Virus record (IMG/VR): IMGVR_UViG_3300009702_000045
Location: 1-41,352 of that record
Direction: 5' to 3' (one strand)
Length of the DNA stretch: 41,352 nt
From: a virus
Shown here: positions 1-41,352 of the stretch, piece by piece
Position numbering within the stretch: the stretch's first letter is position 1
How the letters are laid out: every line of letters begins with the position of its first letter
Notes under the pieces: model-generated
The model's input: only the letters and a program-made list of their open reading frames with translations
The model's database searches: none
What the model was told of the DNA's origin: nothing
Program-made: the position numbers and the translations under genes

Positions 1-1
1 C

Positions 2-511
2 GCTTTGCTTAACTTTGGTAGTAGCACTGGTGGCGGTAGCTTGGTTATTTGTGGAAATTCAATCTTTGAAGATGGAGCACCAGCAACTGGTTCAGTAAGG
101 ACTGGGATAAACGTTATTATTACTGCTGTAGTTTTTGTTGGCGTTACTATTAACAGTAACAATATAACAAGTTCAAATGTTTCTTCTTTAAGAAGCATTA
201 CAAACAGTGGAGCAATTTTAGTACTAGGATCTGATTTTCTTAATGGATTAAGTTGTAGTGGAAACGTTGTCCAGGGCTGGGTAGGGAATGGTATCGCCAA
301 TAGAAGAAGTATTGATATCAATGATGTTGTCCGATTCTCAGTTACAGGAAACGTGTGTGATCTCACTGGTGTCGCAGGAGAGCCTGTTATTCGCGTTAAT
401 TCTTCTACTCAAGGATGTGTAGCTGCTAATGATGTAACTACTGGCAACATCCTTACCAGTACAAGCACCGGCGTTGTCACTAATGGTGACAACAATGGAA
501 CAATTATCTAA
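2..511 (+). CDS. Tail fibre/spike-like beta-helix protein, 5' partial
   Basis: The reading frame is open from the first bases of the window, so the true start lies upstream. The visible 169 residues are rich in Asn, Ser, Gly, Thr and Val, with short recurring units of the type 'I-x-S-N-N-I-T' and 'V-x-G-N-V'. This is the usual look of right-handed parallel beta-helix segments in phage tail spikes and fibres. No catalytic motif can be seen. It is followed by a hairpin and then by more adhesion-type genes, which supports a role in host-surface binding. It could equally be a C-terminal trimerisation region or another beta-solenoid appendage protein. Confidence 0.55.
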   Translation, partial: ALLNFGSSTGGGSLVICGNSIFEDGAPATGSVRTGINVIITAVVFVGVTINSNNITSSNVSSLRSITNSGAILVLGSDFLNGLSCSGNVVQGWVGNGIANRRSIDINDVVRFSVTGNVCDLTGVAGEPVIRVNSSTQGCVAANDVTTGNILTSTSTGVVTNGDNNGTII

Positions 512-517
512 TCTTTC

Positions 518-538
518 GTAATGGGATACGCCCATTAC
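518..538 (+). terminator. Hairpin after tail-fibre gene, possible weak terminator
   Basis: A perfect 8-bp stem (518-525 pairing with 531-538) encloses a 5-nt loop, beginning six bases after the stop codon. No clear T-tract follows. It may be a factor-assisted terminator or an mRNA-stabilising hairpin rather than a strong intrinsic terminator. Confidence 0.35.
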
Positions 539-561
539 TATAAACCAAATGAGGTATAAAT

Positions 562-996
562 ATGCTGAAGAATGCTAAAATAGCACTATTCACATTGGTA
601 GCACTTCTGGTCCCTGTCCTTGCCTTCGCGCAAACTGCAGCTCCAGATGTAACTGAGGAAGCCAGTAAGGACTTCGGTGAACTTTTAAATGTCATGGTCA
701 ATGCCGCTAAGGGCGGAGAGTGGAGCCTTTTCGTGGCTGCACTTATCATGGTTCTTGTGTTTCTTGCAACCAAGATCAAGTTCATTGATAATCTTCTTCC
801 AACTAAGGCCAAGCCATGGGTGGCAGCAGTAGCTGGTGTCCTTGGTGCCATAGCAACCGTTGCTATGACTACGGGCGACTGGCTTCAGGCCATTCTCTCC
901 GGTCTTGTGACTGGTGCAGCTGCATCCGGTCTTTGGGAGCTTGTTGGTAAGCACTTCCTGAAGAAGAGTCCTCCAGCTACCACTGAAGGTGCATAA
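562..996 (+). CDS. Holin-like membrane protein with signal sequence
   Basis: This 144-residue protein has an N-terminal signal-like helix ending in an A-F-A-Q type cleavage site (about residues 1-24). Three hydrophobic segments follow at about 52-71, 86-104 and 107-126, and then a short charged tail with Lys-Lys and Pro-Pro. Small size, several membrane spans and a charged C-terminus fit a phage holin, which would permeabilise the inner membrane to release endolysin. No family motif proves this, and the gene lies among fibre genes about 3 kb before the endolysin. A GAGGT ribosome site at 551-555 supports the ATG at 562. Alternative: a membrane protein of other function. Confidence 0.45.
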   Translation: MLKNAKIALFTLVALLVPVLAFAQTAAPDVTEEASKDFGELLNVMVNAAKGGEWSLFVAALIMVLVFLATKIKFIDNLLPTKAKPWVAAVAGVLGAIATVAMTTGDWLQAILSGLVTGAAASGLWELVGKHFLKKSPPATTEGA

Positions 997-1004
997 GTAA
1001 GGAT

Positions 1005-1028
1005 GGGATATTCTGGGGGGACTATCCC
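1005..1028 (+). terminator. Hairpin between holin-like and structural gene
   Basis: A 6-bp stem (1005-1010 with 1023-1028) encloses a G-rich 12-nt loop and is followed by a short T-run at 1033-1036. It sits in the 53-nt gap before the next ribosome site (AGGAG, 1039-1043). Weak intrinsic terminator or processing site. Confidence 0.3.
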
Positions 1029-1049
1029 GGACTTTTATAGGAGTATAAA

Positions 1050-1745
1050 ATGGCCTTTGCAAAGAAACTAGTCACTAGAACAGACGATACATCTGGGGAT
1101 ACTTTTATCCTCCAAGAAGCACCTTCTGGCAGTTCCGAATATGCGCAGGGTGTTGTCACTATTGACGAGACCGGAGCGCCATCCGGAATTACCACTAATC
1201 CCCTTAAGACCGCGATAATTGGTATGGTTACTACAACGGTAACAGGTACGGTTACTACAACGGTAACAGGTACCCCAAATGTTAACATTGCTAGCCAGAC
1301 AAGTGCTCTAGCTATTGATGATTCAACCCCCATAGACGTTAACATTGCTAGTGGTATATCCAACCCTCTTCCTACAAGTGTTACAGGAACTGTTTCTGTT
1401 ACTTCCGCTGCAGAGACTTTTGTAAAGTTCAAAAGTTCGGGGCTTGTTGATAGCCTAGTTGATATAGCAACAGGATCCTGTCAACTACGCCAGGTTAGGG
1501 CTATACTAGATCCTACCATTGGCGTTAACCGATATCTTATGTTTTTTAATAGCACTACGCTTCCGAGCAATGGAACAGCACCAGATTGGTGGATGTTATT
1601 GCCCAAGAATGGAGAGGCTAGTGAAGATATAAAAAAGGATGAACTAGATTTTTCTACAGGATGTACATTTGCTGTTAGTTCTACGCTTGCTACATTGACT
1701 ATAACTACTGCTAGTGAGTGTTTGATCTTCGGAGTACGTGTGTAA
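1050..1745 (+). CDS. Putative virion/tail-associated structural protein
   Basis: This protein of 231 residues is rich in Thr, Val, Ser and Ala. Its N-terminal part contains two identical 8-residue units (V-T-T-T-V-T-G-T) from a 24-bp tandem duplication, then 'D-V-N-I-A-S' type beta segments. The C-terminal half (about 130-231) looks like a compact beta-sandwich. I do not recognise a family. Its place between a holin-like gene and a LamG-domain gene, and its fibre-like composition, suggest a tail appendage or virion decoration protein. A good AGGAG ribosome site at 1039-1043 supports the start. The stop overlaps the next ATG (TAATG), implying translational coupling. Confidence 0.5.
   Translation: MAFAKKLVTRTDDTSGDTFILQEAPSGSSEYAQGVVTIDETGAPSGITTNPLKTAIIGMVTTTVTGTVTTTVTGTPNVNIASQTSALAIDDSTPIDVNIASGISNPLPTSVTGTVSVTSAAETFVKFKSSGLVDSLVDIATGSCQLRQVRAILDPTIGVNRYLMFFNSTTLPSNGTAPDWWMLLPKNGEASEDIKKDELDFSTGCTFAVSSTLATLTITTASECLIFGVRV
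1226..1273 (+). repeat. Perfect 24-bp tandem duplication
   Basis: Bases 1226-1249 and 1250-1273 are identical. The unit is in frame and encodes V-T-T-T-V-T-G-T twice. This is a recent in-frame duplication, or a slippage-prone tract, within a structural gene. Confidence 0.9.
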
Positions 1746-2458
1746 TGGGATATTCTTCAGTTCAGGCATTAGATGTTACCCTTATAGGATATCCGGATGA
1801 TACTCCCGCTAGTGTTATCACTCACTGGAAGTTTAATGGAACCACAACGGATGAAAAGGCTGCTTTAGCTATTACCGGACTTCCTAGTCATTATATTAGG
1901 ATGAATGGATTAGTTGGTGGAAACACAAATAAATGTGCTGTAAATTCACAAGCCACTATGACAGCTCCTAGTGCTGGAGTAGTTAAGTTTTTTGGTGCTT
2001 TGACAGTTTCTTGTTGGTTGTATCGCGGCAGTAATACAGGAGCAACGGCATCAATACTTGGTATGAGACTCCCAGGCGGTGGTAGTGCCTTCAACTTTCC
2101 GTGGGCCTTCGATGTCACCTCAGCAGGTAACCTTAGGTTATATCATCAAAGTGGTACCAAGATAGGCAATGAAGTATTGTCTACCCTTGCTTATCCAGTT
2201 GGAGAGTGGCATCACGTTGCTGCAACAAGAAACTCTGCTGGAACCACAAGTACTTTGTATATTGATGGGGTACAAGATACACAAGCAACCGGGCTAAATC
2301 CTCCCTCGGGTGGTTCTAGCCAAAACACACTTGTATTTATGAGCAATGGTGCTGGTACCGCATTAATTGGAGAGATTGCAGGTGCTATGATACAGAATGT
2401 GGAACTAACCCCAACACAGGTTTTGTCCCTATATCAATCATCTCTGGTAAATTTGTAA
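1745..2458 (+). CDS. LamG/concanavalin A-like domain tail protein
   Basis: The protein has 237 residues when started at the ATG overlapping the previous stop (TAATG). Residues of about 80-230 show the pattern of a LamG (Laminin_G_3) jelly-roll domain: a 'T-V-S-C-W-L-Y' strand, then 'G-E-W-H-H-V-A-A-T', then 'T-L-Y-I-D-G-V-Q-D', and finally 'G-E-I-A-G-A-M-I-Q' with a closing helix. Such domains bind carbohydrates and are frequent in phage fibres and adhesins. The likely role is recognition of a glycan on the host surface (inference from fold and neighbours). No signal peptide is present, as expected for a virion component. Confidence 0.7.
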   Translation: MGYSSVQALDVTLIGYPDDTPASVITHWKFNGTTTDEKAALAITGLPSHYIRMNGLVGGNTNKCAVNSQATMTAPSAGVVKFFGALTVSCWLYRGSNTGATASILGMRLPGGGSAFNFPWAFDVTSAGNLRLYHQSGTKIGNEVLSTLAYPVGEWHHVAATRNSAGTTSTLYIDGVQDTQATGLNPPSGGSSQNTLVFMSNGAGTALIGEIAGAMIQNVELTPTQVLSLYQSSLVNL

Positions 2459-2474
2459 TACATAGGAATTCATA

Positions 2475-2966
2475 ATGAGTCTTCTTATATTATTTGAGGG
2501 ACAAGCAGGCCCCCCTGTGGCGGCTATAAATGTCCTAGACATAAATGTTTACTCTAAGAAGCTCGTGCGTATTTTGTTCGATGACGAAGTTATAGTCAAT
2601 GACACTTACAACGATCCTTCCAACTACTCTATTAGTGTGGTAGACGGCAGTGGTCCGGTAGAGGTAGTAGGTGTTCTGCCAACTAATGAAACTACTTCTC
2701 TAGAAGTAATACTTATTACGCAACCAATGACCCCAGGAACTAAATACAGTATCAGTATAACTGAGCTATCAAACAGATCTGGGATCACCTTCTCTGTATT
2801 AGGACTATATTATGCTAGGGACACTAAGGTGGATTCTATTCTAAGGTCTATTCCTTCCCACTTCGATAAGAGACCCACAAGTATTTTGGCCTCTATACTT
2901 ACTGCTATAGCAATAAATGATGATATTATCGGCGGTTCTAGGAATGACGCCATTACATACACTTGA
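2475..2966 (+). CDS. Ig-like domain virion protein (putative)
   Basis: The protein has 163 residues. Residues of about 18-110 form a beta-rich module of the type 'V-L-V-x-F-D-D-E-V ... N-Y-S-I ... T-x-Y-S-I-S-I-T', reminiscent of bacterial SbsA/Ig-like domains used as spacers in surface and tail proteins. The last 50 residues ('D-S-I-L-R-S-I-P-S-H-F-D-K-R') look helical. An AGGAA ribosome site precedes the ATG. It closes the first fibre block. Exact role unknown; a tail appendage component is the best guess. Confidence 0.5.
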   Translation: MSLLILFEGQAGPPVAAINVLDINVYSKKLVRILFDDEVIVNDTYNDPSNYSISVVDGSGPVEVVGVLPTNETTSLEVILITQPMTPGTKYSISITELSNRSGITFSVLGLYYARDTKVDSILRSIPSHFDKRPTSILASILTAIAINDDIIGGSRNDAITYT

Positions 2967-3006
2967 CAAAAGTCTAGTGGTGCTTATGTTCTAGCCTGAG
3001 GATTTT

Positions 3007-3420
3007 ATGGCTGATACTGTAAGTAAACTTTTAGATGTATTCCGGTCCCTGAAGGGTGCGGGTAAAGATAGCAAAAAGAAGAGTCGTGGAGCAATATTTG
3101 CTGGCCTTGCTGCTGCTGTCGCAATGATAATTATCGGACTGTTGTCTTTCCGGGCCTGGAAGCAGGGCAAGAAGCTTGCTAAACTGCTCCATGAGAAGGC
3201 TGTGACTGAGGAGAAGGCAGAGCAGGCTAAGGCTGATGAGAAGATCTCTGAGAGTGAAGCGAAGAAGCAAGCTGCCATTAAGAAGATCTTAGAGATTCAG
3301 AAGAAGATTGCCGGGGTTGATGAGGCTATTAAAGTGGCTCAGACTACTTACGACCAGGCAAAGGAGACGATCCACGAGATCAAGAACTGGGACGAACTAG
3401 ATAAGCTTACAAGGGGATAA
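3007..3420 (+). CDS. Membrane-anchored coiled-coil protein, candidate i-spanin
   Basis: The protein has 137 residues. A basic N-terminal segment (1-27) leads to one transmembrane helix at about 28-48. From about 55 to 125 runs a long Lys/Glu/Ala-rich heptad-like coiled coil. One N-terminal membrane anchor plus a periplasmic coiled coil is the architecture of inner-membrane spanins (Rz type). The next gene encodes an exported protein and the one after it the endolysin, which supports a lysis role. There is no sequence signature for spanins, so this rests on topology and context. Alternative: a structural or membrane-remodelling protein. Confidence 0.45.
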   Translation: MADTVSKLLDVFRSLKGAGKDSKKKSRGAIFAGLAAAVAMIIIGLLSFRAWKQGKKLAKLLHEKAVTEEKAEQAKADEKISESEAKKQAAIKKILEIQKKIAGVDEAIKVAQTTYDQAKETIHEIKNWDELDKLTRG

Positions 3421-3421
3421 C

Positions 3422-3934
3422 ATGAAATATTTTATAGTATACGCTACTATGCTGGCGTTCAGTACTTTAACGCTAAGTGCGCCAGCTATGGCTCAGGATC
3501 CCCTTGTGGGTCTAAACGGGGATGGAACTGTGCAGATCGGAGATCTCCCTGAGAACTCCAAGATTCCTACAGGAAAGCCTTGTACTGTGAAGGGTGAACG
3601 TTACCAGTGCTTCACGCTTGATGAGATGAAGGAACTCCTCCTGCTAGATCAGGAGCTTACTCACTTCGAGACTCAGTATATCAATATGTTCAAGAAGGTA
3701 AGCCTTCTTGAGAATCAACTAAAGCTGAAGGATGTACAGATCTACGAGCTGGAGGATCAGAAGTTAGTTTTAAAAGGCGAGAGGGACCGACTTTACTCGA
3801 AGTGGGAGGAAGAGAACCGCTTGAGACTAAAGGCAGAAAACAAACCCAAGTTCGGAAACCCGATCGCTTGGGGCTTAGCTGGAACCTTTCTATTAAGTAC
3901 AATTGGCTTGAGTTTGGCGACGGCCTTCAAGTAA
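3422..3934 (+). CDS. Exported coiled-coil protein with C-terminal membrane segment, candidate spanin
   Basis: The protein has 170 residues. A signal peptide covers about 1-24 and ends A-M-A-Q-D, fitting signal peptidase I; there is no lipobox. A small domain with two cysteines (about 53 and 62) follows, then a coiled coil at about 70-140, then a hydrophobic C-terminal helix at about 148-167. An exported coiled coil with a C-terminal membrane anchor recalls unimolecular spanins, except that those normally carry a lipoprotein signal. It begins one base after the upstream stop, so the two membrane proteins are co-translated and lie directly before the endolysin. A lysis role is inferred. Confidence 0.45.
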   Translation: MKYFIVYATMLAFSTLTLSAPAMAQDPLVGLNGDGTVQIGDLPENSKIPTGKPCTVKGERYQCFTLDEMKELLLLDQELTHFETQYINMFKKVSLLENQLKLKDVQIYELEDQKLVLKGERDRLYSKWEEENRLRLKAENKPKFGNPIAWGLAGTFLLSTIGLSLATAFK

Positions 3935-4046
3935 AAAAGATCCATGTCTCATTACCTATATGGGTAAGTCATAAGATGGGAGTATACTTTCGTTTTGTGC
4001 GAATAGAGGATACATACTACTTTACAATGATTATAAAGGCTTGGTA

Positions 4047-4967
4047 ATGAAGTACGGTGACAAAGGCAAACATGTAAGACATCTCCAGCTTGCTCTGCAA
4101 CGGGCAGGCTATGAACTTCCTACGTTTGGAGCAGATAGTCATCTTGGGGATGAGACCTGGGAAGCATTGAAGGATTTTGCTCTAGACAACGAGTTTGTGT
4201 GGGCACCAGAGATCAAAGACTCTGTTGTAGCAGCTATGCTTAACCAAATGGATGAGATGCCCGCCCAGGCTGAGGATAAGCTAGACTTTGTTCGTTCCTA
4301 TGATCTTAGCCAGCAGGGCGTTCCTGCTTCTGTTCAGCGTAAGTTCAGAATGCGGGGAGGAAGAGTAGTTCGCAGGGCTCCCTCCGCTGTCAATGGAATC
4401 ACGATTCATCAGACAGCTGTTCAGTTTGAAGTCACAGATCGACAGATTGCCGCTGCAGACGGGGACAAGTGTCTAGCTCTGGCTACGCGTGTGAAGAAGG
4501 TTGCTGCTCATTTTGTGTCCTTCGATGGTTTCTATACCAAGAACTATCCCTTAGACTTCTATGTGTACCATGCGGGGGCGTTGAATCGCAAGACTCTAGG
4601 CCTAGAAGTAGATGGGCTGTACCCAGGACTTCTGGACGATCCCGATACTGAGCTTAGAGAAGACCTAGAGTCTTTATGGAAAGGGACACCTACTGTCCTG
4701 ACTGAGGGTCGTGTGAAGGCCGCTAGGGCCGCCCTCCGCTCTATGGTGCAGGAGGGTCGAAAGCTCGGAATGCCAATCAAATATATTTATGCCCACCGCC
4801 AATCCAGTGCCACCAGAAGGGCAGATCCAGGCGAAGAGATTTGGCGCAAGGTAGTTCTTGAATATGGAGTCCCTGTGCTAGGGCTAGAAACCCGCCCAGA
4901 CTTTACAATCGGCACAGGACGCGCTATTCCGGACGAATGGGATCCAGACGGAACCACGCCTTACTAA
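4047..4967 (+). CDS. Endolysin: peptidoglycan-binding domain + zinc N-acetylmuramoyl-L-alanine amidase
   Basis: It cleaves the bond between muramic acid and L-alanine in peptidoglycan at lysis. Residues of about 1-50 form a PG_binding_1 domain ('G-D-K-G-K-H-V-R-H-L-Q', 'L-G-D-E-T-W-E-A-L-K-D-F'). Residues of about 115-275 form an Amidase_2/PGRP-like domain: 'I-T-I-H-Q-T' (H121), 'A-A-H-F' (H155), 'G-L-E-V-D-G' (E187), then 'Y-A-H-R-Q-S-S' (H250) and 'A-D-P-G-E' with D260, the usual zinc-ligand region. It is 306 residues long from the ATG at 4047. That start is preferred to the TTG at 4041 because AAAGG at 4035-4039 has proper spacing only to the ATG. There is no signal peptide, so release depends on a holin. 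Its stop overlaps the next ATG. Confidence 0.85.
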   Translation: MKYGDKGKHVRHLQLALQRAGYELPTFGADSHLGDETWEALKDFALDNEFVWAPEIKDSVVAAMLNQMDEMPAQAEDKLDFVRSYDLSQQGVPASVQRKFRMRGGRVVRRAPSAVNGITIHQTAVQFEVTDRQIAAADGDKCLALATRVKKVAAHFVSFDGFYTKNYPLDFYVYHAGALNRKTLGLEVDGLYPGLLDDPDTELREDLESLWKGTPTVLTEGRVKAARAALRSMVQEGRKLGMPIKYIYAHRQSSATRRADPGEEIWRKVVLEYGVPVLGLETRPDFTIGTGRAIPDEWDPDGTTPY

Positions 4968-5410
4968 TGACCAAAGAGCCCATAAGCTTCTTTACATTCC
5001 AGAGTAAGACTACCTTCATTCCACTTAGGTATGTCTACGGGGAATGTATGGTCCTGATTGAAGATCATCCTAAGATGTTTCCTCTGAAATGCTTCATAGA
5101 GGATGGATGCCCCGTAAACGCTAATTGTGGGGATATTATAGTCCGTAGGATTCATTACTTATTTGAAGAAGTGATGAAATCATCTGAGATGATTATATGC
5201 TACTATAGGTATAGGGACCGGCCAAAGTCTATTCGTGGAGCTATCTTCAATCGTAATCTTGACCCGCCTGGAATAAGCATACTTAATCCCTATGCATTCT
5301 CAAAATTCCAACGTGAGAGTATTACTTATCAATGGTTTCCTTCAGATGACTACTTGTTTATGGAGGGAAGTAAGGGTATTATACCTGTGGAGAGTCTAAT
5401 CCGTGAGTAA
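4967..5410 (+). CDS. Hypothetical protein
   Basis: The protein has 147 residues from the ATG that overlaps the endolysin stop (TAATG). It is mixed alpha/beta with many aromatics and several cysteines ('F-I-E-D-G-C-P-V-N-A-N-C', 'M-I-I-C-Y-Y-R-Y-R-D-R'). No known motif is recognised. The last 8 nt overlap the GTG start of the helicase gene, so it is probably translated together with it. Function unknown. Confidence 0.6.
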   Translation: MTKEPISFFTFQSKTTFIPLRYVYGECMVLIEDHPKMFPLKCFIEDGCPVNANCGDIIVRRIHYLFEEVMKSSEMIICYYRYRDRPKSIRGAIFNRNLDPPGISILNPYAFSKFQRESITYQWFPSDDYLFMEGSKGIIPVESLIRE

Positions 5411-7823
5411 GGCTAAGATTACAATATATGGTTCTCATGCCAAATTGACTGGCGACTATAACAAATACCGGGTAAGAGAAGTAACATCATATCCGGTGCA
5501 AGGCTATCAATTCTCCAAGGCATTCCAGAGAGGCAAATGGGATGGTAGGAAACACCTCTTTAGACCCCGTTCAGGGGCCTTTCCAAGCGGCCTGACAGGC
5601 GCTCTAAGGCGTTCCCTGGAGGAAGAGGGGGTAGAGGTCGAATTAGAGGATTTGAGGCCAGAACCACGCCCAGGTGGTCACGGTTTCGACCTAAAAGGTA
5701 TCGATTTTGAGCCTCCGTATGAATATCAGGAAGCTGCCTGTCAGCTTATGGTGACCCATAAGCAGGGCATCGTGAAGGTAGCCACGGGTGGTGGTAAGTG
5801 CTTGGGCCCAGAAACTCCGGTGTTGAAATATGACGGCACAGTAATATTGGCGGATCAGGTGAAGCCGGGTGATTTGCTTATGGGTCCCGACTCAAAGCCA
5901 CGTAAAGTATTATCTACTTGCACTGGCTGGTCTGATATATATAAGATTGTGCCCAATAAGGGAGAGCCGTTTAGGTGCAACGATGTGCATGTGCTGACTC
6001 TGAGGCATACGCAAACCGGGGAAGTTATTGATATTGGGCTTGATGAATATCAAAAGCAGAACCAAACATTCAAGCATTGTCATAAACTTTTTAGAGTAGG
6101 CACAGAGTTTGAGGAACGGGAAGTTCTCCTAGATCCGTACTTTGTTGGTTTGTGGATTGGTGATGGGCGCAAAGATTTATCCCAGGGAATCCAGATTACG
6201 AATATAGATGATGAGATAGTTTCTTTCTTGAAGGAGTTTGCCAAGAGCCAGGATTGCGGGCTAAGCGAATACATCTACCCAGACCGTTGTCCCACATATG
6301 GCATAGTTACCCCTCGGGGTAAGATCAATCCTGTGTTGGACAGTATGCGGGAGTTGTTTCCAAAGACTCGTATCCCTAGGGATTACCTTATAAACTCAAG
6401 AGACAGGAGACTACAGCTTCTGGCTGGTATTGTAGATTCGGACGGATATTGGAGCGGGAAGAATATAGATCTCGTACAGTCTCGAAAAGAACTAGCTGAG
6501 GATATAGTGTTCCTGGCAAGGTCCCTTGGGTATCATAGCTCTCTAGGTGACAAGATCATAAACGGAGAAACCTACTGGAGAGTTTATATTTCAGGAGATA
6601 CACTTTCGGAAATTCCTGTAAGACTAGAGAGAAAGAAGCCCAGAGACATTATAGGTAGAAAAGCTACCAATACTGGGTTTGCTGTAGAACACGAAGGACC
6701 GGGGCTTTATGTTGGGTGGACTTTAGACGTAGATGGTCGTTTTCTTCTTGGGGACTTTACAGTGACTCATAATACCGAGATAGCCTGCGCTGTCACTAAA
6801 TATTTAGGATTGAAGACCCTATTCTTGGTTCCGTCCAGAGAGCTGATGTATCAGTCTCAGAAAAGGTTTATAAAGCGTTTGGAGCTTTCGGAGGATGAGG
6901 TAGGCATTGTGGGGGATGGCAAGTGGCAACCAGGTAGCTTTGTCACAGTAGCCAGTATCCAGACTCTAGAAGCTCGAATGAATACACCAGAAGCCCAGCA
7001 TTTAATTGAAAGTGCAGAGGTTTTGTTCCTAGATGAGTGCCATGGTGTGGGCAGCGATACTTACTACACAGTGGCAACTCTGTGCCCCGCATACTATCGC
7101 TACGGTTTATCGGCCACCCCTCTGGACCGCACTGATGGTGCCAATCTCATGCTTATAGCAGCCACCGGAGAGATGCTGATAGATATCCCCTTGAAGGAGC
7201 TTGTAGAGCGGGGCATCAACCCTGGCGCTGACATCATTTTTGATAAGGTTACTGAGCCGGTCCTAAAGAAGAACTGCCGCTATCCCACTGCATATAAGAA
7301 GGGCGTGTCTGAGAATGAACAACTTCTCGACAAGGTAGTAGAGTGGGCTGAGATATTTGCTAACCAGGGCCTCAACGTCCTTATCCTGTGCGAGGAGATT
7401 CAGCATGGTAAGACTATAGATGAAGCTCTGTGGAACAAGCCGTCCAAAATGATACCTCATCAGTTTATCCACGGCACTGAAGATACCGATATTCGTCAGG
7501 GCGCTCTTGAAAGCTTCTCTAAGCGCCGTCTTCCAGTTCTTATAGCTTCTACCATTCTCGACCAGGGGGTAGACACTGATGCTATTGATGCCCTCATACT
7601 CGCAGGCAGTCGCAAGTCTAAGATTAAGACTCTTCAGCGCCTAGGCCGAGGGCTTAGAGGCAAGAAGCTTATTGTGGTTGAATTTTCCAACTTTTGCCAC
7701 AAGTATCTTTTGGAGCACTCATACCAGCGTCTTTGTGATTATAAAAATGAAGAATGCTTTCCTATTCATTCATCCGGCCCAGATGCAGAATTAGTGCGCA
7801 AGCTCTGGAACGATCAAGACTAA
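5403..7823 (+). CDS. uvsW-like: UvsW-like superfamily 2 DNA helicase interrupted by an intein
   Basis: This 806-residue precursor becomes a 481-residue helicase after removal of intein residues 133-457. The N-terminal 90 residues resemble the UvsW DNA-binding domain ('G-Y-Q-F-S-K-A-F-Q-R-G-K-W-D-G-R'). Helicase motifs are clear: Walker A A-T-G-G-G-K split by the intein before T; motif II D-E-C-H (544-547); motif III S-A-T-P (about 570); motif VI Q-R-L-G-R-G-L-R (745-752). In T4, UvsW unwinds R-loops and branched DNA and switches off origin-dependent replication. The GTG start overlaps the upstream gene by 8 nt. The helicase is inactive until splicing restores the ATP-binding loop (inference). 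Confidence 0.88.
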   Translation: MSKAKITIYGSHAKLTGDYNKYRVREVTSYPVQGYQFSKAFQRGKWDGRKHLFRPRSGAFPSGLTGALRRSLEEEGVEVELEDLRPEPRPGGHGFDLKGIDFEPPYEYQEAACQLMVTHKQGIVKVATGGGKCLGPETPVLKYDGTVILADQVKPGDLLMGPDSKPRKVLSTCTGWSDIYKIVPNKGEPFRCNDVHVLTLRHTQTGEVIDIGLDEYQKQNQTFKHCHKLFRVGTEFEEREVLLDPYFVGLWIGDGRKDLSQGIQITNIDDEIVSFLKEFAKSQDCGLSEYIYPDRCPTYGIVTPRGKINPVLDSMRELFPKTRIPRDYLINSRDRRLQLLAGIVDSDGYWSGKNIDLVQSRKELAEDIVFLARSLGYHSSLGDKIINGETYWRVYISGDTLSEIPVRLERKKPRDIIGRKATNTGFAVEHEGPGLYVGWTLDVDGRFLLGDFTVTHNTEIACAVTKYLGLKTLFLVPSRELMYQSQKRFIKRLELSEDEVGIVGDGKWQPGSFVTVASIQTLEARMNTPEAQHLIESAEVLFLDECHGVGSDTYYTVATLCPAYYRYGLSATPLDRTDGANLMLIAATGEMLIDIPLKELVERGINPGADIIFDKVTEPVLKKNCRYPTAYKKGVSENEQLLDKVVEWAEIFANQGLNVLILCEEIQHGKTIDEALWNKPSKMIPHQFIHGTEDTDIRQGALESFSKRRLPVLIASTILDQGVDTDAIDALILAGSRKSKIKTLQRLGRGLRGKKLIVVEFSNFCHKYLLEHSYQRLCDYKNEECFPIHSSGPDAELVRKLWNDQD
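5799..6773 (+). mobile_element. LAGLIDADG intein in the helicase Walker A motif
   Basis: A 325-residue intein covers residues 133-457 of the precursor. It begins with Cys ('C-L-G-P-E-T-P-V-L') and ends in 'V-T-H-N', followed by Thr+1, the canonical splice residues. Block B is 'F-R-C-N-D-V-H-V-L'. Two DOD homing-endonuclease motifs are visible, 'F-V-G-L-W-I-G-D-G' and 'L-L-A-G-I-V-D-S-D-G', so the endonuclease looks intact. Insertion lies exactly between Lys132 of the Walker A loop and the following Thr. Homing into a conserved codon stretch makes precise loss rare. Confidence 0.93.
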
Positions 7824-7839
7824 AATGATATACTGAGAT

Positions 7840-8277
7840 ATGAGAGCTGTCCGAATTCAAGACCTAAATCCTCCCGATGAAGTTTATGGATATATGAGGC
7901 TTGGAATGGCTGTCACGAAGGTTCGTAGGGTAGATGGATCTCTATATGCGGTAGTCCCCAACAAGCCCCAAAAGGCAGGTCCTGATGACCTTACTAGGTT
8001 TCAAGGTGTGGTCGTTAATAATAATACTGATGAACAAGTACTAACGCTATATATCACAAGCACTGACTCAATGATGAGGGCTATGAACAAATCCCAGTCT
8101 CGTTTACGTGTAGATATTCACTATAGCGCGTTTAGACGCCTTAGACTTATCAGCCAAATTAACTATCCACCCCACGATTTTAATTACACGTTTCCCGCTA
8201 ACTTTGAAGACGCTGCCTTCAAGCCGTACCGAACGTTTACTGAAGTTCTAATTCCAAGTTACGTTACTGGGGTATAA
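7840..8277 (+). CDS. Hypothetical protein
   Basis: The protein has 145 residues and appears beta-rich in the first half ('S-L-Y-A-V-V-P', 'G-V-V-V-N-N', 'V-L-T-L-Y-I-T'). The second half is basic and aromatic, with 'Y-P-P-H-D-F-N-Y'. No motif is recognised. It starts 16 nt after the helicase gene with only a weak ribosome site, and its stop overlaps the next ATG (TAATG). It opens the string of coupled replication genes that leads to the replicative helicase. Function unknown. Confidence 0.6.
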   Translation: MRAVRIQDLNPPDEVYGYMRLGMAVTKVRRVDGSLYAVVPNKPQKAGPDDLTRFQGVVVNNNTDEQVLTLYITSTDSMMRAMNKSQSRLRVDIHYSAFRRLRLISQINYPPHDFNYTFPANFEDAAFKPYRTFTEVLIPSYVTGV

Positions 8278-8765
8278 TGACTGTGGTTCCAGGGCCAAGC
8301 GATTTCTTTCGCCTTATCAATACACCATCTGCAGTACGTAAGTGGTTGAGATATGATATTCCTACTGAGTATCGCTACTATGATCAGAACGAAGATCACG
8401 TAGGGCATTGGCACGTTCATAGCAAATATTTACTTCAAGTCATTGAACTAGCATATAGGACCTCAGGGCCTGTTGACTACTCCTCCTTAGATGATTATGT
8501 TCAAATGGACATAGCTCGTGCTAAGGAAGGGTGGACGATGCACCAGAAAAGTAAGGCTGATAGACTCAAAATAAACTCCTCCTCCCCAACTCTAAAAGAC
8601 TCTTATGCGACTTTACATCTCCTTCCTACTGCATCTTCTAGCGTTGTTTCTGCTGCTTGGCGTTGCCTCGCAAAAGAGACCCATCCTGATCGTGGGGGTG
8701 ATGCTGAGCTATTTCGCAAGTATAGCGAGGCATATCGTAAAATCATGGAAGAAGAGAAGAAATGA
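8277..8765 (+). CDS. J-domain (DnaJ-like) protein
   Basis: The protein has 162 residues. The N-terminal 100 residues are unrecognised, with 'D-H-V-G-H-W-H-V-H'. The C-terminal part (about 108-157) is a J domain: a 'Y-A-T-L-H-L' entry, helix II, the diagnostic H-P-D at 136-138 followed by R-G-G-D, and a helix III ending 'Y-R-K-I-M'. J domains stimulate the ATPase of Hsp70 (DnaK). The domain is C-terminal, whereas DnaJ has it at the N-terminus, and no Gly/Phe or zinc region is present. Its position two genes before the replicative helicase suggests recruitment of host DnaK to remodel replication complexes (inference). It overlaps both neighbours by 1-4 nt. Confidence 0.8.
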   Translation: MTVVPGPSDFFRLINTPSAVRKWLRYDIPTEYRYYDQNEDHVGHWHVHSKYLLQVIELAYRTSGPVDYSSLDDYVQMDIARAKEGWTMHQKSKADRLKINSSSPTLKDSYATLHLLPTASSSVVSAAWRCLAKETHPDRGGDAELFRKYSEAYRKIMEEEKK

Positions 8766-9397
8766 CAGAGCATATCTTAGAGCTGCTGAGGAAAAAGAAG
8801 CTAGCCTCGATACGACAGAAGAAAGCCTTCAGGAAAAAGAAGATTGAGGAGTTTGAGACTAAACAGTCTAGCGTAAAGAGAATTATCGATGGTGAGAACC
8901 AATATAGCGCCGTTCCCGTCGAACTTACTATGCTGCGGGATCTTTACTTCAGGATGATCAATGTTTATAGTGGTCGGGTAAAGTACTATATGGATGAGAT
9001 GACGGACGGGCAGGTAGCTCTGTGGATCCGGGTCGAAAAGGCTCGTCGTGAAGCTGATGTTAGCCCAGAGCGATATCTGAAGGCTCAGTTCGTCTTTTTT
9101 GATAAAGCTTTTGGAACATATCCAAAGACCAAGCACCTAGCTACAGAGAAAGCTATTGAGCGTGCTAAGACTTACGAGGGCAAGACTGAGGGCAGAGTGT
9201 TAGGCAATATGCGCCCACCAGACCTTGACAAAGCAGATGTATTCAGGCAGAGTGAGAAGTTGCTACAGAAGATGATGAATGCACAGAACTGTACGAGAGA
9301 GCAGTTTTATAAAAGGTTCGTGTTGACAGGCGTCTATACGTTCCCTAAAGAGTTCATGGAAGCAGATCCTGCTTATCAGGCTGCTAAAGAGGGGTAA
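8762..9397 (+). CDS. Hypothetical protein between J-domain protein and helicase
   Basis: The protein has 211 residues. It has a very basic N-terminal helix (Lys/Arg-rich, about 8-42), then mostly helical sequence with 'M-T-D-G-Q-V-A-L-W-I-R' and 'F-D-K-A-F-G-T-Y-P-K'. No family is recognised. It overlaps the J-domain gene by 4 nt (ATGA), and the helicase ATG follows its stop directly. Size, basic character and position would suit a helicase-loading factor comparable to T4 gp59 (217 residues), but I see no clear sequence similarity. That role is only a contextual hypothesis. Confidence 0.6.
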   Translation: MTEHILELLRKKKLASIRQKKAFRKKKIEEFETKQSSVKRIIDGENQYSAVPVELTMLRDLYFRMINVYSGRVKYYMDEMTDGQVALWIRVEKARREADVSPERYLKAQFVFFDKAFGTYPKTKHLATEKAIERAKTYEGKTEGRVLGNMRPPDLDKADVFRQSEKLLQKMMNAQNCTREQFYKRFVLTGVYTFPKEFMEADPAYQAAKEG

Positions 9398-10819
9398 ATG
9401 GCAGAAGATGTAAACTTTGCAGTCACGCCTGAGTTCCAGGCGAAGGTACTTGCTTACATGATCGAGAACCCCGAGTTCTGTGACGTTGCAGCTCATCATC
9501 TTCAGCCTGAGCACTTCAACAATAAGGCCCTGCAGTGGTTCTTCAATACCATTGCGGAGTCTAAGCATCATCTTACGCCTACCCTTCTGCGGGAGGAACT
9601 AATCAAAGCTGCCACCGTAGACAAGACGATTAGGACAGAAGAGGTTTCCAAGTTTGTATCTCTCTTTGACGTTATCAAGGAGAGAGTGGTCCCAAGTGAG
9701 GCCGAGTATATCACTGACAAAATGAGCACCTTCATCAAGACCCAATCGGTCAAGAAGGCCATCATGGATTCCGTAGATCTAACCAAGAACGGTAAGTGGG
9801 ACGAGATTCTGTCTATGATGCAGGATGCTGTGGCCGCAGGTGTTAGTCTCGATGATAGAGGATATGATTATTTCGGTGAGATTGAATCCCGAGTAGAAGA
9901 TCGTGTGCATCGCCATAATCACAAGAAGATTCCTACAGGCATTCCTGAGCTAGATGATCTCACTTATGGGGGTATCAAGACTGGTCAAATGGGACTAATC
10001 GTTGGTGGAACAGGCCGTGGTAAGTCTATCTTCTTACAGTGGTTAGCTCGCACAGCGCTCATGTTAAACAAGAAAGTTGCTTATATTACTTTCGAGCTTA
10101 GTCAAATGGATATCTCAGATCGCTTTGATTCCATGTTCGCTCATGTCAAGCCTCAGGAGCTAAACCAGTATCAGGAAGAGGTTATTGAGAGCCTTACGAA
10201 GTACAAGGCTACTTACGGTAAGTCTCTCATCATTCAACACTATCCCGCCGATACGGCTACCATTCACACTATTCGAGACTTCTTCAGGACTATTTCTCAG
10301 GGAGGTTTAGTTCCCGATCTTATCATTTTAGATTATCTTGACCTTATGTGTCCCCACAGAACCTACCATTCTGAGCATGCAGAGATTGATGCCATTACTA
10401 AGGCCGTGGTAGGCTTTGCCGCAGAGATGGACGTAGCTGTGTGGACCGCTACTCAGCTAAACCGCTCTGGCATGGTGGCTGAGACTCCAGATGAAGCAGG
10501 TATTGCAGGTTATGTTGGCAAATTATACAACGCAGACATGGTTCTTATGATGGCTCAGACCAAAGATGAGCGTGAAGACGAACTAATGCGCTTGTTTATT
10601 GCTAAGAATCGTAATGGTCCCTATGGCAGAACGGTTTCGCTTGAAACTAATTATTCATATATGACGTTTTACCACGATACTAAGGTGGAAGAAGAGGGAG
10701 AGGATGAAAGTAAAGACACCGGAGACTATGAGTCTCCACAAGGACAGCCTGACTTGCAGCTTTTGCTCAAACAAAGCGAGCAAGGAACGCCCAGTGATCC
10801 TAGCCCACGAGACAGCTAA
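9398..10819 (+). CDS. dnaB-like: Replicative DNA helicase, DnaB/gp41-type
   Basis: The protein has 473 residues. An N-terminal helical domain (about 1-125) resembles the DnaB N-terminal domain, and a RecA-fold motor follows. Walker A is G-G-T-G-R-G-K-S (203-210); Walker B is L-I-I-L-D-Y-L-D (about 308-315). Later, 'T-A-T-Q-L-N-R-S' resembles the H3 sensor, and the C-terminal motor ends with 'F-I-A-K-N-R-N-G'. It would be the hexameric 5'-3' helicase at the fork, working with the primase encoded 1 kb downstream. Its 3' end overlaps the next gene by more than 100 nt, and the overlapping tail (after about 435) is acidic and low-complexity. Confidence 0.9.
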   Translation: MAEDVNFAVTPEFQAKVLAYMIENPEFCDVAAHHLQPEHFNNKALQWFFNTIAESKHHLTPTLLREELIKAATVDKTIRTEEVSKFVSLFDVIKERVVPSEAEYITDKMSTFIKTQSVKKAIMDSVDLTKNGKWDEILSMMQDAVAAGVSLDDRGYDYFGEIESRVEDRVHRHNHKKIPTGIPELDDLTYGGIKTGQMGLIVGGTGRGKSIFLQWLARTALMLNKKVAYITFELSQMDISDRFDSMFAHVKPQELNQYQEEVIESLTKYKATYGKSLIIQHYPADTATIHTIRDFFRTISQGGLVPDLIILDYLDLMCPHRTYHSEHAEIDAITKAVVGFAAEMDVAVWTATQLNRSGMVAETPDEAGIAGYVGKLYNADMVLMMAQTKDEREDELMRLFIAKNRNGPYGRTVSLETNYSYMTFYHDTKVEEEGEDESKDTGDYESPQGQPDLQLLLKQSEQGTPSDPSPRDS

Positions 10820-11120
10820 AGCTATTTGTGCCAAATGTATACGTGTAGCTGAGCAAGCTAGTGAGATGGTCCCTAAGGGTGCTGTATCTTGTCCTGGGTG
10901 TGGTAGTTATGACGGAGTAAAGGTTCAATATACGCATTCTACCGTTCGCTGGGTTTTTTCTGGAATCAATAGTGAGGGAGAGGTAGCATACCGTGCTGTG
11001 CAAGCTGTAGGGAACTGGAATACACATGCCACACCGAAAAAAGGCAAATGTATTCGCTGTGATGCCATTATACCCCTTTACATCCTGGAGATGTCGCCTT
11101 ATATAGTTCCTAGGAGATGA
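10704..11120 (+). CDS. Zinc-finger protein with ClpX-type C4 module
   Basis: The protein has 138 residues. The N-terminal part shows 'C-S-F-C' followed about 20 residues later by 'I-C-A-K-C', closely resembling the zinc-binding domain of ClpX. A second pair (C-P-G-C-G and, later, C-I-R-C) suggests another zinc ribbon. No AAA+ motor is present, so this is not ClpX. It may be an adaptor or a DNA-binding protein. Two starts are plausible: 10704 (preceded by GGGAGAGG) and 10728 (preceded by GGAG). The first overlaps the helicase gene by 116 nt, the second by 92 nt. Confidence 0.7.
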   Translation: MKVKTPETMSLHKDSLTCSFCSNKASKERPVILAHETAKAICAKCIRVAEQASEMVPKGAVSCPGCGSYDGVKVQYTHSTVRWVFSGINSEGEVAYRAVQAVGNWNTHATPKKGKCIRCDAIIPLYILEMSPYIVPRR

Positions 11121-11122
11121 TT

Positions 11123-11308
11123 ATGTATATACACAAGAGCGATACTACTGCGACTATCACCCTAGGTGTGGCTGATAGCTGCGTTACTTTTAGGACTAAG
11201 CAAAAAGATGGTGGATTTAGTGAAATTAAGCTACCTCCTGACTATGCTAAAAAGCTTGGACAACGCCTAGTGGCCCTTTCCGATATATTGTTAAAAGAAG
11301 ATGCCTAA
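11123..11308 (+). CDS. Small hypothetical protein
   Basis: The protein has 61 residues from the ATG at 11123, which has AGGAG (11112-11116) at proper spacing; the ATG at 11117 lies too close to it. The sequence suggests beta strands followed by a helix ('Y-A-K-K-L-G-Q-R-L-V-A-L'). No known motif. It is the first of four tiny coupled genes that lead to the primase. Confidence 0.55.
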   Translation: MYIHKSDTTATITLGVADSCVTFRTKQKDGGFSEIKLPPDYAKKLGQRLVALSDILLKEDA

Positions 11309-11438
11309 GTGGGAAATAAACCGTCTCAATGTCCAAGTTGAGGGCTGGAACGTGCCCAAGAAGGTCGTTGCGCGCATTCTAAAAGCTGCACAAAAGCAGC
11401 TTGAAGAAGAAGTAGAGCTTCGAGATATAGAGAAATAA
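11301..11438 (+). CDS. Very small hypothetical protein (45 aa)
   Basis: This short frame starts with ATG 8 nt before the upstream stop and ends at TAA 11436-11438, which shares its last base with the next ATG. The product is a Trp-containing strand region followed by a charged helix ('K-A-A-Q-K-Q-L-E-E-E-V'). Overlaps on both sides support translation; function unknown. Confidence 0.5.
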   Translation: MPKWEINRLNVQVEGWNVPKKVVARILKAAQKQLEEEVELRDIEK

Positions 11439-11596
11439 TGTATATTTATCAAGTATATTCCTACGATGATGACCCCATGGCTAGGGGAGTCTTAGGGACC
11501 TTTTTCTTCCGTAAAAGAGCCGAAAAACTGGCTAATAGACTCAATCTCACTCAATGGGAATGCGTAGTCAAGAAGAGAAAGATTCGTTTTTTCTAA
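11438..11596 (+). CDS. Very small hypothetical protein (52 aa)
   Basis: The ATG overlaps the previous stop (TAATG), and its own TAA at 11594-11596 overlaps the following ATG. The product starts 'M-Y-I-Y-Q-V-Y-S-Y-D-D-D', has a basic helix 'F-R-K-R-A-E-K-L-A-N-R-L', and ends in Lys/Arg followed by Phe-Phe. It looks like a compact beta-alpha-beta mini-domain. Unknown function. Confidence 0.5.
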   Translation: MYIYQVYSYDDDPMARGVLGTFFFRKRAEKLANRLNLTQWECVVKKRKIRFF

Positions 11597-11814
11597 TGTA
11601 TTTTAGTAAAGAGTGGGGCCACGAGATCATGGGTAGGAAATCCAACCGGATTAGTCTGGGGGGCGGTTACACCAAGCGAGGGAAGCGTAGATACCTACTA
11701 CTCTCCCTCCGTATGTGGGTGCCCTACTTTTCGTTTAGTTACTTACCCTGGCGATTCGATGATTTCAAGTACATTTGGATTTACCTAGAGGAAAAAGACG
11801 TTGGCTTTGGATAA
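11596..11814 (+). CDS. Small basic hypothetical protein (72 aa)
   Basis: The ATG is coupled to the previous stop (TAATG). The product has a Gly-rich basic region ('S-L-G-G-G-Y-T-K-R-G-K-R') and then an aromatic segment (Trp, Tyr, Phe; about 37-60). The 3' end overlaps the primase start by 14 nt and carries that gene's ribosome site. No known family. Confidence 0.55.
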   Translation: MYFSKEWGHEIMGRKSNRISLGGGYTKRGKRRYLLLSLRMWVPYFSFSYLPWRFDDFKYIWIYLEEKDVGFG

Positions 11815-12892
11815 TCTCCGCGTACTCCGTAAGATCCGCAAGGAATTTGACTACCAGGACTACCTGGATAGTACCGTACCTGTAAAATACTCGGGCAACG
11901 GTGAGTTGCGGGTTTGTTGCCCTAACTGCTTGGACCGCAGCTACAAGCTATACGTCAACAACGACACAAAAAGGTTTAATTGCTTCAAATGTGATTTCAA
12001 TAACGGAAACTTCGATGTATTCGATTTCGTATCTCAATTTGAAGGAATAACAAGAGCCCAAGCCATGATGCGGCTGGCTAGGGAGTATGCCGAGATAGCT
12101 CCCTCATGGGAGAGCATCATAGAGGCATGCAAAACTGGGATTTATGTAGATGAAGACGTGCCTAATGCATCCAGGAAAATCAAAACGATTCGAGCTATGC
12201 CCCAAGGCTCAATGCCTCTAACAGACAAGGATGATCCGGAACAAAAGCCATTTTGGGATTATCTACTTAAGCGAGGCTTTACCGAGGGGGAAATCACCGC
12301 CGTCAAGTCACACTATGTCCCTGCTGAACATTTATTTATCAAGGATGCCAATAATAAGATTCGAGGGAATATTGGACGTAGAGTGTTGTTCCCGGTATAC
12401 GGAGGAGACAATGATTTAGTGTCTTGGTTAGCACGAGCTACAGATGACAGACCCCCTAAGTATTTCAATGCACCAGACTCTGAGGCTTCTCGAACTTTAT
12501 GGCCTTATGTGCCTTGCCACGGTGATATGGGTATTATTGTTGAGGGACTTATAGATTCTCTCGCAGTACGTAGACATGGGTTCAACTCATATGCTACACT
12601 AGGTAAGAAGATATCTTATGACCAGATTGAACTATTGAAGCATTGGGGCGTTACTGAGGTTGTATTGTTCTGGGATAAGAAAGATGCTAAGAAGGAGATG
12701 CTCAAAGCTATCGAAACTCTCAAGCTTCATTTTGACGATGTGCTAGTCCCTGATTTATCTCAGTGGCCAGCTGACAAAGACTCTGGGGATACGTTGAACT
12801 GGGAAGCAGGCGCTTTGCTTCTCAAAGACATGCTAACGCAAAAGCTGATTGACGTAAATTCCCTGGAGTTTGCAACGTGGCAACTAAGTTAG
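11801..12892 (+). CDS. DNA primase, DnaG/gp61-type (zinc finger + TOPRIM)
   Basis: The protein has 363 residues. The N-terminal zinc-binding domain shows C-P-N-C (40-43) and C-F-K-C (61-64). The TOPRIM core has 'I-V-E-G-L-I-D-S-L-A' with catalytic-type E248 and 'F-W-D-K-K-D' with D292. It would synthesise RNA primers with the DnaB-type helicase. The TTG start at 11801 is supported by an AGAGGA ribosome site at 11787-11792; no ATG lies in frame nearby. It is shorter than bacterial DnaG, as is typical of phage primases lacking a large helicase-binding domain. Confidence 0.85.
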   Translation: MALDNLRVLRKIRKEFDYQDYLDSTVPVKYSGNGELRVCCPNCLDRSYKLYVNNDTKRFNCFKCDFNNGNFDVFDFVSQFEGITRAQAMMRLAREYAEIAPSWESIIEACKTGIYVDEDVPNASRKIKTIRAMPQGSMPLTDKDDPEQKPFWDYLLKRGFTEGEITAVKSHYVPAEHLFIKDANNKIRGNIGRRVLFPVYGGDNDLVSWLARATDDRPPKYFNAPDSEASRTLWPYVPCHGDMGIIVEGLIDSLAVRRHGFNSYATLGKKISYDQIELLKHWGVTEVVLFWDKKDAKKEMLKAIETLKLHFDDVLVPDLSQWPADKDSGDTLNWEAGALLLKDMLTQKLIDVNSLEFATWQLS

Positions 12893-13239
12893 ACATTCTG
12901 GTATGGGATGATAGTTTCAAGAGGGTTAGAGCCCTTGGAAAAAGATGTCCCTACACGACTATTCGCAAAGCCATCAATATAGATGACTTTGTCGAGGGCT
13001 TGTCCCACAAACCAACATTAGTAATACTAGGCGAACAAACTGAAATTACTGCAGAACAACTAAAACAAATATTCGAAGATGAGTTGACAGAAGCAACAAG
13101 TGTGCTTATATGGTTGGTAGCTCCCGATAGTCGGGAAATACTTGCTGAGATCAAGAAAGTAGACTTGATAAGTACATCTGGTTTCTCGTTTACAAACAAG
13201 TATCTTTGGATTTCAACATATAATATACTAAACGGATAA
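12877..13239 (+). CDS. Hypothetical alpha/beta protein
   Basis: The protein has 120 residues with a GTG start inside the primase 3' end (16-nt overlap). Predicted strands 'I-L-V-W-D', 'T-L-V-I-L-G' and 'S-V-L-I-W-L-V' alternate with helices, as in a small Rossmann/flavodoxin-like fold. No catalytic motif or family is recognised. Co-transcribed with primase and dUTPase. Confidence 0.55.
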   Translation: MATKLDILVWDDSFKRVRALGKRCPYTTIRKAINIDDFVEGLSHKPTLVILGEQTEITAEQLKQIFEDELTEATSVLIWLVAPDSREILAEIKKVDLISTSGFSFTNKYLWISTYNILNG

Positions 13240-13245
13240 GATATT

Positions 13246-13713
13246 ATGCAATGGGGATACGATAGCGCCACTTTAGGTGGTGTTGTGGAGCTGAAGAAGC
13301 TCCTATTTGAGGCAAAGCTCCCGAACAGAGCACACTCGGACGATGCTTGCTTCGACTTATATTCAGCTCAGCATTGGGACATTTCCCCAGAAGAGACCGT
13401 AGCGATTACTACAGGCTATAATATTGCTCTGCCTAAAGGGTACGCTGGATTAGTATGCTCCCGCTCTGGCCTTGCTTCCCGTAATGGTGTTTTTGTTCTC
13501 AATGCTCCAGGTATAGTTGATGCTGGCTACCGAGGCGAGCTAAAAGTAATACTGCATAACACGTCAGAAGACTTGTTCACGGTGCGGGTTGGCGATCGTA
13601 TTGGCCAACTATTCATTCAAAAAGTCCTTCCCTTTGTCTGCGTCGAAGTAGACCAGTTCAGTGACGAACAAACTGATAGAGGAGAAGGGGGCTTTGGGAG
13701 CACTGGCGCATGA
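13246..13713 (+). CDS. dut: dUTP diphosphatase (dUTPase)
   Basis: It hydrolyses dUTP to dUMP and pyrophosphate, keeping uracil out of phage DNA and supplying dUMP for dTMP synthesis. All five trimeric-dUTPase motifs are visible in 155 residues: 1, 'D-A-C-F-D-L-Y-S' (33-40); 2, 'S-R-S-G-L-A' (72-77); 3, 'G-I-V-D-A-G-Y-R-G-E' with catalytic D92; 4, 'R-I-G-Q-L' (118-122); 5, 'R-G-E-G-G-F-G-S-T-G' (145-154). Motif 1 has Cys where Gly is usual. It overlaps the next gene by 4 nt (ATGA). Confidence 0.95.
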   Translation: MQWGYDSATLGGVVELKKLLFEAKLPNRAHSDDACFDLYSAQHWDISPEETVAITTGYNIALPKGYAGLVCSRSGLASRNGVFVLNAPGIVDAGYRGELKVILHNTSEDLFTVRVGDRIGQLFIQKVLPFVCVEVDQFSDEQTDRGEGGFGSTGA

Positions 13714-14159
13714 AAGAAGTACGTGAGACATTCAAGAAGTATGATCGTATTGGCCATCTAAATCTTGGCCGTCTTTGTGATGATATTGCCACAAGGGCTC
13801 GTTCCGCCTTGCCTGGTCCAGTTCTGCCCAAACGCTGGAAGTACAAGGACGATAAGACATTTATAGAGCAGTTTGGGAGCGATCCATGTTGGTCTGTTAC
13901 TAAGAGCTACCATTGCTATTATGTTCGAGGGAACCATGCGTTCCGTATTTGGACTAACTCTGAAGCTAAGCATACTTGGGTTGATATTTCCGTGGTTTAC
14001 ACTACTCCTCTTATGAGTGGGGGCGTAGATGTTTACGAGATTCCAAAGGGGAGCCTAAAAAAGTGTGCTCCTCTTGTTCACCGTGCTAAGATGACCAGTA
14101 CGCATGATATAGACGCTTTGATTGCGCAGACCAGAGCAATGTGGGGATTGCATCAATAA
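13710..14159 (+). CDS. Hypothetical protein
   Basis: The protein has 149 residues, coupled to dUTPase by ATGA. It has a helical N-terminal third, a beta-rich middle with many aromatics ('Y-H-C-Y-Y-V-R-G-N-H', 'T-W-V-D-I-S-V-V-Y') and a helical end. The several His, Cys and Trp residues do not form a recognised motif. Its stop overlaps the next ATG (TAATG). Unknown function. Confidence 0.6.
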   Translation: MKEVRETFKKYDRIGHLNLGRLCDDIATRARSALPGPVLPKRWKYKDDKTFIEQFGSDPCWSVTKSYHCYYVRGNHAFRIWTNSEAKHTWVDISVVYTTPLMSGGVDVYEIPKGSLKKCAPLVHRAKMTSTHDIDALIAQTRAMWGLHQ

Positions 14160-14440
14160 TGGGTTGGATAGTAAAAGATTTTAGGTGTAATGATTGCAGC
14201 CACGTTTTCGAGGAACTCCATAAGAGGGGCCAAGAAGACTAAGTTGAGTGCCCGGAGTGTGGGGGAAATAACTGTGAGATAGATGGTATCTCTTCCCCAG
14301 CGTTGGGTATTTACTCAATGGCCGATGCTGCAGGTAAGAAAGAGATTTTGAAGAAGCGCTCCTTTCAGCATACTCAGAAGAAAGCGATTCCTGAGTGGAA
14401 AGAAAAGCAGAGAGCTAAAGTAAAGGCAAACAAGAAATGA
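14159..14440 (+). pseudogene. FmdB-like zinc-ribbon protein with in-frame TAA
   Basis: The frame starts at the ATG overlapping the previous stop and would encode 93 codons ending at TGA 14438-14440, but codon 28 is TAA (14240-14242). Before the stop lies the first half of a zinc ribbon (C10-x2-C13, then 'H-V-F-E-E-L-H-K-R-G'). Immediately after it comes the second half ('V-E-C-P-E-C-G-G') and an 'I-S-S-P-A-L-G' segment typical of FmdB-like ribbons, then a basic tail. The two halves fit one domain, so a single base change (for example GAA to TAA) explains it. Broken gene, base-calling error or readthrough are all possible. Confidence 0.65.
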
Positions 14441-14547
14441 ACCATACATGGTTAGGAATAGTTGTTTTGATCGGAACAAGTGGAGGCTTGGCCTATCTGG
14501 GTCTAAAACTTGTGAAAGAATTCAAGAAGTGGTACGACGATAAGTAA
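14437..14547 (+). CDS. Tiny single-span membrane protein (36 aa)
   Basis: The ATG overlaps the zinc-ribbon stop (ATGA), and the TAA at 14545-14547 overlaps the ATG that begins the polymerase frame. The product has one hydrophobic helix (about residues 5-22, 'L-G-I-V-V-L-I-G') and a charged Lys/Asp tail. Function unknown. Confidence 0.5.
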   Translation: MNHTWLGIVVLIGTSGGLAYLGLKLVKEFKKWYDDK

Positions 14548-14672
14548 TGCTTGAGGGTTGAAAATACGATCTGGTAAACCAGGTCCCCATTGGATACAGA
14601 GAGGGTCTTGAGGGGTCCAAGCTGTTTCTCGTCCACACTCCGCACGAGTGGGAGGCGTTCTATGAGTACTTG
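14547..14672 (+). other. Upstream in-frame extension of the polymerase gene, broken by TGA
   Basis: From ATG 14547 (coupled to the previous stop) the frame runs straight into the polymerase, interrupted only by TGA at codon 5 (14559-14561). Residues after the stop ('K-L-F-L-V-H-T-P-H-E-W', then the exonuclease start) look like the normal N-terminus of phage PolA proteins, so the ancestral start was probably 14547 with a sense codon such as TGG at position 5. If the stop is real, translation must begin later, at 14670 (TTG) or 14673 (ATG), neither of which has a well-spaced ribosome site. Confidence 0.6.
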
Positions 14673-17600
14673 ATGAGTAAGAAGCTCGTTGCGTGCGATA
14701 CTGAGACGGATGGGTTTCGCTATTATCAGGGCAATAAGATTGTGGGTATGTCCTTCGGATGGCAAAAGGAGCATTTCTACGTTCCGGTTCGTCACTCTGA
14801 CTCTAGGCTAGGGGGAACACAACCATCCCAGCTAGATATGAACATGATACGTCCACAGCTTCAGGAGTTCTTCTCTCAGAATGATGTATTTATTATTTTA
14901 CACAATGCCAAGTTCGATATGCACTTCTACAAAGCTGACGACATTGAGATCAAGACGCCCTTCCACGACACAACCTTCCTGTGGCACCTATATGATGAGA
15001 ATGCTCCAGCCGCCCTTAAGGTAATCTCTTCTGGGTGGACAGATGATATGAAGCATAGACACAAGGGCCTGTTTGGCCCCGAGGCTGCTGCTAACGAGAA
15101 GAAGCTAGGTGCGTGGCGTATTGCGGAGGCTAAGGCTAGACGCGAATATTTCAAGAGCCTAGTAATGTCACGCGCTGATGAGCTTCAGACGAGTTTGGAG
15201 CACCAGGACAAGAAGCGTTCGGTTTTGAAGAACTGGATTATTGCTAATGAGTTAGCGGGGCATATAGATAATAAGGTTGGTAAAGAGGATATTCACTATG
15301 GATACGTGCCGATCGAGATGATGACTGAGTACGCCGCCATTGATACCTTCCTGACCTACGCCCTGTATGAACATGTCATGGATAAGTTAGATATGAATTC
15401 TGATATCGCTAAGGTGTATCTCAATGAGCTAAAGCTTTGCAAGGCCCTACTAGAGATTGAGGAGCATGGAGCCCTTATTGACGTTCCTTACCTGAAGGTA
15501 TTGGAGAACGAGCTTGCACAAGAATGTAAGGAGACCGAGAATAGGATTTACAAATTCTTTGGTAAGCAGTTCAATCTTGGCTCAACTACTCAGCTGGCAG
15601 AAGCTCTTATCGAGAAGGGAGTCCCGCTAACCAAGACTACAGCTTCCGGTAGGTTTGCTACCGATAAGAAGGTCTTGAAGTCTCTTGCTAAAGACCATGC
15701 TGGTGTGAAGGATATTCTTACTCTTCGTGAATCCCAGAAGATCATGAACACATACGCCATTGGGATTCAGGACTTGGTTGAGAATGACTACATTCACATG
15801 AGTTTCAACCAGAACGTATCCACAGGTCGAATGAGCTGCCGTGATCCCAACGTCCAGAATATACCACGAAACGATACTCGTATCCGTAAAGCTTTCATTT
15901 GCCCAGATAACCATTACTTTGTGTTTGCTGACTATTCCCAGGTTGAAGTCAGACTAACCGCCCATTTCTCTGAAGATCCTATTATGCTGGATGCCTACAG
16001 TAAGGGGCAGGACATTCATTCTCGTACTGCTTGCGAGATGTTCGCTATTCCTTATGATGAGCTGATCAAGGTGCTCGGAAATGATGAGCACGAGATGTAC
16101 AAGAAGTATAAAGAATTACGATCTGTGGCAAAGTGTGTTCATCCCTCCACCATTATAAATACGAGCAATGGATTGAGGAGGCTAGATCAACTATTATCTT
16201 TCCCAGAAGAAAAAGACTCTTTTGGGTCGGTGTCTTCCCCTCAACAAGTTTTAGATGAAAATAATCAATTTGTAGATATTACCCAAACCTATAATGGTGG
16301 CACCAAAGATTTGTTGCATGTCGTAACCAATAGAGGAACATTGACTTGTAGTAAAAACCATAAGTTTGTGCTAAGTGATACTAGACAAGTTAGGGCGGAA
16401 GAATTGAAAGTTACCACAGAGCTTCCAAACCCGGAGTTCTATTCGCCAGAAGTGGAAAATGCGCCAAAAACAGTAGGAGTTATCTACAGACCTTATAAAG
16501 ATGCTCCAGAGTGCGAGTACAATGCCACTGGTCAAATGGCATATATTGCGGGCGCATTTATGGGAGATGGAAGCGTTTGCGGGGCACATACAGTGTGTAT
16601 AACTCATGGAGATATCAAAAAACAAGGTACAATTTCTATAAGTTTTCAAGAATGGCAAAGAATATTATTCAATGAAATACAGAAAGCGGACTTGAGACCT
16701 GTATGTCGTGATAAATCTATATATCTAGGTAGCAGATCAGTTCTTAGGTTTTTCGAGGCTCTTAAGTTGGTTGACACCACAAGAGAACTAAAATCTTCTT
16801 CACAAAAGTCTTTTAGAATACCTTCTTGGGTTTTGAGTGGGGGCAAAGAGTTTATTTCAGAGTTTATTGCGGGTCTTATAGATACGGACGGTACTGTGAG
16901 CAAGGAAGGCATACTGTCTTTTACGACCTGTAGCGCTGTATTGGCTGGGCATATGTGTTCCTGTCTTTCTTATCTGGGTTTGAAGTTTACACAGGAGTTG
17001 TCCTATAACAAAGAGTATGACAAGAACTACTATAGAATTAGGCTACTAAAGGCAGATGGTGGCTACTTTAGGAGATATTTACGTCACACCGGAAAACGAA
17101 ACAGGCTACCTGAGCATAAATACGGTGTGTCTAAATTTAGAAAACCCTGCAGAGTTCTCGCCATACTGCCTGCGGGAAATCTTCCTTGCGTAGATATTGA
17201 AGTAAATTCTGATTCTCACCTGTATCGTGCAAACGGGTTTATAACCCATAATACCATCAACTTTGGCATTATCTATGGAGTAGGAGCACTTGGCCTTTCC
17301 ACTCAAATTGATCGTCCAGACCGCTACAAGGATGCTCCAGATAGTGAGTGGATCGCAGCTTGTCAAGAGTTTATTGACCAATACTTTAGGAAATATCGTG
17401 GTGTCAAACGTTTTGTGAACAAGTGTTCGCGCATCGCCCGTAACAAGGCTGAAATACCTAACCATTTCGGCAGGATTCGCCATCTGCCTCATATCAATGC
17501 TTATAAGATCCTTGGGAAAGAATATGGATGGATGAGTGGACGTGCTGAGCGTCAGGCTGGTAACTTCGTTGTCCAGTCTACAGCTGCGGACATTTTCAAG

Positions 17601-17822
17601 TTCGCAACGGTCAGGGTTCACGAGGAAGTGTTCAAAAATACAAATTCTATGATTGTAAACCTTGTGCATGACGAGATTCAGTCTTATATTCATAAGGACG
17701 AGCTAGATTTGCTCAATAAGAAGAGGGATGTGATGGAAGATTTCGACTTCTTGGTTCCCTTGAAAGTAGAATTCGCATACTCAACCACTAGTTGGGCCGC
17801 AAAGAAGGGACTAGCAGCATGA
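14670..17822 (+). CDS. polA-like: Family A DNA polymerase with 3'-5' exonuclease, interrupted by an intein
   Basis: The 1050-residue precursor loses intein residues 489-861, leaving about 677. The exonuclease domain shows Exo I D-T-E-T-D-G (10-15), Exo II-like 'I-L-H-N-A-K-F-D' (about 76-83) and Exo III-like 'Y-A-A-I-D-T-F' (about 220-226). The polymerase domain shows motif A 'F-A-D-Y-S-Q-V-E' with D421, motif B (O-helix) 'S-V-A-K ... T-I-N-F-G-I-I-Y-G' split by the intein, and motif C 'V-H-D-E-I' with D1001. It is the likely replicative polymerase. The T4-style neighbours would normally go with a family B enzyme. The true N-terminus probably lies upstream beyond an in-frame TGA. Confidence 0.92.
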   Translation: MMSKKLVACDTETDGFRYYQGNKIVGMSFGWQKEHFYVPVRHSDSRLGGTQPSQLDMNMIRPQLQEFFSQNDVFIILHNAKFDMHFYKADDIEIKTPFHDTTFLWHLYDENAPAALKVISSGWTDDMKHRHKGLFGPEAAANEKKLGAWRIAEAKARREYFKSLVMSRADELQTSLEHQDKKRSVLKNWIIANELAGHIDNKVGKEDIHYGYVPIEMMTEYAAIDTFLTYALYEHVMDKLDMNSDIAKVYLNELKLCKALLEIEEHGALIDVPYLKVLENELAQECKETENRIYKFFGKQFNLGSTTQLAEALIEKGVPLTKTTASGRFATDKKVLKSLAKDHAGVKDILTLRESQKIMNTYAIGIQDLVENDYIHMSFNQNVSTGRMSCRDPNVQNIPRNDTRIRKAFICPDNHYFVFADYSQVEVRLTAHFSEDPIMLDAYSKGQDIHSRTACEMFAIPYDELIKVLGNDEHEMYKKYKELRSVAKCVHPSTIINTSNGLRRLDQLLSFPEEKDSFGSVSSPQQVLDENNQFVDITQTYNGGTKDLLHVVTNRGTLTCSKNHKFVLSDTRQVRAEELKVTTELPNPEFYSPEVENAPKTVGVIYRPYKDAPECEYNATGQMAYIAGAFMGDGSVCGAHTVCITHGDIKKQGTISISFQEWQRILFNEIQKADLRPVCRDKSIYLGSRSVLRFFEALKLVDTTRELKSSSQKSFRIPSWVLSGGKEFISEFIAGLIDTDGTVSKEGILSFTTCSAVLAGHMCSCLSYLGLKFTQELSYNKEYDKNYYRIRLLKADGGYFRRYLRHTGKRNRLPEHKYGVSKFRKPCRVLAILPAGNLPCVDIEVNSDSHLYRANGFITHNTINFGIIYGVGALGLSTQIDRPDRYKDAPDSEWIAACQEFIDQYFRKYRGVKRFVNKCSRIARNKAEIPNHFGRIRHLPHINAYKILGKEYGWMSGRAERQAGNFVVQSTAADIFKFATVRVHEEVFKNTNSMIVNLVHDEIQSYIHKDELDLLNKKRDVMEDFDFLVPLKVEFAYSTTSWAAKKGLAA
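16134..17252 (+). mobile_element. LAGLIDADG intein in polymerase motif B
   Basis: A 373-residue intein begins with Cys ('C-V-H-P-S-T-I-I-N') and ends 'F-I-T-H-N', followed by Thr+1. Block B is 'T-C-S-K-N-H-K-F-V-L'. Two DOD endonuclease motifs, 'Y-I-A-G-A-F-M-G-D-G' and 'F-I-A-G-L-I-D-T-D-G', look intact. It sits between the catalytic Lys of the O-helix and the following Thr, so the polymerase cannot work until splicing. The DNA looks more AT-rich than the surrounding polymerase sequence, which suits a foreign origin. Confidence 0.93.
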
Positions 17823-17992
17823 GTGAAGATAATAAGCACTTTGCAGTAACCAAAAGAGGGGACAAGTTTGCAATTGCAAAATACAAGCCTGTATATCTAT
17901 CTGGTAACGGAACTGTTGATGCTGAAAAAGAAGTATGGATAGTTCCGGCTAATTTGTTTGAGGGCTGGGAAGAAGAGGATGACAATGAGTGA
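17819..17992 (+). CDS. Small hypothetical protein (57 aa)
   Basis: The ATG overlaps the polymerase stop (ATGA). The product is beta-rich ('H-F-A-V-T-K-R-G-D-K-F-A-I-A-K') with 'V-W-I-V-P-A-N-L-F' and a strongly acidic tail (E-E-E-D-D). It resembles a small SH3-like or OB-like barrel by pattern, but no family is identified. The next gene starts inside its 3' end. Confidence 0.55.
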   Translation: MSEDNKHFAVTKRGDKFAIAKYKPVYLSGNGTVDAEKEVWIVPANLFEGWEEEDDNE

Positions 17993-18473
17993 AGAAGACA
18001 AAGAACTAGAACTATTTGATGTGTTCAGGATTGGAGATAATACTTTTCCGAATCATCTAACCGAGCACACAGATCTCAAGAGCAAGCATATCAATGAGAG
18101 TTTCATGGAGCATAGCCAGCTATTCGCCTGGTATGCTACCGCCTATGAACTGGCTCTAGACAATGAGGCTAGACTCAAAGAAGAGTTACCACGAACTTAT
18201 GCGAGGCTGGACCATCTGCATCGCACTAATGGCAAGGCAGCTGGGGTCAAGATGACAGAAAAGATGGTCGAAAATACTGTCATTACAGATTCAGCCTATG
18301 TGAAAGCTTCGGGGGGATATTTAGATGCAAAGCGTAATACTGGCTTGCTAAAGGCTGCGAAAGACGCTATGATTCACAGACGCGATATGCTAATCCAGTT
18401 AGGAGCAACATACCGCGCTGAGGGGCAAAGTGATCTAACCCTAAAACAAACTGTATATAAAGGAAACAAATAA
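17985..18473 (+). CDS. Helical protein, candidate UvsY-like recombination mediator
   Basis: The protein has 162 residues from ATG 17985, served by AAGAGG about 7 nt upstream. It is almost entirely helical: 'L-F-A-W-Y-A-T-A-Y-E-L-A-L', then 'K-M-T-E-K-M-V-E-N-T-V', and a final 'A-K-D-A-M-I-H-R-R-D-M-L-I-Q-L-G' helix. This order (helix, T-E-x-x-V segment, long basic helix ending R-x-x-x-L-I-x-L-G) resembles T4 UvsY, which loads the recombinase onto SSB-coated DNA. It lies directly before a gp32-like SSB and RecA, the expected partners. The assignment rests on pattern and context only. Confidence 0.45.
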   Translation: MSEEDKELELFDVFRIGDNTFPNHLTEHTDLKSKHINESFMEHSQLFAWYATAYELALDNEARLKEELPRTYARLDHLHRTNGKAAGVKMTEKMVENTVITDSAYVKASGGYLDAKRNTGLLKAAKDAMIHRRDMLIQLGATYRAEGQSDLTLKQTVYKGNK

Positions 18474-18474
18474 A

Positions 18475-19323
18475 ATGGGAATATTCGATCTTGTAGCACA
18501 ACAAAAACAAAAGAATGAGGAGCAGCTCAGTCGTGGTGGCTCTCGTTCGTCGGCTCGCTTCTGGCGACCTGAGAACGGCGAGAATAACGTCCGAGTGATG
18601 CCTCAGTGGAAGAACGGCCTTGGTGGTCAGTTCTGGAGAGAGGTCGCACAGCATTGGAATGTTAGTGACGACCAGAAGGGACCTGTTCTGTGTCCTAAGG
18701 AAACGCCAGACCTTGAGGGCGACTGCCCCATCTGTGATGTGGTCCAGGCACTCCGTGCAGACAAGTCCAACGTAGAAGCACAGAAGCTCGCTAAGGATCT
18801 TCGTGCAAAGAAGACGTTCTTTCTGAACGTAGTGGTCGAGAAAGACCCGATATACACGGCGTCTGATGTAGCTGATTTTAAGCAAGCTCGCCCAGACGCT
18901 GAGTGCCCCTTTGGTGCGGGCGATCCAAAGATCCAGATCTATGCGTGTCCAATCACGATCTTCGATCAAATCCTTGGTATCATTCACTCCTCGGGCAAGG
19001 ACATCACTGATCTTCACGAGGGACGTGGTATCCGCATCAAAAAGATCCCGAATATGGATCGTCTCAAGACTCGCTATGAAGTGTATCCTGATCTGGATCC
19101 TTCTGACACGGGATTTGGGGACACCCTCGAATTGCCAGCACTAGATGCGGTTGGCTTTACGATGGATTTCGATGGGCTTGTTAAGCTCCTCGATAATGGC
19201 CGTGCAGCAGATTTCGTTGCTGCCCTACCCGGTAACGACTCACCTAGTCTGCCTGCTCCTAGTTCGGTCGGAGCAGAAGCCGCTGACTCCTCGTCGAGTG
19301 ATCTCGAAGAGCTAATGCGTTAG
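18475..19323 (+). CDS. Single-stranded DNA-binding protein, T4 gp32-like
   Basis: The protein has 282 residues. An N-terminal Lys/Gln/Arg-rich segment (1-30) would mediate cooperativity. A zinc-binding set H60, C73, C84, C87 has almost the spacing of T4 gp32 (H-x12-C-x9-C-x2-C; here x12, x10, x2). The core follows with 'R-P-E-N-G-E-N-N-V-R-V-M-P', and the protein ends in a Ser/Asp/Glu-rich acidic tail ('S-S-S-S-D-L-E-E-L-M-R'), the usual protein-interaction tip. It protects ssDNA and organises replication and recombination proteins. A strong hairpin follows the gene. Confidence 0.85.
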   Translation: MGIFDLVAQQKQKNEEQLSRGGSRSSARFWRPENGENNVRVMPQWKNGLGGQFWREVAQHWNVSDDQKGPVLCPKETPDLEGDCPICDVVQALRADKSNVEAQKLAKDLRAKKTFFLNVVVEKDPIYTASDVADFKQARPDAECPFGAGDPKIQIYACPITIFDQILGIIHSSGKDITDLHEGRGIRIKKIPNMDRLKTRYEVYPDLDPSDTGFGDTLELPALDAVGFTMDFDGLVKLLDNGRAADFVAALPGNDSPSLPAPSSVGAEAADSSSSDLEELMR

Positions 19324-19351
19324 GGCCTTAGTAGCTAAGTGGGGGCAGTAG

Positions 19352-19407
19352 GAGGGCCGTCGTCTCATTCTGGGGGAGAAGAGAGACGGCCCTCTGTGCT
19401 GCTTTTA
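19352..19407 (+). terminator. Strong intrinsic terminator after SSB
   Basis: A long GC-rich stem pairs 19352-19361 with 19385-19394 (10 bp) and extends, past a one-base bulge, by four more pairs to 19363-19366/19381-19384. The loop is about 14 nt. A short T-run at 19403-19406 follows within 12 nt. This is the best terminator in the window and would separate SSB expression from recA. Confidence 0.8.
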
Positions 19408-19420
19408 TTGGGAGGATATT

Positions 19421-20416
19421 ATGAGTAAACTAAACGATAAAGAAGCAAAGTTAAAGGCCCGTGAGGCCATTCTTAAGAAGCTCAACAAAGATCACGGTGA
19501 AAACACGGTGAATGTTTATTCACAGATGGGTAGCATAAAGGTTGAGACAGTTTCTTCAGGCTCATTGGGCCTAGATGTTGCCCTTGGTGGTGGCTGGGCT
19601 CGTGGACGCATTGTAGAGATCTATGGCAAGGAAGCTAGTGGTAAGACCACTCTCACCTTGCACGCTATTGCAGAGGTTCAAAAGGCTGGAGGTTTGGCAG
19701 CGTTCATTGATGCTGAGCATGCTCTAGACCCTGTGTACGCCGAAGCTATTGGTGTCAATATGGACGACCTAACTCTGTCGCAGCCAAGTAGTGGTGAGCA
19801 GGCGCTCAATATTGCTCGTGAGTTGATTGAGTCTAATGCCTTTGATCTTGTAGTCATTGATTCTGTAGCCGCCCTAGTTCCTCAAAAGGAACTAGATGGG
19901 GAAGTAGGAGATCATCATGTTGGAGCGCAAGCTCGTATGATGAGTCAGGCACTTCGTAAGTTGGCTGGTCCTGTAGCAGATTCTAAGACTACGTTGGTAT
20001 TTATCAATCAGGTTCGTATGAAGATTGGTGTAATGTTCGGCAATCCCGAAGTTACCTCTGGTGGTAAGGCTTTGCCTTTCTACGCGTCACAGAGAGTACA
20101 GATCGCCAAGATTGGTGCAATAAAGAAAGCTGATAAGCACATGGGTCATCGCACCCGTTGCAAGGTAGTCAAGAACAAAGTTGCTCCACCTGCTCGTCAG
20201 TGTGAGTTTGATGTACTTCATGGGCAAGGTATAAACCGCGCTGGTGAGGTTCTTGATGTAGCTGTAGAGATTGGAGCCATAGATAAGAAGGGTGCCTGGT
20301 ACGCCTATGATGGTGATAATGTAGGTCAGGGACGAGACGCAACTATTGCCTGGTTGAATCAGACTCCAGAAGCTATGAGGCAGATTGAAGAGATAATCTG
20401 CGTTAAGCATGTCTAA
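19421..20416 (+). CDS. recA: RecA recombinase, bacterial type
   Basis: The protein has 331 residues, slightly shorter than bacterial RecA. Walker A is G-K-E-A-S-G-K-T-T (69-77). Walker B is '[10 protein letters not shown]', followed by '[15 protein letters not shown]' and the L2 region '[16 protein letters not shown]', nearly identical to cellular RecA. It is thus closer to bacterial RecA than to T4 UvsX. It forms filaments on ssDNA for strand exchange, probably with the SSB and gp46/47-like nuclease encoded alongside. A strong GGAGG site (19411-19415) precedes the ATG. The C-terminal acidic tail of bacterial RecA is missing. Confidence 0.95.
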
Positions 20417-21512
20417 GCCTTTTGAGTTTTTGGTATTCAGCGACTTCCATGCGCATAACTTTAAGTATGGAGCAACGCGGACTACCATCCCGGATATGCT
20501 GGGGCTATATAACTCCAGACTTGCTGATAGTGCGGCGGTTCTAGATGAGATATTGGCTTACGCAAAAGTAAAGGATATAAAGCATGTGGTGTTCTGCGGT
20601 GATTTGTTTCATCGCAGGGCATCGGTGCCCACCGATGTACGATATGTAGTTATCGATCGTCTACACAAGTTTGTGGACGAGGATATTCACCTGCATATGC
20701 TTCCTGGGAACCATGATATGGGGGATAGACAAGGCCATGTACACAGTCTCATTGGGTTAGGAGAACTCAGTGATTATATCCATGTCTACGACCGTCTAGC
20801 TGAAAGCCAAGAGGTTGAAGATGCTAACTTTGTATTTGTTCCCTATAAAGAGAGCCTAAGCGAAGCTAAAAATGCTCTAGAGGCAGCAGGAAAACTAGCT
20901 GAGATGTCAGCGAAACCTAGCATTCTGTTCGCCCATTTGGGTATGCAGGGCGCTAAGGTCGGGAGCGATTATGTACTAGTACATGATTCTGATGTCCGTG
21001 TTGAAGATGTTCCTAATCGCAAGTTTGCTGCTTGTTTCTTTGGGCACTTCCACGAGCACCAGCAGCTGTTCGCTAATGGCTGGTATGTCGGAGCTACCCA
21101 CCAGCATAATTGGGGGGATGCTTATGGTTCCCGAGGCTATTTACACGTTACCATGAAAGGTAACAAAGTAGACTTTCAGCAGTTGCAGACTATGGCTCCA
21201 GAATTTGTAGTAACAAGGGACGGCAAGACTTCTAGGGGCGTGCTTTCTATGATGAAGGCCAACGATTTCGTCCGCAATATCACTAAAGACATGAACATCG
21301 ATAGAGAGGCCTTAAGAAAGAGATGGGAAGTTGCGCACCTTGAGATCGTCTATGAGATTGCAGATGAAGAAACAGAGTTTACATTAGACACTACACAACT
21401 GAGTCCAGTTGCTGTAATTGATCAATGGGTAGACAGTAGATTGCCAGAGGAGCTGAATAAAGAGGCAGTCCTCTCTACAGGTAAAGATATCCTAAAAGAG
21501 GTAGGAATATGA
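20409..21512 (+). CDS. Recombination endonuclease subunit, gp47/SbcD/Mre11-like
   Basis: The protein has 367 residues. Calcineurin-like phosphoesterase motifs are all present: 'F-S-D-F-H-A-H' (about 10-16), 'F-C-G-D-L-F-H-R-R', 'P-G-N-H-D-M-G', 'F-A-H-L-G-M-Q' and 'F-F-G-H-F-H-E-H-Q', giving the two-metal centre. The family forms a complex with an SMC-type ATPase (gp46/SbcC/Rad50) that resects DNA ends to start recombination-dependent replication. The partner gene lies next but one downstream, in broken form. The ATG lies inside the recA 3' end (8-nt overlap). Confidence 0.92.
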
Positions 21513-21862
21513 GTGAGACAAAAACAAATGGCATTACTATGCTTATTGCCAGCAATCACATTCATGTGAATGCTGACGTAACATTCCATATAGAGGAGCA
21601 AGGAGACATACCGACTGTTCATATTTCAGAGGTTGTATCTAAGCTTATTCTTGACAATCTTCGACAAGAGGACTCTGCTTGTTTGTCGGCAGGCACCTAT
21701 AAGGGTTCTATGACTCTTATTGTGTCAGGAATTGAAGCAACAGAGCCTGTGGAAGCTGGAATGAAAGAGAAGTCCAAAAAGAAGGCCCTTGTTAAGAAGA
21801 AGGCTCCTGCTAAGAAGAAAGCGACTAAGAAACGTGCAGTTCGGAAGTCTAAGAATAGCTAA
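21509..21862 (+). CDS. Hypothetical protein with Lys/Ala-rich tail
   Basis: The protein has 117 residues. Residues 1-80 form a beta-rich domain of unknown family. Residues of about 85-117 are a histone H1-like tail of repeated 'K-K-A', 'A-K-K-K' and 'K-K-R' units. The tail coincides with the start of the Rad50-like frame (29-nt overlap with GTG 21834). Such tails usually bind DNA or RNA non-specifically. ATGA coupling to the nuclease gene suggests a helper of the end-processing complex (inference). Confidence 0.6.
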   Translation: MSETKTNGITMLIASNHIHVNADVTFHIEEQGDIPTVHISEVVSKLILDNLRQEDSACLSAGTYKGSMTLIVSGIEATEPVEAGMKEKSKKKALVKKKAPAKKKATKKRAVRKSKNS

Positions 21863-22220
21863 CTTTGGTTCAATAGGGGAACTCGAACTTCCCTTAGCCG
21901 ACCAAGGTCTAGCCCTCATCCTGGGAAGAAACGAGGATGCTCAACGTGCTGATAGCAATGGCGCAGGAAAGTCTCTTCCTTTGGATGCGTTTACGTGGGC
22001 TTTGTGGGGGAATACTGTCAGAGGGTTTGGATCAGACGAGATTGTCAACAAGAAGGTTGGTAAGAACTGTGCTGTAACTGTGTCCTTTACTGATGATGAC
22101 AAAGAATATGAAGTGACCCGCTACCGGAGGAACAAGGCTGATAAGGATCGCAAAGCAAATGACTTGATCCTTAGGTGCCAGGGCAAAGACGTTTCGGGAG
22201 CCTCTATAGCGGCTACATAG
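21834..22220 (+). pseudogene. Rad50/SbcC/gp46-like ATPase, N-terminal fragment ending at in-frame TAG
   Basis: GTG 21834 is the probable start. The fragment carries 'I-A-N-F-G-S-I-G-E' and the ABC Walker A 'S-N-G-A-G-K-S' (about residues 44-50), followed by a typical 'A-F-T-W-A-L-W-G' helix. TAG at codon 129 (22218-22220) interrupts the frame. The next codons ('E-A-I-Q-E-I-L-G-L-D') continue the family sequence exactly, so a CAG-to-TAG change is the simplest explanation. The protein should pair with the gp47-like nuclease upstream. Confidence 0.8.
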
Positions 22221-23525
22221 GAAGCTATTCAGGAGATCTTGGGATTAGACTTCATCACTTTTTGTGCCATGATGCCGGGGGCTGGAGTTAATGTAGCTAC
22301 CATGACTGATGCCCAGGTAAAACTTATTCTGGAGAGCCTTCTTCGCACGGAGACACTTAGTAAGGCTTCGGAAGTAGCTCGTAGGCGCTATCGGGAATGT
22401 TTCAAGCAGGTAGAGATTGAGCTAAATACGCTTACGGATCTGCAAAAGATTATCCAAGAAGATGATGAACGTATCTCTGATCTAAATGCCAAGGAACAAG
22501 ATTATGCTAGTTCTCGCCTAGATAGGGTGGAAGAGGCTAAAGCTAGACTCTCTTCTTTAGAGACAGACAAGTCTGGCTGGGACAATAAGGTTGCGGCTGA
22601 AGCAGATCTAATACTACAGAAGGGAGAGCTTTTACAGTCTGTTGGCGAAGCTGAAGAAGTAGAGAGGCTAATCAGGCAAGATTATAACAAGGTAGATCTT
22701 CACTACACTGACAAGATTCGTCAGTTAAATGAGGACAAGATTGTTGTAGCTACCAAACTAGAAGCTCTTATTTCCAAGAAGCAGAGCCGCGCATACATTG
22801 CTGCAGAGCGGTGTCAAGAATGCGGACAGGTTATCACTCAAGAACATCGAGAGACGATTAGAGAGAAGATCAGAAGGGAAGAACGTCCCCTTATGATCAA
22901 GGTGGATACTATTGAGAAGAGCACCAATCTGACCAGAGAGGCATGGCAGAAAGAGAAGGACGAACTAGACAAGCTTTTAGGTCCGGCTACTATCCAAGTT
23001 GCTAATCTCCATGCTAAGCTGGCTAAGGTTGAACTTGAGTTGGGGAAGGTCAAGGAGGCCAAGACTCAGACTGCTAATATTCAGAATAGGATATTGACGC
23101 TTTCAGCTCGTCTAGCAGAGCTAGAGTCAGAGACCAATCCTTTTACCAGCCTGCTTGATAAAGAACGGGAGAAGGCCAAGGAGAGAAACGAGACACACGA
23201 GAGACTGGTCTTAGAATATGCTGCGCTTGTGAAGCAAGCAGAGATTTTAGACTTCTGGGTTAAGAGTTTTTCTCCTTCTGGTATTAGAAGTTTTATGTTG
23301 GAGCACGTCACTCCCATTCTTAATCGGTTCGCCAAGAAGTATTCCGACTTGGTGACGGATGGAGAGATGAATATTATCTTTCACACTCGCGATACTCTAA
23401 AGAGTGGTAAGATTAAAGAAAGGTTTAATATTGAAGTATCCCAGAAACATGGAGGAGGCTCCTATGCCTCTAACTCTTCTGGGGAGCGCACGGGCCAACC
23501 TCGTCATTGCTATGGCCCTTGGTGA
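22221..23525 (+). pseudogene. Rad50/SbcC/gp46-like ATPase, central coiled-coil fragment
   Basis: The frame continues directly after the TAG. 'I-L-G-L-D-F-I-T-F' belongs to the first ATPase lobe. A long Glu/Lys/Leu-rich coiled coil follows, with a zinc hook 'C-Q-E-C-G-Q' near its middle (about 22812-22830), the Rad50-type dimerisation tip. The second coil leads to the ABC signature 'S-S-G-E-R' at about 23475-23489, after which this frame derails and stops at 23525. TTG 22239 has an AGGAG 3 nt upstream, so an internal start is conceivable, but without Walker A the product could not bind ATP normally. Confidence 0.78.
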
Positions 23526-23751
23526 GCTAGCCTCCCTTCGAGCTGAGAAGACTATTCCCTTTAGATTCTTGGATGAACCATTTGAGTCTATTGACGAATC
23601 TGGCACAGAGGCTATAGTGACATTATTGAACCAGCAGAAGGAAAAGTATAATACTGTGTATGTAATTACGCACCAAGACCATTTTAAACAGCTATTCCCA
23701 AAAAGGCTTACAATGGTGAAGCAAAACGGAATCAGTTCTTTGGAGAAGTAA
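23491..23751 (+). pseudogene. Rad50/SbcC/gp46-like ATPase, C-terminal fragment in +1 frame
   Basis: Skipping one base (A at 23490) joins 'S-G-E-R' to 'R-A-N-L-V-I-A-M-A-L', restoring a textbook ABC signature helix. The fragment goes on to Walker B and D-loop 'F-R-F-L-D-E-P-F-E-S-I-D' and the switch-like 'V-I-T-H-Q-D-H'. The +1 frame itself is open from about 23404, but the stretch before 23491 is out of frame relative to the family. No slippery sequence or stimulatory structure is evident, so an inserted base or sequencing error is likelier than programmed frameshifting. Confidence 0.78.
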
Positions 23752-23752
23752 T

Positions 23753-24127
23753 ATGGCAGTCCCTAGTGTAAGAGATACCACTCAGGAGTTTGTATTGAGT
23801 GGAAGAGAAATAATCGAAGCCATTCAGCAGCGTTCCAGCCGTCATCAGGGCGAGATTGGGCAGTGCCTGGATAAGGTCAATGTTCTTTTGAAGCGCAAGG
23901 CAAATGGTGATTTTGACGAATTGTCAAATAACGCTGTCGGAGCTATGTTGGCTCTAATCCGTAAGGAGTATTTGACCTCGGACTCGCTTGAAATCAAAGT
24001 ACAATTGGACCGAGTAGCCTACTTGACAAATGAAAGATTGGATCTATCTTGTATAGCGAGAAACTTGGTTAAGGAGTCTTACTATAAAGTAAAGCTTGAA
24101 GAGGCCAAGAGATATGGACTCGTGTAA
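23753..24127 (+). CDS. Hypothetical helical protein
   Basis: The protein has 124 residues, largely helical and charged ('S-G-R-E-I-I-E-A-I-Q-Q-R', 'V-Y-L-T-N-E-R-L-D-L'-like segments). It begins 2 nt after the Rad50-like stop, with GGAG just upstream. Its stop overlaps the next ATG. No family recognised; possibly an accessory of the recombination block. Confidence 0.6.
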   Translation: MAVPSVRDTTQEFVLSGREIIEAIQQRSSRHQGEIGQCLDKVNVLLKRKANGDFDELSNNAVGAMLALIRKEYLTSDSLEIKVQLDRVAYLTNERLDLSCIARNLVKESYYKVKLEEAKRYGLV

Positions 24128-24372
24128 TGTCTAGAACCATTCCAAAAGATGCTGTAGCAGTAATAGTTCGCAAGGACAGCGAAGATGGTTTCTTAGATCT
24201 TCAGGTATTGCCGCCAGAGACAGGTGATACTGAATATCTAGTTTCTGTAGGGAATCTTGCCGCTAATCTACTTGAACAAGCCATGTTTGGTGAAGGCGAT
24301 GAAACAGAGACTGAAGAAAGCTTTGAACTCGATCCAGACTTTCTTGAGTCACTTGACCTAGGAGAAGATTGA
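24127..24372 (+). CDS. Small acidic hypothetical protein
   Basis: The protein has 81 residues. The first half is a small mixed domain ('A-V-A-V-I-V-R-K-D'). The second half is a strongly acidic tail with runs of Glu and Asp. It is TAATG-coupled to the previous gene and shares a base of its TGA with the next ATG. Acidic phage proteins of this size can mimic DNA or act as inhibitors, but nothing specific supports that here. Confidence 0.55.
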   Translation: MSRTIPKDAVAVIVRKDSEDGFLDLQVLPPETGDTEYLVSVGNLAANLLEQAMFGEGDETETEESFELDPDFLESLDLGED

Positions 24373-25217
24373 TGCACATAATAGGTATTACTGGCCATGC
24401 TGGCGCTGGAAAAGATGAGGTAGCTGGACGCTTTGTAAATAAGCATGGCTATACTCAGCTTTCCCTCGCTGACCCTTTGAAAAGATTTGGCTACAATGTG
24501 TTCGGTTTCGATCCTATTCAGCTTTGGGGTCCATCGTCAGCTAGAAACACCTTTGACCCTACCTTCATCGAGTGCAATATTCGTTCCAATGGAGTTGATT
24601 TCTCTCCTGGGTGCAAAATAGGCGCTGTTCGTAGGGCGTGCGATCCAGGTTGGGCTGATGCAGCTTCGCGTCTAGTTAGCTATGGCCCTGAATGGGTTGC
24701 TAGCTTGGTTGACGCCGATAAGCAGGATAAAGCACTAGAGGTTTTATACTTCTGGTTTGCTTCTCTTGGGCATCATTATCCTCAACTAAGTCCCCGAATC
24801 ATGCTCCAGAGCCTTGGTACAGAGTGGGGCCGACAAGAGGTTGATGAAGATATCTGGATTAATGAACTCATTAGCACGGCTACTAAGGTCCTGCAAGGGC
24901 ATGACTATTCCCGCGAAGAGGGAATTTCTGCTAATAAGACTATGGTAATCCCAAACGGTGTTGTAGTCTCTGATGTTCGTTTCAAGAACGAGCTAGATGC
25001 TATACACACTGCTGGAGGTAAGCTTATTCGAGTTTGCCGTGAGTCGGCCGACAAGAAAGCCAAGAAGCTTGGCATCGCTGGTCATGCTTCTGAGGCAGAA
25101 CAGGCTACCTTTTCTGATGATCTATTTGATGCTGTTATTCAGAATGAGGGAACTCTTCCTGACCTATACAAAAATCTTGATGTAGTAGAATTGGCCCTTG
25201 GAGGGGGTACGAAATGA
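24372..25217 (+). CDS. Deoxynucleoside monophosphate kinase, T4 gp1-like
   Basis: The protein has 281 residues. It starts with a P-loop, 'I-T-G-H-A-G-A-G-K-D', followed by 'L-S-L-A-D-P-L-K-R', the hallmark of the dNMP kinase (DNK) family, which phosphorylates dNMPs for phage DNA synthesis. Later 'V-S-D-V-R-F-K-N-E' (about 195-203) and 'V-C-R-E-S' match the usual catalytic and lid region. A middle insertion of about 60 residues is seen. The ATG at 24372 (overlapping the upstream TGA) is preferred to the TTG just before it. Confidence 0.85.
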   Translation: MHIIGITGHAGAGKDEVAGRFVNKHGYTQLSLADPLKRFGYNVFGFDPIQLWGPSSARNTFDPTFIECNIRSNGVDFSPGCKIGAVRRACDPGWADAASRLVSYGPEWVASLVDADKQDKALEVLYFWFASLGHHYPQLSPRIMLQSLGTEWGRQEVDEDIWINELISTATKVLQGHDYSREEGISANKTMVIPNGVVVSDVRFKNELDAIHTAGGKLIRVCRESADKKAKKLGIAGHASEAEQATFSDDLFDAVIQNEGTLPDLYKNLDVVELALGGGTK

Positions 25218-25867
25218 GTTTGAAACAATTGTTCTATGCAGCATTCACGGCGAGAATCATCTCGTGGTTGGGTCTTGCGTTGTCTTTCTTCTGTCTATTT
25301 TCAGACTTGGAGCTAAGGACTGCTGTCCTTGCCCTAGCTGTATCTCACCTATCTTGGATGTTGGGCACAATGTTTCTTGGAGTATTCAGGGAACATATGA
25401 CTGAAGTTGCAACTAATATGCTACATAACGCAGTGGAAGAAGCAGCAGGAGCCGCTGCACTAGAAGAGAGCCTCTTGAGATTGTATCTCATCCTATTTTC
25501 GATGACGAGGAAACTAATGACTGAAGAAACAGAAAAGCAAGAAGCAGTTGAAAACACCATTGATGAAGAGATTACGGAAGAACAACAAGAAGCAGCGCAA
25601 AGGATGTATTTGTCTGAGATAATGAGGCAACTCTCTGCGTCGGAACGTTTTCAGCGCTTCTTTAACATTAACTATGAAGTACAGACTTATTTCGATAAGG
25701 TGGCTCATACATTTGATATCCGTCTTATCGAACTTCCACCTGAGCTTGCTTCCAAGAGGCTCCAGGAACTCGCCACTAAGCATGCAGAGGAACATATGCC
25801 TACTGTTCAAACCGCAACCATGGCAGATATTGCTGCCCTCAATGATATTGAAAACAAGAGCAAATGA
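25214..25867 (+). CDS. Membrane protein with two N-terminal spans
   Basis: The protein has 217 residues. Two transmembrane helices lie at about 11-30 and 36-59. A long mostly helical soluble part follows, with a Glu-rich stretch (about 102-126) and a C-terminal 'I-R-L-I-E-L-P-P-E-L-A' region. No family recognised. It overlaps the kinase by 4 nt (ATGA) and the next gene likewise, so it belongs to the same operon. It could tether replication or nucleotide enzymes to the membrane (speculation). Confidence 0.6.
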   Translation: MSLKQLFYAAFTARIISWLGLALSFFCLFSDLELRTAVLALAVSHLSWMLGTMFLGVFREHMTEVATNMLHNAVEEAAGAAALEESLLRLYLILFSMTRKLMTEETEKQEAVENTIDEEITEEQQEAAQRMYLSEIMRQLSASERFQRFFNINYEVQTYFDKVAHTFDIRLIELPPELASKRLQELATKHAEEHMPTVQTATMADIAALNDIENKSK

Positions 25868-26079
25868 CAAGAGAAGAATTTGCGGAACTAGTAGAGTTCG
25901 AGGGATGGTTTTATGCTCTGACAGAGGTAAATCCAGGCCAAATAACTGATGCTGCTATCTCAGAAGCTCTTTATGACACACAGGAACTGTTCCGTGTGTT
26001 AGTGGATGCCACCCCTGAGGTTTCAGTGGATTTCTCAGTCTTGGATGGATTAGAAATACTAGAATTAGATTTTGACTAA
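25864..26079 (+). CDS. Small acidic hypothetical protein (71 aa)
   Basis: The protein is helical and acidic ('E-E-F-A-E-L-V-E-F-E-G-W-F-Y-A-L', ending L-E-L-D-F-D). It is ATGA-coupled upstream. Its last 8 nt overlap the TTG start of the HNH endonuclease. Unknown function. Confidence 0.55.
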   Translation: MTREEFAELVEFEGWFYALTEVNPGQITDAAISEALYDTQELFRVLVDATPEVSVDFSVLDGLEILELDFD

Positions 26080-26719
26080 AAAGAGCAAAGTAAAAGTAGG
26101 AGAAACTTACGGTTCGTGGTTAGTGTTAGAAGACCATGGCCGCAAGTTCTATTGTGTCTGTGTGGGGTGTGGCAAGACTTCTAGGTTCATTCCAGGTTAC
26201 AACCTGACTTCCGGGCGCAGCAAGATGTGCAAGGGATGCGCCACTAGGGGGCGTAGAGAGACCCATGGTATGTCTAATAGCCCCGAATACAATACTTGGG
26301 TTCATATGAACCAGCGATGTCATAATCCCAACAACAAAGACTATGCGCGTTATGGGGGAAGAGGAATTGAAGTCTGCCCTATGTGGCGTTACAGCTTTGA
26401 AGCTTTCTACATGATGGTTGGGCCAAGACCTAACATAGACGATACTATTGAAAGAATAGACTATAATAAGGGCTACGAACCTGGGAATGTAAAGTGGTTA
26501 TCCCGCGAATTACAGGTGCTCAATAAATCTGACAATGTTATGCTTGAGATCGATGGAGTTACTAAGACCGTCTCTCAATGGGCCGCGCAAAGTCCTGTAA
26601 GTGCCTTTACCATCTATAAAAGAATACGGAGAGGATGGCTAGAAAAGTATGGAGAATATGATACCGTATTTCGGCCAAGTGAGCGTGCGGCCCACGAGCG
26701 GAAATCTGATGACGATTAG
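26072..26719 (+). CDS. HNH homing endonuclease (free-standing)
   Basis: The protein has 215 residues. An N-terminal zinc finger (C-V-C-V-G-C-G-K, later C-K-G-C) precedes the characteristic phage HNH core: 'W-V-H-M-N-Q-R-C-H-N-P', 'Y-G-G-R-G-I-E-V-C-P-M-W', 'I-E-R-I-D-Y-N-K-G-Y-E-P-G-N-V-K-W'. The C-terminal part is a helix-turn-helix-like DNA-binding module. Such enzymes cut related genomes lacking the gene and spread by repair. It starts with TTG inside the upstream stop region, and the downstream gene starts within its 3' end, so it is wedged into an operon without spare bases. Confidence 0.85.
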   Translation: MTKKSKVKVGETYGSWLVLEDHGRKFYCVCVGCGKTSRFIPGYNLTSGRSKMCKGCATRGRRETHGMSNSPEYNTWVHMNQRCHNPNNKDYARYGGRGIEVCPMWRYSFEAFYMMVGPRPNIDDTIERIDYNKGYEPGNVKWLSRELQVLNKSDNVMLEIDGVTKTVSQWAAQSPVSAFTIYKRIRRGWLEKYGEYDTVFRPSERAAHERKSDDD

Positions 26720-27161
26720 AGCCCGAACATCAGCCGTAGTCTGCACAGAGTGCGGGGGCTATTTCACCCCTTTAGGATTACGTATGCACGCGGGAACACA
26801 GAAGTGTAACCTAAACAAACGTGCCATTCCCCTTATTGAGTCTGTAAAGAAAGAACGAAAGAGGATGGCGGGAAAGGGCAAAGTTCCAGTAGTAAAGAAT
26901 GTTGCCACAGCCCTGTTACGCAGAAACCTTGGGCATATGTGTGGGCTGGAGAAGGCATATACTAAACTTTTGCACACAGACATTGATTGCACTATATTAG
27001 AGGAGTTCTGGGTGCAGGAATGGGTATATAAGATTTGGGAGCAGCATAATAGAACTGGCTATACTAGGGATGCTTATGCCAAGCTTGAGAAACTAAATGA
27101 ACTATCAAAGGACGAAAGAGACAGGGAAATAGGTCTCATTCTACTAAATATTTATGGATAA
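26709..27161 (+). CDS. Zinc-finger hypothetical protein
   Basis: The protein has 150 residues from ATG 26709. The N-terminus shows a C2H2-like finger: 'C-T-E-C-G-G-Y-F ... L-R-M-H-A-G-T-Q-K-C'. The rest is basic and helical with several Trp ('F-W-V-Q-E-W-V-Y-K-I-W'). DNA binding is likely from the finger; the biological role is unknown. The start overlaps the HNH gene by 11 nt. Confidence 0.6.
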   Translation: MTIRARTSAVVCTECGGYFTPLGLRMHAGTQKCNLNKRAIPLIESVKKERKRMAGKGKVPVVKNVATALLRRNLGHMCGLEKAYTKLLHTDIDCTILEEFWVQEWVYKIWEQHNRTGYTRDAYAKLEKLNELSKDERDREIGLILLNIYG

Positions 27162-27170
27162 GGGGATAAA

Positions 27171-27644
27171 ATGAAAAAAGTATTGATTCTTGCACTGCTG
27201 GCATTTGGTTGCAATAAGGCAGGAACTGTAGAGCAGACCACGCCAACGCCTCCACCACCCGTGGTTGAGAAGGCAGCTAACCCATATGAGGGAACCTATA
27301 CATTTCTCCGTGCCTTGATGGATGAAACTCCAGCTCAGTTTGCTGCTTTGTGTAGTCAGACTGGCGGCACGTTGGACGTAAGCGAAAAGTTCAACACCTG
27401 CGTTTCTGATAATGAGGGCTTTGCTATTGAGCTAGCTGATGGTCACGTAACAGGATCTTCTATTCTTATGCCTTTCAGTGAGGCTAAGCTAGTAGCAGAG
27501 GCTCTTTTGGACGAGCTTGGTCCCCCAACTGCTAAGGAGATGCCAACAGTTGTGTGGGATCTTGATGGATTTGTCCTTGTGTTTTCGCCGGTGTCACAGG
27601 AACTGTTTATTGTAGTTCTACAGCGTAAAGGCGATCTAACCTAA
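27171..27644 (+). CDS. Lipoprotein
   Basis: The protein has 157 residues. A short signal 'M-K-K-V-L-I-L-A-L-L-A-F-G-C' carries a lipobox with lipidated C14, followed by a Thr/Pro-rich linker (about 22-33) and a globular domain with two further cysteines. It should be exported and membrane-anchored. Roles open to phage lipoproteins include outer-membrane spanin, superinfection exclusion or surface change; the globular domain does not resemble short o-spanins. A strong AAGGGG ribosome site precedes the ATG. TAATG coupling to the next gene. Confidence 0.75.
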   Translation: MKKVLILALLAFGCNKAGTVEQTTPTPPPPVVEKAANPYEGTYTFLRALMDETPAQFAALCSQTGGTLDVSEKFNTCVSDNEGFAIELADGHVTGSSILMPFSEAKLVAEALLDELGPPTAKEMPTVVWDLDGFVLVFSPVSQELFIVVLQRKGDLT

Positions 27645-28174
27645 TGGCTAAAGCACCCAGACCTAAGAGGGCTGGAATCAACTCGCGCGACAAGGATCGT
27701 CGGGGAGAGTCGCAAGGTTGCGCTCAGTTGCAGGCATGGTGGGGCTCGGACTTTGCAAGAACGCCCAGTTCGGGTGGCTTCAAAACCAAGAAGTTCAGGG
27801 AAGACTGGAATGCGGAGGGAGATATCGTAACTCCTGATGAAGCCTTTCCCTTCTCTGTTGAAGTGAAGTGGCAAGAAGATTGGACACTTGATCAGATTCT
27901 TACGGCCCCGCAAACTAAAGTGTGGGATTGGTGGGAGCAAGCCAAAGGCCAGACTGCCGATGATAGACTCACTCTTCTTGTGTTCAAGAAGAATAGGCAA
28001 CCTTGGTTTATAATGCTCCGAGAAACCTCCCTCAACAACAAATACCAAATTGACTTTATCAAAAGCTCGCCCATGAGAGTTACTGACCGTCAGGGTGAGG
28101 CGGCCTATATCAGGCTATTTGATGATCTACTAAATGAGCCAAAGAAGCTATGGGAACGAAAGACAAAGAAGTAA
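27644..28174 (+). CDS. PD-(D/E)XK nuclease, putative Holliday junction resolvase
   Basis: The protein has 176 residues. A basic start is followed by 'R-R-G-E-S-Q-G-C-A-Q-L-Q', then 'G-D-I' (D60) and 'F-S-V-E-V-K-W-Q-E' (E73, K75), giving the E...D...E-x-K metal site of the restriction-endonuclease fold. Phage members of this type are resolvases or structure-specific nucleases acting on branched DNA, which fits a genome with RecA, UvsW and gp46/47-like proteins. The C-terminal 40 residues are basic. Specific substrate cannot be read from sequence. Confidence 0.65.
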   Translation: MAKAPRPKRAGINSRDKDRRGESQGCAQLQAWWGSDFARTPSSGGFKTKKFREDWNAEGDIVTPDEAFPFSVEVKWQEDWTLDQILTAPQTKVWDWWEQAKGQTADDRLTLLVFKKNRQPWFIMLRETSLNNKYQIDFIKSSPMRVTDRQGEAAYIRLFDDLLNEPKKLWERKTKK

Positions 28175-28260
28175 AAGAAGAGAAACCTCTTCCTAAGTGC
28201 AAAAAGTGCAAGAAGATCTTCCTTTATTGCACATGTGAAGAGAACAAGCTTGGAAAATGA
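28150..28260 (+). CDS. Tiny Cys-rich protein (36 aa)
   Basis: The short frame starts inside the nuclease 3' end (25-nt overlap) and shares ATGA with the next gene. It is highly charged with 'C-K-K-C-K-K' and, nine residues on, 'C-T-C', a possible single zinc knuckle. Overlaps on both sides support translation; function unknown. Confidence 0.5.
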   Translation: MGTKDKEVKEEKPLPKCKKCKKIFLYCTCEENKLGK

Positions 28261-29045
28261 GCACTAAGAATAGGACAAAGTTTACTGTCGAAGGTACGCA
28301 TCCTCTTCTGGGACTGGTGAGAGATCACTTTATTAGTCGTGGACTTGCGCTCGTGCCTCTCAGTGACGAGCCTGATTTCTGCCTGGTTGGAGGCGTTTTA
28401 GAAGGGGAAGAGACCCACCCCCCACTAGCCCAGCTTGAGCTTCAGAAGATGCTGGTAGATGGTAAGCCAGTAGTGTTGTTGTCTACGAATGATTTCCACA
28501 TTTCTGCAGACTCAGAATCCCGAGAGGATTCCCATGTGGGGATTTCCCCACGATGGACATCTCAGCGGAGGGCGAGATGCTTATACGCTCTAGCAGCTGA
28601 GCACATATTTATGGATAGGGAGCACGCCACTACTATAATAGTTCGTCCCCACAATGTATATGGGCCAGATATCACTTGGGGTTTGATTCATGATTCTATT
28701 GTAGCAGCTAGAAAAGGGTAGAAACTAATCAATCCCCGAAATAGTTGGTGCTGTACTTCCTTTCTCCATCAGGATGACTTTTTAAAGGCCATAGACATTC
28801 TACTCAAAAGCAAGGCTAATGGCATCTTCAATGTTGCCTCTTCTGAAGAAGTTAGCTATGTTAATCTGCTTAGGAACATCTGGAAGTTCATTAATGGTGC
28901 GGATGAGGAGCCCATTATTGAGAGTAAACAGATTCCTATCTACTTGGAGAATGATCTTCCTAGGACTGTGAAACTACATAGGGCTACTGGATGGGCGCAA
29001 AAGATTTCCCTTCGGTCAGGGATATTCAAAATGGTGCAGGAATGA
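28257..29045 (+). pseudogene. NAD-dependent epimerase/dehydratase-like protein with in-frame TAG
   Basis: The frame would encode 262 codons, interrupted by TAG at codon 155 (28719-28721). Before the stop, 'I-I-V-R-P-H-N-V-Y-G-P' is the extended-SDR hallmark. Right after it come 'F-L-H-Q-D-D-F-L-K-A-I-D-I-L-L' and 'G-I-F-N-V-A-S-S-E-E-V', the next family elements, so both halves belong to one protein. The N-terminal glycine-rich NAD loop is poor, and the Y-x-x-x-K catalytic pair is not visible where expected, so even an intact product may not be an ordinary enzyme. It overlaps the cupin gene by 4 nt. Confidence 0.7.
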
Positions 29046-29497
29046 ATGATATTATAGACAAATTATGTTGGCATATTGTGAAAATGTTCCCCCATCGGAG
29101 TCGTGTAGTGAGAAACTATGGCGAAGAGTATCTGCTTAGGTTCTATATCAAGCACAATGGACTTCTGCCTGGTATCTATCTACATAAGTTCTTCCAAGGG
29201 GATCAGGACAGAGAGCTACATAACCATCCTTGGATGTGGTCATTCAGCGTTATACTCACTGGTGGCTATATTGAGGAGAGAAAGAGTAATACTGGGGATG
29301 TATACACTCGCCATCTTAAACCTGGACGATTGAATCTTCTTAGTGGCAAAACCTTTCATAGAATTAGTCTAGTGGACACAGGTCATGGTGCCTGGACTAT
29401 CTTTTGTTCTGGTAAGAAAGTAAAGGATTGGGGATTCTTGATCTCCGAGACAGGGGAAGTGATTCCTCATAAGCAATACCTAGCGGAGCGTAAGTAA
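29042..29497 (+). CDS. Cupin-like protein
   Basis: The protein has 151 residues from ATG 29042. The double-stranded beta-helix pattern is seen in 'R-E-L-H-N-H-P-W', 'V-I-L-T-G-G-Y-I-E-E-R', 'L-K-P-G-R-L-N-L-L' and 'F-H-R-I-S-L-V', with histidines placed as cupin metal ligands. Phage cupins may be oxygenases, isomerases or structural proteins. It is ATGA-coupled to the epimerase-like gene, so a joint role in sugar or small-molecule modification is conceivable (inference). It is the last gene before a promoter-bearing gap. Confidence 0.65.
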   Translation: MNDIIDKLCWHIVKMFPHRSRVVRNYGEEYLLRFYIKHNGLLPGIYLHKFFQGDQDRELHNHPWMWSFSVILTGGYIEERKSNTGDVYTRHLKPGRLNLLSGKTFHRISLVDTGHGAWTIFCSGKKVKDWGFLISETGEVIPHKQYLAERK

Positions 29498-29502
29498 TAC
29501 CC

Positions 29503-29531
29503 TTGTTTTATACCCTCGATCATGGTAAAAT
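29503..29531 (+). promoter_or_regulatory. Candidate sigma70-type promoter for the second structural block
   Basis: TTGTTT (29503-29508) and TAAAAT (29526-29531) are separated by exactly 17 nt in a 51-nt non-coding gap. It lies between the accessory block and small virion-type genes, the most natural place for a new transcript. Match to consensus is good at -10 and moderate at -35. Confidence 0.5.
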
Positions 29532-29548
29532 AGTATAGGTTCTTCAAC

Positions 29549-29788
29549 ATGGAATACTTTGTAAGAGACTTCAATGACGATTCCACCTTGGAAGGGCCTC
29601 TCAGTTTTACGCATGCAGATAGGGAAGCACGTAAGTTAAGTTCTGAAAATGACTCAGGATTATCCGAGATGGTCACATTTCAGTACGGAGTAATGCACTA
29701 CGTAGGAACCTATGTTAGAGGGACTTTGAGATACAAAGGATTGCGATCTAGACAAGCTTCACTGCATAATTTACCTCCTACTTTATAG
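29549..29788 (+). CDS. Small protein with a domain shared with the gene at 35285
   Basis: The protein has 79 residues. The first 45 ('E-Y-F-V-R', 'G-P-L-S-F', 'A-D-R-E-A-R-K-L') match in order and near-identical spacing a segment of the protein encoded at 35285-35746 ('E-W-W-V-R', 'G-P-L-S-Y', 'A-N-S-H-A-R-R-M'). This suggests a small duplicated domain at both ends of the structural block. Function unknown; probably a virion or assembly factor. Confidence 0.55.
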   Translation: MEYFVRDFNDDSTLEGPLSFTHADREARKLSSENDSGLSEMVTFQYGVMHYVGTYVRGTLRYKGLRSRQASLHNLPPTL

Positions 29789-29795
29789 AGTTTAG

Positions 29796-30053
29796 ATGGC
29801 ACGCATTTTAATTGGTCGCGTTTTAGATTCATCTACCGATTCGGTTACTGCCGAGCAAGGCACGCCGCCGTGGCTTGTGCGCGATTTCAACAAGCTTGTT
29901 CCAGAGGTTTATGATTTCATCAACCTCGGGTACACTGGCTCGTTGCTTACTTCCGTTACCTATAAAACCGGAGGAGCAGCAGGGACCGTTGTGGCTGTGC
30001 TGGCCATAACGTATGATGTAAGCAACAACCTAGAGACAGTAACGCGCACCTAA
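29796..30053 (+). CDS. Small virion-type protein (85 aa)
   Basis: The protein has 85 residues. A short N-terminal part ('V-L-D-S-S-T-D-S-V-T-A-E-Q-G-T') leads to a beta-rich C-terminal half ('T-S-V-T-Y-K-T-G-G'). Similar short proteins occur in phage structural clusters ahead of fibre genes. TAATG coupling with the next gene. Exact role unknown. Confidence 0.5.
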   Translation: MARILIGRVLDSSTDSVTAEQGTPPWLVRDFNKLVPEVYDFINLGYTGSLLTSVTYKTGGAAGTVVAVLAITYDVSNNLETVTRT

Positions 30054-30496
30054 TGCCTTCTAAGTATGTATTCAACCCCTTTACGGGTAATCTGGATGTA
30101 ATTGACACCGCAGATATTACAGGCACTATAGACGCCATCTGCAAGGCTGCAGACTCTGTTGGTGATTGTGTCAAGATCATAGACGTAAAGGCAGGAGAGT
30201 TATATCAGGTAGAGAAGATAGATATAGACAATGACACCAAGCCCGCAGTAGGCATTATCGAAAGCAAGAGTACTGCTACTCGTTGCGTTATAAGAATTCT
30301 AGGCATTCTTAAAAATGTATATTCAGGTTTGGTTCCTGGAGCGACATATCTAGTAGACACAGATAGTCAACTTACTCAAACTTTAGGAGACCCGCTTACT
30401 GGGTTTCGCTACGTACAAATCATGGGCACTGCCGTATCTGACGACGAGTTTATGGTATTGCCTAATCAACAAAGACATAAGAAAGTACCGTCGTAA
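30053..30496 (+). CDS. Putative virion decoration/fibre-base protein
   Basis: The protein has 147 residues. It opens with 'Y-V-F-N-P-F-T-G-N-L-D-V-I', a motif common at the N-terminus of phage appendage proteins. A small beta-barrel follows: 'A-V-G-I-I-E-S-K', 'V-P-G-A-T-Y-L-V-D', 'V-Q-I-M-G-T-A'. Arrangement and neighbours suggest a capsid-decoration or fibre-attachment protein. No enzyme motif. Confidence 0.55.
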   Translation: MPSKYVFNPFTGNLDVIDTADITGTIDAICKAADSVGDCVKIIDVKAGELYQVEKIDIDNDTKPAVGIIESKSTATRCVIRILGILKNVYSGLVPGATYLVDTDSQLTQTLGDPLTGFRYVQIMGTAVSDDEFMVLPNQQRHKKVPS

Positions 30497-30509
30497 GAGG
30501 TGATATATT

Positions 30510-30989
30510 GTGACTGCCGTTAAGAAGCCCCGAGTTGTAAAACAAGATACTAGTGCTGAGGAGAAGCCTACAGCAGTAGAGAAGAAGACAGAGGCCCCTG
30601 AGAAGGAGCTGGGTATTCATGTTTCTCTTCTAGGACCTGTCAAGGACGAAGAGGGGGATTACATGGATCCTCGTGACCTTGCTAGGTATGAGTTGTTCCG
30701 TGCTAAGCGACAAATAGCAGCTTCCAAGAGAGTTATTGTTGAGAAGGAAGCATACAATCTTCGCTTGCAGTTAAAGTGGCAAGAGCAGTCTCTACGTATT
30801 GCTAAACTCGAATATGATGCCAAGGAGCGCGAGCTTGCTGATCTTCAAAAGGAGTTGGAGAAAGACTTAACTAAGGCTACTAAAGAGTTCGAAGCAATAG
30901 GACAAGAAGTACAAGAAAAGTATAATCTCACCCCCGAAAACTTGATATATGACGATATAAGTGGTAAATTGATGTCTATAGACGACTAA
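30510..30989 (+). CDS. Coiled-coil protein, probable virion assembly factor
   Basis: The protein has 159 residues, with a GTG start and a strong GAGGTGA ribosome site. The N-terminal 45 residues are Lys/Glu-rich and disordered. Residues of about 60-140 form a long coiled coil ('R-A-K-R-Q-I-A-A-S-K-R', 'A-K-L-E-Y-D-A-K-E-R-E-L'). It sits just before the fibre genes and may be a scaffold, chaperone or fibre stem protein. Unknown family. Confidence 0.5.
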   Translation: MTAVKKPRVVKQDTSAEEKPTAVEKKTEAPEKELGIHVSLLGPVKDEEGDYMDPRDLARYELFRAKRQIAASKRVIVEKEAYNLRLQLKWQEQSLRIAKLEYDAKERELADLQKELEKDLTKATKEFEAIGQEVQEKYNLTPENLIYDDISGKLMSIDD

Positions 30990-31015
30990 CGCAAGTATTA
31001 GTTTCCATTTATGAA

Positions 31016-31028
31016 TTAGTATTACTAA
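31016..31028. other. Perfect 13-bp palindrome upstream of fibre gene
   Basis: Two 6-bp arms (31016-31021 and 31023-31028) are exact reverse complements around one central base, in the 67-nt gap before the fibre gene. It could be an operator half-site pair or part of an RNA hairpin; evidence is only the symmetry. Confidence 0.25.
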
Positions 31029-31056
31029 CCCCCATTCTCTTTAGGAGATAAAAGCT

Positions 31057-32397
31057 ATGGCTACACGTAAATTCCTCTACATTGATGCAGAGGGTATCGC
31101 AACCGAGGCTATTCTCGGCGCGGATGATCTTTCTCTAAGTTCTTTGGCTATTGCCTCTACAGGTAACATTACTGTTGCCGGTGGTGGTGAGCTTACAGGA
31201 CTTCCAGCTGTACCATCAGGCAATACCGCTGCTGCTTCCAAGGCATATGTAGATTCCCTTTCTAACGGTTTATCTTGGAAGGCCGCATGTCGCGTTCGTA
31301 CTAACGGAGAAGTTGACAATACTTGGACCGCTGTTGGTGCCGGTGTTGGTAAGACTCTTACTGCTCCTACGAATGCTGCTTCCTTCAATGACATTGATGG
31401 CGTAACGCTTATTGTTGGTGATCGTGTTTTGCTTGCTGACTATAATGGCAACGCTAATGATTCCCAGAATGGTATTTATGAGGTTACTGCTCTAGGCGAT
31501 GGTTCCACTACATCTTTCGAGCTTACTCGTACAACTGACGCTGATACAGACGCAGAGGTTGATGATGGAATGACCACTTGGGCCGGGGAAGGTACTGCCT
31601 ATGCCGATACTCGTTGGACTCTTATCACCAACGACCCAATCACTGTTGATACTACTGCTCTTGAGTTCACTCAGACCGCTGGTCCAGGTTCTCTTGTTGG
31701 CGGCGATGGTATTGATATTACTGGATCTACTGTTAAGGTAGACCTTGCAACCGTTTCTGGTCTTGAGTTCTCTACTGCTAAGCTTCGTGTTGACGCAGAC
31801 GGTACTCGTGGTACTGCAATTGACGCAGTTGGTGTCTATGTCAAGTTGGCATCAGCAGGTGCAGGTACTGGTGGTATCGAGTTTGATGGTTCTGGCGATC
31901 TTCAGGTTGACCTTACCGCAAGTCCAGGTCTTGAGCTTACGGCTACTGGTCTCCAGGCTCTTGTAGATACTACTACCATTCAGATTAATGGTTCTGGTCA
32001 GCTTGAAGTTATTGGTGCGGGCGATGCTAACCGTGTTTCTAACGTAGACACCGCTAACGAAGCTATAGCTATTGGTGATGCAGTTCAGTGGGGAGGACTT
32101 AATGACCGCGTTATTAAGTCCAATGCCGCTATTTCGGCTACTGGACTTCAGAAAACTTTTGGTTTAGCAGAGAGTGCAGCCGCAGCTGCTGGTAATACGC
32201 TTACTGTTGTATCTCACGGTATAGCAACTGGTGTAATCTCAGCTGCAACCGTTGGTGATCGTTATTTTCTCCAGTCCGGTGGTGGTATCGGAACTTCTGT
32301 TCCTTCCGGTAATGTTTCCGTTATTATGGTTGGATACGCTGTAAACGCAACAGATCTATTTGTTGATGTGAATATCCTTGGTAAGAAGGTTGCTTAA
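31057..32397 (+). CDS. Tail fibre/appendage protein
   Basis: The protein has 446 residues. Residues of about 60-215 match a common phage appendage domain: 'N-G-L-S-W-K-A-A', 'I-D-G-V-T-L-I-V-G-D-R-V-L-L', 'Q-N-G-I-Y-E-V', 'R-T-T-D-A-D' and 'G-T-A-Y-A-D-T-R-W'. Residues of about 215-320 are a repetitive fibre shaft ('G-L-E-F', 'G-I-E-F-D-G-S-G-D-L-Q-V', 'G-S-G-Q-L-E-V-I'). The C-terminus is a small beta domain. An AGGAG site precedes the ATG. The composition (Thr, Ala, Gly, Val) and probable high expression fit a virion protein. Confidence 0.75.
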   Translation: MATRKFLYIDAEGIATEAILGADDLSLSSLAIASTGNITVAGGGELTGLPAVPSGNTAAASKAYVDSLSNGLSWKAACRVRTNGEVDNTWTAVGAGVGKTLTAPTNAASFNDIDGVTLIVGDRVLLADYNGNANDSQNGIYEVTALGDGSTTSFELTRTTDADTDAEVDDGMTTWAGEGTAYADTRWTLITNDPITVDTTALEFTQTAGPGSLVGGDGIDITGSTVKVDLATVSGLEFSTAKLRVDADGTRGTAIDAVGVYVKLASAGAGTGGIEFDGSGDLQVDLTASPGLELTATGLQALVDTTTIQINGSGQLEVIGAGDANRVSNVDTANEAIAIGDAVQWGGLNDRVIKSNAAISATGLQKTFGLAESAAAAAGNTLTVVSHGIATGVISAATVGDRYFLQSGGGIGTSVPSGNVSVIMVGYAVNATDLFVDVNILGKKVA

Positions 32398-32404
32398 TTA
32401 GCCC

Positions 32405-34384
32405 ATGCCTATTACTGATAGAGTTCAAGTACTCATTTATGAGGAAGCCGCAAAGGGAGGGGATCCTTTAGACGATACCATGGGTATCCCTACGGAGATT
32501 TCTCCACAGGAAGATGGGTTAGAAACGGCCGGTGTGTATTTCCAGGATGCGTCAAACCGGGATGAAAATGTTTATATTGATAGAAATGGAGATGACCTCC
32601 GCTTTAGAGATGTAAACAATGCTATTCCGGTTACGCTATCTACTCTTACAGCTTCATCTACGCCAACATTAGACAGTGCCATCACTGCAGGAACTCCTGA
32701 CAATGATGTGGATATTCCTTTATCAGATCCTGTTATTTGGAGAGATGCTGGGGCTATACTCACTCCTTTATCTATAATAAAGACGAATATCACTACTACC
32801 GAAGTAGGGCTTAACATTACTCTCGCGGGTATTGGACAAACTGGTGTTCGTATTTCTAATACAGGAACGTCTGGATCAACCGATTTTAGAGATAGTGAAA
32901 TTCGTCATACGACTTCTTCTAATCTAAATATACTATCAGATATATCGTCAATATTCATCAGAGCTGGGAATAGTTCTACGGGGACTAAGGCTTCCACTGC
33001 GACTATTCAAGGCGGCGTCAATAGTAGCACGGGAGCTGGTGGTGATACTTATGTCCAGGGTGGGGTTGCCACTGGGGGCGGGGGTGACGGGGCGGTATAT
33101 ATAGGGGTTTCTACTACTTCCGCTATACAATTAGGCACAGTTACTATACCCACCACTATTACTGGAAATCTAAATCTTATAAGTGATGGATCTTTAGATG
33201 GTACTGTCAACAAAACTGCTGGAATACAAATACAAGATCAGACATCAAATGTATCCCCTGTAAAAGTAATAAGCGTAGATGCTCCGCCTGACGGACAGGT
33301 TACAGCGGCTAAGGGTTCTCTGGCCATTGATCCAGCTACACCTTCTCTCTACCAAAACACAGATGGGTCTACTACTTGGAGTCCTTTAGGCGGTTCTGGT
33401 GATGTTACAGCCGCAGCAACGCTAACAGATAATCGTCTAATGAGAGGGGATACTCCTGGACCAAAAGGCATTCAGAACAGTGGCATCACCGTCACGGATT
33501 CTGATGCTTTGCAGGACGTGACCCAGATTATATCTCCTCGCGCAACAGCATTGGCTGGGGCTATGGCGCTTGGTGACGTTACAGTACTAGGGACAACTGT
33601 TATTAATGCATCTAGTCCTGGCTCTGTTGCAATATGGCAAGCTACTGCTAACGCTTCTGGAGCAACTTCAACGTTGGAAGCGACTAGTCTTGGCGCTTTT
33701 TCTGCTGGGCGAGCAAACTCCACTTTTACAGGTACGGCCTTACTCAGTGCGTCTGGCATCGGATCATTCGCCGGAGGCCACTCCAGTGCAACCTCGGGAC
33801 AAACGACAACTATTAAAGCTGGTGCTCAAGGCGCATTTGCCGCTGGGGCAGCAGATAGCGGGGGCCTTATTGAGGTTAGTAGTTCCGCAGCAGGCGGGTT
33901 TGCTCATGGTTCTGTTGTAACTGGGGCAAAGATTCGTGCAACTAGTGCTGGTGCATTCGCCTCTGGTTCCGTTCAGGGGACGGGCAGCCAGATTGTCTCA
34001 AGCGGAGCAGGATCTTTTGCCTCGGGTACCGGAGTGGGGATATCTGGGAGCACCGGGCAGATTCTAGCCTCGAACTCAGGTTCTATTGCTGGCGGGTTTG
34101 CTCTTGGTATCGCCACATCCGCTCTTATCAGCGCAAGTGGACAAGGTTCCTTAGCTTGGGGAAATGCGGCCAATGCTACCATTTCTGCTAGTGCAACCAA
34201 CTCTGTTCAGTTTGGGATTGGAACCAACGCGATAGCAGGCAGTCTCCAAGTTGGGGATACTACCAACGGATTGCGCTTTATCTCAGGCGGAACTACTAGC
34301 ACAATTGTAGGTTCATTTTGGACGGATGGAACTGATGTATTTTGCCGTACAGGCGGAGTTACAAAGAACTTAACTAATATTTAG
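32405..34384 (+). CDS. Long tail fibre with YadA-head-like repeats
   Basis: The protein has 659 residues. The N-terminal 350 residues are fibre-like beta modules. Residues of about 425-610 contain eight consecutive 19-23 residue repeats built on G-[S/A/G]-[F/I/L]-[A/S]-x-G, alternating with 'I-x-A-S-x' strands. This is similar in logic to the left-handed beta-roll head of trimeric adhesins such as YadA. The last 40 residues ('F-W-T-D-G-T-D-V-F-C-R-T-G-G') look like a foldon-type tip. It is probably the main receptor-binding fibre. No recognisable ribosome site precedes the ATG at 32405, only 7 nt after the upstream stop. Confidence 0.75.
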   Translation: MPITDRVQVLIYEEAAKGGDPLDDTMGIPTEISPQEDGLETAGVYFQDASNRDENVYIDRNGDDLRFRDVNNAIPVTLSTLTASSTPTLDSAITAGTPDNDVDIPLSDPVIWRDAGAILTPLSIIKTNITTTEVGLNITLAGIGQTGVRISNTGTSGSTDFRDSEIRHTTSSNLNILSDISSIFIRAGNSSTGTKASTATIQGGVNSSTGAGGDTYVQGGVATGGGGDGAVYIGVSTTSAIQLGTVTIPTTITGNLNLISDGSLDGTVNKTAGIQIQDQTSNVSPVKVISVDAPPDGQVTAAKGSLAIDPATPSLYQNTDGSTTWSPLGGSGDVTAAATLTDNRLMRGDTPGPKGIQNSGITVTDSDALQDVTQIISPRATALAGAMALGDVTVLGTTVINASSPGSVAIWQATANASGATSTLEATSLGAFSAGRANSTFTGTALLSASGIGSFAGGHSSATSGQTTTIKAGAQGAFAAGAADSGGLIEVSSSAAGGFAHGSVVTGAKIRATSAGAFASGSVQGTGSQIVSSGAGSFASGTGVGISGSTGQILASNSGSIAGGFALGIATSALISASGQGSLAWGNAANATISASATNSVQFGIGTNAIAGSLQVGDTTNGLRFISGGTTSTIVGSFWTDGTDVFCRTGGVTKNLTNI

Positions 34385-34438
34385 TAGTAAAATTGCACAG
34401 TGTGATGTTCTAATTTCAAAAATAGGGGATAAAACCGA

Positions 34439-34627
34439 ATGAAAACGTCAATACAACGTTATTTTGAATCTCAGATCATAGAAACTGTTTCCAGATCCTT
34501 AGGTTTGGAGATTTCAGAGATCACAATAAGTGATGGCAAACTCTCGTTGGTTTGCAATATTGCCGGAGAAGGTTCGCAACAATTGTTTTGGCAGGCTGTT
34601 TTGGAGCTACAAAGGCTAAGGAAATAG
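34439..34627 (+). CDS. Small hypothetical protein (62 aa)
   Basis: The protein has 62 residues with an amphipathic helix ('Y-F-E-S-Q-I-I-E-T-V-S-R-S-L'), a beta hairpin and a final helix ('F-W-Q-A-V-L-E-L-Q-R-L'). AGGGGA supplies a good ribosome site. It lies between fibre genes and may be a fibre chaperone; no family recognised. Confidence 0.5.
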   Translation: MKTSIQRYFESQIIETVSRSLGLEISEITISDGKLSLVCNIAGEGSQQLFWQAVLELQRLRK

Positions 34628-34718
34628 ACAGGAATAATACTGCAGGATAACCTGATTCTGTCTTTAAAACGGGTTAATTGCTTGTGTTAAGCTTTCCTAG
34701 AGAAACAAGAAGAAGTAA

Positions 34719-35285
34719 ATGCTTATCTATGAGAAATCCAGAACTCAAGCACCTTTTAATCTTACATTAGATCAAGAGGGCGCAGGTGGTCTTACAGGTA
34801 AGACTCCTGCTTTAGCCTTTAGAGATGCTACAACTACTGATTCCTATTTGGATTGGGGTGACTCTACGTTCAAAACATCGGGATGGGCTATCAAATATTT
34901 ACATATGACTGAGGTAGAACGTGGTCACTATACTTCTCTTATAAGCCTAAGTGCAATAGCTGGCATAGTCGTTGGAAGTGTTATTTCCGCAGAATACCAT
35001 GTAGATGATGGTGGAGCTGTAAAAGGCGAGGATCAAGAAACTCTTCTAGTAGTAGAGACTATTGATGAAATAGCTACAGATGTAGTAGCAGCCATAGGTA
35101 GTGTTGGTGTGGGCCTAACAGCAGCCCAGGCTACTCAGCTTATTGAGATTTGGCAGGTTCTAGGTCTGGATATCACTCATCCTCTCACTGTATCTAAGAC
35201 CGCTAGAAGTGCCGGATCTGTTATTGGGCAGAAGATTGAAGAGAACGTACCTACCGCAGGTTCTGTCAAGGTTACTAGACAATAA
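34719..35285 (+). CDS. Virion structural protein (putative)
   Basis: The protein has 188 residues. The N-terminal 100 residues ('A-P-F-N-L-T-L-D', 'G-L-T-G-K-T-P-A-L-A-F-R', 'Y-L-D-W-G-D-S-T-F-K', 'E-R-G-H-Y') follow a pattern seen in phage baseplate and appendage proteins with BppU-like folds. The remainder is helical and beta mixed. The preceding 91-nt gap holds no convincing promoter. Coupled by TAATG to the next gene. Confidence 0.55.
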   Translation: MLIYEKSRTQAPFNLTLDQEGAGGLTGKTPALAFRDATTTDSYLDWGDSTFKTSGWAIKYLHMTEVERGHYTSLISLSAIAGIVVGSVISAEYHVDDGGAVKGEDQETLLVVETIDEIATDVVAAIGSVGVGLTAAQATQLIEIWQVLGLDITHPLTVSKTARSAGSVIGQKIEENVPTAGSVKVTRQ

Positions 35286-35746
35286 TGTCTACTGTTCTTA
35301 TAGATGCCAATTGTGTGCTGGCCGACCCATTTCAGGTTGCCACTCAAGGTCTACTTGACAATAGCATAGGCATGGCTACATTGGGGTGGATCATAAGAGT
35401 AGAGGCAGAGACACCAGTTGTGGTGGTACCTTCACCTCCTAGGAATATTGGGGTGTTGATCGGTGACCCCCGCAGAGAGTGGTGGGTTCGTAAGGATGCG
35501 AGTGACCCATGGTTTGGTCCTCTTTCCTACCGAGATGCCAACTCTCATGCTCGTCGTATGACAGTGCGCGTAGATAATACTATTGCCGAAGTAAAGTACG
35601 CTCAGGTGGGTACTATTCTAGGAACAAGAGGCGGAGATCCAAACGTGACACCAAACATGTTTGTGGCATATATGTATGAGAATGGTAAACAATTCCTTGC
35701 GGGCCGAATGGCGGAATATAACGCCGATAGATTACCCGTAACATGA
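35285..35746 (+). CDS. Hypothetical protein with the duplicated small domain
   Basis: The protein has 153 residues. Residues 1-55 are an unrecognised domain ending in a Val/Pro linker. Residues of about 65-115 correspond to the domain of the 79-residue protein encoded at 29549-29788. It is followed directly by an HNH endonuclease whose ATG overlaps its stop. Role unknown; it sits at the end of the structural block. Confidence 0.55.
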   Translation: MSTVLIDANCVLADPFQVATQGLLDNSIGMATLGWIIRVEAETPVVVVPSPPRNIGVLIGDPRREWWVRKDASDPWFGPLSYRDANSHARRMTVRVDNTIAEVKYAQVGTILGTRGGDPNVTPNMFVAYMYENGKQFLAGRMAEYNADRLPVT

Positions 35747-36351
35747 CTAAGTGGTGCAACAAATGCAAGACTGAAAAGTCTTTAGATGCCTTCAGTAAAA
35801 ACCAGTATTACTGTAAGGCATGCAATAAGGCGTATACAAAGGCAAACAGGGAGTCAATTTCTGCCAAGAAACGTTCTTACTATGCAAAGAATGCGGAAAG
35901 TATAAAGACAAAGAACAAGCAGTACAGGGTAAACAACCCCGAGAAGGTAAAGGCTTTTGAAAAGAAGAGACATAAGACTACTCATAGGAAAGAGCAGTAC
36001 AAGAAATACAGAGAAGAAAACAGAGAGGTATTGCTGGAAAGATCTTTGCGCTTCCAGAGGGAAAACAAGGAATGGGCTAGAGCAAGAAATGCTAAACGTA
36101 GAGCTGCAAAGAAATGCAGAACGGCAGCCTGGGCAGACTTCGAGGCTATCCAATCCTACTACGTTACCTGCCCGGAGGGGTATCATGTAGACCATATTAT
36201 TCCTCTTCAAGGTAGGTGGGATTGGAGGGGCGAAGGACTAGAGCCCGTAGTGTCGGGACTTCATGTTGAGAATAACTTGCAGCACCTATCTGCTTTTGAG
36301 AACAACCCTAAAAACAGTATGTACGAGCCCGAGATAGAGGACGTAACATGA
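35743..36351 (+). CDS. HNH endonuclease with N-terminal zinc ribbon
   Basis: The protein has 202 residues. An N-terminal zinc ribbon ('C-N-K-C-K-T-E-K', 'Y-Y-C-K-A-C') is followed by a long Lys/Arg/Glu-rich helix (about 30-125). The catalytic part shows 'G-Y-H-V-D-H-I-I-P-L', 'G-L-H-V-E-N-N-L-Q' and 'F-E-N-N-P-K-N-S', the classic H-N-H arrangement. It is a probable homing endonuclease. ATGA overlaps join it to both neighbours. Confidence 0.85.
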   Translation: MTKWCNKCKTEKSLDAFSKNQYYCKACNKAYTKANRESISAKKRSYYAKNAESIKTKNKQYRVNNPEKVKAFEKKRHKTTHRKEQYKKYREENREVLLERSLRFQRENKEWARARNAKRRAAKKCRTAAWADFEAIQSYYVTCPEGYHVDHIIPLQGRWDWRGEGLEPVVSGLHVENNLQHLSAFENNPKNSMYEPEIEDVT

Positions 36352-37007
36352 ATAAGGCAAAGAGGTATGCTGGCTACAAGAAGTATACGTCTCTTATAAT
36401 GAAGCATAATCCTAAAGTCATTGTTGGGTTTGATGAGACAGGCAATGGGGCTATTGCTGGTCCTTTGTGTGTAGCTGGTTGCGCTCTAGAGCTAGACTTT
36501 GCGGAGATTGTAAAAGATTCCAAGCGCTATTCTTCGGATAAGGCCCGTAGGAAAGCCTATGACATGATTCAAGAGAAAGCTATAACTACTATAGCTTTTA
36601 TGGTTACACCAGACGAAATTGCCAGAGTGGGCCACGCTGCTGCTCTTGAATCTCTGTATATGACTACCTTAGATTTCATGTACGGCTTACACGGAGAAGA
36701 TGGGCTTTACATCTTTGATGGAGATAAGCCAGTAAAAGAAACTGAGATAAATCATTATGCCTTGGTAAAGGCAGACGATTTCGTTCCCGCCGTATCCGCA
36801 GCTTCTGTTGTTGCTAAATGCGAGCGAGATGAGGAAATAAAGAAAGTACATATCGGTCCATGGAGATTTGATAAGTCGAAAGGATACCCAACCCCTGACC
36901 ATCTCAAGATGCTTGAGGATCTTGGCCCTATTAAAGGTGTGCATAGAATGAACATATCTAGAGTTCGAAAAGCCTTTAATAATAAGGGGTGGTACGAGGA
37001 AATATGA
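36348..37007 (+). CDS. rnhB: Ribonuclease HII
   Basis: The protein has 219 residues. It cleaves RNA in RNA-DNA hybrids, which could remove primers or misincorporated ribonucleotides. Family motifs: 'V-G-F-D-E-T-G-N-G-A-I-A-G-P' with D29 and E30, 'K-D-S-K-R', 'F-D-G-D' with D124, and 'K-A-D-D-F-V-P-A-V-S-A-A-S-V-V-A-K' with D143. Near the end, 'K-G-Y-P-T-P-D-H' and 'G-V-H-R' follow. The first motif has Asn where cellular enzymes have Arg (G-R-G). T4-like phages normally use an unrelated RNase H, so this is a bacterial-type replacement. Overlaps both neighbours (ATGA). Confidence 0.92.
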   Translation: MNKAKRYAGYKKYTSLIMKHNPKVIVGFDETGNGAIAGPLCVAGCALELDFAEIVKDSKRYSSDKARRKAYDMIQEKAITTIAFMVTPDEIARVGHAAALESLYMTTLDFMYGLHGEDGLYIFDGDKPVKETEINHYALVKADDFVPAVSAASVVAKCERDEEIKKVHIGPWRFDKSKGYPTPDHLKMLEDLGPIKGVHRMNISRVRKAFNNKGWYEEI

Positions 37008-37204
37008 ACAAACCACTTGAAAAGATCAAGCATGGTCTTAAAATAGTAGAGGCGATGGAAGAGGGTAAGCTCTTCTTCGTAGAGGATATTCGAAGAGCTA
37101 CAGGCTTAGATGAGAAGACATTAAGGGGAGTACTCCTTAGGCTTCTTAAGAATCGTTACCTAGAGAAGAATGCGCGGGGACAGTGGTTTAAGCAGCCGGA
37201 GTAG
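37004..37204 (+). CDS. Small winged-helix DNA-binding protein
   Basis: The protein has 66 residues from the ATG overlapping the rnhB stop. The 'F-F-V-E-D-I-R-R-A-T-G-L-D-E-K-T-L-R-G-V-L' segment is a helix-turn-helix, followed by a wing ('L-K-N-R-Y-L-E-K-N-A-R-G-Q-W-F'), as in small MarR/IclR-like regulators. A likely transcription regulator for phage or host genes; target unknown. Confidence 0.65.
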   Translation: MNKPLEKIKHGLKIVEAMEEGKLFFVEDIRRATGLDEKTLRGVLLRLLKNRYLEKNARGQWFKQPE

Positions 37205-37210
37205 AAGATT

Positions 37211-38101
37211 ATGGGGACATATCTAGAAGAGCTTGAGGAGCTAGTAGCGGGGCCTTATTCCTGTGCTACAGCCTCAGTCCAGATAGCAGTTCAATCCTGC
37301 CTGGAGTTGTTGGGTACTAGGGTAGATGTTATTCCGGTGATTATGCCGGTCACTTCTGCACCAGATACTCTATCCGTAGTCTTGCGTGCTAGTGGGCATC
37401 CACTGCTCCTTGACATCGAGGATGAATACTTACAGATGGATCTAGAACAATTGCGAGATGCACTTGAGATGTTGGAGGAACAGAATCGAGTTCCGGTGAT
37501 CCTGTTTAACCAGCCCTTTAGAATGCCAGTTCGGAAAGAGCTACTTGAGTTAGTTTTGGACTATCCCAGTATAGTAGACAGTAGAATTGTGCCACATGAG
37601 CAACTTTCCGGCCCAGATATCCCCTGCACTTTCAATGTGTTTGATCTTTCCATTGTTTGTGGAGCTGGAGGTTTGATAATTCATAAGTTCCCAGAACAGG
37701 TAGACCAGCTGAAAATGGTGCGGAGTGGCCCTATGGGGTTAGACGGTGCCCTGCCAGAGATGCTGGCAGAGGAGGCTGCTGATGCCCAGAGCTACTGGCA
37801 GACTACACGAGAATACTATTGGGGAGAAGTTGAGAAGTTCATTGGCACTGAGCATCAAGTAATGGGGCCATCAACCGAACCTGGAGTAGTGTGGCTGAGA
37901 GTAGACAATGCTCGCAGAACAGCCGTCACCCTAAAGTCTTATGGAGTGGAGGCCGTTCTTGGTTTGGCTCCTTTATACAACATTGAAGAAGTGAAGCGCA
38001 GATATCGGGAAGAACCTGAATATCCTGTAACTAAAGCTTTAGAAAACAGTTTTGTGTGTTTCAATTATAGAGATATCGATAAGGCATTGAAAGTATTATG
38101 A
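37211..38101 (+). CDS. DegT/DnrJ/EryC1-like PLP-fold protein without visible Schiff-base lysine
   Basis: The protein has 296 residues, shorter than typical family members. The order of elements follows sugar aminotransferases: 'V-V-L-R-A-S-G-H-P-L-L-L-D-I' (about 57-70), 'V-P-V-I-L-F-N-Q-P' and 'S-I-V-D-S-R-I-V-P-H', then 'V-C-G-A-G-G-L-I-I-H', the equivalent of the 'T-G-E-G-G-A-V-V' strand. The lysine normally found a few residues before that strand is absent; the local sequence is 'F-D-L-S-I-V-C-G'. The protein may therefore be non-catalytic, or the family match may be remote. ATGA-coupled to the GIY-YIG gene. Confidence 0.55.
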   Translation: MGTYLEELEELVAGPYSCATASVQIAVQSCLELLGTRVDVIPVIMPVTSAPDTLSVVLRASGHPLLLDIEDEYLQMDLEQLRDALEMLEEQNRVPVILFNQPFRMPVRKELLELVLDYPSIVDSRIVPHEQLSGPDIPCTFNVFDLSIVCGAGGLIIHKFPEQVDQLKMVRSGPMGLDGALPEMLAEEAADAQSYWQTTREYYWGEVEKFIGTEHQVMGPSTEPGVVWLRVDNARRTAVTLKSYGVEAVLGLAPLYNIEEVKRRYREEPEYPVTKALENSFVCFNYRDIDKALKVL

Positions 38102-38862
38102 GTAAAATTTCTGGAATATATTGTATTACAAATGTTTCCAATGGAATGTTCTATTTAGGATCCAGTGTAGACATTGGACGAAGAAGATCTTCCCACTTTA
38201 GAGAGTTAAAGAAAGGTGTTCACGCTAATGAACATCTTCAGAGGTCTTTTATCAAATATGGAGAAAATAGTTTTGTTTTTTCCGTAGTAGAAACATGTCA
38301 TCCCGACCTTGTAAAATGTTTAGAAAACCTATTTTTAAATAGAGTCAAGATTTGCTGGGATTTATGCTTTAATATTTGTGACAAGTCTATTGGAGGACCA
38401 AGAATGGTGGCTGATAGGCATCCTATGTTTGGTAAAACTCATACAGAACAGACTCGAAGAAAACTAAGTAAAGCACATATAGGAAAAACACGTACCGAGG
38501 AACATAAACGCGCTATTAGTAAGGCTTTACAGAACAGAAGTTTTTCCAAGGAACACAAAATAGCCCTTTCTGAAGCTGCCAGCAATAGAATATACACAGA
38601 AAAAGAACGAGATAGATTTCGTGGAGAGAGTAATCACAGATATGGAAAATCTTTGTCTAAGGAACACAAAGCAAGAATTTCTACCTTATTTAGCAAGAAA
38701 ATAAGGAAATTAGAAAGCATAGGAACTCCAGTTGCTACGTATCCATCTTTGTCTGAGGCGGCTAAGTCTGTTGGGCTAGCGTCCGGTTCCCATATAGGAG
38801 AATGTGCCCGAGGACATAGAAAGACTGCAGGAGGTTTTCGTTGGGAGTTTATAGATGAATAA
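38098..38862 (+). CDS. GIY-YIG homing endonuclease with NUMOD repeats
   Basis: The protein has 254 residues. The catalytic domain shows 'S-G-I-Y-C-I-T-N', 'F-Y-L-G-S-S-V-D-I-G-R-R' and a conserved Glu in 'C-L-E-N-L-F'. Three NUMOD3-type DNA-binding repeats follow: 'M-F-G-K-T-H-T-E-Q-T-R-R', 'F-S-K-E-H-K-I-A-L-S' and 'Y-G-K-S-L-S-K-E-H-K'. A NUMOD1-like C-terminal module has 'S-L-S-E-A-A-K-S-V-G' and 'G-G-F-R-W-E-F'. The coding DNA is more AT-rich than its neighbours, consistent with a mobile origin. Overlaps the upstream gene by 4 nt and the downstream gene by 8 nt. Confidence 0.92.
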   Translation: MSKISGIYCITNVSNGMFYLGSSVDIGRRRSSHFRELKKGVHANEHLQRSFIKYGENSFVFSVVETCHPDLVKCLENLFLNRVKICWDLCFNICDKSIGGPRMVADRHPMFGKTHTEQTRRKLSKAHIGKTRTEEHKRAISKALQNRSFSKEHKIALSEAASNRIYTEKERDRFRGESNHRYGKSLSKEHKARISTLFSKKIRKLESIGTPVATYPSLSEAAKSVGLASGSHIGECARGHRKTAGGFRWEFIDE

Positions 38863-39679
38863 AAAACATGTCAAGATCCATAAAACTAAGATCGTAAAAA
38901 AGGAGTTGCTTTCAGAACACCCAAGAAACTCCAACAAGCAATCTCGCCATGTGTTCAAGGAGCTTAGGCAGAGTATACGTGAGCAAGGCTTTGACGAAAG
39001 CTTAATTGTTGTTCCGAAAGGAAATGAAGATCCAGGGTATTATATAGTTTCTGGAAACCATAGATTTAGAGCAGGAGTTGCGGAAGGTTTAGACGAGTTT
39101 CCAGTTGTACTAAGAGATGATTGGGATGAGGCAACTCAGCAAATAGAGATAATTCGTAGAAACTACGTCAGAGGCGAAATCAATAAGGATGCTTTCACTC
39201 TCGCAGTCAACGCCCTTGCTGCCGAGCAGGAGATGGATGTAGATGAAATTCGTGCGGCTATGGGTTTTGAGGACACGGAAGTATTCCTAGAGCTTTATAA
39301 GGAAGAAGAGGAGCGAGCAGAGGCTGCTCGTGCAGCCGCAGCCGAGCACCGTTCTAGCACTCCTAGCATCAATATGGTGGACGACTTGGGCGCTGTCCTT
39401 TCTGTCATTTTTGAACAGCATGGAGATACAGTTCCCTATAGTTTCCTGATCTTCCCTGCCGGAGGAAAGAATCACCTCTTTGTAGCCGCAACACCAGCTG
39501 TCCAGAGAAGTATGAGTAAGGTGGCAGAGTATTGCATAGCCAACCATCTCGATATCAATGTAGTTTTGGGGGGTTTATTGACTATTGGCCTTGCCCAGAG
39601 TAAGATGATAGAAGACAATAGTACTGAAGATGTTATTGAAAAAGGGTCTGTAGACCTAGGAGAAGACGTTGAATTCTAA
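38855..39679 (+). CDS. ParB-like nuclease-domain protein
   Basis: The protein has 274 residues. Residues of about 15-95 form a ParB/Srx domain ('E-H-P-R-N-S-N-K', 'L-R-Q-S-I-R-E-Q-G-F', 'S-G-N-H-R-F-R-A-G'). The 'G-N-H-R' matches the CTP/nucleotide-binding ParB box. Residues of about 120-165 include a Glu/Ala-rich helix; the C-terminal 110 residues are unrecognised and end acidic. Proteins of this kind are often found beside phage terminase genes, perhaps in genome recognition or packaging; its role here is unproven. Confidence 0.8.
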   Translation: MNKKHVKIHKTKIVKKELLSEHPRNSNKQSRHVFKELRQSIREQGFDESLIVVPKGNEDPGYYIVSGNHRFRAGVAEGLDEFPVVLRDDWDEATQQIEIIRRNYVRGEINKDAFTLAVNALAAEQEMDVDEIRAAMGFEDTEVFLELYKEEEERAEAARAAAAEHRSSTPSINMVDDLGAVLSVIFEQHGDTVPYSFLIFPAGGKNHLFVAATPAVQRSMSKVAEYCIANHLDINVVLGGLLTIGLAQSKMIEDNSTEDVIEKGSVDLGEDVEF

Positions 39680-39974
39680 ACCGCATCCTCCTTTGAGTAA
39701 GGGAAAGCCTATACCAAAGCAACCTCCACGCACTATCAGGAAGAGCTCTGACAAGCGGTATCAGCATCAGCCATGGTATATAAAGCTTTGGCGTAGGCGC
39801 TGGTATCTGGCAATACCTTATCGTGCAGTTAGGATCTACTTCCGTACCTCCAGAGATAAGATGTCATGGAGAAGTTGTTGGAGTGTGTCTAAAGGACTAG
39901 CTCAGGATCCTATGGAGTGGTGGTACACCATGGACGAAGTAAATGCCCACATAAGAGATAAATTTGACTGTTGA
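39669..39974 (+). CDS. Small basic Trp/Arg-rich protein, possible small terminase or DNA-binding factor
   Basis: The protein has 101 residues with a TTG start and AGGAG at 39658-39662. It is very basic and proline-rich at the N-terminus and rich in Trp, Tyr and Arg in the middle ('W-Y-I-K-L-W-R-R-R-W-Y-L'). It overlaps the terminase start. Position alone suggests a packaging partner, but no helix-turn-helix typical of small terminase is evident. Confidence 0.5.
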   Translation: MNSKPHPPLSKGKPIPKQPPRTIRKSSDKRYQHQPWYIKLWRRRWYLAIPYRAVRIYFRTSRDKMSWRSCWSVSKGLAQDPMEWWYTMDEVNAHIRDKFDC

Positions 39975-41352
39975 AATACATACTCCTAGTCCTATCATAC
40001 GCCCAGAAGATATCTCAATGGAGGACCTTAGGTATATGGCTAAGGATAGCTTCCCTCTATGGTGTCTTGCTCATGGGGCTCAGGTAGATAACAATCCCCT
40101 TGAGTTCGAGAACCATAGATATTTGCTGCCCATTTATGCTGACCAATCAAACGAAGTGGTCATGGCTAAGGCTGCTCAGCTTGGCGCAACTGTTTGGATG
40201 CTTCTCCGAGTTCTGTGGTGGCTGTGGTCACACCCCGGTCGTAAAGCAGGTTTCTACATGCCCAACAAAGAATTGGTGGACAACACCTCCGCCGACCGTC
40301 TTACACCTTTAATCAAGTCAGTGCCTCCTATTGCTGAGATTGCTGATCTTAATGATAAGCTGGGGTTGAGAAAGATTGGAAAGAGTTCTTTCTATCTCCT
40401 CCACTTGGGCGGTAAGTCTGCCAAAGACTCTGTTCCACTAGACTACGTTAGCTTTGACGAGATTCGTCTCTGCAGCGATAAGGATATTGACCAAACGCTG
40501 GAACGTATCTCCCATTCTCCATATAAGATGAAGCTTTATTCTTCTACTACTGGATTGCCCGGTTCAAATATTGATTTGCGGTTTAACATGGGAACGCAAT
40601 ATATGTGGATGGCTAAGTGTGGCTGTCCAGATGGTTGTAATCTTCCCCGCGTCTTTCCAGAGTGTGTGGTCCCAGATGATCCTCGCAGGCCAGGAGAAGT
40701 ATATCTGCGCTGTCCCAAGTGCAAGTATGAGATTAAAAGTCCCCAGAACGGTAGATACGAAGCTCACAATCCTGGAGCATCCTATAACAGTTATCATGTC
40801 TCCCAGCTAACTTCGAATTTCATCACGACCGGCGAGATCTGGGACTTCTGGAAGAGAACCACTAATAAGCAGGAGTTCTACAATGCTAAATTGGGCCTTC
40901 CATATGTAGATGCAGAAAACATGGGTGTCACCATGGATATTCTTAAATCTATTGTGAGAGAGGATCTTCCGTGGGCAGAGGCTAACAAGCCAGAGACTAA
41001 GACCGCTATGGGCATTGATCAGGGCGCTGGCTATCTTATGGTGACTATAGCTGACCAGAAAGACAATCACAAGCGTATTCGGCATGTAGAGATCGTAGAG
41101 CAGCACAATCCTGCTTACCGTGGACCAGAGGGTGAGATCGTTAGTCCATTTAACCGAGCTGCTGAGCTAATGAAGGAATATAATGTAGGTATCGCCGTAG
41201 TGGACGCCATGCCAAGTGTAAATGATGCGTTACAATTTGCTCGACAGTTTCCAGGTCGTGTGTTTCTTGCCTACTATGCAGACGGTAAGGAGATGGTACA
41301 GTGGAACGACAGGAGTAAATACAAGGAAACTATAAGGAAGGCTGGACCGCTC
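39964..41352 (+). CDS. Terminase large subunit, lambda GpA-type (3' partial)
   Basis: The frame is open from TTG 39964 to the window edge (463 codons). Residues of about 68-77 ('M-A-K-A-A-Q-L-G-A-T') form the deviant GpA-type Walker A. 'D-Y-V-S-F-D-E-I' is Walker B. Cys pairs (C-G-C, then C-P-K-C) form the family's zinc-like insert. 'G-I-D-Q-G-A-G-Y-L' and 'V-V-D-A-M-P' supply acidic residues of the nuclease domain. It powers genome packaging and cuts concatemers. ATG 40018 is an alternative start, but the preceding residues look native. Confidence 0.88.
   Translation, partial: MTVEIHTPSPIIRPEDISMEDLRYMAKDSFPLWCLAHGAQVDNNPLEFENHRYLLPIYADQSNEVVMAKAAQLGATVWMLLRVLWWLWSHPGRKAGFYMPNKELVDNTSADRLTPLIKSVPPIAEIADLNDKLGLRKIGKSSFYLLHLGGKSAKDSVPLDYVSFDEIRLCSDKDIDQTLERISHSPYKMKLYSSTTGLPGSNIDLRFNMGTQYMWMAKCGCPDGCNLPRVFPECVVPDDPRRPGEVYLRCPKCKYEIKSPQNGRYEAHNPGASYNSYHVSQLTSNFITTGEIWDFWKRTTNKQEFYNAKLGLPYVDAENMGVTMDILKSIVREDLPWAEANKPETKTAMGIDQGAGYLMVTIADQKDNHKRIRHVEIVEQHNPAYRGPEGEIVSPFNRAAELMKEYNVGIAVVDAMPSVNDALQFARQFPGRVFLAYYADGKEMVQWNDRSKYKETIRKAGPL

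Follow-up and report, generated by a model that had tools for sequence, protein, structure and literature searches.

The role of DnaK in freeing phage helicases is known mainly from lambda, which borrows the DnaJ of its host. In T4, the gp41-type helicase is served by an all-helical loader of 217 aa, gp59. SV40 large T antigen ties a viral J domain to viral replicative helicase function within one polypeptide, a superfamily 3 helicase working in a eukaryotic host. Lambda P is evicted from DnaB by DnaK/DnaJ (PMC8215388), P1 RepA is monomerised by DnaK/DnaJ (PMC6391071), and host DnaK/DnaJ were pulled down by a lactococcal phage helicase (PMC8965321); T4 replication needs no DnaK/DnaJ/GrpE (PMC3486835). 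Rki (ORF057w) of phage RB43 was the first phage J protein to be characterised. Each of the three elements, namely J proteins of phages, helicase release with chaperone help, and replication blocks of the SPO1 type, is already known, and a literature search (with most subscription journals outside its scope) found no paper joining J domains with helicase loaders.

Here we describe a replication locus of an uncultivated phage, analysed over the full 41,352 bases of IMG/VR virus record IMGVR_UViG_3300009702_000045 (the window), in which the genes for a J protein, a 211-aa protein, and a DnaB-like helicase follow one another. Like the lambda O/P-DnaB system, it pairs a helicase of the DnaB family with a phage protein in the place of a loader and, as we propose, uses remodelling by a J domain and DnaK. 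Unlike lambda, the phage has its own J protein, its helicase is phage-encoded and SPO1/gp41-like, and its 211-aa protein has no family match to known loaders. Rki and the J protein of the window both have a J domain that is encoded by the phage and would be expected to work with host DnaK, but Rki (237 aa) carries it at the N terminus and acts on sigma32, whereas here it lies C-terminally behind another domain and within a replication operon. The 211-aa protein resembles T4 gp59 in its size, its all-helical model, and the type of helicase beside it; it differs in having no Pfam gp59 match in the members scanned, and in that T4 replicates independently of chaperones. The likeness to SV40 is that of a viral J domain tied to a viral helicase, with separate genes in the window.

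A related gene order is that of the Herelleviridae, where a UvsW-like helicase, a slot protein, and a DnaB-like helicase (gp19.5, gp20.1, and gp21.1 in SPO1) are followed by SbcCD, primase, and dUTPase, in several members after lysis genes. The window has the same UvsW-slot-helicase core followed by primase and dUTPase, except that SbcCD lies between helicase and primase in the Herelleviridae and further downstream in the window.

A conserved block within a replication operon

ORF calls with Pfam and PHROG scans showed that the plus strand of the window has the gene content of a tailed-phage replication region. An amidase gene precedes a UvsW-like helicase with an intein, a 145-aa protein, the J protein, the 211-aa protein, and the DnaB-like helicase (Table 1); primase, a dUTPase-like gene named by sequence alone, family A DNA polymerase (PolA), SSB, a UvsX-like recombinase, SbcD, SbcC, and a dNMP kinase come next, with terminase at the end. 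The operon is thus given over to replication throughout, from UvsW and DnaB through primase, dUTPase, PolA, SSB, and UvsX to SbcCD. The genes around the J gene are tightly packed: the 145-aa stop and the J start share 1 nt (TAATG), the J stop and the 211-aa start share 4 nt (ATGA), and the 211-aa stop directly abuts the helicase ATG (TAA, ATG). On sequence grounds, these three junctions look typical of translational coupling.

Table 1. Features of the J-domain locus and its surroundings (window coordinates; L-numbers denote related contigs)
Feature	Coordinates	Strand	Evidence
UvsW-like helicase, LAGLIDADG intein inside	5403..7823	+	phrog_16 E 1.5e-74; UvsW_N, Hom_end, LAGLIDADG_3 (Pfam)
145-aa protein directly 5' of J gene	7840..8277	+	no Pfam/PHROG family; also in L013, L051, L054
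J-domain protein, 162 aa, class III type	8277..8765	+	ORF; Pfam DnaJ E 4.5e-7; five lineages
J protein N-terminal beta/alpha domain, residues 1-75	8277..8501	+	model pLDDT about 85-94; 2fz4 alignment; kept in four lineages
J domain, residues 106-162	8592..8762	+	Pfam, profile match, fold match
HPD motif, residues 136-138, CAT CCT GAT	8682..8690	+	sequence; alignment
211-aa all-helical protein, candidate helicase loader	8762..9397	+	model; profile comparison; lineages
DnaB/T4 gp41-type replicative helicase, 473 aa	9398..10819	+	phrog_19 E 2.5e-76; DnaB_C E 1e-26; Herelleviridae top matches
DnaG-type primase, further downstream in the replication operon	11801..12892	+	phrog_47 E 2.9e-53

Searching viral and genome collections with a single helicase or 211-aa sequence returned no relatives; these were reached through the window PolA and then through alignments of two to four helicase and 211-aa members. 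They define five lineages, a small set, all from one group of uncultivated phages: the window, L012/L013 (near-identical, one virus in two samples, and counted once), L050 (whose contig begins inside the J gene and so contributes the J domain only), L051, and L054. Every related contig that covers the site has the order J, 211-aa protein, helicase (five of five lineages). This includes the most distant lineage, L051, whose J protein, 211-aa protein, and helicase are 38%, 32%, and 44% identical to those of the window. The 4-nt overlap between the J and 211-aa genes is found in the window, L012, L050, and L054, and is longer in L051. Pairwise pN/pS values, which are rough because synonymous sites are near saturation, were 0.37-0.57 for J, 0.30-0.61 for the 211-aa gene, and 0.24-0.49 for the helicase. 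The J gene is therefore under purifying selection, and recurrence in five lineages together with this selection shows that the arrangement is not due to chance.

Wherever a contig extends far enough (L013, L051, and L054), the 145-aa and UvsW-like genes precede J, so that the conserved unit consists of UvsW-like helicase, 145-aa protein, J protein, 211-aa protein, and helicase. The preliminary description had proposed a three-gene unit at 8277-9397, with J translationally coupled to the 211-aa gene and then to a DnaB-type helicase. The coupling holds, given the overlap and the abutting ATG, and both ORFs were placed exactly. That description would have been refuted by a trio not kept together; within this one phage group the trio is conserved, which is in its favour. 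The unit was drawn too small, in that the span omitted the helicase itself and the upstream part of the operon, including two members of the conserved run.

Other features of the region were also recorded. The 145-aa protein, without a Pfam or PHROG match, is a strongly kept member of the block: it is 94% identical between L013 and L054, with a pN/pS of 0.08 for that pair and a range of 0.08-0.54 overall. Two genes of the window contain LAGLIDADG homing-endonuclease inserts (inteins), that of the UvsW-like helicase and that of the family A DNA polymerase (14670-17822); the UvsW-like gene is uninterrupted in L051 and L054, and the polymerase is shorter and without the insert in L012 and L051. 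At 38098-39679, a homing endonuclease gene and then a ParB-like nuclease gene lie just 5' of the terminase large subunit.

Domain structure of the J protein

The C terminus of the J protein is a genuine J domain with an intact HPD, as the preliminary description had read it. Pfam DnaJ (PF00226) matches residues 108-162 above the family cut-off, a profile of the five members matches solved J domains with an E-value of 2.8e-8, and the predicted fold agrees with that of the J domain in 5nro, a structure with bound DnaK (Z 5.4, 51 residues). The HPD between helices II and III and the GG that follows it are invariant in the alignment of the five lineages. Neither the sequence nor the Pfam scan revealed a G/F-rich region, a zinc finger, or the DnaJ C-terminal domains, which corresponds to the class III type. 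To our knowledge, Hsp70 activation is the single established biochemical role of J domains and likewise of the HPD. In several relatives the J domain scores under the Pfam cut-off. Of the basic residues of helix II in E. coli DnaJ (R22, K26, and R27), the window J protein keeps only the equivalent of K26, as an arginine.

In the model of the whole protein (mean pLDDT 80.8), a beta/alpha domain at the N terminus is predicted well and is followed by a disordered linker (residues 90-110) and the J domain. This bears out the additional N-terminal domain that had been noted earlier. Both domains are under purifying selection, and the linker is not conserved. Across 50,697 phage records, matches to the protein were confined almost entirely to the J domain, stayed below 60% identity, and in no case spanned the greater part of the protein. 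The N-domain has no Pfam match and no sequence link to PDB chains. Its residues 25-81 align with the XPB damage-recognition domain 2fz4 (VIA-align, Z 5.1, 57 residues, rmsd 2.4 A); the XPB structures 2fz4 and 2fwr scored 5.0-5.1, MutS 4.7, and eIF1 5.2. We suspect an XPB-like fold from this weak resemblance; Z-scores near 5 are in the range of chance folds and do not establish kinship with XPB. The idea that the N-domain is a copy of the UvsW N-domain found no support in sequence, as hhalign against UvsW N-termini aligned just 21 residues.

A +1-frame ORF (8605-8847) overlaps the J gene and runs into the 211-aa gene. Its product would be short, with one hydrophobic stretch and a basic and then acidic tail, and it is open with an ATG at about the same place in the window, L012, L050, and L054 and absent in L051. 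We do not claim it as a hidden gene: synonymous resampling gave chance probabilities of openness of 0.02-0.40 per lineage, five of six pairs had no excess conservation, and the window-L054 pair had an excess in both alternative frames. Its openness is suggestive, but the ORF may simply follow from the J reading frame.

J genes of other phages do not represent the same module, as their neighbours differ. Microbacterium phage Lonelysoil (Squashvirus) encodes a C-terminal J-domain protein, gp47 (L058 3620-4252), near an exonuclease and a recombinase and with an unrelated N-terminal region.

The 211-residue protein and its probable Herelleviridae counterpart

HMMER scans gave the 211-aa protein no Pfam match and no significant PHROG match, and the 50,697 phage records contained no nucleotide match and no match to this protein. 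Pfam gp59 domains were absent from the members scanned, at E up to 1 or 10, and no member matched the curated Pfam/PHROG loader models (lambda P/DnaC-type). In its model the protein is helical throughout, with a first helix of 40 residues; no PDB fold matched it at Z 5 or above, and viral models gave weak matches only, a few of them labelled replication initiator.

The adjacent helicase is closest to those of the Herelleviridae (31% identity to that of Bacillus phage Goe26), and the 211-aa gene sits between UvsW-like and DnaB-like helicases as the slot-protein gene does, sharing this slot with the 145-aa and J genes. The slot protein is gp20.1 in SPO1 and elsewhere carries the name "Rep" or "HTH DNA binding protein"; in the accessible sources, the "Rep" label appears not to come from experiment. 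Plain HMMER gave no link between the two proteins, and the PHROG scan (phrog_14232/phrog_1098) was negative as well. In profile comparison, three members gave P of about 0.08-0.12. With seven members, hhalign aligned 94 co-linear residues about a Y-L-x-A-Q-F segment common to both proteins, at a P of 3.6e-4 and an HH-suite probability of only 37%; 13 members gave a P of 3.5e-3 over 55 residues with a probability of only 9%. In each of the latter two tests, 300 column-shuffled profiles all scored lower than the real one, and reversing the profile abolished the match; control profiles (J protein, helicase, UvsW N-terminus) were negative in the 13-member test. Because profile and position agree but the HH-suite probability is low, homology is likely, not proven. 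The 211-aa protein is thus probably related, remotely and in reduced form, to the Herelleviridae HTH/Rep slot protein.

The two differ in architecture. Slot proteins measure 257-579 aa and often have an N-terminal winged helix, seen in the long members, whereas the 211-aa protein has none and its model has the long N-terminal helix instead. SPO1 gp20.1 and EalM132 are too short for a winged helix, so this domain does not define the whole slot family. Each Herelleviridae subfamily examined has a slot protein, in a short form (257-262 aa) or long forms (399-579 aa, several annotated HTH), for example SPO1 gp20.1 (L066 2468-3241), A511 gp112 (L074 2468-4108), and Troll 112 (L067 1742-3481). Slot, remote homology, and position make it plausible that the 211-aa protein is a helicase loader, and the slot protein becomes a candidate loader for the Herelleviridae.

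None of the Herelleviridae examined has a J gene in the UvsW-DnaB slot. Because of this, and because T4 replicates without DnaK, the J protein is an addition to this helicase type and not a requirement of it. Two earlier claims change. The 211-aa protein, described as unrecognised, indeed matches no Pfam or PHROG family, but it is probably not an orphan. The analogy with lambda, whose host chaperones release the helicase from P, is weakened by a helicase nearest to the SPO1-like/T4 gp41-type, by the Herelleviridae slot without J, and by the DnaK independence of T4 (PMC3486835).

What the J protein may act on

As our best single guess, the J protein is a replication-dedicated class III J protein that brings host DnaK to the phage initiation or helicase complex; we give this a probability of roughly 0.45. 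The J domain would recruit host DnaK and trigger its ATPase, a partnership that the HPD suggests. Host DnaK is the expected partner, since the window and its relatives (13 partial records) yielded no phage DnaK, although one may lie elsewhere in the genomes. The lambda, P1, and lactococcal phage cases cited above are precedents. The N-domain, judging by its modelled fold, would probably contact nucleic acid or a replication protein and so place the J protein at the phage origin or fork. DnaK would then remodel the initiation complex, most likely the 211-aa protein and the helicase, and the helicase would be released or loaded. We favour a replication substrate because J is fixed between UvsW and the helicase and coupled to the 211-aa gene; it is this coupling that points to the substrate, and operon position alone does not name one. 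Against a replication role stand the Herelleviridae, which have related helicases and lack a slot J gene, and T4, which has a similar helicase and is DnaK-independent, as well as the thin basic patch of helix II, the remoteness of the 211-aa homology, and the restriction to one phage group. More specifically, and only tentatively, a J protein coupled to a reduced SPO1-type initiator or loader might bring host DnaK to the helicase. This would be a lambda-like, chaperone-driven release made up of unrelated components, in which the J protein has a domain of its own for contact with DNA.

An alternative we consider unlikely is a general host-takeover protein which, like RB43 Rki, binds host DnaK and frees sigma32 or redirects chaperones to the folding of phage proteins, its expression from an early replication operon being incidental. 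Rki, the sole characterised phage J protein, acts in this manner and not as a replication factor (PMC3486835), a role in folding and assembly has been predicted for the J proteins of jumbo phages (PMC7824862), and the neighbours of other phage J genes vary. Yet J keeps its position and its coupling to the 211-aa gene in all five lineages despite their divergence, and its architecture, with a C-terminal J domain and its own conserved N-domain, is unlike that of Rki.

XPB, UvsW, and HARP are grouped as annealing or fork-remodelling enzymes. This grouping is partly echoed in PMC3409536. In a distinctly unlikely reading, the J protein would have an N-domain of XPB/UvsW/HARP type and bind forks or junctions for UvsW-type recombination and fork remodelling, not helicase loading; DnaK would clear forks or recombination intermediates of bound proteins. 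The alignments with XPB and MutS and the UvsW-like gene two genes upstream of J, where contigs extend, are consistent with it; however, eIF1 scores equally in the same chance range, the N-domain lacks a sequence link to UvsW N-termini or PDB chains, and the coupling of J is with the 211-aa gene and not with UvsW. It is improbable that the J fold has been retained for another use (protein contact or DNA binding) with its DnaK function lost: the thin helix-II patch and the members below the Pfam cut-off would fit such a loss, but not an HPD, known only for Hsp70 activation, that is invariant in five lineages.

If the J protein is indeed dedicated to replication, virus-controlled recruitment of Hsp70 to replication would have arisen in bacterial viruses too, as with SV40 T antigen in animals. 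The locus would then also be a compact module open to experiment, and would give an initial clue to the function of the slot protein that occurs, so far uncharacterised, across the Herelleviridae.
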